From: Fenollaria massiliensis
GTDB taxonomy: Bacteria > Bacillota > Clostridia > Tissierellales > Peptoniphilaceae
DNA length: 64,000 nucleotides
Direction: 5' to 3'
NCBI RefSeq assembly: GCF_000312505.2
Contig: NZ_HG326225.1
Coordinates: forward strand, 138,249-202,248
In this document: positions 1 through 64,000 of the stretch, piece after piece
How the letters are laid out: each line of letters opens with the position of its first letter
How positions within the stretch are numbered: position 1 is the first letter of the stretch
Position numbers and translations under genes: made by a program
The notes under the pieces: generated by a model
The model's input: the letters and a program-made list of their open reading frames with translations, nothing else
What the model was told of the DNA's origin: nothing
The model's database searches: none

Positions 1-591
1 TCTATAAGTTAATTCCTCAATTAGATCTAAATCAATATATTGTTTATATTCAAAATCCTTCCTTAATTTTATGGAATAACTTCTTGGCAAATACATTGAT
101 ATTTCTTCAAGTAAATTTTCTATTCTTCTAGAATATTTATTATCTTTACTATTAACTTGAAAATATTGTTCTCGATCTATTTCATATTTTTCTCCCGAAA
201 TACTAACAGTCACTTTTTTAAAATTAATATCCATTAATATGTTTTTATCGCTAGTCAAAATTGCAACTATTATATTCAGTATAGTTGTTTTACCAACGCC
301 ATTTTCAGATACCCATATAGAAATATCATCTTTAAAATTTATCAAATAATTATACTTTCCAAATAGTCCTTCTATTTTTATACTTTCAAGAGATGTTAAA
401 TTAATATGATTATTCAATTTTTTATTAATATTTATCTTATTTAAAACATCTATTATATCTTTATCACTTAGATCAATCGTATCTAAATCACTTAGTGAAT
501 AAATGTCATTTAATAGTAAATAGTTCCTTAATTGTTCATTTGTAAGTGCATATTCCTTAGCTATTTCATCTATACTTCCATATTTTTTCAC
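1..591 (-). CDS. AAA-family ATPase, N-terminal part (runs off the window)
   Basis: The first 197 residues of a protein continue past the left edge of the window. I translated it from a GTG start behind AAGGAGG. After an N-terminal helical part of about 65 residues there is a RecF/SMC-like segment (IEGLFGKYNYLINF, residues 73-86) followed at once by a Walker A loop, SENGVGKTT (about 95-103). That order is usual for AAA/ABC-type ATPases of OLD-, RloC- or ABC-3C-like defence proteins. The Walker B and signature regions are off-window, so the family cannot be fixed. The GTG directly follows the stop of the frameshifted XRE-like reading frame upstream, so the two probably formed one operon. ATP-binding is secure; a defence role is inference. 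Confidence 0.7.
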   Translation of the reverse strand, partial: MKKYGSIDEIAKEYALTNEQLRNYLLLNDIYSLSDLDTIDLSDKDIIDVLNKININKKLNNHINLTSLESIKIEGLFGKYNYLINFKDDISIWVSENGVGKTTILNIIVAILTSDKNILMDINFKKVTVSISGEKYEIDREQYFQVNSKDNKYSRRIENLLEEISMYLPRSYSIKLRKDFEYKQYIDLDLIEELTYR

Positions 592-808
592 TTATATATC
601 CTCCTTAATTTCATTTTTTAATATTTCTTCAATTTCATAATCTAAAAAATTCTCAAATTCTAAGCAAAATATCTGTGGTTACGATTTGCCCATTATTAAT
701 TTTATAAAATGTATTTTTTACCAATCCTTGCTTTTTTATCAATTCGCTATTTGTCATATCTAAATCTATTAGTTTTTTAAATAATCTTTTATACCTAAAA
801 GTTCTCAA
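592..808 (-). pseudogene. Frameshifted XRE/Cro-type helix-turn-helix regulator
   Basis: From a TTG at 808 the frame reads a small Cro/C1-like regulator (RYKRLFKKLIDLDMTNSEL, then KNTFYKINNGQIVTTDILLRI). It resembles the YozG-like regulator at 19773-19994. The frame stops at 653-655, but the next frame continues with the expected C-terminal helix (FLDYEIEEILKNEIKEDI) and ends at 592, immediately before the GTG of the ATPase gene. One indel near 655 therefore splits a regulator of about 70 residues. A sequencing error cannot be excluded. The start is weak because no good ribosome binding site precedes it. Confidence 0.55.
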
Positions 809-840
809 TATACACTATAACGAAGACTTATATTTATTAT

Positions 841-890
841 ATTATACCATTAAATATCGGTTTAATATAAAACGTTCTCTTTAAAAGAAC
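841..890 (-). promoter_or_regulatory. Extended -10 promoter and palindromic operator upstream of the XRE-like gene
   Basis: Read on the minus strand, TGGTATAAT (an extended -10, hexamer at 841-846) lies about 33 bp before the TTG at 808. Upstream of it, 874-890 is a 17-bp near-perfect palindrome, GTTCTCTTTAAAAGAAC, a plausible autoregulatory operator for the XRE protein. The -35 hexamer is poor. From 891 to 1100 I see no gene. Confidence 0.4.
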
Positions 891-1100
891 ATTTAAATTT
901 ATAAACAGTAGTATATTAACCCATATTCTCTACTAATTAATATTTTCTTGTCTATAATTTGCCAGACAGCGTTCGTTAAATTACATCTCATTAATTCTAT
1001 TTGAAATAATTATCACTACTTCAAAACCTTATTAGAGGTCAAATCACCAATATACTTATTTTCAAGGTATAGGTCATAGAAGTCTCTCATTCATATTGTT

Positions 1101-1379
1101 TTACTTAAACAAACCTGAGTGTGAGCCTGTTCTTACTAATGATAATATTAAAAACTCTTCTATTTTTTCATATATTAATAAAAAATCGGGCTCTATATGA
1201 CATTCTCGAGTCCCTTTGTAATTTCCAGCTAATGAATGGTCTCCATATTTTTCATCAAGAGTTTCATCCTTTGCTATTTTTTCAATAACATCAAAGAGCT
1301 TTTTAATATCTTTTCCTTGCTTTTTAGCCTGCTTTAGGTCTTTTTTAAATCTACTTGTAAACTTTATTTTATACTTCAA
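1101..1379 (-). CDS. RelE/YafQ-family mRNA interferase toxin
   Basis: A 92-aa basic protein of the RelE/ParE superfamily. It opens with the usual amphipathic pair (FTSRFKKDLKQAKKQGKDI) and has the YafQ-type central and C-terminal strands: a YGDHSLAGNYKGTRECHI segment, then DFLLIYEK, then LVRTGSHSGLF, close to the YafQ ending RTGSHSELF. Members cleave mRNA on the ribosome. The start is a TTG at 1379 behind AGGAAAG, overlapping the antitoxin stop by about 11 bp, which implies translational coupling. Paired with the DinJ/RelB-like antitoxin just upstream. The family call is strong; activity is inferred. Confidence 0.88.
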   Translation of the reverse strand: MKYKIKFTSRFKKDLKQAKKQGKDIKKLFDVIEKIAKDETLDEKYGDHSLAGNYKGTRECHIEPDFLLIYEKIEEFLILSLVRTGSHSGLFK

Positions 1380-1641
1380 GGGCTTTCCTCAAGTCATCCA
1401 TATTATCATAGGATTTCACATTCGTATCTTTAGCTATCATTCTTCCTTCTTCAATCGCTTTTATAGTTTCATCATCTGGAATATCAAGTTTTAAATCAAA
1501 AGGAATGCCACTTTCTCTAATACTTGCCCTTAAAAACATGTTAATTGCAGTGGTCATATTTAAACCTAAACTGGAGTAGATTTTTTCTGCTGCTTCTTTT
1601 ATTTCTTTATCTGTTCTTATATTCAAATTTGTTGTAGCCAT
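1369..1641 (-). CDS. RelB/DinJ-family antitoxin
   Basis: A 90-aa acidic partner of the adjacent toxin. I place the start at MATTNLNIR (1641) because AAAGGAG sits at the right spacing there; an in-frame codon at 1674 has none. Residues 3-45 form the ribbon-helix-helix DNA-binding part typical of RelB/DinJ (LNIRTDKEIKEAAEKIYSSL, then NMTTAINMFLRASIRESGIPF). The acidic C-terminal part would wrap the toxin. The pair should repress its own promoter. It stabilizes accessory DNA in many genomes, which suits this neighbourhood of mobile elements. Confidence 0.88.
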   Translation of the reverse strand: MATTNLNIRTDKEIKEAAEKIYSSLGLNMTTAINMFLRASIRESGIPFDLKLDIPDDETIKAIEEGRMIAKDTNVKSYDNMDDLRKALEV

Positions 1642-1759
1642 ATCCTCATCTCCTTTGACCTTATTATATGTCAAAGTTCGTGCTTTGTCAATACATTGTC
1701 ATCATTAAATGTTTTTACATTTTATATAACATATGTAACGAATCCTTACTCCCTTCAAT

Positions 1760-1789
1760 AAAAAAAGAGCAGCTTTTTAAGCTACTCTT
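1760..1789 (-). terminator. Rho-independent terminator
   Basis: On the minus strand AGAGTAGCTT pairs with AAGCTGCTCT around a short A-rich loop and is followed by TTTTTTT. It lies downstream of the interrupted-gene fragment (1832-1984) and upstream of the toxin-antitoxin pair, so it closes the minus-strand transcript coming from element 1. Confidence 0.65.
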
Positions 1790-1831
1790 GTATAAAGTAC
1801 AAAATGAGTTAAATATATTTTTTTTGTTTCC

Positions 1832-1984
1832 TCATACTAATCTTAAAACTACTCTTACGTCCATGTAGTTTTTTTGAGTCTTTTTTACGTATCCTTCTTC
1901 GTCTTTATCAAATACAAAATGCTTGTAAAACTGCTTAAAATGCAGGATTTCTAAATTTACATCTTTTGTATCAATGCTATAGTC
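1832..1984 (-). pseudogene. C-terminal fragment of a gene at the left junction of element 1
   Basis: Directly after the recombinase stop codon, and in the same frame, about 50 codons read like coding sequence (DYSIDTKDVNLEIL, HFKQFYKHFVF, ending NYMDVRVVLRLV) up to TGA at 1832. There is no start codon or ribosome binding site. The simplest reading is the 3' end of a gene into which the serine-recombinase element integrated. I do not recognise the protein family, and I could not find its 5' part at the other end of the element. Confidence 0.4.
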
Positions 1985-3751
1985 TCAACATGTGTTGTCA
2001 ATAGGATAGGAATACAAATTATTAACCTCGTCGCTTGAATGAGGATACAATTTGTTGTCAGTTTCCTCATTAACTTCCTTGGCATTTTTTCTTCTGCTCT
2101 TGAATAATCTTCCGTCCTGAGAATCTTTTTTTCCAGTCTTATATATGATAGTAATCATTGCAGGATCAATTTCACCTTCATCGTTAGTTCCCCCAATGAT
2201 GATTTTATCTACTATACTTTCAAATACTGCCCTATCAAATTCCTCAAGATATTTATTGGACTCAAGTAATTTTTTAAACCCCTCGAGCCTTTTCTTCAAC
2301 GCTTTTTCATCAGTGAGTGTTACTTCTAAAGTCCTTTTTTCTGCAAGTAATTTCTCTTTACTAATAGCTATTTCATTATACTTATCCTGATATATATCCA
2401 TGCTGATTGACTCATTCAGCCTTAACTCAACAAGATCCTTTTCTTTCTTTAGTATCTTATCAAGTTGATTTGTTATCTTCTTCAGGTCTTTAGCTAAACT
2501 GTTGTCTTTCAATTCTTCTTCCACAGTTTTAAGGAATTCATTAGTAATTTCAACATTATTGTGGCATACCTGACGATAACTTTCCATGAATGCTTTTTCT
2601 ATGGCTTCTTCTTCAATCCCTTTACTATGCGGACAATACTTCTTTCCGTTTTTAGTAGCATTGACACACTGCCATATAACTTTTGTATACTCTGAACTCG
2701 AATGCCAATTTCTTCTTGAAAGATTATGACCACAAAATCCACATTCAAGCATACTGCTAAAAGCATATTTTCTTGAATACTTTTCTCTCTTACCGCCATT
2801 ATTAGCAACGGTATTTCTGTTTTTTGACCTTCTTAATCTAATACCTTGAGCTTTTTCAAAATCTTCTTCCGAAATGATTGGCTCGTGATGGTTCTCTATA
2901 TAAAACTTATCCTGTTCTCCGAAATTATCCAATCTTCTCTTTGAAATAGGATCAACCGTATAGGTCTTTCCCATCATAAGATCCCCTTTATATTTCTCAT
3001 TTTTTATGATTCCTAAAACTGTTGTTTCCGTCCATCTTTTATTTCCTCTTGGCGATAAATATCCTTGTTCTTCAAGTTCTCTGGAGATTACCATACCGCC
3101 AACACCTTCAATATATCTTCTGAAAATATATCTTACAATCTCAGCTTCTTTTTCATTGATAGAAATGCTTTTAGTTTCCGGATCATAGTCATAGCCTAAA
3201 CACCCTTGAAAGCCTACCATTTCTCCTCTTTCCATCTTCATTCTCAAACCTTTTTTGACATTGGCTGAAATGTTCTCTACTTCCTGTTGCGCAACTGAAC
3301 TTAAAATTGTTAAAAGCAACTCTCCGTCCATTGTTAAGGTGTTTATGTTTTCCTCTTCAAAAAAGACCGCAACATTAAACTCTTTCAACTTTCTTACATA
3401 CTTTAAGGTGTCTAATGTATTTCTTGCAAATCTTGATATAGACTTTGTAATTATCATATCTATATCGCCGTTCATACAGTCGTTTATTAATCTTTGAAAG
3501 TCAATTCTTCGATCAACCTGTGTTCCTGTTATCGCCTCGTCAGCATATATTCCGGCAAGAGTCCACTCTTTATTTTTCTGTATAAATTCTGTGTAATGTT
3601 CTACCTGAGAATTATAGCTATTAATCTGATCTTCAGTATCCGTACTAACTCTGCAATAAGCTGCCACTCTCTTTATTGAGCGTTGAACACACCCTGATGC
3701 AGTTCTTTTCAGTGTGGTATCACCTTTAATAACTTTAACATCCTTTTTCAC
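1985..3751 (-). CDS. Large serine recombinase (element 1 integrase)
   Basis: About 588 aa. I start it at the GTG at 3751 behind AGGAGG; further upstream codons lack a ribosome binding site. The N-terminal resolvase domain has the catalytic serine in YCRVSTD (about Ser36) and the conserved arginines of SISRFARN. The recombinase domain follows (GYDYDPETKSI onwards). A zinc ribbon comes next (CGFCGHNL, then CVNATKNGKKYCPH, about residues 350-395), then a long coiled coil (KDLKKITNQLDKILKKEKDL). This architecture is that of Tn4451/TnpX- and Tn1549-neighbourhood integrases, which excise and integrate mobilizable elements through a circular intermediate. It sits at the left edge of element 1 and reads straight into the fragment of an interrupted gene. 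Confidence 0.93.
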   Translation of the reverse strand: MKKDVKVIKGDTTLKRTASGCVQRSIKRVAAYCRVSTDTEDQINSYNSQVEHYTEFIQKNKEWTLAGIYADEAITGTQVDRRIDFQRLINDCMNGDIDMIITKSISRFARNTLDTLKYVRKLKEFNVAVFFEEENINTLTMDGELLLTILSSVAQQEVENISANVKKGLRMKMERGEMVGFQGCLGYDYDPETKSISINEKEAEIVRYIFRRYIEGVGGMVISRELEEQGYLSPRGNKRWTETTVLGIIKNEKYKGDLMMGKTYTVDPISKRRLDNFGEQDKFYIENHHEPIISEEDFEKAQGIRLRRSKNRNTVANNGGKREKYSRKYAFSSMLECGFCGHNLSRRNWHSSSEYTKVIWQCVNATKNGKKYCPHSKGIEEEAIEKAFMESYRQVCHNNVEITNEFLKTVEEELKDNSLAKDLKKITNQLDKILKKEKDLVELRLNESISMDIYQDKYNEIAISKEKLLAEKRTLEVTLTDEKALKKRLEGFKKLLESNKYLEEFDRAVFESIVDKIIIGGTNDEGEIDPAMITIIYKTGKKDSQDGRLFKSRRKNAKEVNEETDNKLYPHSSDEVNNLYSYPIDNTC

Positions 3752-3810
3752 TGCACTGCCTCCTTTTTGTATCTTTCTATGCAGTTCTATTATACCACAC
3801 TTGCAAAACA

Positions 3811-3957
3811 TTATAAATATAATTCTGTAGAGATATTATACTTTTTCATCAGCTTTAGTTTTATCTTTTTATATTCAATATCACTGAGCAAGTGCTTAGA
3901 AAGTAACATAGACAGCATAGATAATTGGAGGCTATATCTTAATAGTTCATTATTCAT
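3811..3957 (-). CDS. 48-aa SHOCT-like protein upstream of the recombinase
   Basis: A short frame starting at an ATG behind GAGGAGG (MNNELLRYSLQLSMLSMLL, then KHLLSDIEYKKIKLKLMKKY). It has the spacing of a SHOCT-type short C-terminal helical motif (a hydrophobic helix, then an IEYKKIKLKLMKKY helix). Proteins of this size and sequence are regularly found immediately upstream of large serine recombinases in Firmicute mobile elements; their function is unknown. It ends 60 bp before the recombinase start and is probably co-transcribed. Confidence 0.7.
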   Translation of the reverse strand: MNNELLRYSLQLSMLSMLLSKHLLSDIEYKKIKLKLMKKYNISTELYL

Positions 3958-4411
3958 TCTAAATCCTCCTCATATAATTTTATCTAAAGTTTTATGACAT
4001 TAACGGGTGCTTAGGATAAGCAACATTGGAATCTCACCACCGCCCCTGTTAAGATGAGCCGGCTTTCACTAAAGAAGTATCATTATCATTACTTAGGTCA
4101 TCGCTCGCAAAGTTATCCTCGTTCTTTGCTTTAAGAAAATTTATTTATCGCTCGTTTCCTTCTATCCTTGTCTTTGACAGTATTCATTTAAACCGAATTT
4201 CTTCAGCAGGAAAGTCATGGCGTAAATTCCTTACGCTCACTAAGTAATTAAAAGTCCCGTCATGGTCTATTCAGTTTTCAAGGAACAATAGCCTAACGGC
4301 TTTAAGAGAGATTCTCTTCAACTTTATTGTTTTCATCACTTCTTTAAAAAAATATAAGGACAGATCTCCCTTCAATTTATAAAGGAAAATCTGCCCCCAT
4401 CTACAAGGCGT
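3958..4411 (-). other. 450-bp non-coding stretch between the SHOCT-like gene and the sigma-like gene
   Basis: I see no convincing coding frame here. Visible structure: repeated GTCATGG words near 4216 and 4259, and an imperfect inverted repeat at about 4360-4397 (CAGATCTCCCTT against AAGGAAAATCTG). Its position between the small regulatory genes of the element suggests an untranslated leader or recombination-control region, but nothing in the sequence proves that. Confidence 0.35.
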
Positions 4412-4810
4412 TTACTTTATAAATTCTTTCAAAAGCACCTTTAGCTTTTTAAGAATATTGTTTTTTCGCCATTGTATAGCTTGATAGCTTACTTTCTTAC
4501 TTCTTGCTACACTCGATAATGTTTCATCATTAAAATACAAACGCTCTATGATGTCCCTTTCTTCATCATTCAGCCTTGACATAGCCTTTCTGACTGTTTC
4601 AATTATTTTTTCTACATCCACACTTTCATCAGCAAGGTTATCCACAAAATTCCCGTCATGATCCAATGATGAAAAAAAGAGCAAGTGGTTTTTCTTGTCC
4701 ACCTGCTCTAAATACTTTTCGTGTTCTTTTTCTCGCCAGTAGACTTTATAAATATCTTCACTGACTTTTACCTTTTGCCCTCTGACATAAAGGTAATACT
4801 CTTTTGCCAT
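4412..4810 (-). CDS. Sigma-70-like regulatory protein of mobile element 1
   Basis: About 132 aa from MAKEYYLYVRG, chosen because GGAGG precedes this ATG; an upstream in-frame ATG at 4852 lies in the terminator stem. The N-terminal half (YVRGQKVKVSEDIYKVYWRE, then FFSSLDHDGNF) is typical of sigma-like ORFs of Tn916/Tn1549-like elements. The C-terminal half is a sigma region 4-like helix-turn-helix (MSRLNDEERDIIERLYFNDE, then SSVARSKKVSYQAIQWRKNN). Such proteins are thought to regulate excision or transfer genes. A decayed copy lies at 34810-35107. Downstream are the SHOCT-like and recombinase genes, its likely targets. Confidence 0.8.
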   Translation of the reverse strand: MAKEYYLYVRGQKVKVSEDIYKVYWREKEHEKYLEQVDKKNHLLFFSSLDHDGNFVDNLADESVDVEKIIETVRKAMSRLNDEERDIIERLYFNDETLSSVARSKKVSYQAIQWRKNNILKKLKVLLKEFIK

Positions 4811-4849
4811 AAAGTTTCCTCCATTTCTTTTTTTGTCTGCGTTTTTAGA

Positions 4850-4892
4850 CAAAAAAAGGAGGACTTCTGCACATAGGCATAAAAAGTCCTCT
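4850..4892 (-). terminator. Terminator of the feo/ABC operon
   Basis: On the minus strand AGAGGACTT pairs with AAGTCCTCC across a loop of about 17 nt and is followed by TTTTTTT. It lies after the FeoC-like gene and just before the sigma-like gene, so it separates the iron cargo operon from the backbone genes. Confidence 0.75.
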
Positions 4893-5070
4893 AAAATGAA
4901 CGAAACCCGTTCTTTCCTTAATTGTATTTAATTGTTTAGACGAGTGAGTATATGAAAAGACTGACAGATATAAAGTTTATAGAAAAAGGGCTATTTTTAT
5001 TGCGACTTATTATTTGAAATAAACATATAGACTTTCCCATTTTATTCCTCCATTTATTTACCGTTTATTA

Positions 5071-5304
5071 TCAATCTTTTACAATCCAAATATCATCTTG
5101 ATTAACAACACAATTCGAGCATCCCGAACATTGACTTTGGCATTTACTTGTTGCAGACCTTTTAGTTTTTACCAAATATCCATTATTTTCGAGATATTCA
5201 ATTTTCATTTTTACACTATCTAAATCCTCACCTGTCAGTTCAGCAAGTTCTTGCAAAGTGCAAGTCTTTTTCTTTTTCAATACTTCTAATAGTTGTATAA
5301 GCAT
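5071..5304 (-). CDS. FeoC-like small winged-helix protein with a cysteine cluster
   Basis: About 77 aa, started at the ATG at 5304 behind AAGGTG. Residues 1-45 look like a winged helix (LIQLLEVLKKKKTCTLQELA, then LDSVKMKIEYLENNGYLV). A cluster of four cysteines follows (CQSQCSGCSNC, about residues 54-64), the arrangement used by FeoC and related proteins to sense or bind iron or an Fe-S cluster. It is the last gene of the feoA-feoB operon, 12 bp after feoB, which supports a role in regulating or stabilizing FeoB. Confidence 0.7.
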   Translation of the reverse strand: MLIQLLEVLKKKKTCTLQELAELTGEDLDSVKMKIEYLENNGYLVKTKRSATSKCQSQCSGCSNCVVNQDDIWIVKD

Positions 5305-5316
5305 ACTTATCACACC

Positions 5317-7338
5317 TTAAAAAATCAGTAGTCCAATATGATATGCAACACAAGATATAATTAGAGCCGATAATATATAATACAGTGCTATTTTTATCGT
5401 CCATTTTTTTGAATGTGTTTCTTGTGCGGTAGCTGCAAGAGCCATCAAACAAGGCATATTGAAGAAAAAGGCAAAAGTAAATGCTAAGGCTTCCGGCTTT
5501 GAAATCATTGTCAACATATTATTGCTTAGAATAGCGGTATCTACTGTCCCTTTAACCTCAACTGCATGCCATATTCCTGAAGAAGTAAATAATGATGCCA
5601 TTACTCCTAATGCCGATTCTTTTCCCATTGCAGAAGCAACAAAAGCCATAAATAATTGCCATGGTAACCCAAACAATTTTGTTACAGGCTCTATAAATGT
5701 TCCTACTTTATAAATAAGGCTGTTAGCTATATTTCCATCAGGCGTATAGGCAAGAATCCAAAATATAACAGAAATAAGGATAATGATACTCAATGCCCTT
5801 TTCAGTACATTTCCCATCCTATTCATTACAGAAGAAAGTAAATTTTTCCAATGTGGCTTGTGATATGGTGGAAGTTCCATAATCATTCCAAAATGTTCAC
5901 TTCCCTCATAAAGCGATTTTCTGAAAATCCTATATGTGATTAGTAAATGTAGAAAAGCAACTGCAAATAGGCTTAATATCACAAATACTGCCTGTTTTCC
6001 GAAGAATGTTCCTGTAACAAGCCCGACTACTCCCCATGTTGACCCGCAAGGGACTACCCAAGATAATGCAATCGTCATAACCCTCTGTCCCCATGAATCA
6101 ATTACTCTCGTTCCTGTGATTCCACCTATATTACAGCCGAAACTTAACAAGAACGGCATAATTGCTTTTCCTTGCAATCCTAATTTCGACATAGTGTTGT
6201 CAAAGACATAGGAAACTCTTGCCATATATCCTACATCTTCCAAGAATCCAAATACTAAGCTAATTCCCAATACATAACTTGCCATTTGCAATGCAAAAGT
6301 AATTGCAGTCATTACGGCTCCACACAAAAGTGAAATCAGCCAATTTGATACTCCAATGGCGACAAGCCCCTTTGCCAACAATGTTGATATTTTAGGTATA
6401 ACAAACCCAAATAACCCCATTAGCGGAAATCCGATGAGCATAGAAGCAACTAATCCTAAAATGATAACTCCGATAGCCATAGGTTTTCCGAAAGCTTTAC
6501 TTGTGGCTATACGATCAAATTTGCTTCTCTTAAATACTCTCTTTTTCTGAATAACATTTGCATTGATAAGTTTATCTATCCATTCAAATTTACAATTACC
6601 GGTTATTAAATTGCCATTTTTTATGCTTTTTAATACGTTCTCTATTTCTTCAAATTCGACTTTTTCAACATTATCTTTTACTAACGCAATTACTTTTGCA
6701 TCCTGATCTAATAATTTTCCGATAATCCACGACTTTGAAAATACACCTATACCTTTATCAGGGATATGTTTTTTTAATAGCTTATAGTTATCTCCAACAA
6801 TATTTTCATATGCCCTTTCTAAATTTTCGTCAGATAAAATTTTTCCTCTATCTGAATGCTCCAGAAAAGCATAAAACTCTTTGTATTCCTTTTTATCTGC
6901 CGCAACGATAGGAATGACAGGTATATTCAAGGATTTTTGTAACCCCTTTATATTTATATTTTTCCCTTGACTTGTAGCAACATCCATCATGTTCATGATT
7001 AAGACAACCGGAATATTTATTCCAATGTAGTCAGAGAGCATAAATAGACTTCGATTTAATTGTGAAGCATCTGCCATAATAGCAATTAGGTCTGCGTTCC
7101 CGGTTTCTATATATTCTCTTGTTATAACTTCTTCCTCTGAATTTGCTGATAATCCGTAAGTTCCTGGTAAATCCACAATCGTATAATTGGTATCTTTATA
7201 CGAAAATTCGCCTTCTTTTTTCTCAACGGTTTTACCCGGCCAATTTCCAACATGTTGATTTGAGCCTGTCAACCCATTAAACAAAGTCGATTTTCCAGAA
7301 TTAGGCTGCCCCAGCAAAGCAATCGTTATTTTCTTCAT
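5317..7338 (-). CDS. feoB: Ferrous iron transporter FeoB
   Basis: 673 aa, a normal length for FeoB. The N-terminal G domain has G1 GQPNSGKST (10-18), G3 DLPGTYGL (about 56-63) and G4 NMMD (about 115-118). The C-terminal membrane part has paired Gate domains and the conserved FeoB_C segment (SFGCNIGGITGTRVIDS, then WVVPCGSTWGVVGLVTG), with about eight transmembrane segments. It imports Fe2+ across the cytoplasmic membrane with GTP hydrolysis as the switch. It starts 3 bp after feoA and ends just before a FeoC-like gene. Here it is cargo of a mobilizable element together with two siderophore-type ABC exporter subunits. Confidence 0.97.
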   Translation of the reverse strand: MKKITIALLGQPNSGKSTLFNGLTGSNQHVGNWPGKTVEKKEGEFSYKDTNYTIVDLPGTYGLSANSEEEVITREYIETGNADLIAIMADASQLNRSLFMLSDYIGINIPVVLIMNMMDVATSQGKNINIKGLQKSLNIPVIPIVAADKKEYKEFYAFLEHSDRGKILSDENLERAYENIVGDNYKLLKKHIPDKGIGVFSKSWIIGKLLDQDAKVIALVKDNVEKVEFEEIENVLKSIKNGNLITGNCKFEWIDKLINANVIQKKRVFKRSKFDRIATSKAFGKPMAIGVIILGLVASMLIGFPLMGLFGFVIPKISTLLAKGLVAIGVSNWLISLLCGAVMTAITFALQMASYVLGISLVFGFLEDVGYMARVSYVFDNTMSKLGLQGKAIMPFLLSFGCNIGGITGTRVIDSWGQRVMTIALSWVVPCGSTWGVVGLVTGTFFGKQAVFVILSLFAVAFLHLLITYRIFRKSLYEGSEHFGMIMELPPYHKPHWKNLLSSVMNRMGNVLKRALSIIILISVIFWILAYTPDGNIANSLIYKVGTFIEPVTKLFGLPWQLFMAFVASAMGKESALGVMASLFTSSGIWHAVEVKGTVDTAILSNNMLTMISKPEALAFTFAFFFNMPCLMALAATAQETHSKKWTIKIALYYILSALIISCVAYHIGLLIF

Positions 7339-7341
7339 ATC

Positions 7342-7566
7342 TCAAAGTACCTCCATCATTATTTTCTCTGCCTCTATCTTATTGACAGCTATCATCGTAT
7401 CTCTACAATAAATGAGAATAGGTTGCTTTTTATAATTCTGGATAACTTCAACATCGCTTCCGACAGTTATTCCGATAGATATTATTCTGCTTTGAAAATG
7501 TGTATCACCAATAATTTCAACAACTTTACCTTTTGTCTTTTCTTTCAAAGTACTAAGCCTCTCCAT
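7342..7566 (-). CDS. feoA: Ferrous iron transport protein FeoA
   Basis: 74 aa with the SH3-like FeoA fold: a glycine-rich strand (KVVEIIGDTHFQSRIISIGI), then GSDVEVIQNYKKQPILIYCR, then IAVNKIEAEKIMMEVL. FeoA is a cytoplasmic partner of FeoB. Its ATG overlaps the end of the upstream ABC gene by 14 bp, and the AAGGAG that serves it lies inside that gene's last codons, so the five cargo genes are translationally linked. Confidence 0.93.
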   Translation of the reverse strand: MERLSTLKEKTKGKVVEIIGDTHFQSRIISIGITVGSDVEVIQNYKKQPILIYCRDTMIAVNKIEAEKIMMEVL

Positions 7567-9307
7567 AACTATTCTCCTTTATCATCCACTTTTTCGCTCT
7601 TTCCTGTGTATTTACCATTTCATAGTAATGTCCTTTTTTTCCATAAAGTTCATTATGATTTCCTTGTTCTTCAATTCTTCCGTTATTTATCAAAATAATT
7701 TGATTAGCGTTTTTAATGGTATTCAATCTGTGAGCAATAACAAAAACTGTCTTTCCTTGCATTAAATGCTCCAAAGCATTATTGATTTTAGCTTCATTAT
7801 CAGGATCAAGAGAAGCTGTAGATTCATCCAACAAAAGAATTGGTGCATCCTTCAGAATCGCTCTTGCAATAGCAATCCTTTGTCGTTCACCGCCGGATAA
7901 TGTACTTCCTCCATCTTTTATTTCCGTTTCATATCCATCCTTCATTTTCAAAATAAATTCATGGCAACAAGCTAATTTTGCAGCTTGATAAACTTCTTCC
8001 TTTGTTGCATTAGGTTTTCCAACCCTGATATTGTTATAAACAGTATCGGTTAACAGTACATTATCTTGAAAAACCTGACTAACATATTTAAGCAACACAT
8101 CAGGTTTTATGGATTTTATATTTTTTCCACCAATTATAATTTCTCCACTATTTACATCCCAAAATCTTGCAATCAAATTAGCGATTGTAGTTTTTCCTCC
8201 ACCGGAAGGACCAATTAAAGCTGTAGAAGTTCCTTCTTTTGCTTCAAAAGAAATATTGTTCAGAATCGTTTTATTTCTATCATAAGAAAAATTTACATTC
8301 TTAAATTGAATATCAAAATTTTCTAATTCAACTTCATTTTCAGAATAAGGCAATGGCTTCGTTTCATAAGCTTTCTCAAGATTACTTGCAGCTAATTTCA
8401 AATCTTTCAATAGTCCATAGGAATGTTGAAAGGCAATAAGAAGTGCAGATAATGCTAAACTCATAAGCATAAAAGCCACAAACTGTTCAGTTCTAACACT
8501 ACCATCTATAAGCAAATATCCTCCTATAAGAAGAACTATCGGAAGCAAAAAGTTAACTGTGATAAAGTACATACTTGTAGGTAACGCCATTTTCTTTTCT
8601 GCGTTTACGCTTGTCTTTCTAACATTTTCAAGTGTATTTATCATTCTTTCAAAATGTTCACTTGTCATATTAGCTGACTTAAACGCTTTCATACCTTGAA
8701 TGTACTCTAAAATAATAGAAATCATCTTAGAATTTAAATTTCTTTTTCTTGCCCCGTATTTTTCTATCAATTTGTTGCCCCATATCAACATAGGATATGC
8801 GATAAGCAATACTAAACACTCTAATAATGCGAGCTTCCAATCGATAAAAAATGTGCCTAATAAAATCAATATTGCTGTAACTGCCGTTTTAATAACCGAT
8901 GGTAAAGTGTGCGTTATGATCAGTTCAAAACTACTCAAATCCTTTGTAAGAGTTGATAATAGATAACCACTACTATTTTTTTGGAAATGACCAAGGCTCA
9001 AACTCCTATAATGATTTGCTAAATCCAAACGCATATCTCCACACATTTCAGCTCCTCTTGAAAAGCTCAAATAGTATGCATGCCTATAAATCAGTATCCT
9101 TGCAATCATACTGATGAAACATATTACCGTATATTCTATGATTAAGGTTTTAGTTAATGTATTTTGCAATATATTAACAACGGTAAAATAGAGCATTAAA
9201 TACAAAACAATGCTTCCTATCGAATCAATAACCATTAGAAAAATCGGTAAATACAATTTTTCTTTTTTATCTTTCAGAAGTGTTCTAATAATCTTAAGCA
9301 TTTGCAT
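7553..9307 (-). CDS. Half ABC transporter, YbtQ/IrtB-like (permease-ATPase)
   Basis: 584 aa: an N-terminal six-helix exporter-type membrane domain (about 1-310), then an ATPase with Walker A GPSGGGKTT (about 367-375), signature LSGGERQR, Walker B ILLLDESTASLDP and H-loop AHRLNTI. Pairs of such half transporters next to an AraC regulator and iron genes resemble the YbtP-YbtQ system, which imports iron-siderophore complexes despite an exporter fold; related pairs export peptides or drugs. It overlaps the partner gene by 14 bp at its start and feoA by 14 bp at its end. The ABC class is certain; the iron-related substrate is inferred from context. Confidence 0.85.
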   Translation of the reverse strand: MQMLKIIRTLLKDKKEKLYLPIFLMVIDSIGSIVLYLMLYFTVVNILQNTLTKTLIIEYTVICFISMIARILIYRHAYYLSFSRGAEMCGDMRLDLANHYRSLSLGHFQKNSSGYLLSTLTKDLSSFELIITHTLPSVIKTAVTAILILLGTFFIDWKLALLECLVLLIAYPMLIWGNKLIEKYGARKRNLNSKMISIILEYIQGMKAFKSANMTSEHFERMINTLENVRKTSVNAEKKMALPTSMYFITVNFLLPIVLLIGGYLLIDGSVRTEQFVAFMLMSLALSALLIAFQHSYGLLKDLKLAASNLEKAYETKPLPYSENEVELENFDIQFKNVNFSYDRNKTILNNISFEAKEGTSTALIGPSGGGKTTIANLIARFWDVNSGEIIIGGKNIKSIKPDVLLKYVSQVFQDNVLLTDTVYNNIRVGKPNATKEEVYQAAKLACCHEFILKMKDGYETEIKDGGSTLSGGERQRIAIARAILKDAPILLLDESTASLDPDNEAKINNALEHLMQGKTVFVIAHRLNTIKNANQIILINNGRIEEQGNHNELYGKKGHYYEMVNTQERAKKWMIKENSYGEA

Positions 9308-11060
9308 TTACCCCCTCTCCAAAGTAATCTTTTGTGTATGTATTCCACATACTTTCATAGACCCCTTTTCTTTCTAAAAGAGTTTTATGTGTTCCAACCT
9401 CTACGACTTCCCCTTCATCAAATACAACAATTTGATCTGCATTCTTAATAGTATGCAAACGATGAGCAATCATAATGATTGTTTTATTTTTCAACAAGTT
9501 TTGAAGTGCTAACTGTATCTGGTACTCATTTTCTATATCTGAATAGGAAGTTGCTTCATCAAAAATAATAATTGGAGAATCTTTGAGTATTGCCCTTGCG
9601 ATTGAGATTCTTTGTTGCTGTCCACCTGACAATTTCACCCCTTGATCCCCGATTCTTGTCTGATATCCATTCGGTAAACTCATAATAAAGTCATGAATTT
9701 GTGCTGCTTTTGCAGCCTCAATAATCTTATTTTCATCTGTATCTGTTCCCATACGAATATTCTCATAGAGAGTGTCCTCCAAAAGAAATACATCTTGAAA
9801 AACAAATGATGTAATGTCCATCAAATTATCTATTTTTAATTCATTGATCGGTATGTCGTTAATTTTAATTGCTCCACTTGTTACATCCCAGTACCTCCCA
9901 ATCAATTGTGCAGCAGTTGTCTTGCCTGCACCGGAAGGTCCCACAAAAGCATTTATTGTATTCGGTTTTAAGGATAAATTTATATGTTGTAATGCTTTAT
10001 TTTTTGTTTCTTCATCGTCATAACTGAAAGTAACGTCTTTAAAATCTATTTTCATACACTCATTCTTGTTTATGATTTTTGTTCCGTCTTTCAATTCATC
10101 CATATCCATTATTTTTTTTATGTTATCCAATCCGCTTCCAAGCTCCATAGATTGCATAAAGATTGTTACCATATTTAAGAACGAAACAAAAAAGCACATT
10201 GTAAGCATAATAAATAGCAAATAGGATGTTGCTGATAAAGAATTTCTCAAAAAGAAATATCCTCCGAACGGCAATGTAAATAAGATTGCTGAATCCAAAA
10301 CCACTAAGGTTATTGATAAAGGATAGCAAGAGCTCATACACATCTTTTTCCAACAAGTAATATACGCATTCAATGAGCTTCTATATTGTTCAAATTTTTC
10401 TGCTGTTAAATGATACATTTTTATTACAGGCATAGCCTTTATAAATTCGTTTGCCGAAGCATTTAAATCAGCAATATCTTCGGATAGCTCCGTTGACATA
10501 TCCGGATAATTTTTCATTAGCATCATAGGAATTCCTAATCCCAAAATCATAGGAATAAGCATAACAAGTGCCATCATCCAATTTAATTTCAACATGAAAA
10601 TGAACATAATAACCGGAACAACTGCTGCCTGAGCTAATTCCAAAGTGCTATGAGCCAAAAAATTTTCAACTCTATCTACATCATCAAACAACAATGTTTT
10701 AATTTCTCCGGGGGCATGCTCTTGAAAGAATCCCAAATTAAATTTTGAAATATGATTTACAACTTTCAGCTTAATTCTGTGTATTGTGTTAAAAGCTGCT
10801 GTATGAGATAAAATGCCCGCAAAGGACATTAGTATTGCTTGCAAAACAGCACTTATAATTCCTATACCTGCCCACATTAAAATTTCTGTATACGAAATAT
10901 TCTTCTGGAATATCATTAGTAATATCTTATAAACTACAAAATAAGGAACTAATGATAAAGCCGCAGAAATGACAGATAAAAACATTCCTAAATGTAGCTT
11001 TTTTCTCTCATCTTTTGCTAATTGGAATACATAAGATATCCCTGTCTTCTTTTTTTCCAT
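9294..11060 (-). CDS. Half ABC transporter, YbtP/IrtA-like (permease-ATPase), first gene of the iron operon
   Basis: 588 aa: a membrane domain with six hydrophobic segments (about 20-300), then an ATPase with Walker A GPSGAGKTT, signature LSGGQQQR, Walker B IIIFDEATSYSD and H-loop AHRLHTI. The D-loop reads SYSD rather than the usual SALD; heterodimeric exporters often have one degenerate site, but the Walker B glutamate is kept. It forms the likely heterodimer with the next gene. The start has AGGAGAT upstream and lies 216 bp from the divergent AraC gene, with the promoter between them. Confidence 0.85.
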   Translation of the reverse strand: MEKKKTGISYVFQLAKDERKKLHLGMFLSVISAALSLVPYFVVYKILLMIFQKNISYTEILMWAGIGIISAVLQAILMSFAGILSHTAAFNTIHRIKLKVVNHISKFNLGFFQEHAPGEIKTLLFDDVDRVENFLAHSTLELAQAAVVPVIMFIFMLKLNWMMALVMLIPMILGLGIPMMLMKNYPDMSTELSEDIADLNASANEFIKAMPVIKMYHLTAEKFEQYRSSLNAYITCWKKMCMSSCYPLSITLVVLDSAILFTLPFGGYFFLRNSLSATSYLLFIMLTMCFFVSFLNMVTIFMQSMELGSGLDNIKKIMDMDELKDGTKIINKNECMKIDFKDVTFSYDDEETKNKALQHINLSLKPNTINAFVGPSGAGKTTAAQLIGRYWDVTSGAIKINDIPINELKIDNLMDITSFVFQDVFLLEDTLYENIRMGTDTDENKIIEAAKAAQIHDFIMSLPNGYQTRIGDQGVKLSGGQQQRISIARAILKDSPIIIFDEATSYSDIENEYQIQLALQNLLKNKTIIMIAHRLHTIKNADQIVVFDEGEVVEVGTHKTLLERKGVYESMWNTYTKDYFGEGVNANA

Positions 11061-11086
11061 TAGTTATTCCATCTCCTTTCCTGACC

Positions 11087-11141
11087 GTTAGCTATATCTA
11101 ACTAACTACACTTATTATAAAGCTAATTTTTTATAACTCAA
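11087..11141 (-). promoter_or_regulatory. Promoter of the ABC-feo operon with an inverted repeat
   Basis: On the minus strand TTGAGT (11136-11141), a 16-bp spacer and TATAAT (11114-11119) form a near-consensus promoter about 50 bp before the first ABC gene. Downstream of the -10, 11087-11102 is an inverted repeat, GTTAGCTATATCTAAC, a possible regulator site (AraC protein or an iron repressor). It is not an obvious Fur box. Confidence 0.6.
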
Positions 11142-11208
11142 AATCTAACCATGAATTTCGGTATTCCTTTTAATCCCTTTATCTGTAAGCTTTTCATCAG
11201 TATTTCTA

Positions 11209-11255
11209 TTTACAATTTTATAAATTTGTGATATAATTAAATAAATTTGTGATAT
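11209..11255 (+). promoter_or_regulatory. araC promoter overlapped by two 15-bp direct repeats
   Basis: TTTACA (11209-11214), a 17-bp spacer and TATAAT (11232-11237) precede the AraC start at 11277. Two perfect direct repeats ATAAATTTGTGATAT start at 11220 and 11241, exactly 21 bp (two helical turns) apart, and the first covers the -10. This is the usual geometry of tandem AraC half-sites and suggests autorepression. The ribosome binding site is AGAGGTG. Confidence 0.65.
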
Positions 11256-11276
11256 TAAAAGAGGTGAGCAGAATTT

Positions 11277-12248
11277 ATGGATAGAACAGTTATTGATTAT
11301 TTAACAAACTTAGTACATGACGCTCCTTTTATTCCTGTTCCAACTTTATCAACTGAAAACAAACAAATCTTTCAAATAGATCCCCATTTTGGCAAAGGTA
11401 CTTTTCGCATACTAAAGTTTGACAGCAGTTTAATTCTAATTTTAATCGCTAACTTTACTCCAAATAAAACACTTGAAAAAATAACTGAAGTATCTGAAAA
11501 GTATTTAGAGATTAGTCAATTTGAAACAGAAAGCAGCTCATTTAAAGTTGGTGGAAGGAAGTTAAATAATGTAGAAAAAGGTATCTATTGCTACTTAAAT
11601 ACAGAAAAGAAAACTTATACCTATTGTGAGGCAAATAAGCCTGTAAAGTTTACGAAAATAATCTTAACCAAAGAATACTTTGATACTTTCTTAAAATTAA
11701 AATATGATGATTTTGAATATGAAAAAGCAAAGATTCTCAATTCTTATTTGTTAAAAACTCAAAATTCTCCGCAGTTGAATTTTATATTTCAACAGATAAG
11801 AGAATCCCAAGCTGAAGGAAAGATTTTGCCTTTATATTTGGAAAGCAAAGTTATGGAACTATTATCTATCATAATTACAGAGTTAGAAGAAAAGGGAAAA
11901 AATATATCCGTTGTCTTAACTAAAAAAGATAAGCAAAATCTGAAAAGGGCTGTATCGGCTATGAAAAAAGATTTATCGGTTCATATTGACGGACTTGAAC
12001 TCTCTAAAATTGCTTTAATGAGTCCTGCACGATTTCAATTAGCTTTTCGCAAATACTACGGTGTTCCTCCCTACGAGTACTTAAAAGAATTAAGGCTTAA
12101 TAAGGCATTATTATTGCTGAAAAATCCTGAGTATAAAATATCTACGATAGCAGAAAAAGTTGGCTATACACACACAGGACATTTTGCTAAAATATTCAAA
12201 TCAACTTATGGTATCACACCAAGTAAATATAGAAGTACAATTACTTAA
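11277..12248 (+). CDS. AraC-family transcription regulator (YbtA-like)
   Basis: 323 aa. The C-terminal third (about 222-323) is a double helix-turn-helix AraC domain: KIALMSPARFQLAFRKYYG, then PYEYLKELRLNKALLLL, then ISTIAEKVGYTHTGHFAKIF and the signature YGITPSKYR. The N-terminal 200 residues should bind an effector and have no recognizable fold. It is divergent from the two ABC genes and feoAB, the same arrangement as YbtA with ybtPQ, so it likely controls that operon, perhaps sensing an iron-siderophore. Direct repeats over its own promoter suggest autoregulation. Confidence 0.88.
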   Translation: MDRTVIDYLTNLVHDAPFIPVPTLSTENKQIFQIDPHFGKGTFRILKFDSSLILILIANFTPNKTLEKITEVSEKYLEISQFETESSSFKVGGRKLNNVEKGIYCYLNTEKKTYTYCEANKPVKFTKIILTKEYFDTFLKLKYDDFEYEKAKILNSYLLKTQNSPQLNFIFQQIRESQAEGKILPLYLESKVMELLSIIITELEEKGKNISVVLTKKDKQNLKRAVSAMKKDLSVHIDGLELSKIALMSPARFQLAFRKYYGVPPYEYLKELRLNKALLLLKNPEYKISTIAEKVGYTHTGHFAKIFKSTYGITPSKYRSTIT

Positions 12249-12272
12249 ACTAATATTAGAATTCAATATGTG

Positions 12273-12335
12273 CTTAACGCTTGCTACCATAATCAGTCTT
12301 TTGTAGCAAGCACAGTAAGTGTACGGACACTTACG
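12273..12335 (+). repeat. Hairpin-rich 63-bp repeat, candidate oriT half (copy 1)
   Basis: Two nested inverted repeats: GCTTGCTAC...GTAGCAAGC (12279-12311) and GTAAGTGT...ACACTTAC (about 12315-12333). A nearly identical copy lies at 42284-42346 in element 2, with changes mainly in the loops. It sits directly upstream of mobC and the relaxase, where oriT hairpins are expected. An oriT role is inferred from position and structure. Confidence 0.55.
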
Positions 12336-12345
12336 GAAAATTGAC

Positions 12346-12377
12346 GAAGCAGCCCTTTGGGATCTGCTTCTTTTTTT
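12346..12377 (+). terminator. Rho-independent terminator between the hairpin repeat and mobC
   Basis: GAAGCAG and CTGCTTC form a stem around CCCTTTGGGAT and are followed by TTTTTTT. It ends plus-strand transcription from araC before the mobilization genes. Confidence 0.75.
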
Positions 12378-12379
12378 AT

Positions 12380-12421
12380 CAATTTTTAGCTTGTTAGGGA
12401 GAACCCTAAGACCCCGAGATA
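12380..12421 (+). repeat. Conserved mob leader with a TTAGGG/CCCTAA inverted repeat (copy 1)
   Basis: About 42 bp before mobC, holding TTAGGGAGAACCCTAA followed by GACCCCGAGAT. The same sequence with three changes is at 34312-34353 in front of the decayed mobC. Conservation while the genes around it decay suggests a functional site such as a relaxosome binding or nick region. mobC's AAAGGAGG follows. Confidence 0.5.
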
Positions 12422-12442
12422 CATTCAAAGGAGGAACTAACT

Positions 12443-12799
12443 ATGGCAAATAGAATAAGAAACGAAAGACTTGAAATTAAACTAACTGAAGACGAAAAGG
12501 CTCTTTTTGAAGAGAAAAAAAGACTTGCGAAGTGTAGAAACATGAGCCATTTCATCCGCAAATGCGTTTTGGAAAAGGAAATTTATCAAGTGGATTTAGA
12601 CCCTTTCAGAGATTTACAAGGCTTACTTTCTAATGCAACAAACAACATCAATCAGATTGCAAAGCGAGTAAATTCGACAGGTGTAATCTACAAAGAGGAC
12701 ATCAGTGATATAAAAAAAGAGATTGAACATTTCTCAAAAGAGCTGTGGCAAATTCATTCACTACTTCTGAAAAGAACATCTGAAACGGAAGGTGAATAA
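12443..12799 (+). CDS. mobC: MobC-family relaxosome accessory protein
   Basis: 118 aa of the bacterial mobilization protein MobC family. An N-terminal ribbon-helix-helix-like part (NERLEIKLTEDEKALFEEKK, then MSHFIRKCVLEKEI) is followed by the signature LLSNATNNINQIAKRVNSTG and a helical tail. MobC helps the relaxase open DNA at oriT. It starts behind AAAGGAGG, and the relaxase gene begins 2 bp after its stop. A frameshifted relative is at 34372. Confidence 0.93.
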   Translation: MANRIRNERLEIKLTEDEKALFEEKKRLAKCRNMSHFIRKCVLEKEIYQVDLDPFRDLQGLLSNATNNINQIAKRVNSTGVIYKEDISDIKKEIEHFSKELWQIHSLLLKRTSETEGE

Positions 12800-12801
12800 T
12801 A

Positions 12802-14133
12802 ATGGCTATTACAAAAATACACCCAATAAAATCGACTCTTAATCTTGCTATCGACTACATTGTAAATGGAGATAAAACAGACGAGCAGCTTTTAGTAAGC
12901 ACTCATAAATGCCACGAATCAACTGCTCACACTCAGTTTTTAAGGACACGAAATGACGCAGGAACAAAAGGAACCGTTCTTGCAAGACATCTCATTCAAT
13001 CATTTTTACCGGGAGAAACAAGCCCTGAATTGGCTCACCAGATTGGTATGGAGCTGTGTAAAAAGATACTCAAAGATGAGTACGAATTTGTCTTATCTAC
13101 TCACGTAGATAAGGGGCATATCCACAATCACATCATCTTCAATAATGTAAATATGGTAACAGGTAGGTGCTACCAGTCTAACAAGAAAAGCTACCACCAA
13201 ATCCGTTATCAGAGTGATAAACTCTGCAAAGAAAATAGCCTATCTGTCATTGACGAGTTTTACGAAAGCTATAAGAAAAAATATAAGACTAACGGTAAAT
13301 CTTGGTATGAGAATGAACAGGCAAAGCGTGGTACTTCTTGGAAAAGTAGACTTCAATTTGACATTGACAGAATGATTAAACAGTCTAAGGATTGGGACGA
13401 ATTTTTAAAGAAGATGGCTGATCTTGGCTATGAAATCAAATACGGTAAGCACATTGCTTTTAAGCCAAAAGATAAGGCGAGATTTACAAGGACTAAAACA
13501 ATCGGAGAAGATTATACCGAAGAAAGATTAAAAGAACGAATTGCAGAAAGAGAGTTTATCAAGACTCCTGCCGTCAAAAAACGCATCGGCAATGTTATTG
13601 ACATGAACACAAATGTTAAAGTAAAAGAAAGCAAAGGCTATGAATATTGGGCAACCAAACATAACCTTAATACAATGGCTGAGTCTGTTATTTATATCAG
13701 AGAACATGGCATTAAATCCGTTAAACAGCTTGACGAGTATATTCAAAAAGCAGCCGATGAAAGGCAAAATATACAAGAGAAAATCAAAGAAATTGATAAG
13801 GAAATGCAGAAGCTTTCTACCACTATGGAGCAAGTTCATACCGTTAAAAAATACAGAGCGTGCTACAAGGAATATACTGCTAATCCGTCTGACAAGGCAT
13901 TTTTTGAAGAGTACAAAGCTCAGATTACCCTATATGAAAATGCTCTCTCAGAGCTTAAAAAATCTTATTCCAAGCTCCCAAATTCAAAGGATATTTTAGC
14001 TGAGCTTGATAAATTACAAGAAAAAAAGAATACCCTTATGCAAGAGTATTCTTCCTCAAAATCCACTATGGACGAGCTTTATCAAATACGAAAGAACTAT
14101 GGAATTTACATGGGCAAGGAGATGGAGAGATAG
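12802..14133 (+). CDS. MobA/VirD2-type relaxase (PF03432-like)
   Basis: 443 aa. The N-terminal relaxase domain has a candidate catalytic tyrosine near residue 19 (AIDYIV), and the metal-binding histidine motif HVDKGHIHNHIIFNNV with His101, His106, His108 and His110. A long C-terminal helical region with coiled coil (IQEKIKEIDKEMQKLSTTME) follows, as in other Firmicute MobC-linked relaxases. It nicks oriT and leads transfer of the single strand using another element's conjugation machinery, since no type IV secretion genes are in the window. It is the last gene of element 1 and is followed by a terminator. Confidence 0.93.
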   Translation: MAITKIHPIKSTLNLAIDYIVNGDKTDEQLLVSTHKCHESTAHTQFLRTRNDAGTKGTVLARHLIQSFLPGETSPELAHQIGMELCKKILKDEYEFVLSTHVDKGHIHNHIIFNNVNMVTGRCYQSNKKSYHQIRYQSDKLCKENSLSVIDEFYESYKKKYKTNGKSWYENEQAKRGTSWKSRLQFDIDRMIKQSKDWDEFLKKMADLGYEIKYGKHIAFKPKDKARFTRTKTIGEDYTEERLKERIAEREFIKTPAVKKRIGNVIDMNTNVKVKESKGYEYWATKHNLNTMAESVIYIREHGIKSVKQLDEYIQKAADERQNIQEKIKEIDKEMQKLSTTMEQVHTVKKYRACYKEYTANPSDKAFFEEYKAQITLYENALSELKKSYSKLPNSKDILAELDKLQEKKNTLMQEYSSSKSTMDELYQIRKNYGIYMGKEMER

Positions 14134-14148
14134 TGTTCTCTCCTCTTT
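14124..14148 (+). terminator. Terminator after the relaxase gene
   Basis: GGAGAGA and TTCTCTCC pair across the stop codon of the relaxase and are followed by a T-rich tract. The converging permease gene begins 25 bp further on. Confidence 0.65.
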
Positions 14149-14174
14149 TTAAATTCCTAAATTTGTTTTCATAA

Positions 14175-14906
14175 CTATTTTTTACGAACTCTCATTTTCT
14201 TTAGTATTCTATGTGAAATAAAACAGCAACCAATATTTACGATTATGCTAATCAGCAATTCCATAACTGGTGTTTTATATAGTCCCGATAAAACGAATAC
14301 AGATGATATTGGATATATGGCTCTTACAACTTCCTTTGAGGCAAAGAAAATTCCTATAAAGGAGTATATTTCAGCGATAATCAGAGCTATCCAGTAGCTT
14401 CTTTTTACAAGTCCAACAAATGCAATAATTGGAGATATTGCCATAAAAACACCTATTCCAGTTAATACATATACAACAAAATAATGAACTACCTCACTCA
14501 TGTTTACCGCATTTAAATGCAATACCGCTTCTATAATTAAAGATACCATAAACAATATTAGATAAACAAAAATGCTACCCAACAGAGTAATTATCATTTT
14601 TGCAGTAATCATATTACTCTCATCTATTGGTATTAACTTTAATGATTTGAGTACATCTTCTTGTTCTTCACGACAAATAATATATCCTCCAAACAATGCT
14701 ATCAAACTTGGCAATACAAAATATGTTGTTAAAGACTGCACTTGTAAAATATACCATCCAAATGTGTCTATATACTTTTTCCCACCAAATGAAAATTGTC
14801 CTTGAAGAAATACAACTCCCAAAGTCATCATGAGTGCAAATACAAGCAAAAATATCAATTTTGATCTGTGAAGTTTTTTATATTCAGCTAATAAAAGCGT
14901 CTTCAT
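14175..14906 (-). CDS. ABC-2 permease, lantibiotic-protection type (LanG-like)
   Basis: About 243 aa from MKTLLLAEYKKLHRSK; this ATG overlaps the stop of the previous gene as TAATG and has GGAGAGG upstream. Six hydrophobic segments and the N-terminal cytoplasmic amphipathic stretch are typical of the second permease of LanFEG or BcrAB-like exporters. It would form a complex with the ATPase at 15630 and the permease at 14906, removing bacteriocins or bacitracin-like peptides from the membrane. It is the last gene of the operon. The substrate is not visible. Confidence 0.78.
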   Translation of the reverse strand: MKTLLLAEYKKLHRSKLIFLLVFALMMTLGVVFLQGQFSFGGKKYIDTFGWYILQVQSLTTYFVLPSLIALFGGYIICREEQEDVLKSLKLIPIDESNMITAKMIITLLGSIFVYLILFMVSLIIEAVLHLNAVNMSEVVHYFVVYVLTGIGVFMAISPIIAFVGLVKRSYWIALIIAEIYSFIGIFFASKEVVRAIYPISSVFVLSGLYKTPVMELLISIIVNIGCCFISHRILKKMRVRKK

Positions 14907-15637
14907 TACCATCCTCTCCTTTTCAATAATAATTTTGTAACTATTGTAAATCCAACTACCCATACCCCTATGCAAAGAAGAGAATAAAATATATTTATAT
15001 CTTGATTTAATATTATTCCCGGAACATCCCTCAAAACAATTGCTGTAGAGCTTGATAATGGATGCACATACATATTAACCATTAAAATTACAAATCCAGA
15101 AAACGCATAAACAATTGTCAAGCAAATAGGTAGAATATATTTTTTTGTCAAAAATGCGACAGATAAAATAGGAAGCATAGAAACTGCTAAAAGTCCACTA
15201 ATCTCAAAACACTTTCTAATAAGAAAAATAAACAAAGAATAATCTATCTCTATATGATGAATGATTTTCCCAAAAAGAAGCGTAAATAGAATTGAAAGAC
15301 TCATAAATACTAAAGTGTAAATAAGCACAATTACAAATTTGCTAATCAAAAGTTTCGTCTTTTGTACCGGAACAATCCATAATGCTTTAAAAGTATCATT
15401 CTCATACTCTGCTGACACAATCATTGTGGAAAATATACCTAGTATAATTGGCAAAATCAGCCATAAATTATAACTAAAGATTGTCCATTTGAAATATTTC
15501 ATTGCATTATCTGAAAGATCTATATTCCCAAAATATATAGTGGCAAGCAATGGCATTAAGAGTGTTGCCAGAAACATCATCCAAACAATCTTTTTCCTTT
15601 TCAATTTAAGAAACTCTACTTTAACTAAATTAAGCAA
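14906..15637 (-). CDS. ABC-2 permease, lantibiotic-protection type (LanE-like)
   Basis: 243 aa with six transmembrane segments, starting MLNLVKVEFLKLKRKKIVWM, the usual positively charged N-terminus of LanE/LanG permeases. It carries the EYENDTFKALWIVPV segment seen in this family after TM2. It overlaps the ATPase gene upstream by 8 bp and the next permease by 1 codon, so the three are translationally coupled. Confidence 0.8.
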   Translation of the reverse strand: MLNLVKVEFLKLKRKKIVWMMFLATLLMPLLATIYFGNIDLSDNAMKYFKWTIFSYNLWLILPIILGIFSTMIVSAEYENDTFKALWIVPVQKTKLLISKFVIVLIYTLVFMSLSILFTLLFGKIIHHIEIDYSLFIFLIRKCFEISGLLAVSMLPILSVAFLTKKYILPICLTIVYAFSGFVILMVNMYVHPLSSSTAIVLRDVPGIILNQDINIFYSLLCIGVWVVGFTIVTKLLLKRRGW

Positions 15638-16553
15638 TTCCCTCTCCTCCGGTTATTTTTTTGAAGTAATCTTCCAAAGAATCATTACATATTTGTGATG
15701 AAATCACTGATATTTCATTCATAACCAACGACTTGTTAATTTTTGCCATATCTAATCCATGACTATATATCCTTATATGATTATTATCTTCAACAGAATA
15801 ATTTGTTATTACAAACTCTTTTTCCAGAATAGTCGCAGCTTTTGATACATCTGATACTTCCAAAATAATGTACTTTCTATTTTTCTTATTTAATTCTTCC
15901 ATACTGTTTTCTTCTAATAAAACTCCTTTATCTATAATGCCCACTGTATCAGCAAGAAGTGTTATTTCAGATAGAATATGACTGGAAATCAAAATTGTTT
16001 TTCCTTTTTTTACACTTAAATCTTTTATAAAATCTCTAACTTCTGCTATACCTATTGGATCTAATCCATTTGTCGGTTCATCTAAAATTAAAACTTCAGG
16101 ATCATGTAAAATTGCATTAGCTATTCCCAGTCTTTGTTTCATTCCTAAAGAATAATTCCCAAAGAGTTTTTTATCTTTATATGGCAGACCAACTACTTCT
16201 AAAGCATTTTTAACTGCATTTGGAAAAGCCGTTCCTCTTAACATTGCAAATATTTCCAAATTTTCTGTCCCTGTAAGATTAGGATAAAATCCCGGTGTTT
16301 CAATAATTGCACCAATTCTTGGATAAATCTTTTTCTCATTACCTTTTATGTTTTGATTGAAAACACTTACTTCACCATTTGAAATATCCGTAAGACCCAA
16401 TATCATCTTCATAATGGTTGTTTTCCCTGCTCCATTTCTCCCTAACAACCCATATATAGAACCTTTTTCAATGTGTAAATTTACAGAATTGACAACCGTT
16501 TGTTCTCCATAAACCTTTGTCAAATTCTTTGTTTCGATAATATAATTTTTCAT
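15630..16553 (-). CDS. ABC ATPase, lantibiotic-protection/BcrA type (LanF-like)
   Basis: 307 aa. Walker A GRNGAGKTT (about 38-46), Q-loop near IGAIIETPGFYPNLTG, signature YSLGMKQRLGIA, Walker B VLILDEPTNGLDP and switch histidine ISSHIL, followed by a C-terminal domain of about 90 residues usual in BcrA/LanF proteins. It energizes the two permeases that follow. Upstream are a lipoprotein and a third permease, and beyond them a two-component system, matching BceRS- or LanRK-regulated self-protection modules. Confidence 0.9.
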   Translation of the reverse strand: MKNYIIETKNLTKVYGEQTVVNSVNLHIEKGSIYGLLGRNGAGKTTIMKMILGLTDISNGEVSVFNQNIKGNEKKIYPRIGAIIETPGFYPNLTGTENLEIFAMLRGTAFPNAVKNALEVVGLPYKDKKLFGNYSLGMKQRLGIANAILHDPEVLILDEPTNGLDPIGIAEVRDFIKDLSVKKGKTILISSHILSEITLLADTVGIIDKGVLLEENSMEELNKKNRKYIILEVSDVSKAATILEKEFVITNYSVEDNNHIRIYSHGLDMAKINKSLVMNEISVISSQICNDSLEDYFKKITGGEGIA

Positions 16554-16604
16554 TTCACTTTTCCTCCTTATTTTGTTACATCATTTTCTGCACTCTATTA
16601 CATA

Positions 16605-17021
16605 TTATTTTTTGCTAATCAAATCACTAATATTATTAAAAATTCCCTGTTTTAATTTCCAAATACCAGTATAGGGCTGTTCAATATAACAGTTGCCTTT
16701 CTCCTTATATAAATATGCTACACTTGGATTTTTTCCCTCATCTTTGTGATAGAATTTTATTATGATATAGCTATCAACATTCGTAGGTTGGTCATTTGCA
16801 CTTTCTTTATTAGTATTTTCTGAATTATCTTTTATATCACTAACCAATTTTGATATTTCTTCATTAGTATTAATTATCTTAGATGTTTCGGAAGTACTCT
16901 CCATAATTTCAACTTCTGCTATATTTTCAACTTCGGGCAACATTATCTCTTTTTTATTTACGCATGCCATTAAAGCTAACAAGCAAATAATAATTAGTGT
17001 TATTTTCATATATTTTTTCAT
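16605..17021 (-). CDS. Small lipoprotein of the immunity module
   Basis: 138 aa with a lipoprotein signal peptide: a positively charged start, a hydrophobic core (ITLIIICLL) and lipobox LMAC with Cys20. The mature part is acidic and ends in a compact domain (SYIIIKFYHKDEGKNPSVAY, then GNCYIEQPYTGIWKLKQG). It lies between two permease genes of a lantibiotic-protection operon, in the place where LanI-type immunity lipoproteins are found. I do not recognise a named family, so an immunity role is inference. Confidence 0.65.
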   Translation of the reverse strand: MKKYMKITLIIICLLALMACVNKKEIMLPEVENIAEVEIMESTSETSKIINTNEEISKLVSDIKDNSENTNKESANDQPTNVDSYIIIKFYHKDEGKNPSVAYLYKEKGNCYIEQPYTGIWKLKQGIFNNISDLISKK

Positions 17022-17065
17022 TTTCTCACACCTCTATCTAAAAACAATAATTTTTATGAATTAGC

Positions 17066-17833
17066 CTAATAGTTTTGTCTTTTCATGGATTTTATTGAAA
17101 GTATAAAAAATACTATTCCGATTGATAAAATAGATACTAAACAACTAAACGAGGATGCCTTTAGTGAATATCCACCAATACTATTTTCTACCATTTCTTT
17201 AGCAGCCGATGACACATTTTGATAAACTCCTAATAAACTTGCAAGCGGATGTATATGGACTAATATTGATGCTCCAAATATTCCAATTCCTAAATAAAGC
17301 AAGCACATAGAAATAGGTAAAACATAACTCTTAGAAAAAGTAGCAATGTAAATCACTGGAAGCATTGCAATCGGAATTAACAAAGCTGCTACTACATATA
17401 AAATAGCAGCTTCTTTCAATGTAATTAAATTAAAATCTACGAATCCAACACTTAATACTGCTCCCAAAACTGATGACATATATGTTAATATCATCAAAAA
17501 TATAGTTAGTAATTCTACCAAAATGAATTTCGCAAAAAATACTTCAAATCTACTAACCGAAGTTATTAGTACATTCTTTAATGTATCATTCTTCCTTTCG
17601 TCAAAAAATAACATTGTAGAAATCATTCCAATTGTGATTGGTAAAAAGACAAAAGTTATATTCTTAAACGCTAAACAATATAAGTCTCCAAAACTATCCA
17701 TGATAGGACTTTCTCTTGAAATTGAAAATGCTCTTTCAATTGCAAACAAGTTCAAGATAACAGTTAGTATAAGAATACCTATCAAAATTCTGCTTCTCTT
17801 CCATTTTTTTATTTCAGCTTTTATTAAGAGCAT
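17066..17833 (-). CDS. Third ABC-2 permease of the immunity module
   Basis: 255 aa, six transmembrane segments, starting MLLIKAEIKKWKRSRILIGI. It has the DERKNDTLKNVLITSVSRFEV segment after TM2, parallel to EYENDTFKALWIVP in the permease at 14906. A permease separated from its ATPase by a lipoprotein gene is unusual. It may be a duplicated LanE/LanG, or it may share the ATPase. It is the first gene of the operon, after the terminator that closes the two-component transcript. Confidence 0.78.
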   Translation of the reverse strand: MLLIKAEIKKWKRSRILIGILILTVILNLFAIERAFSISRESPIMDSFGDLYCLAFKNITFVFLPITIGMISTMLFFDERKNDTLKNVLITSVSRFEVFFAKFILVELLTIFLMILTYMSSVLGAVLSVGFVDFNLITLKEAAILYVVAALLIPIAMLPVIYIATFSKSYVLPISMCLLYLGIGIFGASILVHIHPLASLLGVYQNVSSAAKEMVENSIGGYSLKASSFSCLVSILSIGIVFFILSIKSMKRQNY

Positions 17834-17914
17834 ATCGCACCTCCTTACAATAAATATTATAAATGATTAACCTTGCCATAATCTTGCGGCACTCTTGTTT
17901 TTATCTTGTTTCAA

Positions 17915-17939
17915 TAAAAAAAGCCCCAAAAGAGGCTTT
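17915..17939 (-). terminator. Terminator after the two-component genes
   Basis: On the minus strand AAAGCCTC pairs with GGGGCTTT around a TTTT loop and is followed by TTTTTTT. It separates the sensor/regulator transcript from the ABC operon, which must have its own promoter in 17840-17910. Confidence 0.7.
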
Positions 17940-17952
17940 CTAAATCAGCTAT

Positions 17953-18973
17953 TTACATTGCAAACTCTACAGTAAAAACAGTTTTTATATTTGGCACACT
18001 ACTTACGCTTATTTTAGCATTATTTACTCGCAATAATTCTTTGGAGATTGATAATCCAAGTCCTGAACCTTTTGTTAATCTTGAACTATCTGCCTGATAC
18101 ATTCTGTCAAATATATATGGTAAATCCTTTTCACTTATACCATCTCCATTATCTAAAATCGTCAAAGTAACTTTTGTATCCGATTTTTCTAATTTCAAGT
18201 GTACTCTATCACAATTACTATGAACGATAATATTGTTAATTATATTGTTTAAACTTCTAAAATAAGCATTTTCATCTATCCTTATATTACATTCCTGTTC
18301 CGGAATTTCAATTTCATAACTTATATGTTTTTCTTCAAAAATAGGAATCCAATCACTTATCACATTTCTTGTTAATTCGTTCAAATCCTTATCCGCAAAA
18401 GAAAACTTCCATTCTCCTGAATCCAATTTTACCCAATCAAAAAGTTTTTCTACAAAATCCTTTAAGTAATGTGCTTTACTTAAAGAAACTTTTATATAGT
18501 CATCTTTTTCATCACCTGTAACAAGTCCTTCTTGAACTGCTTCCAAATACCCAACATAGATGCTAAAGGAGTTTTAAGTAATGTGCTTTACTTAAAGAAA
18601 CTTTTATATAGTCATCTTTTTCATCACCTGTAACAAGTCCTTCTTGAACTGCTTCCAAATACCCAACCATAGATGCTAAAGGAGTTTTTACATCATGAGA
18701 TAAACTTGTCATGAGTGATTTATATGCCTGCTCGGATTGTTTCTGCTCTATTAGTTTATTTTGACTTCGTAGTGCTATCTCATTTATATCGTGGCAAATT
18801 TTTTCTGTAGTATCATTTTTCTTAATTAAAATTCTACGATTGTAATCACCATTTTTGATATCAACAAGTACCTCTTGAATCCTATCTATTTCCTTTTTTA
18901 TATGCGTAATCTTTTTTACTAAATATAGGATCACACATAAAAGTATCAAAATTATGATAGTTTTTATATCCAT
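17953..18973 (-). pseudogene. Sensor histidine kinase broken by a tandem duplication
   Basis: The gene reads as two frames. The upstream part (18563-18973, 136 aa) has a single N-terminal transmembrane helix (IIILILLCVILYLV), a HAMP-like linker and the phospho-acceptor H-box LSHDVKTPLASM (His93). It ends at a stop created by a duplicated segment. The downstream part (17953-18546) has the rest of the dimerization helix and the ATPase: N-box YFRSLNNIINNIIVHSN, G1 LDNGDGISEKDLP and G2 GSGLGLSISKEL. Removing one copy of the 113-bp duplication would restore an intact kinase of about 302 aa. As shown, a full kinase cannot be made unless the duplication collapses. Confidence 0.85.
18461..18685 (-). 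repeat. 113-bp perfect tandem duplication inside the kinase gene
   Basis: Positions 18461-18572 and 18573-18685 are the same sequence except for one missing C in the first copy (near 18555), so the units are 112 and 113 bp. The length is not a multiple of 3 and causes the frameshift. The near identity shows that the event is recent, or that the copies recombine. Confidence 0.9.
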
Positions 18974-18976
18974 ATA

Positions 18977-19675
18977 TCATTCCCCCTTACTAAAACGGTA
19001 GCCCACACCTCTTACTGTCAAAATATAAGTCGGTTCTTCAGGGTTAGGTTCAATTTTTTTTCGGAGTTTACTGATAAAGGACATAATATTACTATCATCA
19101 AAAAGGTAATCTTCTTCCCAAACATTCGTATATATTTGTTTTTTTGTAAAAATCCTCCCTTTATTAGATGCGAGAAAATATAACAAATCAAATTCTTTAC
19201 TTGTTAATTCGATATTGTTATCGTTTATTTTTACAGTTCTATTCTCTTTATCTATTCTCATATCTTCTATTATGATTTCTTTAAACTGGTCTATGCTTTT
19301 CTGATTAAAGTCTGTAAATCTTCTAACCATAGCTTCAACTCTTGCTTTAAGTTCATTGATATTAAAGGGCTTAGTTAGATAATCATCCGCACCTTGTTTA
19401 AGTCCATAAATTTTCGAATCATCATCAGACTTTGCAGTCAACATTAAAACTGGAACAGTGTATTCTTCTCTTATCATCTCCAAAACTTGAAATCCATCAA
19501 AGTCAGGGAGCATAATATCTAATAAAATCAAGCACAGATTGTTTGAACTTCGAATTTTTTTATATCCATCTAATCCATTATTAGCAATGTCTACAGAATA
19601 TCCATCTGTGCTTAAACATTTTTTAATTAAATTACATAATGCAATATCATCATCTATAATTATTATCTCTCTCAT
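18977..19675 (-). CDS. OmpR-family response regulator
   Basis: 232 aa. The receiver domain has the acidic pair IIIDDDIAL (8-10), phospho-acceptor Asp53 in LILLDIMLP, the conserved Thr in VLMLTAKSD and Lys in LTKPF (about 102). The C-terminal winged helix (about 130-230) ends in RGVGYRF. It lies 3 bp before the kinase gene and would activate the lantibiotic-protection ABC operon downstream. It looks intact even though its kinase is broken. Confidence 0.93.
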   Translation of the reverse strand: MREIIIIDDDIALCNLIKKCLSTDGYSVDIANNGLDGYKKIRSSNNLCLILLDIMLPDFDGFQVLEMIREEYTVPVLMLTAKSDDDSKIYGLKQGADDYLTKPFNINELKARVEAMVRRFTDFNQKSIDQFKEIIIEDMRIDKENRTVKINDNNIELTSKEFDLLYFLASNKGRIFTKKQIYTNVWEEDYLFDDSNIMSFISKLRKKIEPNPEEPTYILTVRGVGYRFSKGE

Positions 19676-19772
19676 ATCTCATACCTCCATAATACCTATT
19701 CAACATAGTCATCATCAAAGGAAAATACATCATTTGATATACAATCTAAAGTCTAAAGGTTCTTTATTAAAA

Positions 19773-19994
19773 TTAAAACTTATTTATATTATTCGTCCTA
19801 TTTAATGAAATTAGTTCACCAAAATCTGTATCCAGTTCAATACAAATTCTATAGAGAATTTCCATGCTGACAAATTCACCTTTTCCCATTTTAGCTATCG
19901 TTGCAGGAGCTATACCAACTTTTTCCTGTAGGTCTCTTTTGTTCATATTTTTATCTATTAAAAGTTTCCACAACCCATTATAGTTTATTTTCAT
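19773..19994 (-). CDS. Small XRE-family regulator (YozG-like)
   Basis: About 73 aa from MKINYNGL; I chose this ATG because AAGGATGG precedes it, while the ATG at 20015 has no ribosome binding site. It holds one Cro/C1-type helix-turn-helix (LWKLLIDKNMNKRDLQEKVG, then PATIAKMGKGEFVSMEILYR). Such short regulators accompany two-component genes in mobile elements. It is about 100 bp upstream of the response regulator, in the same direction. Confidence 0.75.
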   Translation of the reverse strand: MKINYNGLWKLLIDKNMNKRDLQEKVGIAPATIAKMGKGEFVSMEILYRICIELDTDFGELISLNRTNNINKF

Positions 19995-20060
19995 ATTACC
20001 ATCCTTAATATTCATATAGTTGAACTTTTATTTCATTAATTATATCATAATTTCACCAAA

Positions 20061-20098
20061 TAAAAAAGAGTCGGTGCAGCCCTAAGACCACACCGACC
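20061..20098 (-). terminator. Terminator after the SSB-like gene
   Basis: GTCGGTGTGG and GCACCGAC form a strong stem on the minus strand, followed by TCTTTTTTA. It ends the ICE-derived SNF2-SSB transcript. Confidence 0.75.
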
Positions 20099-20104
20099 AT
20101 AAAT

Positions 20105-20764
20105 TTATCTCTCAGCTTCTTTGCTTGCTTCTTTCTTTTCTTTCGGCTTTTCCTTATCTTCAGCCTGATATTTTTTGATAGCCCCAAGTACAGATTCTTT
20201 CTTTTCTTCTTGTCCTTTCATTTGTTCCTTTGCCTTTAACAGCTTTGAAGAAAGTATCCTGATGTTGCTATGCTCCTTGCCGTTATCATCAATGGAGGTT
20301 CTGATTTGTCCAAAGAGCTTAACAAAATCTCCCTGCTTAAAGTCCTTTGGAATATCGCTTTTTTCTCCGTATGCCGAGCAATTATGATAGACCTTATTCC
20401 CTTCATCATCTTTAGATACTACGGAGAAATTCGCTACCTTAAAGGCTTCTCCGTTCTTATTTTCCCTTTCAACTACATCAACCTCTCCAACGATATTTCC
20501 AACAATATTGATAAGATTATCCTTTTCTTCCTGAGCATAAGGCAGGTCTTTTATCTGTCCCTGTTCTCTTAAATCCTCAATCATATAGTCAAATTCCTCA
20601 TGCAGCAAATTAAGGCTGTCATTGTCCATATAAGCGTCATAGAGCTTATCCAAAGCACTTTCATCGTTGATACCTTTTTCCATGCTTATAATCGCCTTTA
20701 CAAAGTCCTTATGATTATCATTTACCATATCTTCTATTTGATTTCTCATTGTTTTGTAATCCAT
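20105..20764 (-). CDS. ICE-encoded single-stranded DNA-binding-like (OB-fold) protein
   Basis: About 219 aa from MDYKTMRNQ, started behind AAAGGAGATAAAAAC. Residues 1-90 are acidic and helical. Residues 90-170 look like an OB-fold SSB core (IVGEVDVVERENKNGEAFKV, then ANFSVVSKDDEGNKVYHNC, then GDFVKLFGQIRTSIDDNG). The tail is charged (SVLGAIKKYQAEDKEK...). A similar tail phrase (ILGQIRAYQNES) ends the helicase upstream, and such motifs recur among proteins of one ICE family. It follows the SNF2-like gene by 24 bp and probably protects transferred single-stranded DNA. Confidence 0.75.
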   Translation of the reverse strand: MDYKTMRNQIEDMVNDNHKDFVKAIISMEKGINDESALDKLYDAYMDNDSLNLLHEEFDYMIEDLREQGQIKDLPYAQEEKDNLINIVGNIVGEVDVVERENKNGEAFKVANFSVVSKDDEGNKVYHNCSAYGEKSDIPKDFKQGDFVKLFGQIRTSIDDNGKEHSNIRILSSKLLKAKEQMKGQEEKKESVLGAIKKYQAEDKEKPKEKKEASKEAER

Positions 20765-20806
20765 GTTTTTATCTCCTTTCATGGCAAAAGGGAGGTTTCC
20801 CTCCCC

Positions 20807-22324
20807 TTATCTTAAAAATTCCTGTTCTTTTGTTTTTTGCTTTTCTTCTGTTTTACTTTCATTTTGATAGGCTCTTATCTGTCCTAAAATAGATGGCTTA
20901 TCACCTGATTTTTGTGTGGTTTCTTCTTTACTATGAAGATTGTCCTCCACATCATAAGTTGACTCAAAATAATCACTGTCCTTAAAGTCATTGTCATATC
21001 TATCAGGAATACCGTCATTATCGAGGTCTTTAGAAAGTGGATCATAGAAGTTGCCTTCATCGTCAATATCAAGACCCGTTGCTGCTCTTAAATCTTCCGA
21101 ATCGACATAGACCAAATCACTAAAAGAAGACAGCTCAATCTCATTTTTCATATTTCGTAGAGCTTCGTTTTCTCCTTTGTTTTCATAATCAAAACTCTCC
21201 GTTTTAATCGGTATATCTTCAATATACTGTGTCCATCTCTTATCCTCTAAGTTAAGCTCATATTGGATGCTGTGTCTTTCGTCAGGTGTATTGGTATAGG
21301 CGATGCCGATGTGCTTTAGGTCAGGATATAGAGTATCAAACTCATCATAACTATGATTTTCTTCATACTCTCTGTTGCAGAAGTCAATGATGGCTCGTTT
21401 TACATCTTCTACAAGGGGATTGTCATTTCTCTTTTCTTCCACATCCCCCATATCAAGGAGCTTATTCAGTTCTGCCAAGCGAAGCACCTTATCCTTTAGT
21501 TCATCAGCTTTTTCAAAAGGCTTTTGTAATTCCTCTTTGGCATTTTCAAGCTGTTCTTTTGTCCCGATGAGCTTTTCTTCAAGCCTCTTTAATTTCTCAG
21601 GCATTTTCTCAAGAGCATTATCCAGTCTTGTAATATTACCGTCCGCACTCGTTCCAAGCTCTCCTGAATGCTTTGCAGCACCGTTTAAGCTGAAGTTATG
21701 CTCATTGGTGAAGAAGTTGTAACTTACCTCTAAATCCATGTTTCTATACTTACCGATAACTTTGCTTTCATTGATTTTTACTTTAGAAATAGCTTCAAGC
21801 AGCTTTTCTCCGGCTAACTTTTTATCTAATATCTTCTCACCACCGATAGTAATAGAAGTAAACTTTTCCTCTCCTTCAGCTTTTGCTTCTACATCTTTAA
21901 TATCTTTCTTTACAGCCTCAATGAGTTTTTCTGTTCTTGAAATTTCTTCCGGATAGTTTTTAGCTACCTTATCCTCTAATCTATAACGATTGGACTTATA
22001 GTTTGCTTCAAGCATTTTTAGTTTTGTAACTTCGTTGTCCAAATCCATCTTTTCTTTAATCTTAGGATCGCCAGTGGCAAGGGCTTTAATCTCTGCATAG
22101 TTAAGAGAGCTTTCGTCCACATCTTCCGCAACTCTGACAGGTGTTTTACTTGTCATAATCTGAGAAATGAACTTCTGCTTATTTTCTATCGTCTGCCATA
22201 AGTAGCTGTCAAAGGTATTCTCTGTAACATAACGATAGATATTCACTTTCTCATTTTCATTGCCCTGTCTTACAATTCTACCTGCACGCTGTTCAAGGTC
22301 TGGTGAGTAGTCCGAAGTGGTCAA
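20807..22324 (-). pseudogene. SNF2/LtrC-like helicase, 3' part only (interrupted by the IME)
   Basis: 505 codons remain of what is normally a very long ICE protein. The fragment opens almost at helicase motif VI (LEQRAGRIVRQGNENEKVNI) and continues with a charged helical C-terminal region ending in an acidic GIPDRYDNDFKDSD segment. The 5' part with motifs I-V is cut off exactly where the recombinase gene of the IME begins. Insertion of serine-recombinase IMEs into the SNF2 gene of ICEs is known, for example IMESp2907 in streptococcal ICEs. The missing 5' part is not found at the other side of the IME in this window. Confidence 0.85.
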
Positions 22325-23946
22325 TTTAATTTACCTATAAACTTGTAGTGAATTTCAACCTTTTGGCTAATTTGACCGTCTATTTCTTCCTTGTCATAGA
22401 CATATATCTTATCTATTATTTGATTTAGGATATATCTGTTTAGCGATTTTATCTTAGCGTACTTGCTAATATTGTTCATGAATTTCTTGTAGTTATCTTC
22501 AGTTTCAAAAGATACTTCTATATCGCCCTCTAAGACCTTGATTTCCTCGATTAACTTGTCTTGTTTTTTAGATATGCTCACATTCATTAGATTGAAGTTT
22601 CTTTCGGTTATATTTCCCTCTAACCTATCTTCATATAACTGTTCATAGCTTCTGTCTAATTCTGCTAATTGGTTCTTTTTAAGCTCCAGCTTGTTAGATA
22701 GTTCTTTTCCCTCGTCAATTTTTTCTACTTCAATCTTTTCTATTATCTTTTCAACAAAGTCTTCTTTAGCAGATAGTGCCATACTTCCATGATATTGTAT
22801 ATCTTCAAGAACAATATTATATAGATCCCTAGCTTCAATTCTGTGTGATGAACAAGCATTTACTCCATATTTTTTATATGTGGAGCAAGAAAAGTGAACA
22901 AAGTCTATGAGTTCTTTCTTTTTAAGCCTATAATCAGTTTTTGGTGTCAATGCATAACCACATTTAGGACATCTTACAAGTCCTTGAAAAATGTTGTCAT
23001 AATAGAGTCCCTTTTTATTGTTACACTTCCTCTTATCAATCATTGTTTGAACTTGTTCCCATATTTCTTCGCTGACTATTCCCTCGTGGGTATCTTTAGC
23101 ATAAATATAGTCACTTTTAGGAATATACATTCTTTTTGAGTTCTTAAATGATAAGGTAGGTCTTTTATTTCTTGCCATATTTCCACAATAAACTGGATCT
23201 CGCAAAACATTTAACACCATTCTATGTGACCATTGATATTTATTTTCTTCTGTTAGTCCATAAAGCTTTTCAGCATTTTCAACAAAAGCACTTGGTCTTG
23301 GAATTTTTCTCTTCATCAACTCCTGGCTAATAAGTTGAGTACCCTTACCCTCTAAACACAATTTATAAATGAGTTCTATAATAGGTTTAGTTTTCTCATC
23401 TATGATTAATCTGCGTTTATTATTAGGGTCTTTTAGATAACCAAATGGAGCTTTAGAGCCTATATATGTTCCCTCTCTCATTCTACTTTGAATTGCACTT
23501 TTAACTTTTTTGGAAGTATCCTTTGCGTACATTTCATTGAGAATGTTTTTAAATGGCATAATATCATTTTGATTGCTATTTAATGTGTCTATACCATCAG
23601 TTATTGCAATATATCTTATATTCTTTTGTGGAAAGTACATTTCGATATATGCTCCACTTTGAAGATAGTTTCTTCCTAACCTTGATAAGTCTTTTGTTAT
23701 AACACAATTTATTTTTCCGTTTTCAATATCAGTAATCATCTTCTTAAATGATGGTCTTTCAAAGTTTGTTCCCGAATAACCATCATCTACATAATAATCA
23801 TAAATGGCGATACTGTTACTTTCTGCATATTGTTTTAACATTACTTTTTGTGACCATATACTCATACTCTCAACTGAGTTTCCATCGTCCTTTGATAGTC
23901 TACAATAAAGTCCTGCTACATATTTTTTAGTCCTGCTCAATTTCAA
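22321..23946 (-). CDS. Large serine recombinase of the IME inserted in the SNF2-like gene
   Basis: 541 aa from a TTG (23946; a second TTG at 23940 fits AAGGAG better). The resolvase domain has catalytic Ser in YCRLSKDDG (about Ser18) and KDLSRLGRNYLQSG. The recombinase domain has the TQLISQELMKRKIPRPSAF type of segment. A zinc ribbon (CPKCGYALTP, then CSTYKKYGVNAC) and a coiled coil (ELKKNQLAELDRSYEQLYED) follow. It is distinct from the recombinase at 1985. Its last codons run to the edge of the disrupted helicase gene, so it defines one end of the IME. Confidence 0.93.
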   Translation of the reverse strand: MKLSRTKKYVAGLYCRLSKDDGNSVESMSIWSQKVMLKQYAESNSIAIYDYYVDDGYSGTNFERPSFKKMITDIENGKINCVITKDLSRLGRNYLQSGAYIEMYFPQKNIRYIAITDGIDTLNSNQNDIMPFKNILNEMYAKDTSKKVKSAIQSRMREGTYIGSKAPFGYLKDPNNKRRLIIDEKTKPIIELIYKLCLEGKGTQLISQELMKRKIPRPSAFVENAEKLYGLTEENKYQWSHRMVLNVLRDPVYCGNMARNKRPTLSFKNSKRMYIPKSDYIYAKDTHEGIVSEEIWEQVQTMIDKRKCNNKKGLYYDNIFQGLVRCPKCGYALTPKTDYRLKKKELIDFVHFSCSTYKKYGVNACSSHRIEARDLYNIVLEDIQYHGSMALSAKEDFVEKIIEKIEVEKIDEGKELSNKLELKKNQLAELDRSYEQLYEDRLEGNITERNFNLMNVSISKKQDKLIEEIKVLEGDIEVSFETEDNYKKFMNNISKYAKIKSLNRYILNQIIDKIYVYDKEEIDGQISQKVEIHYKFIGKLN

Positions 23947-24018
23947 TCTCCTTTCCCTAAACAGGACTATCTCAATAATTTAATTATACTAAAATACTCC
24001 CGTTTAGTCAATCAATAC

Positions 24019-24180
24019 TTACGCTTGCGTTTGTTTATTTTCTCTATCTTTTTCTAAGTTTCTTTCGACTACATGCTCGATAATATCTTCAAATACTTCT
24101 TCAATCGGCTTTTTGCCTACATATACTCGCTTTATTTCATAGTTGATTTTTCCACTTCGTTTTTTCTTTTTTAATTCCAT
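24019..24180 (-). CDS. 53-aa basic protein upstream of the IME recombinase
   Basis: MELKKKKRSGKINYEIKRVY, then IEEVFEDIIEHVVERNLEKD, from an ATG behind GGGAG. It is small, highly charged and helical, and lies 73 bp before the recombinase. Similar short frames precede recombinases of SNF2-targeting IMEs. The function is unknown; an excision or regulation factor is possible. Confidence 0.6.
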   Translation of the reverse strand: MELKKKKRSGKINYEIKRVYVGKKPIEEVFEDIIEHVVERNLEKDRENKQTQA

Positions 24181-24203
24181 ATAATTTCTCCCTTTTGTTG
24201 CAA

Positions 24204-24245
24204 TAAAAAAAGGCGATTAGATTTTTAATTTTCTAATCGCCTTTT
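24204..24245 (-). terminator. Terminator after the IME replication gene
   Basis: A perfect 11-bp stem (AGGCGATTAGA against TCTAATCGCCT) with T-rich tracts on both sides, so it can stop transcription from either direction. It lies between the 53-aa gene and the replication gene. Confidence 0.75.
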
Positions 24246-24321
24246 AAGTGTCATATTTACATTTTTATTATCTATGGCATACTTTTAAAGTCTTTAATAG
24301 TGGCTTTCCACCTCTTTTTAT

Positions 24322-25056
24322 CTATAAAGATTCTCCTACATCATAGTTCATTTTTTTATTCCCTCCTTGATGTCTTAGTTTTTCTTTGTCTTCTTCATAC
24401 CATTTTAAGATTGTCGCATAGTGGTTTTGATAGGTCTTACCACTGCTTTTCATGTATCTTGATAGTTTATTTATCATTATTTCTGCGTATGAGTTTAGTT
24501 TTTCTTTTAGATTTTTATATTCTTCTTTGCTTAACCTTACATTTTTGAATTCTCCATAAAAGATGGGGGTGGACTTTTTATCTTTTTCTATCTCTCCCTC
24601 TCTCTCTTTATCTATATCTATATCTTTCTCTATCTCTATCTCTTGTCGGACATGGGTTGGACTCATTAAGGACAATGTCCTCTGTTTATTTTGTCTGTAT
24701 CTTCTTTTTTTCTCTGCCCAGGCTGTTTCTGATCCGATTAAGTTTGGTATTTCAGTTAAATAGTATTCATCATTTTCTGTTACAACTTCTAATAAGCCTT
24801 GATTGATTAAATAATTAACTGTGACCATTACATCATCATCTGTTTCATCTATGGTTAGTGCTAACTCTTTTATAAAATCACTTTCTACTCCGTCATAATA
24901 GAGTTTGCCCTCATCTTTTAGGCTTAGTAGTAGAAGTTTTAGATAGATTATCGTGTAGGTATCTCCTCCCGATATTCTTCTTAATCTTTTTATCCTTTTG
25001 TCTGTGAAAAATTCTTCTTTTAATTTTATCCAATAATATCTTTTGTTTGTTGCCAT
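24322..25056 (-). CDS. Replisome-organizer-like replication protein of the IME
   Basis: 244 aa. The N-terminal 120 residues match the phage replisome organizer N-terminal type (YYWIKLKEEFFTDKRIKRLR, then GGDTYTIIYLKLLLLSL, then LINQGLLEVV). A low-complexity charged linker follows (EIEIEKDIDIDKEREGEIEK), then a C-terminal helical domain (VRLSKEEYKNLKEKLNSYAE, then YQNHYATILKWYEED). Proteins of this type load replication machinery in phages and IMEs and may let the excised circle replicate. The gene is flanked by terminators. Confidence 0.75.
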   Translation of the reverse strand: MATNKRYYWIKLKEEFFTDKRIKRLRRISGGDTYTIIYLKLLLLSLKDEGKLYYDGVESDFIKELALTIDETDDDVMVTVNYLINQGLLEVVTENDEYYLTEIPNLIGSETAWAEKKRRYRQNKQRTLSLMSPTHVRQEIEIEKDIDIDKEREGEIEKDKKSTPIFYGEFKNVRLSKEEYKNLKEKLNSYAEIMINKLSRYMKSSGKTYQNHYATILKWYEEDKEKLRHQGGNKKMNYDVGESL

Positions 25057-25184
25057 ATCTGCTCCTTTCTTGATTTTCGATAATCGAAATTCTTGATTTC
25101 CGATTTTCTTAAATTCTGGACTTCTGGTTTTTGGAAGTCTTGTTATTGTATTTAAGGGTGTAACTTTTCGTTACTCCCTTAGAT

Positions 25185-25706
25185 TTATCTGGTCATATCT
25201 TTTTTGTTTGGTTTTACTTTTTCTTTTACTTTTCTTTTGACTTTTTCTTTTGTCTTATCCTTTTTATTGGATAGGTCTTTGTATTTCTTTATTTGTTTTA
25301 AGATACTTTCTTTTTCTTTTTTATTTTCTTTGACTATTACTTGCTTAAAGGCATATTCCATTACTTTTATGTCTTTGGCTTGGAAGAATATTTCATAGTT
25401 TTTGCTTTCTTTGTTTTTCATTACTGAGAAACTTACTCCAAGTTTGTTTAGTTCTTTTTTTAAGTCTTTGAGATCGCTTTGATCTATGCTTATATTTTCT
25501 AGTTCTCCTTTCTTGTAGAGGTCTTTTATTTTTATTTCATCGCCCATAAGGCTTTTGATTTTTCCATTTGCTTTTTCTAAAGTTTCATTCATCTTTTTTC
25601 TTATTTCTTTGTCTAAGTTGATTGATTCTTTTGCTGCCTTTATTGTGTATGTTATTATGGTTTGTGCTGCTTGACCTGCTTCTTTGCTTATTTCTTCGTT
25701 TATCAT
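25185..25706 (-). CDS. PcfB-like protein (DUF3801)
   Basis: 173 aa. The middle part matches the PcfB/DUF3801 core: KIKDLYKKGELENISIDQSD, then LGVSFSVMKNKESKNYEIFF, then QAKDIKVMEYAFKQV. The C-terminal 40 residues are lysine-rich with repeated KxKEKVK units. PcfB-like proteins link a relaxosome to the coupling protein of a conjugative host element. It follows the MobL relaxase in the same operon direction, fitting mobilization of an IME by a resident ICE. Confidence 0.72.
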   Translation of the reverse strand: MINEEISKEAGQAAQTIITYTIKAAKESINLDKEIRKKMNETLEKANGKIKSLMGDEIKIKDLYKKGELENISIDQSDLKDLKKELNKLGVSFSVMKNKESKNYEIFFQAKDIKVMEYAFKQVIVKENKKEKESILKQIKKYKDLSNKKDKTKEKVKRKVKEKVKPNKKDMTR

Positions 25707-25728
25707 GTTTTATCTCCTTTGTTTGAAT

Positions 25729-25773
25729 TAAAAAAAGGGAAGTATAGGCTTTAATTTTTCTATACTTCCCTTT
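25729..25773 (-). terminator. Terminator between the 57-aa gene and the PcfB-like gene
   Basis: AAAGGGAAGTATAG pairs with CTATACTTCCCTTT over a 14-nt loop and is followed by a T-tract on the minus strand. A very stable stem. The 25774-25889 spacer holds nothing else I recognise. Confidence 0.75.
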
Positions 25774-25889
25774 GATTGTTTTTATTTGATTGTTTGTGGT
25801 GGTGAAATGCTTTATTTTGATGTTTTTATATATTTCTTAGGTATTTGTACCTTTTATTGTTTTTCTGCTCTTATTTTGCTTTTCCACCT

Positions 25890-26063
25890 TTAATAGTTTG
25901 TGTGTGTTCTTTTGTCTGACAGATAGTTTTTCATGTTGGAATATATAATCTGTATTTCCTCATTGTTCATTGATTTTATTTCTTCTATGCTTTTGTAGGT
26001 TTTATATGTTCCATCTTGATCTGCTTTTATGAGTTCATCTATTAGCTCTTGCCTTTTATTCAT
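25890..26063 (-). CDS. 57-aa hypothetical IME protein
   Basis: MNKRQELIDELIKADQDGTY, then KSIEEIKSMNNEEIQIIYSN, from an ATG behind a perfect GGAGG at 8-9 nt. It is short, helical and acidic. It lies directly after the relaxase gene (stop at 26136) and is probably co-transcribed. I do not recognise a family; it resembles small accessory proteins in MobL operons. Confidence 0.6.
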   Translation of the reverse strand: MNKRQELIDELIKADQDGTYKTYKSIEEIKSMNNEEIQIIYSNMKNYLSDKRTHTNY

Positions 26064-26135
26064 CTCTATTACCTCCTAGATCTGCCTTTATTTTCTTGGT
26101 CATATTATAGCTTGGATAAGATATTTTTACCAGGT

Positions 26136-27776
26136 TTATCTTTCTTGATCTATTTTCTTGTTTTTCATCATTTCTCTGTATTCATTATCTTTATTAACTT
26201 GGTCTTGGAATTTTTTAATCTGTGCTATTACACTTGGTTTTTCACCTTGTTTTATTAGCTTATCTATTTCTATGGATAAGTCTATGCCAAGTTCTTTGTT
26301 TACAAAATCTACTGAATATTTTATATGATTAATTTCCTGGTATTCATCTTTTATCTTGTCTTTTTCTTTATTTATTTCTTCAAGATTTGCCATTAAAAGA
26401 TTTTTTTCTTCATTCCATTTTTTAGGACTTAGTTTTTCCTTATCTGATAGGAGTTTTTTTAATTTCTCGCTTACTACCTTATATTGGTCTATATCTTTCT
26501 TATGTTTGTTATAGAATGTGTCTTTTGTGAATATATTTTTCTTTTGATATTCTTCATAAACTCCTTTTTTGTCTTTGTATATTTCATAGTATAGAATTTT
26601 CTTTTCTACATCTTCCATTTCTTTATGGATTGTCTTTGCTTTTTTATTTATTTTGTAACTATTAGACTTTAAAGTTTCTATTTTTGTTTGTAACTGACCT
26701 ATGGTTTCTATGTTGTTTTTTCTTAAATAGCTATATGCACTCGTTAGCTTTTTGAAGTCATACTTTTCTTTATTAGTTTTTGCATATCCTTTTAGATATT
26801 TACTTTTTTCTTTTTGAATTTCTGAATAAGTTAATAGATAATTTGTTAGATTAAAAAGTTTAGGGTTGTCTATTACCTTATCTCTTTCTATATCCTTAAA
26901 TTTTTCATAAGCAGTAGACAAGTTATCTAATAGATTTCCTATCCAATCCTTTAATGTTTTTATCTCTTCTTTTATTGTTTTTACAAGTTCATTATATTTT
27001 CTTATTTCTCTATTATAGTTTCCCTTATCAGTTTCTATTCCCTTTCTTTCCATTGCACTTGCTGCTGATCCTAAATGGATTGTCGGTAGATAATCTGAAT
27101 TTTGTCTTTTAAAACTCCTATGGTCTACTCTTTTTTCTATCTTGTTTTTTGCTAGATATTCATTGCAAAGGTCTGAAAAATTTTCTCTCCATTTTTCTAC
27201 ATTGCCTTTATCGTTCCAGGTTGTTAGTTCTACTTTTCTTGTTTTAGGTTTTCCATTTTTGTTTAAAATCTTTTCTCCTTTTTCATCTAGGATATATTCT
27301 TTTTTTGACTTGGCTAAGAACTCTCCTTTTTCGTTTATGGGTCGCATTATGGTCATTATATGACAATGAATATTTCCATTTTTATCTTGACTCTCATCAT
27401 GGATTGCATAATCTACTATCATTCCTTGTGATGTTAGATTTTCTTTTATAAATCTTTCGACTAGGTTTTTATTTTCACTTAAAGATAATTCTTTTGGTAG
27501 TCCTATTATGAATTGTCTTGCTAGTTGTGCATTAGAATTTTTTTCTGCCATTTCTACTTTATTCCATAAGGTAGACCTATCATTAAATTCTTTTGGTATA
27601 TGATCAGGCAATATTATATTTTTTACTAATACTTTTTCTTTTCTTGTATAGTCATGGGTTACTCCGTCCCATTCATTTTTTATTTTTTCTCCACTTATAT
27701 ATGCTGCACTTGCTACTGCACTTTTGCCTTTTCCTCTTGATATTATGTTTACTGAAAAATGAAAACTGTCTGCCAT
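26136..27776 (-). CDS. MobA/MobL-family relaxase of the IME
   Basis: About 546 aa from MADSFHFSVN, chosen because AGGAAG is correctly spaced there. It is a MobQ/MobA_MobL relaxase: the N-terminal strand MADSFHFSVNIISRGKG, catalytic Tyr26 in AAYISGE, HDESQDKNGNIHCHI with His126, His137 and His139, and the block LARQFIIGLPKELSL. A long coiled-coil C-terminus ends in PSVIAQIKKFQDQ, similar to the tails of the SSB and helicase proteins. It nicks oriT, which I place just upstream at 28040-28090. The gene needs a helper conjugation system. Confidence 0.93.
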   Translation of the reverse strand: MADSFHFSVNIISRGKGKSAVASAAYISGEKIKNEWDGVTHDYTRKEKVLVKNIILPDHIPKEFNDRSTLWNKVEMAEKNSNAQLARQFIIGLPKELSLSENKNLVERFIKENLTSQGMIVDYAIHDESQDKNGNIHCHIMTIMRPINEKGEFLAKSKKEYILDEKGEKILNKNGKPKTRKVELTTWNDKGNVEKWRENFSDLCNEYLAKNKIEKRVDHRSFKRQNSDYLPTIHLGSAASAMERKGIETDKGNYNREIRKYNELVKTIKEEIKTLKDWIGNLLDNLSTAYEKFKDIERDKVIDNPKLFNLTNYLLTYSEIQKEKSKYLKGYAKTNKEKYDFKKLTSAYSYLRKNNIETIGQLQTKIETLKSNSYKINKKAKTIHKEMEDVEKKILYYEIYKDKKGVYEEYQKKNIFTKDTFYNKHKKDIDQYKVVSEKLKKLLSDKEKLSPKKWNEEKNLLMANLEEINKEKDKIKDEYQEINHIKYSVDFVNKELGIDLSIEIDKLIKQGEKPSVIAQIKKFQDQVNKDNEYREMMKNKKIDQER

Positions 27777-27877
27777 TCTTATCACTTCCTTTCTTTTTTT
27801 GTTGTTTTAGGTGGAGGCTTAATAGTTTTTTTATATCCTCTTTGTGAATGAGCGTTTTGAAATGATAGAATTAAAAA

Positions 27878-27922
27878 AAGCCGACTACTGAATTAATTTT
27901 TGTTGTTTCAGTATGTCGGCTT
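27878..27922 (-). terminator. Terminator after the DUF3847 gene
   Basis: AAGCCGACATACTGAA pairs with TTCAGTAGTCGGCTT on the minus strand, followed by TTTTTTT. It separates the DUF3847 gene and oriT region from the relaxase gene. Confidence 0.6.
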
Positions 27923-27943
27923 AATTGTTACTTTCATTTCAAA

Positions 27944-27997
27944 TTTTAAAAGTCAAGGGCGAGCGTTAGCGAGTTTATTTACCCTTGACTTTTAAAA
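27944..27997. repeat. 16-bp perfect inverted repeat in the oriT region
   Basis: TTTTAAAAGTCAAGGG (27944-27959) and CCCTTGACTTTTAAAA (27982-27997) are a perfect 16-bp inverted repeat around a 22-nt loop containing GCGAGCGTTAGCGAG. There is no T-tract at its ends, so it is less like a terminator and more like a relaxase or accessory-protein binding site. Confidence 0.7.
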
Positions 27998-28046
27998 AGC
28001 GAATGGTTGTGGCTCCCTGCAAGGGTTTGGCTCCGCAGGACGCAAT

Positions 28047-28089
28047 CACCCTTTAGGGTGTATAATTGCGCCCTTAGAAAATCTAAGGG
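28047..28089 (+). other. Candidate oriT of the IME with MobQ-type nick core
   Basis: TTGCGCCCTTA (28066-28076) contains the TGCGCCCTTA core of RSF1010/pIP501/pGO1-type nick regions, which are served by MobA/MobL-like relaxases. It is flanked by two inverted repeats: CACCCTTTAGGGTG (28047-28060) and CCCTTAGA/TCTAAGGG (28071-28089). The matching relaxase gene is next to it. The nick site itself is inferred from family knowledge. Confidence 0.7.
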
Positions 28090-28111
28090 AGATTTTATTA
28101 TTTTATTTTTC

Positions 28112-28402
28112 CTAATTTTCTCTCATTATTCTTAGTGTTTCTTTAAATTCTTTTGTCTTGGTTGCTTCTTCTAGTAAGATTTTTATTTCTTCATCTGTTA
28201 GTTCTTCTGCATTTTCTATAAGGCTTTCTAAGATTGCTCCTCTTGTTATGAGCCTATGAGTTCTTTCTTTTCTTCTTTTTACTATGTCTTGTTTTAATAT
28301 CTTTTGTTCTTGATTTTTTAGTTGCCTTAATCTTTCTTCTGTATGGTCAATTTTGTCTTTTATTTCTTTTGACTCTTGTCTTATTTGATCTAGTTTTTTC
28401 AT
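28112..28402 (-). CDS. DUF3847-like mobilization accessory protein
   Basis: 96 aa, strongly helical and charged: EIKDKIDHTEERLRQLKNQE, then HRLITRGAILESLI, then LTDEEIKILLEEA. This is the pattern of DUF3847, usually encoded beside MobQ relaxases on Gram-positive plasmids and IMEs. The HRLITRGAILESL block is the family hallmark. It is transcribed toward the oriT and relaxase, and likely binds the oriT region. Confidence 0.75.
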   Translation of the reverse strand: MKKLDQIRQESKEIKDKIDHTEERLRQLKNQEQKILKQDIVKRRKERTHRLITRGAILESLIENAEELTDEEIKILLEEATKTKEFKETLRIMREN

Positions 28403-28671
28403 ATTAATTTCCTTTCTTGTAATACAAAAAGAGATAACATTCCTGCTATCCCTTTCATAGTTTCACTATTAAAATTTTATGTCTTTTGAAATATCATTTA
28501 TGTTTCTATAATGATTTTCTATTTCTTTTTGTTTCCTTCTTTTTAATTGTTTTTCTCTTCTTTTATGTTAAGTCCCCCCTATTTTATTAGCCGCGGTAAA
28601 ATTTATTAAATAGTAAGTGTTTTAAGAATGTTTTAGTAGTTGCTATTACCTCTCCAACATCTAACCACTAA
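28403..28671 (-). other. Right end region of the IME, no intact gene
   Basis: It holds a terminator-like hairpin (28428-28462; GATAGCA/TGTTATC then TTTTT on the minus strand) and a stretch (28475-28570) that reads about 33 basic, helix-like codons without a start, probably a gene remnant. The border of the IME should lie near 28570-28670, but I see no helicase 5' sequence here. Confidence 0.35.
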
Positions 28672-29289
28672 TTAAAACTTTGCAGCAAATAATATGTTAA
28701 AAATATATCTCTGAACAGTGAGCATTATTACTAATGAGCCTATCCAAAAATATAACAGTTCATAATAGCATTGAAAACCATCAACTTGAGTCTGATTAAT
28801 CCAAGATTTTGGAACAGCTTTCTTAAATGTTTTATAAATACTAAATCCCAAATATGTGCCAAAAGTATTTGCTATCAAGTCATTTATATCTGTTGTTCCT
28901 ATATCAAACATCTGAACAAACTCAATAGATAAGGATATAAGAAATCCAGCTAAAACTATATTTGCTAATCTATTATATTTTTTATAGAGAAATGGTAGAA
29001 AAAATCCCAATGGTATAAATAAAATTACATTTAAAAACGTTTCTATTGGACCTCTAATCATATCCACAAAAGGAATATAAACAATTCTTGGGGCAAATGA
29101 ACCTTTAATGGCAATACCCGTCGCCGCCAATACCCCTATGAGATAAAAGCAGAAAACAAAGGATAATATTATATGCCCTTTTGTTTGTTTTTTTTCAACT
29201 ACATATAAAATAGCAAAATAGATAGCTACTGCTAAAAATACAGGAATACATCCACTTAAAAAATGATACATAATAAATTCAAAATCCAT
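28672..29289 (-). CDS. VanZ-family membrane protein
   Basis: 205 aa with five to six transmembrane segments and the VanZ-like core: GPIETFLNVILFIPLGFFLP, then LSIEFVQMFDIGTTDINDLI and ANTFGTYLGFSIYK, including the conserved D(I)NDLI(A)NTxGxxxG. VanZ-like proteins are linked with low-level teicoplanin or lipoglycopeptide resistance, but most chromosomal homologs are untested. It stands alone between the IME and the restriction locus, behind GGAGGTAAT. Confidence 0.85.
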   Translation of the reverse strand: MDFEFIMYHFLSGCIPVFLAVAIYFAILYVVEKKQTKGHIILSFVFCFYLIGVLAATGIAIKGSFAPRIVYIPFVDMIRGPIETFLNVILFIPLGFFLPFLYKKYNRLANIVLAGFLISLSIEFVQMFDIGTTDINDLIANTFGTYLGFSIYKTFKKAVPKSWINQTQVDGFQCYYELLYFWIGSLVIMLTVQRYIFNILFAAKF

Positions 29290-29343
29290 AAATTACCTCC
29301 ACCAAAAAATCATAATTTTTCTTTTTTTACTCTTACATACTTC

Positions 29344-29490
29344 TTAGTTTTCTTCCCAAACTAATCCATATTTTTTCTCAGTTAAGACTGTTTCAATATT
29401 GCCAAGTGCAATCCTACTTTCATCATCTGTGTGAATTTCTTTTAGATGATTTAGGTATTCTAGCATTTCAGTTCTTCTAATTTGTGATTT
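29344..29490 (-). pseudogene. Fragment of a type III DNA methyltransferase (Mod) N-terminal region
   Basis: About 48 codons (KSQIRRTEMLEYLNHLKEIH, then DDESRIALGNIETVL, then TEKKYGLVWEE) match the conserved segment of type III Mod proteins that precedes the DPPY domain. The frame has no valid start region and stops at 29344. It lies downstream of res, although the main mod gene (31790-33047) lacks precisely its 5' end. It is either the displaced 5' part of that gene or the remnant of a second mod. Confidence 0.6.
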
Positions 29491-29524
29491 TTAAAAATAT
29501 TTTTCAAAAACATTTTAAATATCC

Positions 29525-29588
29525 TTACTCTCCGTCTTTAGGTTTATCTCTCATCTTAAATATTAAATTTAAAATCTTTATATTCTCA
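29525..29588 (-). pseudogene. Short remnant of a phage portal gene 5' end
   Basis: Directly after the res stop codon, about 20 codons (NIKILNLIFKMRDKPKDGE, then stop) parallel the portal start in the prophage at 55585-55647 (NIGILNLIFKSRDKPRDGE). The similarity continues at nucleotide level for about 65 bp. This marks a recombination junction with a phage related to the resident one. Confidence 0.6.
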
Positions 29589-31793
29589 TTAAAATAAATC
29601 TTCTAGTCTTTTCCAATTTTCATTATTCATTTCTTCTGTGTAGTCTGTGTTATTAATATAAAGTCTTGTATCTTTATCTCTTACAAACCCCCAATTTATT
29701 TTACGCCTATCTGCATAATCCTTAAAAGCATAGAATTTATTTTCGATTTGCTTATCAATATTTTTACTTACACCTTTTCTTTCTCCACCCTTAGTTTCAA
29801 TTATCCATACTTCTCCATTTTTCTTTTTGATTATATAGTCTGGATAAAAAAGATATTCTTTGCTTAGATTATTACCGTAAATAACTGATAGATATTGTTG
29901 CCCTGTATCTCCATTTTTATAGTACCAATCTACATCATCTCTACTTTCAAGATAGTTTTCTAAGAGTTGTTCAGAGGTAGATCTAAATTGAGATGTTGTC
30001 ATAGATGTGTTGTATTCTTTATAAGCATTTTTCTCATACTCGATTACTTCTGTTTCATACGGAAGATACTTATAAAAATCTTCTAAAGGCAATTTCCATT
30101 TTTCAGTTTTCTTATCCAAGATTTGTATTTGTCTTGCATTAGAAATTGCAGCTAAATCTAAAAAGTCATCTCTTAGTTTATCAGCATTATTAATCATAAA
30201 AGCGTACCACTCACGATTAGAAAGATTTAATAACTTCTTGCTTGATGGTATATTTTTATGGAAAAGATGTTGAAGAATTGCCCTCATTTTGTTAGATGGC
30301 ACACCAGTGACTTTTTTAATCATATCAACTGCGTGCAAACAATCAATTCCATGGTCGTGAGTTGATACTTCATAGGCTATCTCCTTATTTTCCCCTTGCT
30401 TTTCATCAACTATATCTTTGAGTTTTATAAACTTACCAGTTCTAAAGGTAGATATAACTTTTGTTCCCATTATAAAACCATAAGACTCTAATAATTTTTC
30501 ATTGTCCTTTTTAATGTTGGTTAGTTTATATTTATCTTTAAAATAGTCATAGGCTCTATCTCTAACTAATACTTCATCTACAAACTGATAGTCTTTATTT
30601 CTATATTCTTTTACAAGTTCAAAATCTTTGCACTTGTCTTTTAAGAATAACCTCTTAACTTCATAGGCATTTCCACCCTGTATAACAGATTCTTTGTACT
30701 TTTCATCGAATGTATAGAGGAAGCAAAAATCTAATAGGTCGTTGTCATAGTGCCTTGCTCTTGGCATTCTCCTTATGCGTCCTATTGTTTGAGTTTCAAA
30801 GGTTTCTGTCATATTTTCACGAAGTTTTACAAGTATCTTTGCTCTTGGGCAATCCCAACCAGTTGAAATAGCTTGTTTCATAATCAAGAAGTTTGATTTG
30901 GAGTCTTCATCTGTAACATCAAGTGTATTTATTTTTTCCTCACTTAACCATTTAGCAAGCATTTTATTTTTATAGGTGTAACCCATATTTGTTAGATGTT
31001 CTTCTACAAAATTAACTAAGGACTCACTCATATCTGGAAATTGTATAATGACTAAAGGATTGATCTTCTCTCCTATTTTCTCATACTCGGCTTTGATTTC
31101 TTTTCTCTTTTCATCTGCTTTTTGTATTAGATAGATAGTTTCACTTTCAAGGTCGTCCATCTCGTCTGCTTCAATACCAGGGTTTATATAGAGTGCCTTT
31201 GTGATTAGACCAGAATTTATTACCTCTTCTTCTGGAATTTCATAAAATTCTGCCATAGGATTTTTAACAGTTGTTGCAGATACTCGTATTTCCCTATCAG
31301 AATTAAGGGCATACAAAATGTCATCTGCTTTTGAAGTATTGTTCAAATGCTCCTCGTCAATAATTGTAATAAAAGAAAGTTGCTCCCTATGTGCTTCTGC
31401 AATTCTTTCAAAAAGATTTTTCTTTTCACTATCTTTAAGTGCATTATTCTTTTTATTGGTTATCATTTCCCAGTTTATGAAATAGGTATAACCACCCTTG
31501 AAACCTTGTAGAAGAGCATCATGTATATTAGCAGATTTTGCATGAGGAATATATTCATCCATTTTTTCCTTTGACTGTTCCTCTAAATCTCCCTTACCTG
31601 GAGTAAGCCAGATAAATACCTTATTAGGGTTCTGCCATAGAAGATAATCATAAATATAAGAAAGTAGAATTATTGTTTTGCCAGACCCGGTCGGACTTTT
31701 TACAATGATTTTTCTTTTCGCATTTGGATCTGTCGTTTTATCCAAAAGATAATTTTTGGCATCCGTTTGAAAATCAAATAAATCTAACATCAT
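29589..31793 (-). CDS. Type III restriction enzyme Res subunit
   Basis: 734 aa, somewhat shorter than classical Res proteins of 870-1000 aa. SF2 helicase motifs: I SPTGSGKT (33-40), II IIDEEH (about 148), III RVSATT, VI QTIGRIRRMPRARHYD. A C-terminal PD-(D/E)xK nuclease: YPDYIIKKKNGEVWIIETKG (about 648-668). It cleaves DNA with Mod as recognition partner, moving along DNA with ATP. Its start overlaps the mod stop (ATGATG). Because mod is 5'-truncated, the nuclease probably lacks a recognition partner unless one is encoded elsewhere. Confidence 0.9.
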   Translation of the reverse strand: MMLDLFDFQTDAKNYLLDKTTDPNAKRKIIVKSPTGSGKTIILLSYIYDYLLWQNPNKVFIWLTPGKGDLEEQSKEKMDEYIPHAKSANIHDALLQGFKGGYTYFINWEMITNKKNNALKDSEKKNLFERIAEAHREQLSFITIIDEEHLNNTSKADDILYALNSDREIRVSATTVKNPMAEFYEIPEEEVINSGLITKALYINPGIEADEMDDLESETIYLIQKADEKRKEIKAEYEKIGEKINPLVIIQFPDMSESLVNFVEEHLTNMGYTYKNKMLAKWLSEEKINTLDVTDEDSKSNFLIMKQAISTGWDCPRAKILVKLRENMTETFETQTIGRIRRMPRARHYDNDLLDFCFLYTFDEKYKESVIQGGNAYEVKRLFLKDKCKDFELVKEYRNKDYQFVDEVLVRDRAYDYFKDKYKLTNIKKDNEKLLESYGFIMGTKVISTFRTGKFIKLKDIVDEKQGENKEIAYEVSTHDHGIDCLHAVDMIKKVTGVPSNKMRAILQHLFHKNIPSSKKLLNLSNREWYAFMINNADKLRDDFLDLAAISNARQIQILDKKTEKWKLPLEDFYKYLPYETEVIEYEKNAYKEYNTSMTTSQFRSTSEQLLENYLESRDDVDWYYKNGDTGQQYLSVIYGNNLSKEYLFYPDYIIKKKNGEVWIIETKGGERKGVSKNIDKQIENKFYAFKDYADRRKINWGFVRDKDTRLYINNTDYTEEMNNENWKRLEDLF

Positions 31794-33047
31794 AATTCGT
31801 TCACCTCTCTTAATTCTTCTGTGAAATAATAATCTGGGATAGTAACAACTTCAAGCTTTCTTTCCTCGATACTATCCTTGATTTCATTAGTTAGTAATAT
31901 GAATGACGGGATATATAAAACACCACTTTCTTTCATTTCAGAAAGTGCTATATTTAAATCTTCATCAGACAAAATGATTCTTCTACTATTCCCATCAATC
32001 TCACACATATTTTCAAGTTCGACCATTTCCTTGATGTAATCAAGAAGTTTAGAAGATAAAATTTCTTCATCTTCTGAAAGTTTTGGTATAAATTCTGTTT
32101 TATAGTATTTAAGGTTGTGAGGAAGTTCTTCTTGGATATTCTTCATTCTTTGATAAGTGATTTTTTCGCAAATATTGTTTTCATTGTTAGTACAAAGAAT
32201 ATATTTCCTATTTCCACCATCTTCTTTATTAAGCTGCATAACTGCTTGCCCAGTTGTTCCACTCCCAGCAAAATAATCTAAAATTGTAGCGTTTTTGTTA
32301 TCTATTGTTGATATCAGAGTTGTTAAATATTTGATTGATTTGGGATAATTAAATACTTTTTTCCCAAATATATTTTTTAATTCCTTATCGCCCTCTGTTG
32401 TTCCTCCAAAATCCATTGTCATGCTTCTAGGAGTTTTCCCGTTTTTATTTAAATATTGTTTAAATTGAACACTCCATTTGCCATCTTTTTTCTTTACAAT
32501 TTTAATCTTTCCTTCTGAATATTCCCTTTCAAATCTTTCTTTTGATCTAATCCAACCATTATTTATAACAGTTCCATCAGGTGCGATAATATCATAAATT
32601 ATTGGATTCTTTAATCCTGGTCTAGCAAAAGTGTCCCAAAAAAATCTTCCATTAGAATCTTCTTCTTTGTATCTTTTTAAGTATTCATCACTATGTTTTA
32701 TATACATTGGTTTTGTGGAGTTTATATTTTTTGTGTAACATAAACAATATTCATGTTCTTTAACCATAAACTTGCTATCATTACCACCACCAACTTTTGA
32801 TTGTTTTATATATGTCCCAAGGAAATTACTCTCTCCAAATATACCATCACATAAAAGTTTTAATTGTGCATACTCATTATCATCTATGGAAATAAAAATA
32901 ACTCCCTCATCAGATAATAATTCCTTAGCAATTTTCAATCTTTCAGCCATAAATGAAAGCCACTTAGAGTGTCTGTATCCATCGTCAGAACCAATATAAT
33001 TATCATCATATATAAAATCTTTGTTTCCAGTATTATAAGGTGGATCT
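31790..33047 (-). pseudogene. Type III DNA methyltransferase Mod, 5'-truncated
   Basis: The reading frame is open from GAT at 33047: it begins exactly with catalytic motif IV (DPPYNTGNKDFIYDDN), preceded by a stop (TGA). An internal ATG at 32950 would give 386 aa lacking the motif. Further on come the variable recognition domain (about 100-210) and motif I (LDYFAGSGTTGQAV), in the beta-class order. About 150-200 N-terminal residues are lost, so specific binding and AdoMet chemistry are likely impaired. The overlap with res is the normal operon arrangement. Confidence 0.85.
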
Positions 33048-33206
33048 CAAACTATTTATAAATGGATACAATTTAATGCTTATAAATTAGAGTAAAAATA
33101 TTCGCTATTTGCACCCTTTAATTACAAAACATTAAAAAGTATTCAATAAAAAAAGACAGCATTTCTACCATCTTAAATAACATCTTTTATATCTTAACTT
33201 TTAACA

Positions 33207-34097
33207 CTATTGGTTAATCAAATCATAAAATGTCAATTCATCTATAATATCTATATCATTACCTTCTAGTTTTAATTTTTCAGCCTTCTTATGTTTTGAT
33301 GACTTCTCACCTTTTAGTATTGCATTATAATCGTTATCTCCAAGTATTAAATAATTAGTTTTATTATTCACGCTATTGTCGAGTATTCCTCCTAAATTAA
33401 CAATTATCTGCATTGCATCTTTTCTTAACATCTTCTCTAGCTTTCCTGTAAATACAACATGCCTATTGTAAAAAAAGTTATCTTCATCTATCTCAACTAC
33501 ATCTGGTGTTATTGAGTTTATATCAAATTTAGTCCTTTTAGTTTTCCATAGATCATTAATAGCAATGTTGTTTTCACTCATATGTATTTTAATACAATCA
33601 TAAAGTTCCTTTGTTGAAATGCAATCTGAAATAGAGCGATGCTCATTATTGTGTAGATTTAAATATTTTGTCATATCAGAAAGTCTATGATGCTTCAACT
33701 CAGGATACAACTTTCTAGAGAATTGCATTGTATCCATGTATTTATTATCAAGCTCTGTTTTAAGGCCACAATTTAAAAACCTAATATCAAAAGATGTGTT
33801 ATGACCAATAATTATATCGTCGCCAATAAAGTTTAGTAATTTTTCTTTAATGTCCAGTATAGATGGCATGCCTATAAGCATATCATTAGTAATGCCTGTT
33901 AGAGAAGTTATAAAATCATCAACTTCATATTTTGGTTTAATTAATTGTGAATATTTTTCTACAATTTCATTGTTTCTAACTCTTAACACACCTACTTCTA
34001 TAATTTCATCATAATAAGATGATAGGCCAGTTGTTTCTGTGTCTAACACACAATAATCATCTATTATTTCTTTTGTATAATTTTTACTGCATGGCAT
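33207..34097 (-). CDS. DEDDh 3'-5' exonuclease with C-terminal BRCT domain
   Basis: 296 aa. The DnaQ/PolC-type exonuclease domain has LDTETTGL (Asp19, Glu21), IIGHNTSFDIRFL (second acidic motif) and HRSISDCISTKELY (His and Asp of motif III). A BRCT domain (about 214-290) follows: NRHVVFTGKLEKMLRKDAMQ, then LGGILDNSVNNKTNYLILG. The fusion is known in Firmicutes for DNA repair-like exonucleases and mobile defence loci. The gene stands alone, with no ribosome binding site beyond AAAGGAG, next to the remnant of element 2. Confidence 0.88.
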   Translation of the reverse strand: MPCSKNYTKEIIDDYCVLDTETTGLSSYYDEIIEVGVLRVRNNEIVEKYSQLIKPKYEVDDFITSLTGITNDMLIGMPSILDIKEKLLNFIGDDIIIGHNTSFDIRFLNCGLKTELDNKYMDTMQFSRKLYPELKHHRLSDMTKYLNLHNNEHRSISDCISTKELYDCIKIHMSENNIAINDLWKTKRTKFDINSITPDVVEIDEDNFFYNRHVVFTGKLEKMLRKDAMQIIVNLGGILDNSVNNKTNYLILGDNDYNAILKGEKSSKHKKAEKLKLEGNDIDIIDELTFYDLINQ

Positions 34098-34203
34098 AAA
34101 ATCACTCCTTTAATATCAAAGTTTACATTTATTATACCATATAAATAGACTTGATGAATATATATATACTAATATAACAACGAAAGGATTCAGAAGAAAA
34201 CAA

Positions 34204-34242
34204 AATGGATGCCACCTACTTTGTATAGGTTAGCATCCATAA
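34204..34242. repeat. Hairpin with paired arms GGATGC and CCTA
   Basis: ATGGATGC...GCATCCAT with a nested CCTA/TAGG stem. It precedes the leader of the decayed mob genes; at about 34262-34287 a second imperfect inverted repeat (ATGTGTCCAG / CTGGGTACACAT) follows. They may be remains of oriT-type hairpins of element 2, or a terminator for the exonuclease side. Nothing else recognisable lies in 34098-34371 apart from the leader repeat. Confidence 0.45.
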
Positions 34243-34311
34243 ATGTAAACTAAATATTAATGTGTCCAGTTTTCTGGGTACACATCATTTACGGAATGCT
34301 CCATTTTTTAA

Positions 34312-34353
34312 TTTTTACCTTGTTAGGGAGAACCCTAAGACCCCGAAATATAT
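34312..34353 (+). repeat. Conserved mob leader with a TTAGGG/CCCTAA inverted repeat (copy 2)
   Basis: 39 of 42 bases match 12380-12421, including TTAGGGAGAACCCTAA and GACCCCGA. It precedes the broken mobC of element 2 at the same distance type as in element 1, but its AAAGGAGG ribosome site is not kept. Confidence 0.65.
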
Positions 34354-34371
34354 TTTATAAATGAGAATAAA

Positions 34372-34763
34372 ATGACAAATAGATTTAGAAATGAAAGAAT
34401 AGAAATTAAGCTAACTAAAGAAGAAAAAGAAGTTTTTGAAAAGAAAATTAAACTTGCAAATCGCAAAACTATGTCTCACTTTCTTAGAAAATGTGTATTA
34501 GGAAAAGAGATTTATGTAGTTGACTTAGAACCATTTAGAAATCTACAATGGTGCTTTCAAATGTAACAAATAACATAAACCAGATTGCAAAAGCGAGTAA
34601 TACAACTGGTGTTATTTACAAGAATGAAATTGAATCAACTCTAAATTTGGCAATATATTATATTACTAAGAGTGAAAAAACTGATGAAAAAATCTTAGTA
34701 TCTTCATTCAAATGTCCTCCATCCACTGCCCATATTCAATTGATGAAAATACGAAAGATCATA
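34372..34763 (+). pseudogene. Decayed mobC fused by deletion to a relaxase fragment
   Basis: MobC-like sequence (NERIEIKLTKEEKEVFEKK, then MSHFLRKCVLGKEI) is frameshifted near 34555 and continues as SNVTNNINQIAKASNTTGV. It then jumps into the relaxase N-terminus (STLNLAIYYITKSEKTDEKI, then FKCPPSTAHIQLMKIRK). The ends of mobC and nearly all of the relaxase are deleted. It is the counterpart of 12443-12950 in element 1, so element 2 cannot mobilize itself with its own relaxase. Confidence 0.85.
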
Positions 34764-34809
34764 TTCTATAGCATATTTTGAAACAAAATAAATATCCCTC
34801 GGCCTTTTC

Positions 34810-35107
34810 TCATGCGGCACAAAGGGCCTGTATTACTAGCCACGTCTCATCGTTTAGTTTTGATATAGCATTTCTGACTGCCTCAATCATCATCTGTGTT
34901 TTAACAATCTTTTCTACATCAACGCTTTCATCAGTGATGTTATCTATAAAATGTCCATCATGATCCAAAGAGGAAAAGAAAAACAGGTGGTTTTTTCTGT
35001 CCACCTGCTCTTTTTTTATGTTCTCTTTCTTGCCAGTAGACTTTGTATATCTGCTCGCTTACTTTGATTTTTCGCCCACCGACATAAAGGTAATATTATT
35101 TTGTCAT
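34810..35107 (-). pseudogene. Decayed sigma-70-like gene of element 2
   Basis: It is a counterpart of 4412-4810: YYLYVGGRKIKVSEQIYKVY, then DRKNHLFFFSSLDHDGHF, then DESVDVEKIV and ISKLNDE. The frame has a stop at codon 4 and a frameshift after REHKK, and the C-terminal helix-turn-helix is lost by a deletion joining it to the relaxase fragment side. It cannot make a functional regulator. Confidence 0.85.
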
Positions 35108-35135
35108 TTATGTTTCTTACATTCTTTTTTTGTCT

Positions 35136-37319
35136 TTATGCTTTAAAGAAATCATTTAATTTGTGAATATTTTCTTCAGTATAGTTTCCTGACCATTCCA
35201 CATGTCCGTTTTTCAAAAAAATAAAATAATCACAACACTCCTTTAGTAATTCAGGATCATGAGTGATGAGGAAAATAGTTTTATCTTTCATCTGCTTTAA
35301 ACTTTGAGCCACATCTAACATATTATGATAATCCAGACCAGAGGTAGGTTCATCTAATATTAGTATGCGACTATTTGAAGCAAGGGCACTAGCTAAAGCT
35401 ACTCTTTGCTTTTGTCCTCCAGATAGCGACATGGGATGGAGCTCTTTTAATTCCAACAAATTTAATTGAGCTAAAATCTCATCTACTTGTCCACTTATTT
35501 CATCTGAACTAAGGCTAACTGAAATTTCCTCTTTGACACTCTCTGTAAAGAGTTGGTTATTCACATCTTGCATGACCATATAAGAAATCTCAAGCCTTTC
35601 TTTGCTATCGTAGCTTTTTCCTTCTAAGGTCATTATCCCTGTTGATTCTTCTGCAATACCACACAGACAATTGGCAAAGGTAGATTTTCCAGCACCATTC
35701 TTCCCAAGAATTCCTATTATATGTTTTCTAGGAAGTTCTAGATGATTGATTTCTAATCCATCCACTTTATTGTAATATACACAAAAATTATCAAGTGCTA
35801 TTTCATTGGTATACTCAATGTCTTTACTCTCAAACTTAGGAATATGAGAAGATCTTAATCCCATCTCGTGCAACTTCTTGTCTGAAATATCCTTAAATTC
35901 CTCAATGCTATAATCCTTGCTAATTCGACCATCTTTCATATAAATAACTCGGTCGACCAAGTCCATTAAATAATATAACCTATGTTCAGCTATGATAATT
36001 GTTTTGCCTTGTTGTTTCCAATATTTAAGTATATTTTTTAAATCATCAATGCTTTCAATGTCTAAATTTGATGAAGGCTCATCTAAAACTAAAATAGGGG
36101 CTTCCATCACAGCTGTAGATGCACAAGCAATTTTTTGCTTTTCACCACCTGATAAATTAAATAGATTCCTATCTAACAGTTCATGAATGTTTAATGCATA
36201 AGCTACCTTTCCTATCCTGTCAAGCATCTCCATTCTATCAACACCCATATTCTCAAGTCCAAAAGCTATTTCACTTGTAGAATCCACATTAAAAAATTGT
36301 GATTTTGGGTTTTGAAATACAGAGCCGACTACCTTTGAAAGTGATTGAATGCTAGTTTGTCCTACTTTTTCTCCATTGATCTCCACTTCACCTTGTAAAT
36401 CTCCAGTATAATATTCAGGGGAAAGGCCATTAATTAGTCTCGTAAGAGTAGTTTTCCCACATCCAGACTCACCTGTTAGTAGCACAAATTCTCCTTCTTC
36501 AATGGATAAACTTATATTAAAAACGCCACCTTGTCTTTCTTTGCTCTTATAGGTAAAGCTAGCATTGTTAAATTTTATCATCTCTTTCCCCCTCATACTA
36601 AAGACCACACTATCAATCCTATAATCAATAGAAAAATCAAAAAAATCATATTTGCTAAATTTAACCTCAACAAGGCTCGTTCTGCCTTTAACATTATCTA
36701 ATCCTCTTGTTAATGCTGATGCAGAAAGTTCATCACCTATTTTGACAACAGAAAACAGGAGCGGGATAATTCTGTACTCTAAAAACAATGATGGATTGGC
36801 TTTTGTTTTTTTACTATTAAATCGTATCCCCCTCATTCGCATAGCATTTGATATTGCCTTATTTTCTTCCTTTAGAGTAGGTATGAAACGAAATACTACA
36901 GAAACAGGAATAATAAACGCATTTGGAATTTTCCACTTTACCATAGCTGCTATAAATTCATTTGGTTTGGTGGAACTAATCGTATAGTATCCCATCATGA
37001 AAATAGGAAAAAGCCTTATGACTAATGAGTTGAGCAATACATTAATCATGTTTAATATGGATGGTAATTCATACATATTTTTAGTTTTGTTTGAAATAAC
37101 AGCCAAAACAAATAAAATTCCATATATGGCTGCAGCTTTGTAATTTTTATTAGATACAAGCAAGAATATAGCGATAGAAACTATCGCTATATCTATACCT
37201 ATATTGTCATAGACAAAAAACATTATAGTACTAATGAATACCATAAATAATATTTTTGTTCTCGGATCTAAATAAAAGCCTTTCTTTATTGGGGGAACAT
37301 AAGTTTTGTAAGCCTCCAT
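35136..37319 (-). CDS. ECF transporter: EcfT permease frameshift-fused to a double ABC ATPase (EcfA-EcfA')
   Basis: 727 codons are open. Residues 1-240 are an EcfT-like permease with four to five transmembrane segments and the coupling motif SNAMRMRGIRF. From about residue 246 two ABC domains follow. The first has Walker A TGESGCGKTT, LSGGEKQK and VLDEPSSNLD; the second has GKNGAGKST, LSGGQKQR and ILDEPTSGLD. The join is probably artificial or switchable. With 6 rather than 7 Ts at 36639-36645 EcfT would end normally (GLIVWSLV, stop at 36593), and the ATPase has its own ATG at 36581 behind GGGGGAAAG. With the MptD-like S component it would take up a vitamin or metal-type substrate. Confidence 0.82.
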   Translation of the reverse strand: MEAYKTYVPPIKKGFYLDPRTKILFMVFISTIMFFVYDNIGIDIAIVSIAIFLLVSNKNYKAAAIYGILFVLAVISNKTKNMYELPSILNMINVLLNSLVIRLFPIFMMGYYTISSTKPNEFIAAMVKWKIPNAFIIPVSVVFRFIPTLKEENKAISNAMRMRGIRFNSKKTKANPSLFLEYRIIPLLFSVVKIGDELSASALTRGLDNVKGRTSLVEVKFSKYDFFDFSIDYRIDSVVFSMRGKEMIKFNNASFTYKSKERQGGVFNISLSIEEGEFVLLTGESGCGKTTLTRLINGLSPEYYTGDLQGEVEINGEKVGQTSIQSLSKVVGSVFQNPKSQFFNVDSTSEIAFGLENMGVDRMEMLDRIGKVAYALNIHELLDRNLFNLSGGEKQKIACASTAVMEAPILVLDEPSSNLDIESIDDLKNILKYWKQQGKTIIIAEHRLYYLMDLVDRVIYMKDGRISKDYSIEEFKDISDKKLHEMGLRSSHIPKFESKDIEYTNEIALDNFCVYYNKVDGLEINHLELPRKHIIGILGKNGAGKSTFANCLCGIAEESTGIMTLEGKSYDSKERLEISYMVMQDVNNQLFTESVKEEISVSLSSDEISGQVDEILAQLNLLELKELHPMSLSGGQKQRVALASALASNSRILILDEPTSGLDYHNMLDVAQSLKQMKDKTIFLITHDPELLKECCDYFIFLKNGHVEWSGNYTEENIHKLNDFFKA

Positions 37320-37900
37320 TAAGCAATTCCAGCTCTTTCAAAATGTTTTTTCAACATTTTCTTGCCTATATTAGCACCTATCACTGCTCCAACAAACATG
37401 ATGCCAATTGCAGCAATTCCCATCCATGGTGGCATATATTTCGCTAAATCGGTCGCAAATTGCTCACCCATTTGTTGTTTTACTCCTTCCATATAGGTAT
37501 CTGCCATAACCCACATTGGCATCTGACAGCCTAACTCAGCACATGAAAACAACCAAAATCCTATTGTATTAACTTTAAAACTTTTATACTTTTTAGTATT
37601 CATAACTACATCAGCAATAATTGCCATTGGAATATACACGGCTGGTGCTAACCAAGTGTAACCCATAAAATACCAAAATACTCCTAAAATGATTCCCATT
37701 AGAGATACCATTCCAAACTTTTCTACCTTGGTTAGAAATAGCATAAATGGAATACCTGTTAATATTGGGATTAATATAAATATGGTAGGATAAAGTATTG
37801 GCACAGCCCCTAGCATTCCTGTTACGAAAAATATGACTAAATAAATAGCTGTATAAATTCCTACGTTAATTAAATCCTTTGCTGTTAATCGATTCTTCAT
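37319..37900 (-). CDS. MptD-family ECF transporter substrate-binding (S) component
   Basis: 193 aa with five to six transmembrane segments and the MptD-like start MKNRLTAKDLINVGIYTAIY. A conserved GIPFMLFLTKVEKFGMV-type loop is present. S components capture the substrate and toggle in the membrane on the EcfT-EcfAA' motor, which follows with a one-base overlap (TAATG). The ribosome site AAGGAGG and start lie inside the end of the upstream ABC gene. The substrate of this family is not established. Confidence 0.82.
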   Translation of the reverse strand: MKNRLTAKDLINVGIYTAIYLVIFFVTGMLGAVPILYPTIFILIPILTGIPFMLFLTKVEKFGMVSLMGIILGVFWYFMGYTWLAPAVYIPMAIIADVVMNTKKYKSFKVNTIGFWLFSCAELGCQMPMWVMADTYMEGVKQQMGEQFATDLAKYMPPWMGIAAIGIMFVGAVIGANIGKKMLKKHFERAGIA

Positions 37901-39650
37901 TGAAATCCTCCTTATTTTGTTTAATCTTCCAGCTTTCTGTTTCTTCTCTTGCTTCTATAAATTTCTTATAAGTGCCTTCTTTTCTAATTAAATCTTCATG
38001 TTTTCCCACCTCCTCTAATTTTCCGTCTTTAAGAACTATAATCTGATTCGCATTTTTAACAGTCTTTAACCTATGAGCAACCATTATAACCGTTTTGTTT
38101 TTTGTTAAACTTTCTATGGCTTCTTGAAGTTTATCCTCATTTTCTGGATCAACATTTGCTGTAGCTTCGTCAAAAATAATAATCGGGGCATTTTTTATCA
38201 TAGCCCTTGCTATTGATATTCTTTGTCTTTCTCCGCCTGAAAGTGATGTGCCACCTTCGCCTATGATGGTTTGATAGCCTTCTGGCAAATTCATAATAAA
38301 GTCATGGCATTGGGCTTTTTTTGCCACTTCTATGACTTCTTCCTTCTTAGCTTGTGGTTTGCCAAATTTTATATTATTTTCGATGGTATCTTGGAAAAGA
38401 TAAACATTTTGGAATACGGTGCTAATCAAATCCATTAAGGATTCAAGCGTGTAGTTTTTAATATTGACATCTCCAATCGATATGCTGCCTTGATCCACGT
38501 CCCAAAATCTAGAAATAAGCGAACACATGGTGCTCTTACCAGCTCCACTTGGTCCAATAATGGCTGTCATAGCCTTTTCCGGAATATGAACGGAAACCTC
38601 CCTTAAAATAGGTATTTTATCATAAGAAAAGCTAACATTATTGAATTCAATATCTGTATGATGAGGCGTAATCTTCTTGCCTTCAATATCCATCTGAGGC
38701 ATATTTTCTGTTGTTTCTACTTGTTCTATAGAACTTGTTGCAACTCTTAATGTCGCCATGGCGGATCCTGCGGATTGAATACTTGCAAACACCAGGAATG
38801 ACATGATGATACACATAATTGCTTTTAATAAATCCATGGTGCCATTGATATAAAAATAAAGTGAAAAGACAATCATGGCAACACTGGAAATTCTTAAAAC
38901 GAGCTCTTGCCCGATGATATAGGGTGTAAATAATTTCTCCAAAGCTAGATTGGCTGAGCGACTTTCTTCTAGTGCCGAGCGTACGGTTTGGTCTCCGTTT
39001 CCTGTTAAATTAAAGGATTTAATGATCGGCATTCCCTGGATATATTCCAAGATCGTTTCTACTAAAAGAGATTGTGCCTCTTGCCTTTTTGGAGCAAGTG
39101 TCCTCGACTTTTTTTCCATGACAGAAGTAATATATAAATATAAAACCGTTCCTGCTATAACAATCAGCCCATTTCTCCACTCGAAAAATAAAATCATCAG
39201 GGTGAATACAAATGAGTTAATGAAGCCACTCATCATAACAACTAAAACCATAGGAGCTGTATTCTCAACGTCATCTAGAACAGTTGTTAAAACACCAGTC
39301 ACTTTTCCAATATTATTTTCATTAAAGAATCCCATTGGAACCGTCTTCAGCATTTTTCCTATACTTATTCTTCGATTAGCTACCATAAAATACCCAGCAT
39401 GCGTTTGATCTAATTGAGCAAAATAGTTGGCAGAAGACCTTCCGACAATACTTACCAGTAGCATAAGAAAAACCTTCAGTGCTATAAAGGAATTAAAATC
39501 TTTTGTCACCAAGGCTTGGAGCACAAAGTAAATGGCTCCTATTTGCAACATATTGAAGATGGCATACACAAATTCAAAAATAACAGACTTGTTTAAATTT
39601 ATTCGTTCCTTATCTGCAAATGCCCATATCTTTCGAAGTCCACTTAACAT
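37866..39650 (-). CDS. Half ABC exporter (permease-ATPase), second of a pair in element 2
   Basis: 594 aa. A six-helix exporter domain (about 1-320), then an ATPase with Walker A GPSGAGKST, signature LSGGERQR, Walker B IIIFDEATANVD and H-loop AHRLKTV. It pairs with the gene just upstream, which ends right before its start. Such pairs beside MptD and EcfT/EcfA genes are a recurring accessory cluster in Firmicutes, probably linked with uptake of a metal-chelate or with drug export. It overlaps the S-component gene by 35 bp. Confidence 0.85.
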   Translation of the reverse strand: MLSGLRKIWAFADKERINLNKSVIFEFVYAIFNMLQIGAIYFVLQALVTKDFNSFIALKVFLMLLVSIVGRSSANYFAQLDQTHAGYFMVANRRISIGKMLKTVPMGFFNENNIGKVTGVLTTVLDDVENTAPMVLVVMMSGFINSFVFTLMILFFEWRNGLIVIAGTVLYLYITSVMEKKSRTLAPKRQEAQSLLVETILEYIQGMPIIKSFNLTGNGDQTVRSALEESRSANLALEKLFTPYIIGQELVLRISSVAMIVFSLYFYINGTMDLLKAIMCIIMSFLVFASIQSAGSAMATLRVATSSIEQVETTENMPQMDIEGKKITPHHTDIEFNNVSFSYDKIPILREVSVHIPEKAMTAIIGPSGAGKSTMCSLISRFWDVDQGSISIGDVNIKNYTLESLMDLISTVFQNVYLFQDTIENNIKFGKPQAKKEEVIEVAKKAQCHDFIMNLPEGYQTIIGEGGTSLSGGERQRISIARAMIKNAPIIIFDEATANVDPENEDKLQEAIESLTKNKTVIMVAHRLKTVKNANQIIVLKDGKLEEVGKHEDLIRKEGTYKKFIEAREETESWKIKQNKEDFNEESINSKGFN

Positions 39651-41384
39651 CTAAGCCACCTCCTTTCCACCGATATGTGCTTCCCACATGGCTTGATAAA
39701 GTTTATTTTCTTTAAGAAGTTCTTCATGATTGCCACTTGCTACAAGTTTGCCATGATCGATGAGATAAATCTGGTCTGCATTGATTATTGTTGATAACCT
39801 ATGAGCAATCATAATGATAGTTTTTCCCTGAATAAGCTTATTAATTGCTTTTTGTAAAACTTGCTCATTTTCAGGATCAATATAAGCCGTCGCTTCATCT
39901 AATATGATAATTGGAGCATCTTTTATCATAGCTCTAGCAATGGTGATCCTCTGTTTTTCACCGCCTGATAAATGATTTCCTCCACTCCCTACTTTGGTCT
40001 GATATCCATGCTCTAAAGACATAATAAAATCATGACAACCTGAAGCTTTGGCAATTTCAATCACTTCTTCATCGCTAGCCGAAGGCTTGCCCATTCGAAT
40101 ATTTTCCATGATGGTATCGTTAAAAAGGAAAACATCCTGCGAAACAAAAGCAACTAAATCATAGAGTTGTTCAAGTGGAATATTGAATAAATTAATTCCG
40201 CCAATCGATATTTCTCCCTGTTCTACGTCCCAGAAACCAGCAATTAACTTGGCAATGGTTGACTTTCCTGAACCACTTGGCCCAACAAAGGCATTTAAAC
40301 TTCGCTCTTGAATTACCATATCGATTCCTTTAATAACTTCTTCTCCTGGTTCATAGGAGAAATGTAGATTCTTGATAGCAATGTCATGATTTTTTAAATG
40401 AACTCTTTCTCTACGATGAACTTGTTCTATCCCATTTAAGATTTCATCAATTCGTCCGACAGTTGTCCCTGTTTGAGCTAAGGCATCGACAAAGTTAATA
40501 GCAGCTAGTAAGGGACCGGCTATACCAAGAGAAAGGATGATGGTCGTAATAAAGGTTGACATCTCTAAACTTCCATTAATAAACATAATCCAACCAACAG
40601 GTAATACCGTAATCAAAGTTGTTGGTGAAATGTTCTTGGATAAGGACACTGGCATTTGACATTTTTTCATCCAATGATAATAAAATGAAGCATTAGCTAT
40701 CACTTTATCGGTGAATTTCCCATAGGATTTTTCGCCTTGATTAAAAGTTTTAATCACTTCAATTCCGCCAACATACTCAACAATTGTTTTATTCATTTCG
40801 GTATTGGTCGCAACCGACTTACTATAATCTTCTGCATAACCTTTCATAATTAATGACATAAAAAACATACCTACCGGAATTGAAACGAGTGACAATAAAG
40901 CCATTCTCCAATCTAAAATTAATAGATAGATGAAGATGGATACAGGCCCTAAAATATTCGCCGTCATCTCAGGCAATAAGTGAGCCAAAGGTCGTTCCAT
41001 TTTTTCTACTTGATCAACAATGATTGTCTTTAAATCACCACTATGAGTGTCAATAATCGTACCAAGAGGCATTTTAGGCAGCTTTTCCAAGAGCATGATT
41101 CGTACATTTCTTAGAACAGAGAAGGTTGCTTTATGGGACTCTGCCAAGGCCTTGGCGTAAAAAATTGGTTTTAAACAATAGCCAATCAAGATTAGAAAAC
41201 ACCAAGGTAGGTAGAAGGAAAAATCTTTATTTCCAACAAACAAACCATAAACAATTTTGCTTACGCCAAAATAAGGCAACATACCTAAAAGAACCCCAAT
41301 AACTGCCAAGAAAATGGAAAGCTTGAGGGCTTTATGTTCTCCTTCTGCCAGCTGCCATAGGCGTTTCATATAATTATTTTTCAA
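39651..41384 (-). CDS. Half ABC exporter (permease-ATPase), first of a pair in element 2
   Basis: 577 aa. The membrane domain holds about six helices (starting LKLSIFLAVIGVLLGMLPYF). The ATPase has Walker A GPSGSGKST, signature LSGGEKQR, Walker B IIILDEATAYID and H-loop AHRLSTI. The AYID D-loop parallels the SYSD variant of its counterpart at 9294-11060, supporting common origin of the two cargo pairs. It is the first gene of the operon, downstream of TetR operator-like palindromes. Confidence 0.85.
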   Translation of the reverse strand: MKNNYMKRLWQLAEGEHKALKLSIFLAVIGVLLGMLPYFGVSKIVYGLFVGNKDFSFYLPWCFLILIGYCLKPIFYAKALAESHKATFSVLRNVRIMLLEKLPKMPLGTIIDTHSGDLKTIIVDQVEKMERPLAHLLPEMTANILGPVSIFIYLLILDWRMALLSLVSIPVGMFFMSLIMKGYAEDYSKSVATNTEMNKTIVEYVGGIEVIKTFNQGEKSYGKFTDKVIANASFYYHWMKKCQMPVSLSKNISPTTLITVLPVGWIMFINGSLEMSTFITTIILSLGIAGPLLAAINFVDALAQTGTTVGRIDEILNGIEQVHRRERVHLKNHDIAIKNLHFSYEPGEEVIKGIDMVIQERSLNAFVGPSGSGKSTIAKLIAGFWDVEQGEISIGGINLFNIPLEQLYDLVAFVSQDVFLFNDTIMENIRMGKPSASDEEVIEIAKASGCHDFIMSLEHGYQTKVGSGGNHLSGGEKQRITIARAMIKDAPIIILDEATAYIDPENEQVLQKAINKLIQGKTIIMIAHRLSTIINADQIYLIDHGKLVASGNHEELLKENKLYQAMWEAHIGGKEVA

Positions 41385-41433
41385 TGGAACCCTCCTTTCC
41401 TTTTTTCTTTCATCTTTAACACCTCCATATGAT

Positions 41434-41463
41434 AGATAACTTTATTAGCTAACTTAGTTATCT
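41434..41463 (-). promoter_or_regulatory. Candidate TetR operator before the ABC/ECF operon
   Basis: A 30-bp imperfect palindrome with outer arms AGATAACT/AGTTATCT lies about 50 bp upstream of the first ABC gene. The arms share GATAAC with the perfect palindrome in front of the tetR gene (42178-42200), as expected for one regulator acting at two sites. Confidence 0.55.
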
Positions 41464-41472
41464 TTACTTTAA

Positions 41473-41508
41473 AAAATATAAGGGTGTTTAATACCCTTTC
41501 CCTTATAT
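41473..41508 (-). terminator. Terminator after the tetR gene
   Basis: ATATAAGGG and CCCTTATAT pair, with a second nested AGGGTATT/AATACCCT-like pairing, followed by TTTTTTA on the minus strand. It separates tetR from the ABC operon promoter. Confidence 0.6.
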
Positions 41509-42132
41509 TTAAAAACCTCTCAATTTCTCCCATCCATCATAAAAAAATTTCGAAATTATTCTTGTGTTTAACTTTACTTCTTCTTCTGTTTGGGAATGTA
41601 TTATAATTTCACACAACGCATTAATATAGGCATGGTTTAACAAATGCATTGCATCTTTAGGGACTTCTGATTTTATATTCTTTTTCTTTGAAATAATCTG
41701 AAACGCTTTATGTCTGTTTATATCTTCCTTTTCCACAAGAAGCTCTATAAAATTATCATATTTCGTACCATATGATTTAAATATTAAAAGATTAAATAAA
41801 TCTTTTTTGCTAAACATATATAATGCAGATTCAATTGACCCTTCAATGTTAATTTTTGATAAATCTTCTCCACAATTTTTTTCTATGTTTTGAAAAGATT
41901 CCTCTTCAAACTTGCTATAAAAACCCAAAAGTTCGTTTGCCAATGGATCAACTAAACTGATAAATAAATCTTCTTTATCATTAAAATGCCTGTAAAAAGC
42001 ACCCGTTGTAACCCCAGCATCTTTGCAAATTTTTCTTAAATTAGCTCGTTCATAACCATCATTTAAAAAATTAACTTTACCACTATCCATAATCTTTTTA
42101 TGTGTTAAATCGTAACCAGTAATTTCTGTCAT
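41509..42132 (-). CDS. TetR-family transcription regulator
   Basis: 207 aa. The N-terminal helix-turn-helix (about 15-60) reads KVNFLNDGYERANLRKICKD, then AGVTTGAFYRHFNDKEDLF, a clear TetR signature. The C-terminal ligand domain is not conserved. It lies upstream of, and in the same direction as, the ABC/ECF operon, with matching palindromes before itself and before the operon, so it probably represses both. In element 1 this position is held by an AraC regulator. Confidence 0.9.
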   Translation of the reverse strand: MTEITGYDLTHKKIMDSGKVNFLNDGYERANLRKICKDAGVTTGAFYRHFNDKEDLFISLVDPLANELLGFYSKFEEESFQNIEKNCGEDLSKINIEGSIESALYMFSKKDLFNLLIFKSYGTKYDNFIELLVEKEDINRHKAFQIISKKKNIKSEVPKDAMHLLNHAYINALCEIIIHSQTEEEVKLNTRIISKFFYDGWEKLRGF

Positions 42133-42177
42133 ATCCTCACCGCCTCGACTAATTGCTCAATTTATAATTTTGCGGAA

Positions 42178-42200
42178 TAATGATAACTTTGTTATCATTA
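42178..42200 (-). promoter_or_regulatory. Perfect palindrome before tetR, likely TetR operator
   Basis: TAATGATAAC and GTTATCATTA are perfect 10-bp arms around TTT, about 46 bp upstream of the tetR start. The GATAAC core repeats that at 41434-41463. This is the geometry of TetR-family operators. Confidence 0.65.
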
Positions 42201-42240
42201 TATACACTTATCTTCTTTATGTCAATATGAATAGTAGAAA

Positions 42241-42258
42241 ATCATACTTAAGTATGAT
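42241..42258 (+). promoter_or_regulatory. 18-bp perfect palindrome overlapping a -10-like sequence
   Basis: ATCATACTTAAGTATGAT is a perfect palindrome that runs into TATGATATAAT, a -10-like element pointing right. In element 1 this spot leads toward mobC, but here it points at the prophage end. It has no counterpart in element 1. Confidence 0.45.
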
Positions 42259-42283
42259 ATAATCATTAATAATTTTAATACAC

Positions 42284-42346
42284 GCTTAACGCTTGCTACT
42301 CTAATTATTCTTTTGTAGCAAGCACAGTAAGTGTACGTGCACTTAC
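42284..42346 (+). repeat. Hairpin-rich 63-bp repeat, candidate oriT half (copy 2)
   Basis: It is nearly identical to 12273-12335: both inverted repeats (GCTTGCTAC/GTAGCAAGC and GTAAGTGT/GCACTTAC) are kept, with most changes in loops. Here it is not followed by mobC; the similarity ends and the prophage lysin gene begins about 60 bp on. The spacer 42347-42405 must hold the element 2/prophage border. Confidence 0.6.
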
Positions 42347-42405
42347 GAAAAATTAATGGATCAGATTTTTATGAGATGTATAGTCCCATTAGGCTCATTT
42401 GCTTA

Positions 42406-43227
42406 CTATTTAATTATTTCATTTACCTTTTTCTGTATATCATAATAATCATATCCAGCTTCTAGCAAGCGTCTTTTTCTTTCGCTCCCCGTGCCCCAAA
42501 GTCCTCGAATGACTTCTCTGGCAATCATATCTGTTTTACTATCATTTTTTATTTCATAAACAATAGCACCTTTATCGTCAAAAACTTTATACTGTGGATT
42601 TTTATTAACACACCTTTTAGCAAGTTCTAAATACTTAAATGCTCCTATCTGGCTTTTTGCATCTTTCCATGATTTTCTTACTCGATACATTGTTGGTACT
42701 TCCATAGGCTTGTTATTGTCTGTTCTCAATCTTTTATTGACTTCGTCAGCTATAAATGCAAGCTTGCTTGAAAGGTATGGACCAGGGCAGCTTGTTTTTG
42801 CATACCATTTATGCATTTGCAAAACACCATCTTTTCCTCCAGTATATGTGCATGGATAAATTTCATTTCTTCTACAAATGTCTGTAACCAAATCAATAAG
42901 TCTTTTTAATACATAATTAGACACCAGCCACTGTGGTGCACAGGTAGAATTTCCCACTTCAATTGTTACTGCCCTGTTGTCGCACCAAGATGAAGATGTA
43001 GTCCAAGCTCTATTTTGCTCATCAACACCAAGAACTATAACTCCATCTGATCCTAAGCAGTAATTTGCTGAGGCTTTTCTTGTTTTTGATACAAAGAGAG
43101 ATGCTAAATTTCTTCCATTAATAACTCCAGCAGCATGGTGTATTGCAATCTTACATATTTTTTCAGTTCTCTTTCCACTATGATTTGGAGATAGTATCTT
43201 ATCTTGGATCAGTGAGCTGTTTGACAT
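42406..43227 (-). CDS. Prophage endolysin: N-acetylmuramoyl-L-alanine amidase with Cpl-7-type domain
   Basis: 273 aa. An Amidase_2-type catalytic domain (about 20-165) holds the zinc motif IAIHHAAG (His30/31) and HKWYAKTSCPG. A SPOR-like middle (WKDAKSQIGAFKYLELAKRC, about 190-230) and a C-terminal CW_7/Cpl-7-like wall-binding repeat (IAREVIRGLWGTGSERKRRL, about 235-273) follow. It cuts the stem peptide from peptidoglycan to release phage. It follows the holin directly, at the distal end of the late operon. Confidence 0.9.
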   Translation of the reverse strand: MSNSSLIQDKILSPNHSGKRTEKICKIAIHHAAGVINGRNLASLFVSKTRKASANYCLGSDGVIVLGVDEQNRAWTTSSSWCDNRAVTIEVGNSTCAPQWLVSNYVLKRLIDLVTDICRRNEIYPCTYTGGKDGVLQMHKWYAKTSCPGPYLSSKLAFIADEVNKRLRTDNNKPMEVPTMYRVRKSWKDAKSQIGAFKYLELAKRCVNKNPQYKVFDDKGAIVYEIKNDSKTDMIAREVIRGLWGTGSERKRRLLEAGYDYYDIQKKVNEIIK

Positions 43228-43629
43228 TTACTTGTCCTCCTTTAGCTGCTCAAGCATTTCTCTAAGTTTTTCTGGAACAGGTAGACCTATTGCCATTGTA
43301 TTTTCTAATATGGATAAACCTTCGTTAGCTATATAAAAAAAGATGATGGCTGTTCTTATCATAGTACCATCACCTTTAATTAAATTTACATCGCATAAGT
43401 TTGCTATACCAACAACAATGAATATAACAATCTTTTTTGCTATTCCTTTAAATCCTACGCTTGATGAGAGCTTTCGTTCTACTCCTGCTCTTAAAACACC
43501 TGTTACATAATCTGCTATCACAAATGCAAGTAAGGTGTAGATAAAAGCGTCAATGCTTCCTAAGTAAAAGCCTATATAGCCACCTATGACTATAAAGACG
43601 TATTTGAGACTTTCTAAAATTTTATTCAT
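43228..43629 (-). CDS. Phage holin (toxin secretion/phage lysis holin family)
   Basis: 133 aa with three transmembrane segments: YVFIVIGGYIGFYLGSIDAF, then YTLLAFVIADYVTGVLRAG and IVIFIVVGIANLCDV. The DYVTGVLRA motif is typical of the phage_holin_4/TcdE-like family. It forms the membrane lesion that lets the amidase reach the wall. It abuts the lysin gene and overlaps the upstream fibre gene by 8 bp. Confidence 0.9.
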   Translation of the reverse strand: MNKILESLKYVFIVIGGYIGFYLGSIDAFIYTLLAFVIADYVTGVLRAGVERKLSSSVGFKGIAKKIVIFIVVGIANLCDVNLIKGDGTMIRTAIIFFYIANEGLSILENTMAIGLPVPEKLREMLEQLKEDK

Positions 43630-45013
43630 TTCCTTCCTCCTCTGTTAATGTATAAGTAATTTTCATAGTTTTATCTGCAGTTTTTAATATTGGTGTAGAT
43701 AAATTATTGATAGTTCCTAGATATGGCGTAGATAAAAACAGTTTCTTATATAACTTTCCATCGAATGTACCATATCCCAATCTAAATGGTCCTATTTCAA
43801 TTAATGGAGTAGTAATATTATCTACAGTAACTCCGTCATAGTTAGGACCAAAGCTTTTTATTACTTCATCTTTTGAATTTATCTGAAAATTATAGCATAA
43901 AATATAATCATCTAGTTGAAAGAATGTATTATAACAACTTCTACCCATGTTTACACCAGCTTCAAATCCAAGATCTATTTTTGTTATATCAACAGGGTTA
44001 TTTATATTTATTTTATAAACGATTCGTTGATTAGAAGATGGTGCATATAGATATCCATCTTTAACAAGGCTATTAGATGACCTGCCACAAGCACCAGAGT
44101 TTGACTCACTATACTCTCCTAAGGAGTAAAAGCCTATATTTCCTATGTCAAATTCGTCAGCTGTGAAACTGTAATCAGATTTTTTAATTTTAATTCTACT
44201 TAACTTTCGTCCATTAAAGAAGCCATACCAGTAGCCATCTTTTCCATCATAAAAACACCATTTATTCCAATCATAGTAATTTGAACAGTGCTTACTAATA
44301 TCTAAGATAGTTTTTTCTATTTTTTGTGGGGTGTTTCTATCCATTGGGTTCGTAAGTCCTACGCTTAAATAGTCCTCTTTAAATTTTACTATTTCTAGAG
44401 TTTTATCTTTTCTTAAAAATATTGATGTAAAAGTATTATTTTTAACGTCAGCTTCAACCATTCCAGAATATGCTCTATTTATATCACTGCTAACATCTCT
44501 TCTATAAGTGCTATTTAGGAATAATAATGCATTTCTTCCGTTTTGGTCTCCATAAAAAAATTTTCCAGCTTTATAATGAGTGAGAGCTAAAGACGAAATT
44601 TTACCATTAGCTTGTGATGTTGAAAAGTCCCAAACAAACTTATATCCATTTTCTATAGCTTTAGATTCTGTTAAGTTTGCAGAACCTCTCTTTTCAAAAT
44701 CTGTTGGGTTTACATTGTCAGAAGCATAACCTATAATATTATTTGTTGATGGTACAGTATATTTATTTGGATTTTCATCAAGTCGATCTTCAAAAATTAG
44801 TATGCCACCATAGCACTTGTTTGCTATTGGAAATAATTCTTCACAATAACTTGCACTATTATTAGCTTGTAGTGGATACATAAGTCCACTTGGATTAAGA
44901 CTAAAAATATCCTTTACAGCATTCGTTACAAGGTTCTCTTCTTCATATACTTCAGTATTGTTAGTATTAACATCTGTTAGCTCAATTATTGCCTTACCTT
45001 TAAACACAAACAT
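43622..45013 (-). CDS. Putative tail-tip/receptor-binding protein
   Basis: 463 aa with no named domain that I recognise. It is rich in aromatic residues and in repeated YLYAPSSNQRIVYKINI-type strands suggesting a beta-propeller or beta-sandwich fold. It lies between the baseplate/minor tail gene and the holin, the usual place of the host-recognition protein in siphophages. It starts behind AAAGGAGG. Function is inferred from position. Confidence 0.6.
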   Translation of the reverse strand: MFVFKGKAIIELTDVNTNNTEVYEEENLVTNAVKDIFSLNPSGLMYPLQANNSASYCEELFPIANKCYGGILIFEDRLDENPNKYTVPSTNNIIGYASDNVNPTDFEKRGSANLTESKAIENGYKFVWDFSTSQANGKISSLALTHYKAGKFFYGDQNGRNALLFLNSTYRRDVSSDINRAYSGMVEADVKNNTFTSIFLRKDKTLEIVKFKEDYLSVGLTNPMDRNTPQKIEKTILDISKHCSNYYDWNKWCFYDGKDGYWYGFFNGRKLSRIKIKKSDYSFTADEFDIGNIGFYSLGEYSESNSGACGRSSNSLVKDGYLYAPSSNQRIVYKININNPVDITKIDLGFEAGVNMGRSCYNTFFQLDDYILCYNFQINSKDEVIKSFGPNYDGVTVDNITTPLIEIGPFRLGYGTFDGKLYKKLFLSTPYLGTINNLSTPILKTADKTMKITYTLTEEEGNE

Positions 45014-45024
45014 GCCTCCTTTTA

Positions 45025-46866
45025 TTATAGTTTAATATTTTTGTTGTTATTTAAATATCCAACATTAAAGCCTTTATATTTAAGCTTCTGTATTTTATCA
45101 CTAAAAATTATATTTTTAGGAGCTTCAACTTTAATATCGTATTTTTCTTTCAAGCCTCTAAACATAAATAGTTTAGATATATCAATTCTGTTCCAAGTTT
45201 CATCAACTTTAATCTTTCCATCCCATTCCTCATTAGAACCTAATGATTGACCCGATATTGCTGCTATAGCATTATCCTTGCTTATCATAGCCTTGCCAGA
45301 TTCTAGCCTAATAAGTACTGAGAAGTTATTCATTGTTTTCTCTTTTATCTTCGTCAAAGGATAAAAAAGGTTTAATATATGCTCTCCACTCATGTAAGTT
45401 TCCTTTGGTATGTGATGCTCAATTTTTGCATCATTGAAAACATAAGTAACAACTAAACGAGTAGGAACTTCAACTGTTTCTATAAGTTCAACATCTTCAA
45501 TAACTTCTTTGTCTTCAAACTTTGGTGGGTTGAATGATTTTTTCTCGTCATTAAGGATCTCAACTTTTTTAGTTTCTTTTCTTTTTACCTTCCTATGTTT
45601 TTCTTCTGTGTCACAAATAATATTTAATAAAATTGCTGCATTAAATAACGCTTCAGTTTCTTTATCTGAAGCAAACTCAATCCTAATGATTGGTGTATCT
45701 GTTGTAGATAGGTTGATGGCTGAATAGTTAGAATAAGAATGCACTACCAATTTCTCGGATTCAATCTGATTTATTAGACCAGTGATGTTTTTATCATTTT
45801 TGCTTTTAGCTCTTGAAAGATATGGGTTTTTTCCTACACCAATAATTCTGTGCTTACCATTTATCTTGTACTCAATATCTGTAATTAAACCCTCTATTGT
45901 TTCATTGGAATATATTATTTCAATCCTATCTCCAAGATCAAGAGAAGGATCGCCTATTGTTTCCATATCAAAAGGTGTGTGTTGTATTTTACATACTTCA
46001 TTTAATAAAGCTTCGCACATTCTTTGTCTTTTCTCTTCAAGTCCAAGTTGCATAAGAGGGTTTATCCCTAGATTCATAGTCAAACCATTGTCTTCATCCA
46101 AAGAATAGTATTCAGCAATTTTAGTCTTTGCATTCGTTGAGTTAATTGCTGTGTACCTTGTTTTAAAATCAGATATTGAAGATGAGAACCTTTCCTTAGC
46201 ATTAATACTTGTTGAAACTTTTTCTGAATACTTCATAAGAACCAGCTCGCCTGTTCTATTAATTTGAGCAAATACTCCAAGTGTTGATGCAATATAGTGA
46301 ATAAAGTCTCTATAAGTTTCTATATCATTTTCTTTATAAATTGCTAAGGCTTCCTGCCCATTAGCAAAGGCTTTTATCTCGTCCTCGCTCATTCCTAGCT
46401 TAACTTTGCATTTTTCACATGAAAGACTTAAAAGGTCGTACGCAGATCCAAAGGTATCTGTAATAGGAAAGTTCTTGTCAAAGCGTAGCATATAGTCATA
46501 GCCTTTAAGTTCTAGTATTTTCTTAGACCTATTCGCTTCTGTTACATCAAATATCCCCATAGGTATAGTTTCAACTTTTCCATCAGATAACACTTGATGA
46601 TAAAAAAGCTCAAGCTTAGAATCTTCAAGGCTGTATCTGTCGATATTTGAAAATAAACTGATGCCAAACTCTGCAGCATAAACTGTTCCTATCTCAAGTT
46701 CTGATGAGCCTGAACACGATCTATGAATATATCCAGATCCTTTCAATATGTCACTATTTGTAAAAGGGATTACTTTCTTATCTTTTAAAATGATATTGCC
46801 AGTCCAATAAAAGCTACGAGAATTTTTCTTTATTTCTGTTTTGAAATCTGCACTTGTAGAATACAT
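45025..46866 (-). CDS. Phage minor tail/tail-lysin-region protein
   Basis: About 613 aa from MYSTSADFKTEIKK, an ATG overlapping the previous stop as TTAATG, with GGAGGAAT upstream. The N-terminal half (IILKDKKVIPFTNSDILKG, then ELEIGTVYAAEFGISLFS) is typical of the tail-associated protein behind Dit in Firmicute siphophages (a Tal-like baseplate hub). I see no lytic motif. It connects tail tip and receptor-binding protein. Confidence 0.7.
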   Translation of the reverse strand: MYSTSADFKTEIKKNSRSFYWTGNIILKDKKVIPFTNSDILKGSGYIHRSCSGSSELEIGTVYAAEFGISLFSNIDRYSLEDSKLELFYHQVLSDGKVETIPMGIFDVTEANRSKKILELKGYDYMLRFDKNFPITDTFGSAYDLLSLSCEKCKVKLGMSEDEIKAFANGQEALAIYKENDIETYRDFIHYIASTLGVFAQINRTGELVLMKYSEKVSTSINAKERFSSSISDFKTRYTAINSTNAKTKIAEYYSLDEDNGLTMNLGINPLMQLGLEEKRQRMCEALLNEVCKIQHTPFDMETIGDPSLDLGDRIEIIYSNETIEGLITDIEYKINGKHRIIGVGKNPYLSRAKSKNDKNITGLINQIESEKLVVHSYSNYSAINLSTTDTPIIRIEFASDKETEALFNAAILLNIICDTEEKHRKVKRKETKKVEILNDEKKSFNPPKFEDKEVIEDVELIETVEVPTRLVVTYVFNDAKIEHHIPKETYMSGEHILNLFYPLTKIKEKTMNNFSVLIRLESGKAMISKDNAIAAISGQSLGSNEEWDGKIKVDETWNRIDISKLFMFRGLKEKYDIKVEAPKNIIFSDKIQKLKYKGFNVGYLNNNKNIKL

Positions 46867-47228
46867 TAATATTCCTCCAAAGAAAACGATACATTCCAAA
46901 GCCCTTTATATGAAGTATCTTTCACTAGCTTTGTTTTAAAACCATCAATGTACATCTCTGCATCTTTTAATGATAAATCTTCTGTGTCTAAGTATTTAAC
47001 TTTTAACTTAGATTTCTTAGTAAATTTACTTAATACTTTCACTAGCTTGGGACTACATGAGAAGTCAACAGATATGCTAGCTACTTTACTTCTGATAATA
47101 TCTCTTTGAATAGTGCCTGCTTCTGTCTCTCCTCCTGTGTCTGCCTCTATATCTCTAAAATCAATAGAATAAGAGTTAGGTAGAGGCAGGTCTACTCCTT
47201 CAATTATTAAATATGATTGATGCTTCAT
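46866..47228 (-). CDS. Distal tail-type protein
   Basis: 120 aa (DUF6711-like): SYLIIEGVDLPLPNSYSIDF, then RDIEADTGGETEAGTIQRD, then ISVDFSCSPKLVKVL and MYIDGFKTKLV. Small proteins like this follow the tape measure in many Firmicute siphophages and form part of the tail tip. It is adjacent to the tape measure stop and overlaps the next gene. Confidence 0.7.
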   Translation of the reverse strand: MKHQSYLIIEGVDLPLPNSYSIDFRDIEADTGGETEAGTIQRDIIRSKVASISVDFSCSPKLVKVLSKFTKKSKLKVKYLDTEDLSLKDAEMYIDGFKTKLVKDTSYKGLWNVSFSLEEY

Positions 47229-50018
47229 TTACCTACCTCCACTTCTTAAATTTCTTCTTTGAGATGCATTAACAATAACCTCATCTAGGAGTGTACCTCC
47301 TAAATAAACGGGTATGACAATGTCGCCAGATTCTTCAGCTTTTAAATCAATATTTGATAGTGCAGCTTTGATTTGTCCTCCTATATCAACCGAGCTAGCT
47401 TGAGTGACACTTGCTCCAACCGTTGCTAAACTTGGATTTAAAACCATATCGCTTGCCACATTCTTCATTGATGATTGGACTAAATTTCTACTCTTTTCTA
47501 TCCCTCTTGCTAAGCCTTTCATAAAGTCTGGCATCCATGTTTCATAATCTGTTAATGGGCCTACATCTGGTACTGAGAAGTGCAGGAAGGATTTTATTGT
47601 AGATGCTACATTAGAAACTGCAGATGCGATTCCACCTATAGCACTTTTTATACCATTAATAATTCCGTTAATTAAATCTGCTCCCCAATTATATGCACTA
47701 GATATAAGGTTTTGAATAAATGATACTGCGTTATTAAAGCCAGTTTTTATTGTATTTACAATGTTTGACATTGTATTTGAAATAGTTGAGAACATCGCAT
47801 TGAAGACATTAGATACAGTTGATTTTATTCCATTTATTACTGAAGTAACACTATTCTTTATATTATTCCAAGTATTAATAACAAATGTTTTAATTGCATT
47901 AATAACTGTTGATATAGTGTTCTTTATCGCATTCCATATAGATTCAATTGTTGTTTTCAATGTATTTACAGTGGTAACAACTGCTGTTTTTATGTTATTC
48001 CATGTTGTACTTATAAAAGTTGATATCGTTGTAAGTATTGTAGTGAAAAATGTACTGATTGCATTCCACACTGTTTCAATGCTTGTTTTAATATTTTCAA
48101 TACTACTTACTACAAAATTCTTAATATTTTCCCACGCTGTTTTGAAAAATTCACTAATGCTATTAAAAATAGTTGTCGTTGTATTCTTTATTGCGTTCCA
48201 TGTATCAGTGAATATTGTAGATATAGATTCCCACAGATTCACGAAGAAATCTTTTATTGCATTCCATACCGTTATAGTCGCTTCTTTTATAGCTTCCCAA
48301 ACTGCAATAACCCCATCTCTAAACCATTCACACTTATTCCATAAAAGAACTAAAACAGCAATTACAGCACCTATTACAATAGGTACTATACCTATAGCTG
48401 ATACGACAGCTGTTATAGCAGGGATAATAGTTCCAGTTACAAAACCAGCTACTTTTGCAAAGGCTCCAACTACTAGTGGACCTTGTGTCATAATCGTGCC
48501 AATCGACCATACAAGTTTGCCTACTATAACAAGAATAGGACCAATAGCAGCAATTAAAACTCCTACAGTTGCAATAATACCTTTAACAGGCTCTGGTAGA
48601 GCATTTATTCCATTTACAAGCTTAGTCAAGAAATCTACTAAGCCTCTAACTGCAGGCATCAACAGTTCTCCAAATGATATGGCTAATTCCTCTAAAGCTG
48701 ATTTTAATATTTTAAGCTGCCCGCCTAAGTTATCCTGCATAGTGTTTGCCATCTTCTCAGCCGATCCATCAGCGTTATATATGGCATCACTTAAATTATT
48801 GTAATCTTGCTCGCTAGCGTTAATTATTGCAAGCATACCAGACATAGCATTTTTGCCAAATATCAATGAGGCAGCCTGTGCTTGCTGAGTTCCGTCTAAG
48901 CTAGCAAAAGCATTTCTAAATGTCATTAATGTTTCGTCAAGTGATAGTCCTTGAATATCTTCTACTGTTAAACCAAGCATCTCCATGCCATTTGAAACTT
49001 CTTTAGTTGGTGATGCTAGTCTTGTCAATGCAGATCTTAGAGCAGTACCTGCCTGCGAGCCTTTAACACCAGAGTTTGCCATCAAACCTATAGCTACAGC
49101 CATGTCTTCTACAGAGTATCCTAAAGCTCCAGCGATTGGTGCAGCGTACTTAAATGTTTCACCCATCATAGAAACATTTGTATTTGCATTAGAAGATGCA
49201 GCTGCAAGGACGTCAGCAAAATGAGATGAATCTTCTGCTTTTAATCCAAAGGCAGTAAGAGCGTCTGTAACAATATCTGAGGTAGTAGCTAGATCCTCGC
49301 CACTGGCTGCAGCAAGGTTCATAACACCATCAATACCATCTATCATTTGCTTAGTTTTCCATCCAGCCATTGCCATATAGTTCATAGCATCTGCAGCTTC
49401 GCTGGCTGAAAACATTGTCTTCGCACCCATTTCTCTTGCTTTTTTGCAAAGAGCATCAAAATCAGAGCCAGTTGCTCCAGACACAGCCTTTACCTTTGAC
49501 ATACCAGAATCAAAGTCTGCTGCTGTTTTTACAGCTACTGCACCAAGTCCAGCTACAGCGAGAGATACTGGCATTATCTTTTTGCCAACATTTTCTATAT
49601 TCTGTCCCGTGTTTTGCCATTTTTCTCCTGCGATAGCTACATTTTGCAGTGTTTGATTAGTCGTTGCACCTTGCTTTTCAAGAGATTTAAGTGCTTGTTC
49701 TGTTTCTATAATCTCTCTTTTTAAGGCATCATATTGCTCTTGTGAGATTTTGCCTTCAGCCAGAGCCTGTTCAGCTTGTTTCTGTGCCTCTTTTAGTGAA
49801 TTAAGTTTGTTTTTTGTTTCTTCTAATGTTTGTCCTAGAAGTTTATGCTTTTGTGAGATAAGCTCAGTATTACCAGGATCAAGTTTAAGAAGTTTATTTA
49901 CATCACGAAGTTCAGACTGGGTATGTTTTATCTCAGTGTTTACTGCCTTTAGTGCCTCTTGAAGCTTGGTGGTATTCCCTCCAATTTCAACAGTAATCCC
50001 TTTTACTCTGTTTGCCAA
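47229..50018 (-). CDS. Tail tape measure protein
   Basis: 929 aa. N-terminal coiled coils (1-120) lead into the TP901-type tape measure domain: TAADFDSGMSKVKAVSGATG, then AMAGWKTKQMIDGIDGVMNL, then ASSNANTNVSMMGETFKYAA. Membrane-like helices (about 470-570) follow, then a repeat region with many Trp-Asn-x-Ile-Lys units (about 580-790). It sets tail length and is injected at infection. It starts behind AAGGAGGTGAG. A terminator-like hairpin separates it from the chaperone gene. Confidence 0.93.
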   Translation of the reverse strand: MANRVKGITVEIGGNTTKLQEALKAVNTEIKHTQSELRDVNKLLKLDPGNTELISQKHKLLGQTLEETKNKLNSLKEAQKQAEQALAEGKISQEQYDALKREIIETEQALKSLEKQGATTNQTLQNVAIAGEKWQNTGQNIENVGKKIMPVSLAVAGLGAVAVKTAADFDSGMSKVKAVSGATGSDFDALCKKAREMGAKTMFSASEAADAMNYMAMAGWKTKQMIDGIDGVMNLAAASGEDLATTSDIVTDALTAFGLKAEDSSHFADVLAAASSNANTNVSMMGETFKYAAPIAGALGYSVEDMAVAIGLMANSGVKGSQAGTALRSALTRLASPTKEVSNGMEMLGLTVEDIQGLSLDETLMTFRNAFASLDGTQQAQAASLIFGKNAMSGMLAIINASEQDYNNLSDAIYNADGSAEKMANTMQDNLGGQLKILKSALEELAISFGELLMPAVRGLVDFLTKLVNGINALPEPVKGIIATVGVLIAAIGPILVIVGKLVWSIGTIMTQGPLVVGAFAKVAGFVTGTIIPAITAVVSAIGIVPIVIGAVIAVLVLLWNKCEWFRDGVIAVWEAIKEATITVWNAIKDFFVNLWESISTIFTDTWNAIKNTTTTIFNSISEFFKTAWENIKNFVVSSIENIKTSIETVWNAISTFFTTILTTISTFISTTWNNIKTAVVTTVNTLKTTIESIWNAIKNTISTVINAIKTFVINTWNNIKNSVTSVINGIKSTVSNVFNAMFSTISNTMSNIVNTIKTGFNNAVSFIQNLISSAYNWGADLINGIINGIKSAIGGIASAVSNVASTIKSFLHFSVPDVGPLTDYETWMPDFMKGLARGIEKSRNLVQSSMKNVASDMVLNPSLATVGASVTQASSVDIGGQIKAALSNIDLKAEESGDIVIPVYLGGTLLDEVIVNASQRRNLRSGGR

Positions 50019-50042
50019 TATCTCACCTCCTTAAAATTATAT

Positions 50043-50070
50043 AAAAAAGCATCCTTCACTTAACGATGCT
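50043..50070 (-). terminator. Hairpin between tail chaperone and tape measure genes
   Basis: AGCATC and GATGCT pair around a 12-nt loop, followed by TTTTTT on the minus strand. It probably lowers tape measure expression relative to the abundant head and tail genes upstream. Confidence 0.55.
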
Positions 50071-50085
50071 TAAATAGTTTATTCA

Positions 50086-50624
50086 TTAAAATTTATCAAA
50101 ATCGTCTTGTGTTGCTACATCTTTATACTTGTAATCGTCATTGCTTTTTTCTATAAACATATCGTTTACAAGTCCAATAGTTAATAAATCTAAGTCAGAA
50201 ACAGAAAGACCAAGTTCCACTGCCCTTAGTAAAAATAAGGGTGTAGTCATTGGTCTTTCTGTCGGTCTTACTTTTTTTTAGATTTTTCCTCCATCTTTAT
50301 ATTAAGTCCCCATAGCTCTATTAGCTGAGGCAGTATTTGATATATAGAAAATGTTGAAAAATTATCTAGCCATTCTTCTGTGCTATCTGGAACCGCTTTA
50401 TCTCCATGCTTAGCCATTACATAGGCTATGTTTTCAAACAATTCTAATGAACCTATATCAAGATTAGATTCATTTTTATCATTCTTTTTTATTGACCTCT
50501 CTAGTTCTATTAGGTCTTTAAAAATATCTCTGCCAAATTTTATTCTGTATATTCTAGGGATTGCTGCTGATGCACGAAAGACAACATCCTTGCCGTCAAT
50601 CTCTATTGTTTTTGTCAATGCCAT
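50086..50624 (-). CDS. Tail assembly chaperone, -1 frameshift product (gpGT-like)
   Basis: Just before its stop at 50268 the first frame reads TCT AAA AAA AAG TAA, a run of 8 As and G at 50271-50279. Slipping back one base continues as KKVRPTERPMTTPLFLLRAV, then GLSVSDLDLLTIGLVNDMF, ending at 50086. The continuation has no start of its own and overlaps the first frame at the slip, as in lambda G/GT. Both products normally chaperone the tape measure. Confidence 0.8.
50268..50624 (-). CDS. Tail assembly chaperone, short form (gpG-like)
   Basis: 118 aa: MALTKTIEIDGKDVVFRASA, then AIPRIYRIKFGRDIFKDLIE, then LPQLIELWGLNI and a lysine tail. It is a helical chaperone between the major tail protein and the tape measure. 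The first product of the frameshifting pair, it starts behind AGGAGG just after the major tail gene. Confidence 0.82.
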   Translation of the reverse strand: MALTKTIEIDGKDVVFRASAAIPRIYRIKFGRDIFKDLIELERSIKKNDKNESNLDIGSLELFENIAYVMAKHGDKAVPDSTEEWLDNFSTFSIYQILPQLIELWGLNIKMEEKSKKK

Positions 50625-50626
50625 TG

Positions 50627-51223
50627 TTATTTTCCTCCTACACTTGCTTTTGTAGGAGTTACTGCAGTTTCTGTAGGCATGTAAACTGACTTATACCATC
50701 CTTCGTAAGTCTCCTTAGTTGTTGAATCTCCTGTTCTAGCTTTTACATTTCCATTTGGAAGAGGTCTTGCTTGAATTGATAAAGTTTCTGGTTGCACTTC
50801 CCTTGACTCCTCATTTGTCTCTCCTTCAAGTTTTGGTCTTGCAGCAGAGCAGTTATACATGATGTGACGGATTTTCTTTTGATCTCCATCAAACTCAAAA
50901 AGAAGAGCAAAGTTCGCTGTCTCTGAATTAGATGATTCAATAAGAACTTTATTTGTATCTACTTTTTCCATTAAAACATCTGTTCTAAACGACTCTGGAA
51001 TTAGTGCTATTTCTAGGTCGCCATCATATCCCATGTTATTAGAAATTGTGTAATATTCTATCCCGTCAGCATAAAAGCTTTCTGGCTCTCCATTAGGCTC
51101 TAATGAAATAGATACGGCACCAGGCATTGGCACTGGTTCTTTATATTTAATCGTACCATCTTCTGTTTTATCAAAAAGAGCATAGTGAACATTACATATG
51201 TTAAATTTAACTTTATTAGCCAT
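50627..51223 (-). CDS. Major tail protein
   Basis: 198 aa of the phi13/TP901-type major tail family: KVKFNICNVHYALFDKTEDG, then YKEPVPMPGAVSISLEPNGE, then DGIEYYTISNNMGYDGDLEI and FALLFEFDGDQKKIRHIMYN. It polymerizes into the tail tube. Its gene overlaps the tail completion gene by 8 bp and is followed within 2 bp by the chaperone gene. Confidence 0.9.
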   Translation of the reverse strand: MANKVKFNICNVHYALFDKTEDGTIKYKEPVPMPGAVSISLEPNGEPESFYADGIEYYTISNNMGYDGDLEIALIPESFRTDVLMEKVDTNKVLIESSNSETANFALLFEFDGDQKKIRHIMYNCSAARPKLEGETNEESREVQPETLSIQARPLPNGNVKARTGDSTTKETYEGWYKSVYMPTETAVTPTKASVGGK

Positions 51224-51557
51224 TATATTCCTCCTTATAATTTATCTTTAAAGTAAACTCGTAGAGAACTTCATACAACCTTTCAGATTCAATCCATACT
51301 TCTGATTTTTCATAGTAGATTTTTTCTCTATCAAGTATTTCTTCTATTTTTTCTTCTAATTGTAAGTCTTTTTTATCTGTATAGACTTCAAGATTCACTT
51401 CTGTATTCTTATAATAAACAAGTCCATCTGCTCCAAAGTGTTTATTCTTTGGAAGCAAATATACCATAAAAGGTGGCTGTGGACTTTCTCCTTCAGCAAA
51501 ATGCGAATAAGCAAAAGGAAGTCCTATCTCTTCTAAAATTTTTATTAGTCTATCCAT
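51216..51557 (-). CDS. Tail completion/terminator-like protein
   Basis: 113 aa: LIKILEEIGLPFAYSHFAEG, then PPFMVYLLPKNKHFGADG, then YKNTEVNLEVYTDKKDLQLE. It matches the usual protein between the HK97 gp10-like protein and the major tail protein in Firmicute siphophages. It probably caps the tail tube or joins tail to head. Start and stop overlap both neighbours. Confidence 0.72.
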   Translation of the reverse strand: MDRLIKILEEIGLPFAYSHFAEGESPQPPFMVYLLPKNKHFGADGLVYYKNTEVNLEVYTDKKDLQLEEKIEEILDREKIYYEKSEVWIESERLYEVLYEFTLKINYKEEYNG

Positions 51558-51930
51558 TCTTTAACTTCCTTATAATGTTTTCTTCCAATTCTCTGACTCC
51601 TTTTTCTTCTGCTGGTGCTATATGAGGCTTTGCCTTTACTCTACCACCCTGTCTTAGCACATGACCTTTTTCAAGTAAGTGTGCAAGCTGATATCTATCT
51701 CTTGAGTGAACTATAAGCTCGATTGAATTAGAAGTCTCTCTATTATTTTTTACAGTCCATGACTTTGCATATCTGCCAGTCCTTCCAACTGGAGCTGTAT
51801 CCTTTATATCTTGCTTGATATTTTTAGCTGCTTTCTTAACCTCACTCTTCAGTTCATCGCTAGCCATCTTAGAATAATCTTCTAAGCCTTTCATTATTTC
51901 ACTAGCTAAGTTATCTATCTTCACATTCAT
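51550..51930 (-). CDS. HK97 gp10-like head-tail joining protein
   Basis: About 126 aa from MNVKIDNLA, an ATG overlapping the previous stop (ATGA) with AAGGTG upstream. Family hallmarks: VGRTGRYAKSWTVKN, then HLLEKGHVLRQGGRVKAKPH (the G-H and R-G-G-R stretch), then APAEEKGVRELEENII. It takes part in joining head and tail. Confidence 0.85.
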   Translation of the reverse strand: MNVKIDNLASEIMKGLEDYSKMASDELKSEVKKAAKNIKQDIKDTAPVGRTGRYAKSWTVKNNRETSNSIELIVHSRDRYQLAHLLEKGHVLRQGGRVKAKPHIAPAEEKGVRELEENIIRKLKNG

Positions 51931-52259
51931 CTCGACACCTTCTTGCATCTTAGTTTAATCAGCTTATTTTTATAATTCATAAAATCAACTGATAGTATAT
52001 TGTATATATTTTCATCGAAGCTAATTCTATATTCACTAGAGTTTATTGATTTTAATTTTTGCTGATATCTAATTGTAAAAGATATATCAGAGCTGTCCTG
52101 CTCCATACCTAAAAATACTGCCTCGCCTTTTCCTTGAAAGGATATATATGCATTAGTTATAGTATAGTCACTCCAAATAGATTTATGGTTTCCAATTTTA
52201 TCTATTTCAAGCTTCTTATTTTGTATCTTTATTTTTTTATTAAGGTCAACTATCTTCAT
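51927..52259 (-). CDS. Phage head closure protein (SPP1 gp16-like)
   Basis: 110 aa, mostly beta-strands: LNKKIKIQNKKLEIDKIGNH, then YTITNAYISFQGKGEAVFLG, then ISFTIRYQQKLKSINSSEYR. It is the small head completion protein found between the connector and gp10-like genes. It overlaps the next gene and follows the connector gene with a shared base. Confidence 0.8.
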   Translation of the reverse strand: MKIVDLNKKIKIQNKKLEIDKIGNHKSIWSDYTITNAYISFQGKGEAVFLGMEQDSSDISFTIRYQQKLKSINSSEYRISFDENIYNILSVDFMNYKNKLIKLRCKKVSR

Positions 52260-52537
52260 TAAAACTCAGCCTTTCTTATACCAAATAATAGAGCTCTAAG
52301 TGTTAAATTAAGCTCTGCGTGGTCAGCCTCTTCTCTGTGTTCATAAAGATATGCAATCATATATAGTACAGCAATTTTAGCATTTTTATGGCTAGCAAGT
52401 TCCTCATCGCTGTCGACTCTTGCAATTTCTTTGCAATGCTCTATTGATGAAAGGATGAGCGTCTTTATATACTCATCCTCATCATCAAAATCAACTCTTA
52501 AATACGTCTTAGCCTCATCAAGAGTTATCATGCTCAT
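52259..52537 (-). CDS. Head-tail connector protein (gp6-like)
   Basis: 92 aa: MITLDEAKTYLRVDFDDEDE, then YIKTLILSSIEHCKEIARVD, then VLYMIAYLYEHREEA. It matches the gp6-like/DNA-packaging family ring that sits under the portal. It starts just after the capsid gene. The MITLDEAK start is the better match; an ATG two codons earlier is also possible. Confidence 0.88.
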   Translation of the reverse strand: MSMITLDEAKTYLRVDFDDEDEYIKTLILSSIEHCKEIARVDSDEELASHKNAKIAVLYMIAYLYEHREEADHAELNLTLRALLFGIRKAEF

Positions 52538-52541
52538 TTCC

Positions 52542-53732
52542 TTATGCTGTAGTTCCTATTTTTAATAGCTTAACAGCCTCTCTTAGAACTAGCACTCCGT
52601 CAACTCTTTCTTTGCCTAAGAAGCCTACCATACCATTACCAGCGAATAATTCTTTTAAGTCTTGGAATGATCTGTATCCTCTATCACCAATCTTGTAATA
52701 AGAAATATCACCAAAAGCTATAGCAAATTTTCCTTTTTCTGCCTTTGGTGCATATGCAGATGTATATGCTGGATATCCTAGTAGTCTATCTGGTTCTCCA
52801 TCTTTTAGTGAAGGTTGCCAAATATATGCACCATTAACATCTTTTAGCTTTCTTATTTGAGCTACTGTGGCATCGTTTAGAATAAATACAGCCTTTTTTC
52901 TGTATGGTCTATCTAATGAATAAACAAGGTCTACTAATTCATCCGATGTTATTGTTGCAGCCTTAGATGTTACTCCAATTTCTCCACCTTTTTTAGCATC
53001 AAAAATTCCTGTAGGCTTATTTACACCATCTCCATTTAAGAAGGCATCTTCTTCAGCATTAGCTAATGCTTTTGTAAATTCTTCTGTGATATAGCTTTCC
53101 AAATCAAAAGCTGAATCATATAAAAGCTCTTCTGTTACTTTAACTCCAACATGAAGCTTGTGAGCATCAAGTGAAACTTGGTCGAACTTGCCATCACCAA
53201 AAGTAAGTTGTCCGCCTTCTTCAACCCATAAAGCTGCTGGTTTTGTAGCAGCAATATTTATTTTGTGAAGTCCTGAAGTTTTAACTTTTGAAGCTAGCTT
53301 TCTGATAATGTTTTCATCTTCAAGTCCACTTACTATTTCTTTCTCAAGTTCATCTGGAACTAAATATCCACCACTCTCGTCTGCTCCAACTTTTAGTTCG
53401 TTTGAAATATCTCTAAAGTTTGATCTTAGAGCGTTCATCATTGATTTTTTATAAACGTTTCTAGATCTCATTGGTATTTCTTCATCATTACCTACTGTAG
53501 GCTCGTTTTTTAAAGCTTGAGTGGTAGGTTTTGCAAGGTCTTTGTCCATTTCTTCCTCCCTCTTTTTTCTGTTAATTTCACGAGAGTAGTTCTCGATTGT
53601 CTTCTCCATCTCTTCGTACGTCTTAAAGTCCTCGTCAGACATTAAGCCGTTCTCATCTTTTTTGGAATCAGCAAAATTCTTTGCATTATTCCATGCCTCT
53701 GTTCTTTTTTCAATTAGTTCATTTAAAGTCAT
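52542..53732 (-). CDS. HK97-type major capsid protein with N-terminal scaffold
   Basis: 396 aa. The first about 100 residues are a coiled-coil delta/scaffold domain (MTLNELIEKRTEAWNNAKNF, then NYSREINRKKREEEMDKDLA). The HK97 core follows: VPDELEKEIVSGLEDENIIR, then SKVKTSGLHKINIAATKPAA, then FLNGDGVNKPTGIFDA and KKAVFILNDATVAQI. The ClpP-like protease gene just upstream would remove the scaffold near residue 100. It is the most abundant structural protein. Confidence 0.93.
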   Translation of the reverse strand: MTLNELIEKRTEAWNNAKNFADSKKDENGLMSDEDFKTYEEMEKTIENYSREINRKKREEEMDKDLAKPTTQALKNEPTVGNDEEIPMRSRNVYKKSMMNALRSNFRDISNELKVGADESGGYLVPDELEKEIVSGLEDENIIRKLASKVKTSGLHKINIAATKPAALWVEEGGQLTFGDGKFDQVSLDAHKLHVGVKVTEELLYDSAFDLESYITEEFTKALANAEEDAFLNGDGVNKPTGIFDAKKGGEIGVTSKAATITSDELVDLVYSLDRPYRKKAVFILNDATVAQIRKLKDVNGAYIWQPSLKDGEPDRLLGYPAYTSAYAPKAEKGKFAIAFGDISYYKIGDRGYRSFQDLKELFAGNGMVGFLGKERVDGVLVLREAVKLLKIGTTA

Positions 53733-53736
53733 ATAA

Positions 53737-54420
53737 TTACCTCCATTTATTTTTTATTTGACTTAGTCGTTCTTCCACTTCGTTTATTGAGTGGTGCTTT
53801 ACTTCTTTCTTTATTTTTGCCATAAGTGAATTACTTACTGCTCTTCTAGAAAAGACCATGTTTGTTACTTTTTCATCTTTTCTCTTATCGCTTAGAGTGC
53901 CGTCACAAAATCCCATCTCTATAGCTTTATTTTTGTCAAACCAAGTCTCTCCATCCATAAGATTAGAAATCTCTTCTCTAGAAAGTCCTGTCTTGATTTC
54001 ATAAGCGTTTATGATTGATTCTTTGACTTCGTTAAGCATCTCAATAGCTTTCTGCATTTCTTTAGAATCGCCAATGGCTACAGTTAAAGGGTTATGGATC
54101 ATCATTAAAGATGTCGGACTCATTAAAACTTCAGTTCCTGCCATAGCGATAACTGATGCAGCTGATGCTGCAAGTCCATCAATCTTTATAGTTACATTGC
54201 CTTTGTGTTCTAAAAGCATTGTGTAAATTCTTGATGCTGCTATACAGTCGCCACCAGGTGAGTTGATCCATACCGTTATGTCTCCTTTCTTATTTTTTAA
54301 TTCTTCAAAAAAGAGCCTTGGTGTGATTTCATCATCAAACCAAGACTCTTCTGCTATAACCCCATCTATATAGAGTTCATTTTCATTCTCTTTCCAGTTC
54401 CAAAATATTTTATTTTTCAT
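53737..54420 (-). CDS. ClpP-like prohead protease
   Basis: 227 aa of the S14/ClpP phage protease family: INSPGGDCIAASRIYTML oxyanion region, catalytic Ser86 in GLAASAAS and His109 in MMIHNPL, with the aspartate about 50 residues on. It processes the capsid scaffold during head maturation. It overlaps the portal gene by 11 bp and precedes the capsid gene by 4 bp, in the classic portal-protease-capsid order. Confidence 0.92.
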   Translation of the reverse strand: MKNKIFWNWKENENELYIDGVIAEESWFDDEITPRLFFEELKNKKGDITVWINSPGGDCIAASRIYTMLLEHKGNVTIKIDGLAASAASVIAMAGTEVLMSPTSLMMIHNPLTVAIGDSKEMQKAIEMLNEVKESIINAYEIKTGLSREEISNLMDGETWFDKNKAIEMGFCDGTLSDKRKDEKVTNMVFSRRAVSNSLMAKIKKEVKHHSINEVEERLSQIKNKWR

Positions 54421-55647
54421 CCTCTAAATCATTACCTCCATTCTTTTCATAGAAAGCTCCCGCCTTATTAAGTGGTAGCATGTTTCCATTAACAAGATAT
54501 AAGTCGCCACCTTCTTCAGCTGAAATTCTATCAAGATTTTCTAGCTCTCGTATATCGTTTGCACTCATCCAACCATTCTGCCTACCAACAGCATAACCAT
54601 TCATTCTTGATTCATAGTCTCCTCTTAGAAGTCCATCAAGATTAAACTTAATGAAATAGTCTTCTTTTTCTTTTTTGTTAATAGTGATCTCTCTAGAGAT
54701 TGCTCCCATCTAATTATCCAAGGATCGAGAGTATATTTAACAAACTCAAGTGACTGCTGTTCAATATTTGAAAAAGACGACCTTTCTAAGTCTCCTATCA
54801 TATGAGGTGGAACTCTGAAAATTCTTGCTATTTCATTTAACTGAAACTTTCTAGTTTCTAAAAATTGAGCCTCACTTGGAGCAATCGCTATTGGTTGATA
54901 CTTCATCCCTTCTTCGAGTACAGCTACTTTGTTAGCATTCTTTGGTCCTTGAAATGCAGCATTCCAAGATTCTCTAACTCTTTCAGGATCCTTAATTATA
55001 CCAGGATGCTCTAAAACGCCACCTGGTTGGGCTCCATTTTGAAAGAATGAGGCACCATATTCTTCACAAGCCATAGCCATGCCTATAGCATTTTTTGCCA
55101 TTGTAATTGGCGAATATCCAATAAGTCCGTCAAATCCAAGTCCTGGTATATGAAGAACATCTTCTTTTAATAAATAGACATCTTCGTACTTATACTTGTA
55201 TTTATAGAAGATTTCTCCATCTTCACTTCTCATAACAGTCATCTTGTTTGGCATCAAAGGATAAAGACCAACAATTTCATTTTTTCCATTTCTTATTATT
55301 TGAGCGTATGCATTACCCCATAGCAAAAGATGTGTCATTAGTGTTTCTCTAAATACAAATGAAGTCATTTCACTATTTGGTTCATCATGTAATAAAAAAT
55401 ATAAAGTGTGTTGTTTTGCTTTCTCTTTAGAACTAGAATTCTCTTTTTTGTAAAGATGTAAAGGTAGTCCAGCTAAAGTTTCTGCAAGAACTCTAACACA
55501 CGAATATACTGCTGTCATCTGCATAGCTGTAAATCCATTAACTTCCTTATTTACAATTGTTCTGCCAAACAAAAAAGACGATGAAGATATTCTCTCCCCG
55601 TCTCTTGGTTTGTCTCTCGACTTAAAGATTAAATTTAAAATTCCTAT
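54410..55647 (-). CDS. HK97-type portal protein, joined by a -1 frameshift
   Basis: The portal reads in two frames. The first (from 55647 to 54625) has MTAVYSCVRVLAETLAGLPL, then RETLMTHLLLWGNAYAQI, then LNEIARIFRVPPHMIGDLER and leaves the family match after RWEQSLERSLLT. The second (ending 54410) resumes as KKEKEDYFIKFNLDGLLRGD. At 54670-54676 is A AAA AAG, a classic -1 slippery heptamer in the right phase. The family start maps to an AUA at 55647, 7 nt after AGGAGG; no AUG, GUG or UUG is available there. It may be a programmed shift, a mutation or a sequencing indel. Confidence 0.8.
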
Positions 55648-55678
55648 ATTAGCACCTCCTTAAATTTGTCATAAGAAA

Positions 55679-55700
55679 AGCACCTACTTTCGTAGATGCT
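55679..55700 (-). terminator. Hairpin upstream of the portal gene
   Basis: AGCATCTAC and GTAGGTGCT pair around GAAA and are followed by a T-rich tract on the minus strand. It sits between the inserted hypothetical genes and the portal ribosome site, and would end a separate transcript. Confidence 0.5.
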
Positions 55701-56105
55701 AAGAATATATGCCATATTTTTCTGGAACATTTCCAGTCTTTTGATATTCTATATTTAAATAAAATAATAATTTCAACGCTTGGCTATCTATACCACTTTC
55801 TGTTAAACTCCAACAATAACTTGAGTTCTCAACTTTGATTTTACCTCTACTGCAAAATTCCCAGCAGTCAACTTCTGGATAGTTCTTCTTTTCTATCCAT
55901 TCTTTTTTTCCATTTGGTTTTTTCTTTCTTTTTCTTTCGATAGTTGGTTCTGGAAAGAAATCTTTGCTTATTAATGTATTCCATCGTAAGTATCTAAAGC
56001 TTTTTTATAATTATCTAAATTTACATTATATGATGTATACTCATAAGTATACCATTCATCATCTTTTGATATTAGTCGGCAAGATGCACCATATCCTCTA
56101 CTCAT
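55699..56105 (-). pseudogene. Frameshifted hypothetical protein between terminase and portal
   Basis: From ATG at 56105 (AAAGGAG upstream) it reads MSRGYGASCRLISKDDEWYT, then EYTSYNVNLDNYKKALDTYD, and stops at once after GIH. The next frame continues with LISKDFFPEPTIERKRKKK, then YPEVDCWEFCSRGKIKVENS, ending at 55699. A one-base loss in an A-run near 55978 explains it. About 134 aa if repaired. The family is unknown. Its place, its own ribosome site and the hairpin after it suggest an inserted moron-type gene. Confidence 0.6.
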
Positions 56106-56167
56106 ATAGCATTCTCCTTTAAATATGAAAGCATAATATAAAAACTAATAACCTTCACAAATAATAT

Positions 56168-56650
56168 TTATTTTTTTAATTTGTATATTCTATCTAGACT
56201 GTTTTTATCTGTATTTATAACGTATGCTGTTTCTAAATCTTTAGTAACATAATATTTAAATGGTCTAAATGGATTCTTGTTAAATAAATCTTTTATCAAC
56301 AAATCGTCTGTCTTGTCATTTGAGTTTATTATAAATATTTCATCTAATTTTTCAATATTCTTCAAATCTATATCCACACTAAAATCATCCACTTTTAAAT
56401 ATTTCCCTATGCATTTTTCTGTTTTACCATCCCATAGATATACTGTTTGACATTTATTGCATTTCCAGAAATAATCATTTTGTAATATAGCCTCTCCATA
56501 ATATATTATATCTAAAAGTTCAGGATTCTCTTTATTCAAATTAGTTTTTATATAATCGATAAGTTCAGTCTTAGTGTAAACATTATACACAATAGAGCCA
56601 TCGTGATCCCTCATTATATTTCCACAGACGCTACAACCCATTCCTCCCAT
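56168..56650 (-). CDS. Hypothetical zinc-ribbon-like protein between terminase and portal
   Basis: 160 aa with two CxxC pairs (CSVCGNI at about 5-8 and CNKCQTVYLW at about 66-69) that could hold one zinc ion. The rest reads as a mixed alpha/beta domain (FWKCNKCQTVYLWDGKTEKC, then NPFRPFKYYVTKDLETAYVI). I do not recognise a phage family. Proteins of this size with a split zinc ribbon occur among polymorphic-toxin immunity proteins, so an immunity or moron function is possible but unproven. It starts behind GGAGGAATACT. Confidence 0.6.
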   Translation of the reverse strand: MGGMGCSVCGNIMRDHDGSIVYNVYTKTELIDYIKTNLNKENPELLDIIYYGEAILQNDYFWKCNKCQTVYLWDGKTEKCIGKYLKVDDFSVDIDLKNIEKLDEIFIINSNDKTDDLLIKDLFNKNPFRPFKYYVTKDLETAYVINTDKNSLDRIYKLKK

Positions 56651-56695
56651 AGTATTCCTCCATTCAGTTAATACTTCTATATAAGTATACCCAAT

Positions 56696-58291
56696 TTAAA
56701 ATACTAATAGACCTCTATCATCATAAACAGATTCACTTGTATCATTACCACATCTTATAGCCCTATCAAGAGCCATGATTGTAGCAATAACTCCATCTAT
56801 CTTTTCTGTAGATTTTTCTTTATCTGCCTTTATATTTCCTGCAGGATCTGTTCGTATAAATATGTTATCCATCATCCATCTTAAAACTGGGTGTCCTGCA
56901 TGAGCTATTTTCCTTTCGAGTGTTAACTTCATCAATTCTTTTGTAGGTGGTGACATATCTTTGAAACCCTGTCCAAATGGCACTACTGTAAAACCCATAT
57001 TTTCAAGATTCTGAACCATTTGAACTGCTCCCCATCTATCGAATGCTATTTCTCTTATGTTATACTTTTCTCCCAAATCTTCAATAAATTTTTCTATAAA
57101 TCCATAGTGAACTACATTACCTTCTGTTGTTTGAATGAAACCTTGCCTTTTCCACAAGTCATAGTTTACATGGTCTCTTTTTACTCTTAAATCAAGATTG
57201 TCTTCTGGTAACCAAAAGTAAGGTAGTATCTGAAATTTATCGTCTTCATCTAGTGGTGGAAACACTAGAACAAAGGCTGTTATATCCGTTGTAGACGAAA
57301 GGTCTAGACCACCATAACAGACCCTACCTTTTATTTCGTCTTCATTGACAGCAAAATTACATAAATCCCATTTATCCATTGGCATCCATCTAATAACTTG
57401 TTTTACCCATTGATTAAGTCTTAGCTGTCTAAATGAGTTCTCTTCCGATGGGTTCTGCTTAGCAGAGTTGAATGCTTGTCTTACTTTTTCTATTGGAACA
57501 GTTATACCAAGCGAGGGATTAGCTTTATACCAAATTTTCTCATCGGTCCAGTCATCATCTCTATGAGCTCCATAAATAACTGGGTAGAATGTAGGATCAG
57601 TCTTTCTGCCCTCAAGAATATCTACTGCCTTTTGATGTGTTTCATAGCAGATTGATTTCGTATCTGTTCCTGCAGTTGTTATTAAAAAATACAAGGGTTG
57701 AGTTCTAGCATCTCCAGATCCCTTTGTCATTACATCAAATAGTTTTCTGTTAGGCTGCGTATGTAATTCATCAAAAACAACTCCGTGAATGTTAAATCCA
57801 TGTTTTGAATATGCTTCTGCCGACAATACTTGATAAAAAGAATTTGTAGGTTTATATATCATTCTCTTCTGTGATGCTAGTATTTTTACTCTCTTAGAAA
57901 GTGCAGGGGACATTCTTACCATATCTGCTGCGACATCAAAAACGATAGTTGCTTGTTGTCTATCTGCAGCACATCCATATACTTCTGCTCTCTCTTCTCC
58001 ATCGCCGCATGTAAGAAGTAAAGCTACAGCTGCTGCAAGTTCTGACTTTCCCATCTTCTTTGGAATTTCTATATATGCTGTATTGAATTGTCTGTAACCA
58101 GTTTCTTTTACAATACCAAATAAATCTCTAATAATTTCTTCTTGCCAATCTATAAGCTTAAAATCTTTGCCTGCCCATCTACCTTTTGTGTGCTTAAGAC
58201 ACTCTATAAAGGTAACAGCATAGTCAGCCTTCTTTTTATCATATCTTGAGTTTGCTAGCATGAATTTACTTGGTGTGTATTTCTTTTTCAT
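56696..58291 (-). CDS. Terminase large subunit (TerL)
   Basis: 531 aa of the Terminase_1/HK97-like family. A Walker A-like P-loop EIPKKMGKSEL (75-85), Walker B GVVFDELH (about 190), coupling motif LITTAGTD. The nuclease part has GGLDLSSTTDITAF (first Asp), then REIAFDRWGAVQMV, then KIDGVIATIMALDRAI (last Asp). It cuts concatemers and pumps DNA into the prohead. It lies after a group of small genes rather than directly behind the small subunit, which is at 62980. Confidence 0.93.
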   Translation of the reverse strand: MKKKYTPSKFMLANSRYDKKKADYAVTFIECLKHTKGRWAGKDFKLIDWQEEIIRDLFGIVKETGYRQFNTAYIEIPKKMGKSELAAAVALLLTCGDGEERAEVYGCAADRQQATIVFDVAADMVRMSPALSKRVKILASQKRMIYKPTNSFYQVLSAEAYSKHGFNIHGVVFDELHTQPNRKLFDVMTKGSGDARTQPLYFLITTAGTDTKSICYETHQKAVDILEGRKTDPTFYPVIYGAHRDDDWTDEKIWYKANPSLGITVPIEKVRQAFNSAKQNPSEENSFRQLRLNQWVKQVIRWMPMDKWDLCNFAVNEDEIKGRVCYGGLDLSSTTDITAFVLVFPPLDEDDKFQILPYFWLPEDNLDLRVKRDHVNYDLWKRQGFIQTTEGNVVHYGFIEKFIEDLGEKYNIREIAFDRWGAVQMVQNLENMGFTVVPFGQGFKDMSPPTKELMKLTLERKIAHAGHPVLRWMMDNIFIRTDPAGNIKADKEKSTEKIDGVIATIMALDRAIRCGNDTSESVYDDRGLLVF

Positions 58292-58382
58292 TGGTCCTCC
58301 TTTCTGAAAATGGGCATAAAAAATACTAGCCTTTAGCTAGTTCACTACGACAAATAGAGCCTAACTCGTTTTGTCTTTTATT

Positions 58383-58577
58383 TTAAAATAAATCGTCTAT
58401 TTTATTATATTCATCTTTTAGTTGATTTAGCTCTTGATATATGCATTGAGCTCTAAAATTGTTTCTTGTTTCTCTTAGCTTCTTTTCTAAATCGTATATT
58501 TCTTTCTTTCTTCTTGTTAATACCTCAATTTCGTCTCCTTCCAATGCTGCCTTATAATCTTTTTCAAAACTTGTCAT
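58383..58577 (-). CDS. Small charged coiled-coil protein
   Basis: About 64 aa from MTSFEKDYKAAL, behind GAGGTGG. It is helical and charged (TRRKKEIYDLEKKLRETRNN, then YQELNQLKDEYNKIDDLF), perhaps coiled-coil. Function unknown. It has its own promoter copy (58600-58675), unlike the structural genes, and lies just before TerL. Confidence 0.6.
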   Translation of the reverse strand: MTSFEKDYKAALEGDEIEVLTRRKKEIYDLEKKLRETRNNFRAQCIYQELNQLKDEYNKIDDLF

Positions 58578-58599
58578 TTTGTTTTCCACCTCTTCCTTT

Positions 58600-58680
58600 T
58601 TTCTTGTGTACATATTAGCGTACATCTAGGAATAAGTCAAGTATAATTTTTAATATAAATGGCTATTTTTCAATCTTTTT
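58600..58680 (-). promoter_or_regulatory. Repeated promoter cassette, copy 3 (most diverged)
   Basis: It matches the copies at 58898 and 59353 over about 75 bp (AAAAAGATTGAAAAATAGCC, then TTATATT, TTGACTTAT and TGTACAC). The -35 TTGACT is kept; the -10 region differs (gcTAATAT). It drives the 58383 gene. Confidence 0.65.
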
Positions 58681-58870
58681 ATTTGCTTTGCTTGCCTAGT
58701 TCGTAAGCTTCTCTAAGCATTTCTTTTAAAGACCATACTGAAATGTCTAAGAAGTCTTCTGAGTCGTTATTTCTTTTTTCTAAATCTCCTCTATTCTCTA
58801 CTGCGTATGAATGTTTCTTAGCGATTTCTAAAAGTTGTAAATTTTCCTTTTTTAATTCTTTCTTTGCCAT
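58679..58870 (-). CDS. 63-aa hypothetical phage protein
   Basis: MAKKELKKENLQLLEIAKKH, then YAVENRGDLEKRNNDSEDFL, then SVWSLKEMLREAYELGKQ. It is helical and charged, with no known family. It starts behind AAAAGGAGATAAAGAAA, the same leader as the gene at 58957, showing that the promoter, leader and start were duplicated together. Confidence 0.65.
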   Translation of the reverse strand: MAKKELKKENLQLLEIAKKHSYAVENRGDLEKRNNDSEDFLDISVWSLKEMLREAYELGKQSK

Positions 58871-58892
58871 TTTCTTTATCTCCTTTTCCTTT

Positions 58893-58977
58893 TTTTGTTG
58901 TGTACATATTACCGTACTAATCGATATAAGTCAAGCTATATTTTCAATATAAATGGCTATTTTTCAATCTTTCTTAA
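58893..58977 (-). promoter_or_regulatory. Repeated promoter cassette, copy 2
   Basis: Nearly identical to 59350-59438: the 3' coding end (AAGATTGAAAAATAG), ATAGCCATTTATATTG, -35 TTGACT, a 17-bp spacer, -10 TAGTACGGTAATAT region, TGTACAC and the AAAAGGAGATAAAG ribosome site. It drives the 58679 gene. Confidence 0.75.
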
Positions 58978-59331
58978 AACTAAAGCAGGTTTTATTTCTT
59001 TTTCATCTTCTTGTGTTTCAAAATTCCAGTCTATTCTTCCTGTTTCTTGTTCGATTAGGTCAACTATGGAATATCCATTATTTTTGAAGGCTTGCAATTC
59101 ATTCATAAGTGCTGTAGATTGGTCTGAAATTGTAAATTCTTTAATTTCAAATCTCTCAAGGTTTTCTATAATTTCTTTGTAGTCCTTTTCAAATCCCAAT
59201 TCTTCAAAGTCTAATCTTTCAAGTCCTACTCTTTTAGCTTTTTCGTAGGCCCAATAAAATCTGTGGTTGATTTTGTTTTCTTTGAAATCTTCATTTGTTT
59301 CAAGGTTTTCTAAAATGTCAATTTTTTTCAT
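58957..59331 (-). CDS. 124-aa hypothetical phage protein
   Basis: It starts at MKKIDILENLETN behind AAGGAGATAAAGAAA; in-frame codons further upstream fall in the promoter. The middle contains YWAYEKAKRVGLERLDFEEL, then LERFEIKEFTISDQSTALMN, then LQAFKNNGYSIVDLIEQETG, a segment typical of small phage proteins of unknown function (DUF7698-like proteins share this pattern, but I am not certain). It ends in RKIEK, the first codons of the repeat. Confidence 0.65.
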   Translation of the reverse strand: MKKIDILENLETNEDFKENKINHRFYWAYEKAKRVGLERLDFEELGFEKDYKEIIENLERFEIKEFTISDQSTALMNELQAFKNNGYSIVDLIEQETGRIDWNFETQEDEKEIKPALVLRKIEK

Positions 59332-59349
59332 TTTCTTTATCTCCTTTTC

Positions 59350-59438
59350 CTTTTTTTGTTGTGTACATATTACCGTACTAATCACTATAAGTCAAGCTAT
59401 ATTTTCAATATAAATGGCTATTTTTCAATCTTTTTAAC
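59350..59438 (-). promoter_or_regulatory. Repeated promoter cassette, copy 1
   Basis: On the minus strand TTGACT, a 17-bp spacer (TATAGTGATTAGTACGG) and TAATAT form a consensus-like promoter, followed by TGTACAC and the AAAAGGAGATAAAG ribosome site. The cassette begins inside the last codons of the DUF4314 gene and ends at the start of the 58957 gene. Confidence 0.78.
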
Positions 59439-59636
59439 CCTATCAACCCTATACAAAACATTAAGTGTTGATCCATTGTCCCACTTAACTAAAATCGATC
59501 CAATATCATCAACTCCACATACTGTTCCTAAAGTTCCAGTAGGAGGTGCTTGCTCATCTTCCATGCTTAGAAGTTTTACTCTAGCACCTACTGGATATAT
59601 TTTTCTTAAATCTTTTATAATTTCCTTTGAAATCAT
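59418..59636 (-). CDS. DUF4314 family protein
   Basis: 72 aa: MISKEIIKDLRKIYPVGARV, then LLSMEDEQAPPTGTLGTVCG, then VDDIGSILVKWDNGSTLNVL, closely following the DUF4314 pattern (an SH3-like beta-barrel). Common in Firmicute phages and mobile elements; function unknown. It has AGGTGATTAG upstream, and the cytosine methyltransferase gene lies before it. Confidence 0.88.
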   Translation of the reverse strand: MISKEIIKDLRKIYPVGARVKLLSMEDEQAPPTGTLGTVCGVDDIGSILVKWDNGSTLNVLYRVDRVKKIEK

Positions 59637-59685
59637 CTAATCACCTCACATACATATATTGCTCAAACACTCTATTTAGTCAAGT

Positions 59686-60969
59686 CTATTTATCAATATT
59701 TACTAATCTTTTAAAAATAAATATCGCACATGGAAGAGCGATACCATTGCCCCACATTTTGTATTCAGCTGAATCGGTATGAGGATTTTTAAGCCATTTA
59801 ATAATTTGCTTATCTGTTTTCCTAAATGTAAGGCCTCTTAGTTCTGCATCTTTATCAAAAACAGACCTCCAAAATAAAAGGTCTTTGTCCGTTGGATTGT
59901 CTATTCCTAAATCTTCACACCAGTAATCTGGAAAGCCTTGTAACCTACCACATTCTTTTGGCGTTAGTCTTCTAATAATTTTTTGATTAACAAGTGGTGG
60001 GTCTTTGTAATCTGTAGCTACAAGAGCTGACGAGATATTTTTATCAGCTTTAGTAAAATGATTGTTCTTGCTCATTGAGTAAACTTCTTCAATTATTGCT
60101 ACTCCACCTTGATTTCTAATTGGAGTGTTTCCACTTGTATCTATAGTTCTTGAAGTATCACATTCATAAATATTGTGTCGTTCATTTTTAGTGTTTACAG
60201 ATGTCTGACGAATATCATAAGCAAGAAAAGTTTTCTTGCTCGCATTTACCCAACTTAAGTTATCTGTTTTAGAAGTGCATCTTTCAGTGGCTTTGGTATT
60301 TGTCTTCCCTTCCTTTTTGCTCTTGATAGTATTCCAAGACAAGCCTTTCTGCTCAAATAATATTTGACTGGCACTTGTTCCATTAAGATCTGCGACAAGG
60401 AAGATGCGAGTTCTTCGTTGGGGCACTCCAAAATATTTAGCATCAAGGACTCTCCAAGCAATGGTGTAATTATCTCCCAAGATTTCTCCTGCATTGTTCC
60501 ATTTCTTAGGTCTAGGAAGTTTAACTTTTGATTCGTTGATTTTTGTAATTTCTTCGAGGACAGATCTAAAGTCTTCTCCTTTGTTTGATGAGAATGCTCC
60601 TGGTACATTTTCCCATAATAAGTATCTTGGATATTTGCCATTTGTTCTGCACCTCATTTCTTTAATAACTCTTATTGCCTCATAAAATAGGCTAGACTTT
60701 TTGCCTTCAAGACCTGCTCTCTTTCCAGCAAGAGATAAATCTTGACAAGGACTACCAAAAGATATTATATCAACAGTTTCTATTTCGTAGCCGTTTATAT
60801 CTTTTATGTCACCTAAATGCTTAACACAAGCTAGGTTTTTCTGTGTGACTCGTATTGGAAACGGCTCAACTTCAGATGCCCATATAGGTTTTATTCCACA
60901 TAAAATAGCGGCTAAAGGAAATCCTCCACTACCGTCAAAAAGTGAGCCTAGAGTTAGCTCTTTATTCAT
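59686..60969 (-). CDS. DNA (cytosine-5-)-methyltransferase
   Basis: 427 aa. Motif I SLFDGSGGFPLAA (8-20), motif IV ISFGSPCQDLS with catalytic Cys75, motif VI LLWENVPG (about 118), motif VIII-like RRTRIFLVADL, and C-terminal motif IX/X RRLTPKECGRLQGFPD, with GNGIALPCA. The variable part is rather short. It methylates the phage DNA, probably protecting it against host restriction. Its start overlaps the preceding methylase by 8 bp. Confidence 0.93.
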   Translation of the reverse strand: MNKELTLGSLFDGSGGFPLAAILCGIKPIWASEVEPFPIRVTQKNLACVKHLGDIKDINGYEIETVDIISFGSPCQDLSLAGKRAGLEGKKSSLFYEAIRVIKEMRCRTNGKYPRYLLWENVPGAFSSNKGEDFRSVLEEITKINESKVKLPRPKKWNNAGEILGDNYTIAWRVLDAKYFGVPQRRTRIFLVADLNGTSASQILFEQKGLSWNTIKSKKEGKTNTKATERCTSKTDNLSWVNASKKTFLAYDIRQTSVNTKNERHNIYECDTSRTIDTSGNTPIRNQGGVAIIEEVYSMSKNNHFTKADKNISSALVATDYKDPPLVNQKIIRRLTPKECGRLQGFPDYWCEDLGIDNPTDKDLLFWRSVFDKDAELRGLTFRKTDKQIIKWLKNPHTDSAEYKMWGNGIALPCAIFIFKRLVNIDK

Positions 60970-62197
60970 CTTTTACAACCTCTGTGTATTTATATATTTT
61001 TCCATCTCTTAAAAGACTTACATCTTCATCACTGCCAACAAGCTCAATGTATCTATTTACAATTACATCAACAAACTTTTCATCAAGTTCTATCATTCTG
61101 CATACCCTATCTGTCTGCTCACAAGCTATAAGGGTGCTTCCACTGCCACCAAATGGATCGAGTACTACTGAGTTAACCATTGATGAGTTTTTAATTGGAT
61201 ATGATAAAAGTGGAATCGGCTTCATTGTAGGATGATCGCCATTCTTTCTTGGTTTATCAAATTCCCAAATAGTAGACTCTTTTCTGCCAGTGTACCAGTT
61301 ATGTTTACCTTTTTTCTTCCAACCGTAAAGTATTGGTTCGTGTTGCCATTGATATGGACTTCTTCCTAGAACCAGTGACTGTTTCTTCCAAATACAAGTG
61401 CCAGAAAGATAGAAACCAGCATCTTGAAACGCTTTTCTAAAGTTAAGTCCTTCTGTATCTGCATGAAACACATATATTGATCCATCATTAGCTAAATATT
61501 TTTCCATATTTAAAAAGGAGCTTAGTAAAAATTCATAAAATTTACTTTGCTCCATGTTATCATTTTTAATTTTTCCAGCAGACCCTTCGTAATTAACATT
61601 ATATGGTGGATCTGTAATTATCAGATTAGCTTTTGTATCTTCCATTAATCTTTCATAAGTTTTTTCATCAGTAGCATCGCCACATATCAATTTATGTCTT
61701 CCTAAGGTCCATATATCCCCAGCTTTTGAAAAGGTAGGTTTTTCTAGCTCTTTATCTACATCAAAGTCATCGTCTTTTGTCTCATTATCTAAATCAAATA
61801 TATTAGATAGCTCTTCACTTGAAAAGCCTGTAAGCTCAAGATTAAAACCATAGTCTTCTAAAGCTTCAATTTCAACTCTTAAAAGTTCCTCGTCCCAAGC
61901 AGCATCGAGTGCCATTCTATTATCAGCTAGAATGTATGCTTTCTTTTGAGCTTCATTTAAGTGATCTGCAAAAACACAAGGAACTTCTTTTATTCCTTCC
62001 TCCTTAGCTGCCATAATTCTTCCATGACCTGCAATTACTCCGTAGTCTTTGTCAATTATAATGGGATTTATAAAACCAAACTCTCTTATAGATGCTCTTA
62101 GTTTGCTTATTTGGTCTGGTGAGTGAGTTCTAGCATTATTTATATATGGTACTAATTTGTCAATATCGACAAGCTTCATCTCTTTTGTCGTTATCAT
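60962..62197 (-). CDS. ParB-like nuclease domain/DNA adenine-type methyltransferase fusion
   Basis: About 411 aa from MITTKEMKLVDI, whose ATG overlaps the stop of the SAM synthetase (ATGA). The N-terminal 110 residues are ParB/Srx-like: VPYINNARTHSPDQISKLRA, then GFINPIIIDKDYGVIAGHGR. The methylase domain has motif IV LIITDPPYNVNYEG (about 190) and motif I VLDPFGGSGSTL (about 370), the beta class (N6-adenine or N4-cytosine). Fusions like this are common in phages and protect their DNA. It is the partner of the adjacent cytosine methylase. Confidence 0.93.
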   Translation of the reverse strand: MITTKEMKLVDIDKLVPYINNARTHSPDQISKLRASIREFGFINPIIIDKDYGVIAGHGRIMAAKEEGIKEVPCVFADHLNEAQKKAYILADNRMALDAAWDEELLRVEIEALEDYGFNLELTGFSSEELSNIFDLDNETKDDDFDVDKELEKPTFSKAGDIWTLGRHKLICGDATDEKTYERLMEDTKANLIITDPPYNVNYEGSAGKIKNDNMEQSKFYEFLLSSFLNMEKYLANDGSIYVFHADTEGLNFRKAFQDAGFYLSGTCIWKKQSLVLGRSPYQWQHEPILYGWKKKGKHNWYTGRKESTIWEFDKPRKNGDHPTMKPIPLLSYPIKNSSMVNSVVLDPFGGSGSTLIACEQTDRVCRMIELDEKFVDVIVNRYIELVGSDEDVSLLRDGKIYKYTEVVKDE

Positions 62198-62976
62198 ATT
62201 AACCCCCACTTAGCAAATTCTTCAAAACCACCAATAGAATCAATATACCCTTTTGCAATTGCTACAATTTCTGTGTATGGCTTTCCATCTATTTCATCAT
62301 CGCCAATAGCACACGAGAGCTCAATCACTCTATTTTCCTTTTGAGCCTTTAGATAAGCATAGATATTAACAGAAACGTCTGCTTTAGATAGATCTTTTCC
62401 ATGCAATCCTCCACCAGTTACTGCTCTACCCATATCTGAGCCTATTTTTCTATTTGTAGCTCCTGTGTCGACATCTGTTCCACCAGTCCAATCACCTAAT
62501 GGATTGATTATTGCATTTGGATAAATGTCTTGTAAGATTTCTGCTTCTACATTTGATTGACAAATAATAAGTTTATCTCCATCTAAAATGTACTTACCAT
62601 CGTATGGGTGATTAGAAAAAATCTCTCTAGCTATTTCTGCTAGCTTTCTTTCTTCATTTGATCTTGGCACACCTTTAAAAATTCCATTGTCGCCACATCT
62701 TATTTTATCCTCTTGATTTTTAGCAAGCTTTGTATCTTGTTTTACAATCTTTATATCACAATTTACATCTCCTGCTATTCTTTTAATAATTGCTTCTATT
62801 TCTTTTATTTCAAACTTGCAATCTGTCTCTATAATGACATGGCAATTGCCGTGACCTAATAAAACTTCAACAGCTACTTTTGCTTTGTCTTGTTTCTTGT
62901 ATGCTAGGTCAACAATAGCACCTGCAATGCAATCTGCAATTTTATCAGGATGCTTTGGATTTACTTTTTCAAACAT
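62194..62976 (-). CDS. Short phage-encoded S-adenosylmethionine synthetase-like protein
   Basis: 260 aa, against about 390-400 for bacterial MetK. Kept motifs: the N-terminal NPKHPDKIADCIAGAI (ATP-binding HPDK), the loop GDNGIFKG in place of GDQG, and GGLHGKDLSKADVS in place of the GGGAFSGKDxTKVDRS P-loop. Missing parts are the central domain segments. It may make AdoMet locally for the two methylases encoded next, or bind it. Whether it is active cannot be seen. Confidence 0.85.
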   Translation of the reverse strand: MFEKVNPKHPDKIADCIAGAIVDLAYKKQDKAKVAVEVLLGHGNCHVIIETDCKFEIKEIEAIIKRIAGDVNCDIKIVKQDTKLAKNQEDKIRCGDNGIFKGVPRSNEERKLAEIAREIFSNHPYDGKYILDGDKLIICQSNVEAEILQDIYPNAIINPLGDWTGGTDVDTGATNRKIGSDMGRAVTGGGLHGKDLSKADVSVNIYAYLKAQKENRVIELSCAIGDDEIDGKPYTEIVAIAKGYIDSIGGFEEFAKWGLI

Positions 62977-62979
62977 TTT

Positions 62980-63552
62980 CTACCTCCTTTGTCTTAGTAG
63001 TTTTTCCATCATATCTTCTCCGTAATCTTCATATACCTCCGTGCAGTTTTCTTTTACAATATCATATATTTCATACCATAAAAGGTTAGCTGACTTTTGA
63101 AACTGAGAAGACATTTGAACGAATGGTGAGGTTATTACTCCTCCTGTTGTAGGGTGCTTACCTAATAGACCAAACTGACTTATTGCTTCTTCGCATTGAA
63201 TATATCTTGCAAAAGCTTGTGAGTATGATTCTAATAGTCTTGGATTTACTAATTTCTCACAAGACCTATCTTTTAGCCACTGCCATGTCTCTTTATATAT
63301 TTCATCCGCTCCAAGTGGTATACCATTCTTTTGCTGTGCTGACAAATAGTCGCTTGGCTTAGGCATATCATAACCTTCCAGCTCAACTCCGTCAGGTAAG
63401 TCTTCAGCATCAAGTTCGTCTGGACTAAATGTTGGTATATTATTTAGGATAACCTCTACTTCTTTTCCTTTTTGTATTTTTTCTATAGCAGGCGTTGGTT
63501 TTCCACCAGCACGAACTCTTCGTCCGCCTCTATATGTTCCATCTTTTGCGAT
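62980..63552 (-). CDS. Terminase small subunit (P27 family)
   Basis: About 190 aa. The family N-terminus (AKDGTYRGGRRVRAGGKP) maps to an AUC codon at 63552, 7 nt after a perfect AGGAGGTG; no AUG, GUG or UUG is placed there. A GTG at 63627 is the nearest conventional start but has no ribosome site. The rest follows P27 TerS: DYLSAQQKNGIPLGADEIYK, then LLESYSQAFARYIQCEEAIS, then GVITSPFVQMSSQFQKSANL. It recognises the packaging site, in the HNH-TerS order usual for cos phages. Confidence 0.8.
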   Translation of the reverse strand: MAKDGTYRGGRRVRAGGKPTPAIEKIQKGKEVEVILNNIPTFSPDELDAEDLPDGVELEGYDMPKPSDYLSAQQKNGIPLGADEIYKETWQWLKDRSCEKLVNPRLLESYSQAFARYIQCEEAISQFGLLGKHPTTGGVITSPFVQMSSQFQKSANLLWYEIYDIVKENCTEVYEDYGEDMMEKLLRQRR

Positions 63553-63652
63553 AATATCACCTCCTAATATATAATATTCTTTAATACCCCCTTTGAACCT
63601 GCCTTTTTGTGCGTAAGAGGGCGGCACCGTTGGTGTGGGACTTTACAGTAGA

Positions 63653-63686
63653 GAAGCTGCCTCCCCCTCCCCCTCAAAGATTTTTT
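63653..63686. other. G-rich tract between the HNH and TerS genes, candidate cos region
   Basis: Minus strand GGGGGAGGGGGAGG lies between the HNH stop and the TerS leader. In HNH-TerS-TerL phages the cos site is often in this interval. A G-quadruplex is also possible. The role is inferred. Confidence 0.35.
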
Positions 63687-64000
63687 TACCTACGAAACCT
63701 ATCTCCACTCTTTGCATGGATCTTTGAGTGACAAGATTTACACAAACTCATAAGGTTCTCCTCGTCATTTGTTCCACCAAGAGATAAAGGTTTTATGTGA
63801 TGAACATGTTCTGCTTTAGTCATTCTATTTTCTTCCAAACACTTCTCACAAAGTGGATGCTCAGAGATATATCTTTTGCGAATGACTCTCCATGCTTTTC
63901 CATAACGTTTGTATGTTTCTGTGTTTCTTTTATACTTTTCATAGTTCTTGTTGTATTCCTTTTCATGTTTCTTACAAAATCTTCCCTCAACTAACTCTGG
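63687..64000 (-). CDS. HNH endonuclease, partial (continues past the right edge)
   Basis: At least 104 codons on the minus strand, ending at 63687. It contains a zinc/HNH core: CEKCLEENRMTKAEHVHHIK, then PLSLGGTNDEENLMSLCKSC, then HSKIHAKSGDRFRR (HNH: H-H, N, H). In cos phages this endonuclease works with TerL at the packaging site. The N-terminus lies beyond the window. Confidence 0.88.

Follow-up and report, generated by a model that had tools for sequence, protein, structure and literature searches.

Three small genes just upstream of the terminase large subunit gene (terL) in a phage-like stretch of the Fenollaria massiliensis genome each start behind a copy of the same promoter-like sequence. 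We consider it likely that these copies are promoters of an accessory-gene island whose genes are exchanged together with, or between, the cassettes. Each copy would be a complete unit of promoter and leader from which the one small gene behind it is transcribed, and the cassette would be the form taken here by a promoter family marking an accessory island, reaching from DNA methyltransferase genes to terL, in many phages of Gram-positive bacteria. Coordinates given without a prefix are those of the window, by which we mean the whole 64,000-nt stretch of DNA that was analyzed.

Results

Three copies of a cassette precede three small genes

Direct repeats of 110 nt occur three times just upstream of terL, all on the minus strand. 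Copy 3 (59324..59433, minus strand) consists of a tail, a promoter-like sequence (-35 TTGACT at 59395-59390, -10 TAATAT at 59372-59367), and a leader, and precedes the gene for a DUF7698 protein; copy 2 (58863..58972, minus strand; promoter 58934-58906) precedes a DUF6900 gene, and copy 1 (58569..58678, minus strand; promoter 58640-58612) precedes the gene for a 64-aa protein. Identity to the middle copy is 96% for copy 3 and 74% for copy 1. The TTGACT-17-TAATAT cores, at 59361-59395, 58900-58934, and 58606-58640, are the three matches with 0 mismatches in the window; none was found in 100 shuffles, and a search of the whole 1.71-Mb genome returned the same three cores only, with 0 in the reversed control. 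An upstream motif, GAAAAATAGCCATTTAT, also has three occurrences, a number reached in 0 of 100 shuffles. A lone TTGACT/TAATAT match has little weight in such A+T-rich DNA, since 76 consensus promoters were found when 81.1 were expected from shuffles; the weight is carried by repetition and conservation, not by a single promoter match. A fourth promoter-like site of the same kind, diverged in sequence (CTTGACTAAATAGAGTGTTTGAGCAATATATG; 59653..59684, minus strand), lies before the DUF4314 gene upstream of the three. A search of 58000-60000 against Rfam gave no match at E≤0.1.

An earlier note, made from the letters of the sequence, had proposed a threefold repeat here with a promoter for each gene, and both proposals are borne out: the repeats and their cores are as given above, and a conserved -35/-10 pair stands at each gene start as a putative promoter. 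The positions it named (58600, 58893, and 59350) fall inside the copies, but a full copy runs from the tail through the promoter and leader to the start codon and measures 110 nt rather than about 80 bp. The shared tail is coding, as claimed, before copies 3 and 2, where the frame ends KIEK-stop, but before copy 1 it follows the DUF6900 stop codon. The leader was said to be the same in two copies; in copies 2 and 3, the only two differences among 105 positions fall outside it. The promoters had also been called constitutive-looking. The window variant TTGACT-17-TAATAT agrees with this; the canonical form of the family, described below, does not, and its -10 region, GTGATATAT, resembles the housekeeping consensus poorly by eye.

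Promoter elements are conserved where the copies otherwise diverge

Between copies 3 and 2, 103 of 105 positions match, and the two exceptions lie in the 8-nt spacer segment between the -35 and -10. Copy 1 matches copy 3 at 26/26 tail positions, at 9/9 in the -35, and at 18/19 in the box around the -10, while agreement is 7/12 in the A+T stretch, 1/8 in the spacer, and 18/30 in the leader. Since the tail, -35, and box were held constant while copy 1 diverged elsewhere, the repeat is more than a recent duplication, and the promoter elements look constrained. An ordinary tandem duplication without regulatory meaning would account for the near identity of copies 2 and 3, but this reading is already contradicted by the conservation pattern, in which copy 1 diverged except in the tail, -35, and box, and the same elements stand in front of unrelated genes of many phages; we hold it to be very improbable.

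The tail is probably kept as DNA, because its coding status differs between the copies and because the genes before it in two relatives, L012 and L013, have different stop codons and read different frames of the tail. Within the canonical set described below, the tail motif GAAAAATAG is rare (3/137, versus 0.2 in shuffled sequences); it looks therefore like a feature of the lineage, and its rarity rules it out as a general element of the family. The 19-nt tail motif TTGAAAAATAGCCATTTAT was also seen on another contig (L039:2851-2869), before a quite different promoter-like sequence.

Genes and boundaries of the island

The gene behind copy 3 (58957..59331, minus strand) encodes a DUF7698 protein of 124 aa (PF24753, E=1.2e-21), the gene behind copy 2 (58679..58870, minus strand) a DUF6900 protein of 63 aa (PF21841, E=4e-21), and the gene behind copy 1 (58383..58577, minus strand, its start at 58577 corrected from the sequence) a 64-aa protein of unknown family with a homolog in Streptococcus phage Javan422 (49%). 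Their upstream neighbor encodes a DUF4314 protein of 72 aa (59418..59636, minus strand; PF14192, E=9.8e-29), and the upstream boundary is formed by genes for a C5 methyltransferase, a ParB-fused N4/N6 methyltransferase, and a SAM synthetase-like protein (59686..62976, minus strand). The downstream boundary is terL (56696..58291, minus strand), which was assigned from synteny and sequence and occupies the same place as the annotated terL of Javan422. At 54410-55572, a portal-like reading frame appears as two overlapping frames of 315 and 99 aa, perhaps a broken gene or a programmed frameshift.

None of the four small proteins matched a PADLOC model at E≤0.01, and NCBIfam gave no functional lead for the small proteins. 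The fold model of the DUF7698 protein (pLDDT 83, pTM 0.76) had no match among PDB folds at E≤0.001, the best being Alba-like at E 0.01, and its sole match among viral folds at E≤0.001 was another DUF7698 protein. The DUF6900 protein is modeled as two helices (pLDDT 77), and a comparison of the DUF7698 and DUF6900 proteins with PDB sequences gave nothing convincing at E≤1.

The genes behind the cassettes change between relatives

With the window included, we observed five arrangements of genes behind the cassettes. In L012 and L013 (DUF7698 90% identical), a single cassette stands before DUF7698; behind DUF7698 comes a different gene, whose product starts MKKD[IL]LERLE and which has no cassette, and then terL, with no DUF6900 or 64-aa homolog between DUF4314 and terL. 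By comparison with these two relatives, genes of the window are inserted between genes that are neighbors elsewhere, as is expected of morons. L022-L030 carry two cassettes, before DUF7698 and before the MKKD[IL]LERLE-type gene, and L288 carries two as well, before a third type of gene (product start MAYKYMK) and before the MKKD[IL]LERLE-type gene. In L328-L334 the MAYKYMK-type gene is followed directly by DUF6900, which is without its own cassette; a window-type cassette precedes the MAYKYMK-type gene in 6 of these 7, the pattern being unmatched in L333. In L335 the start of the MAYKYMK-type gene is missing. At the position homologous to the site before DUF4314, L333 has the canonical core with 2 mismatches and six other relatives have it with 4. 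Since DUF6900 in L328-L334 and the second gene of L012 and L013 lack a cassette of their own, they count against an explanation with one cassette for every gene.

A family scan for DUF7698 gave a match in 21 of 249 genomes. By eye, a cassette stands at the start codon in 18 of 19 distinct DUF7698 genes, that of the window included and L031 being the exception; L033 and L034, weak matches inside long unrelated frames, were left out of this count, and the gene sets contain near-identical phages, so that 19 genes are not 19 independent events. The window core also matched once in an unrelated phage contig (L007:3359-3391), where a long palindrome spans the -10; we regard this match as probably coincidental.

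The earlier note had suggested searching other prophages for the cassette with different genes, and had held that an absence of gene variation between copies in related phages would speak against it. The variation is present, in the five arrangements just described. As to the direction of gene change, we infer that a single cassette such as that of L012 and L013 was probably copied in the window phage, which would have given DUF6900 and the 64-aa gene one each.

Comparison with constitutive morons

The definition of a moron includes expression in the lysogen. If these were classical constitutive morons, the prophage would express three separate genes serving fitness or superinfection exclusion, and the earlier note suggested a reading of this kind. 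Several features agree with it: each gene start has its own promoter-like cassette with a conserved -35/-10, the genes are present or absent in relatives, the block is followed by a terminator-like pattern before terL, and the small genes are slightly lower in G+C (0.27-0.31) than the nine other phage genes scored (0.34-0.38), with DUF4314 at 0.33. At third positions, the G+C of the small genes overlaps that of other phage genes.

The terminator-like pattern is a hairpin followed by ATTTTTT (58325..58341, minus strand), found by pattern match between the last cassette gene and terL; none is listed between the three small genes. Such patterns number 16 in the 20-kb region, versus 7.5 (sd 3.1) in shuffles, and the fold itself is no better than shuffles (z -1.03 over 89 nt, -0.13 over 48 nt), so that an end of the block before terL is only suggested. 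The lysogenic state is itself putative: the phage-like stretch sits in a long contig of the genome, but by eye no integrase or CI-like repressor gene was noticed in 42406-64000 or in L041:1-10136, from the lysis genes to where the early region ends, and non-exhaustive Pfam scans of nine early-region proteins found no integrase or repressor. The moron reading is further weakened by the absence of a defense-family match, by a terminator hairpin no more stable than shuffles, and by the recurrence of the island and its promoters in many phages, where sporadic insertions would be expected. We regard it as rather unlikely. What stands of it is a promoter-like cassette for each gene and a varying set of genes; the genes themselves look less like isolated morons than like members of an island with its own promoter-like family.

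A canonical promoter-like family in phages of Gram-positive bacteria

One form that the cassette takes before the DUF7698 genes of other phages is ACTTGCTATT-N-TTAGAGTGATATATGTACATACC, and the canonical core of the family is CTTG[C/A]TAT (CTTGMTAT), exactly 8 nt, and TTTAGAGTGATATAT. An IMG/VR search with the pattern CTTGMTAT, 8-12 nt, TTTAGAGTGATATAT found at least 120 stretches with the canonical core. The gap was 8 at 133/133 sites in the listed IMG/VR loci, and no other gap from 4 to 16 occurred. A pattern lengthened by one base, with a fixed gap of 8, yielded at least 117 stretches in genome contigs. We take the organism names of the listed contigs to indicate hosts that are mostly Clostridia, Bacilli, Negativicutes, and Erysipelotrichia; the few metagenome-assembled genomes that bear names from other phyla probably reflect mis-binning. 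Downstream of most sites there is a frame preceded by a ribosome-site-like sequence, starting 22-53 nt downstream at 129/133 sites of the listed IMG/VR loci and 23-58 nt downstream at 131/134 sites of the listed genome loci.

Among 249 genomes of the order to which the window belongs, the canonical core with ≤1 mismatch was found at 46 sites in 26 genomes, and the window-type core with ≤1 mismatch at 38 sites in 21 genomes, with reversed controls of 0 in both searches. The exact 15-mer box, searched without the -35 in 130 genomes of the window's taxonomic family, gave 8 sites versus 1 in the control; all but one of the 8 fall on a core site of ≤1 mismatch. A 50-nt query in the style of the family matched 100 places in 54 phage records at E≤1, a threshold at which the weakest matches may be due to chance and from which we inspected the sites of four records; the 54 are named after Streptococcus, Erysipelothrix, Gardnerella, Terrisporobacter, Blautia, Coprococcus, Ruminococcus, and others. 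In the Streptococcus phage Javan422, cores with 0 and 1 mismatch precede the homologs of DUF6900 and the 64-aa gene, and the same genes thus carry the canonical form in another phage.

The source genome of the window has 0 sites for the canonical core with ≤1 mismatch. Because the strict core failed there, the window copies are a variant rather than strict members, and their place in the family is suggested by their position, by the orthologous genes, and by the intermediate form before DUF4314. Before the canonical promoter, the words TACACA and TTTGTG are enriched, with preferred positions at about -60 and about -30 relative to CTTG, and these are possibly further control sites. In the published literature covered (openly accessible articles, preprints aside), we found no description of such a promoter family, nor the 15-mer box, nor DUF4314, DUF6900, and DUF7698 paired with one another or with phage. 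A promoter-like family of this wide range was thus not found in print; a shared promoter of phage accessory genes is a known kind.

In loci with terL, most sites lie upstream of it

Homologs of terL were found in 142 of the 237 listed loci, and at least one of five head or packaging gene homologs in 174/237 (84/120 IMG/VR, 90/117 genome). In the listed loci with terL, 155/162 sites lie upstream of terL on the same strand, 7/162 lie on the same strand downstream of the terL start, and 0 lie on the opposite strand; a further 105 of the 267 sites are in listed loci without a terL match, some of which are short or cut. The window copies likewise stand at the starts of island genes, upstream of terL and on its strand.

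The 89 non-redundant proteins encoded downstream of sites in the listed IMG/VR loci matched the Pfam families amidoligase (15), DUF7698 (8), serine recombinase (6), DUF7678 (3), DUF6329 (3), Nmad4 (2), and DUF4314 (2), and one PHROG amidoligase family matched 40 of the 89. In Erysipelothrix and Gardnerella phages, the sites are at the starts of a "virulence(-related)" gene and of small genes that lie between the SAM synthetase/methyltransferase block and terL. The canonical core is found ahead of serine recombinase genes as well, for example in L054, L077, and L105, and is thus not confined to the island before terL. In NatCom_34063 (L005), the core occurs twice between a ParB-like gene and the portal gene.

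Symmetry around the -10 and likeness of copies within a phage

In all three window copies GTAC stands on both sides of the -10, and the resulting GTAC-N8-GTAC dyad could be an operator, a repressor or activator site of a phage regulator common to the copies. Two observations agree with this: L022-type relatives have TTGTAC-N10-GTACAA in both copies, and conservation in the canonical family extends past the -10 into ACC[A/G]AAA. The dyad spacing, however, is 8 versus 10 between close relatives, no such dyad is seen by eye in the canonical box, and the dyad is also the top of an RNA hairpin. A two-site operator, formed by inverted symmetry between the upstream region and the box, was rejected, as there was no clear excess of own over other pairings and the differences were small (for example, 7.34 versus 7.19 of 12; symmetry at ≥80% in 0-9% of own versus 0-7% of other pairs). 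We consider operators an unlikely explanation.

Copies within a phage are more alike than copies from different phages in the box (0.557 versus 0.471, 0/1000 permutations), with a weaker excess in the leader (34/1000 permutations). As the spacer (0.427 versus 0.349) and the upstream region (0.441 versus 0.375) are also more alike within a phage, this likeness does not demonstrate a phage-specific regulator.

The spacer is complementary to the leader

Across the family, the spacer is complementary to the leader of the same cassette. In the IMG/VR set (n=81), the longest reverse-complementary run between own spacer and leader averaged 5.06, versus 4.53 when permuted (z 6.1, 0/1000 permutations; z 5.3, 0/500, in the first run of this test). 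A genome set made non-redundant against the IMG/VR set (n=57) gave 5.23 versus 4.63 (z 5.2, 0/1000), and stricter thinning left z 5.6 at n=67 (0/1000) and z 3.5 at n=34 (1/1000). Reverse-only, complement-only, and direct controls in these four sets ranged from z -1.0 to 2.0. When only the 8 variable bases of the spacer were used, the reverse complement scored z 6.7 and the complement-only control z 3.2.

Since the spacer is absent from RNA started at the promoter, a spacer-leader hairpin could form only in read-through RNA or in single-stranded DNA. This raises the reading that the spacer is an anti-leader: read-through RNA would fold the spacer onto the leader and keep the gene silent, and promoter-started RNA would be translated. 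In its favor, along with the replicated complementarity, shuffling the 5' part makes read-through RNA less stable (native -14.3 versus -12.6, n=108, p 9e-6), also in the window type (-11.3 versus -8.6, n=23 including the three window copies, p 1.3e-5). In window-type relatives with a called gene, spacer-box-leader RNA folds at -8.7 to -15.5 kcal/mol, with L314 an exception at -5.1, while the own transcript stays at 0 to -2.6; L296, L297, and L305, where the script called no gene, are outside the folding set. On the other side, the ribosome site is no less accessible than with shuffled (p 0.30 and 0.06) or swapped (p 0.66, n=69) 5' parts, a complementary run of ≥6 occurs in 34/108 cassettes and covers the ribosome site in only 20 of these 34, and the complement-only control also rises when the spacer is cut to 8 bases. 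In the window, copies 2 and 3 fold weakly, at about -4 to -6 kcal/mol, and copy 1 alone folds well (-13.3 kcal/mol for its read-through RNA), so that strong folding is seen in one of three copies. Insulation from read-through is a possible but doubtful reading of these data, and in the window phage it would be at most partly kept.

Discussion

The results reported above are best accounted for by cassette promoters that belong to an accessory-gene island. Transcripts from the cassettes would be independent of the operon spanning the methyltransferase genes and terL, and a short transcript of its own would give each cassette gene an expression program, and in particular a timing, separate from that of the late operon. 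We infer from the conserved -35/-10 elements that the candidate sequences are active promoters. Genes would enter and leave the island together with a cassette or between two copies.

Several known systems resemble this arrangement. Mycobacteriophage start-associated sequences act at translation starts and are not known to be complete promoters with a leader. As in the window, a single phage has a short regulatory sequence repeated where several of its small genes start, but the window cassettes combine a promoter-like sequence with a leader. The insertion sequences IS10 and IS50 are protected from read-through transcription by an experimentally tested mechanism. There, as may be the case here, read-through RNA and not the own transcript could fold over the ribosome site; for the cassettes, in contrast to that tested mechanism, the suggestion comes from complementarity and folding only.

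Phage morons (compare PMC7067206) resemble the window genes in an own promoter-like sequence, in presence or absence between conserved neighbors, and in a terminator-like pattern after the block; the window differs in that the promoter family and its fixed genomic place are common to many phages, and its terminator is weak. The phages of the "Ca. Heliusvirales" offer a further likeness, as NatCom_34063, placed there by its record, carries the core twice with 0 mismatches. In the main text of the article on the Candidatus Heliusviridae gut phages (PMC9226167), the word "promoter" is absent.

A likeness is also found in archaeal viruses, in which, according to PMC11065993, a near-identical early promoter stands before many small single genes and can be used to predict accessory genes. 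As there, one promoter sequence in the window phage and its relatives precedes many dissimilar small single genes that cluster in one part of the genome. In that account, the archaeal promoters have TATA/BRE elements and lie at genome ends, whereas the island of the window is internal, before terL; early expression is known for the archaeal genes and some predicted genes were tested as anti-defense, whereas the window is known from its sequence. Given this likeness and the DNA-modifying genes next to the island, early expression against host defenses is plausible.

A phage gene with a sigma-70 region 4 lies beyond the right end of the window, at the start of the early region (L041:9549-10136), and its product is a candidate for the factor by which the conserved box would be recognized. 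An apparent defense cluster adjoins the early region of the phage (L041:10515-15752): it comprises a protein that looks HNH-like by eye and has a weak LmuA-like match, a DUF2326 protein, and matches to a type II restriction enzyme and a type II methyltransferase. A more far-reaching reading takes the family as an undescribed regulon of Gram-positive phages, in which the promoters of individual genes mark an anti-host or anti-defense island and the spacer anti-leader restricts expression to the early phase by silencing late read-through; in this complete form we find it distinctly improbable. Should the spacer-leader complementarity be functional, it would provide a compact means of separating early from late expression inside a late operon.

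One promoter-like sequence, recognizable in phages whose Gram-positive hosts differ widely, leads directly to the accessory genes of the island. Most small proteins of the island are without an assigned function, and the promoter-like sequence gives a handle for finding accessory genes. As with the early promoters of archaeal viruses, it may serve as bait for candidate anti-defense genes in bacterial phages.
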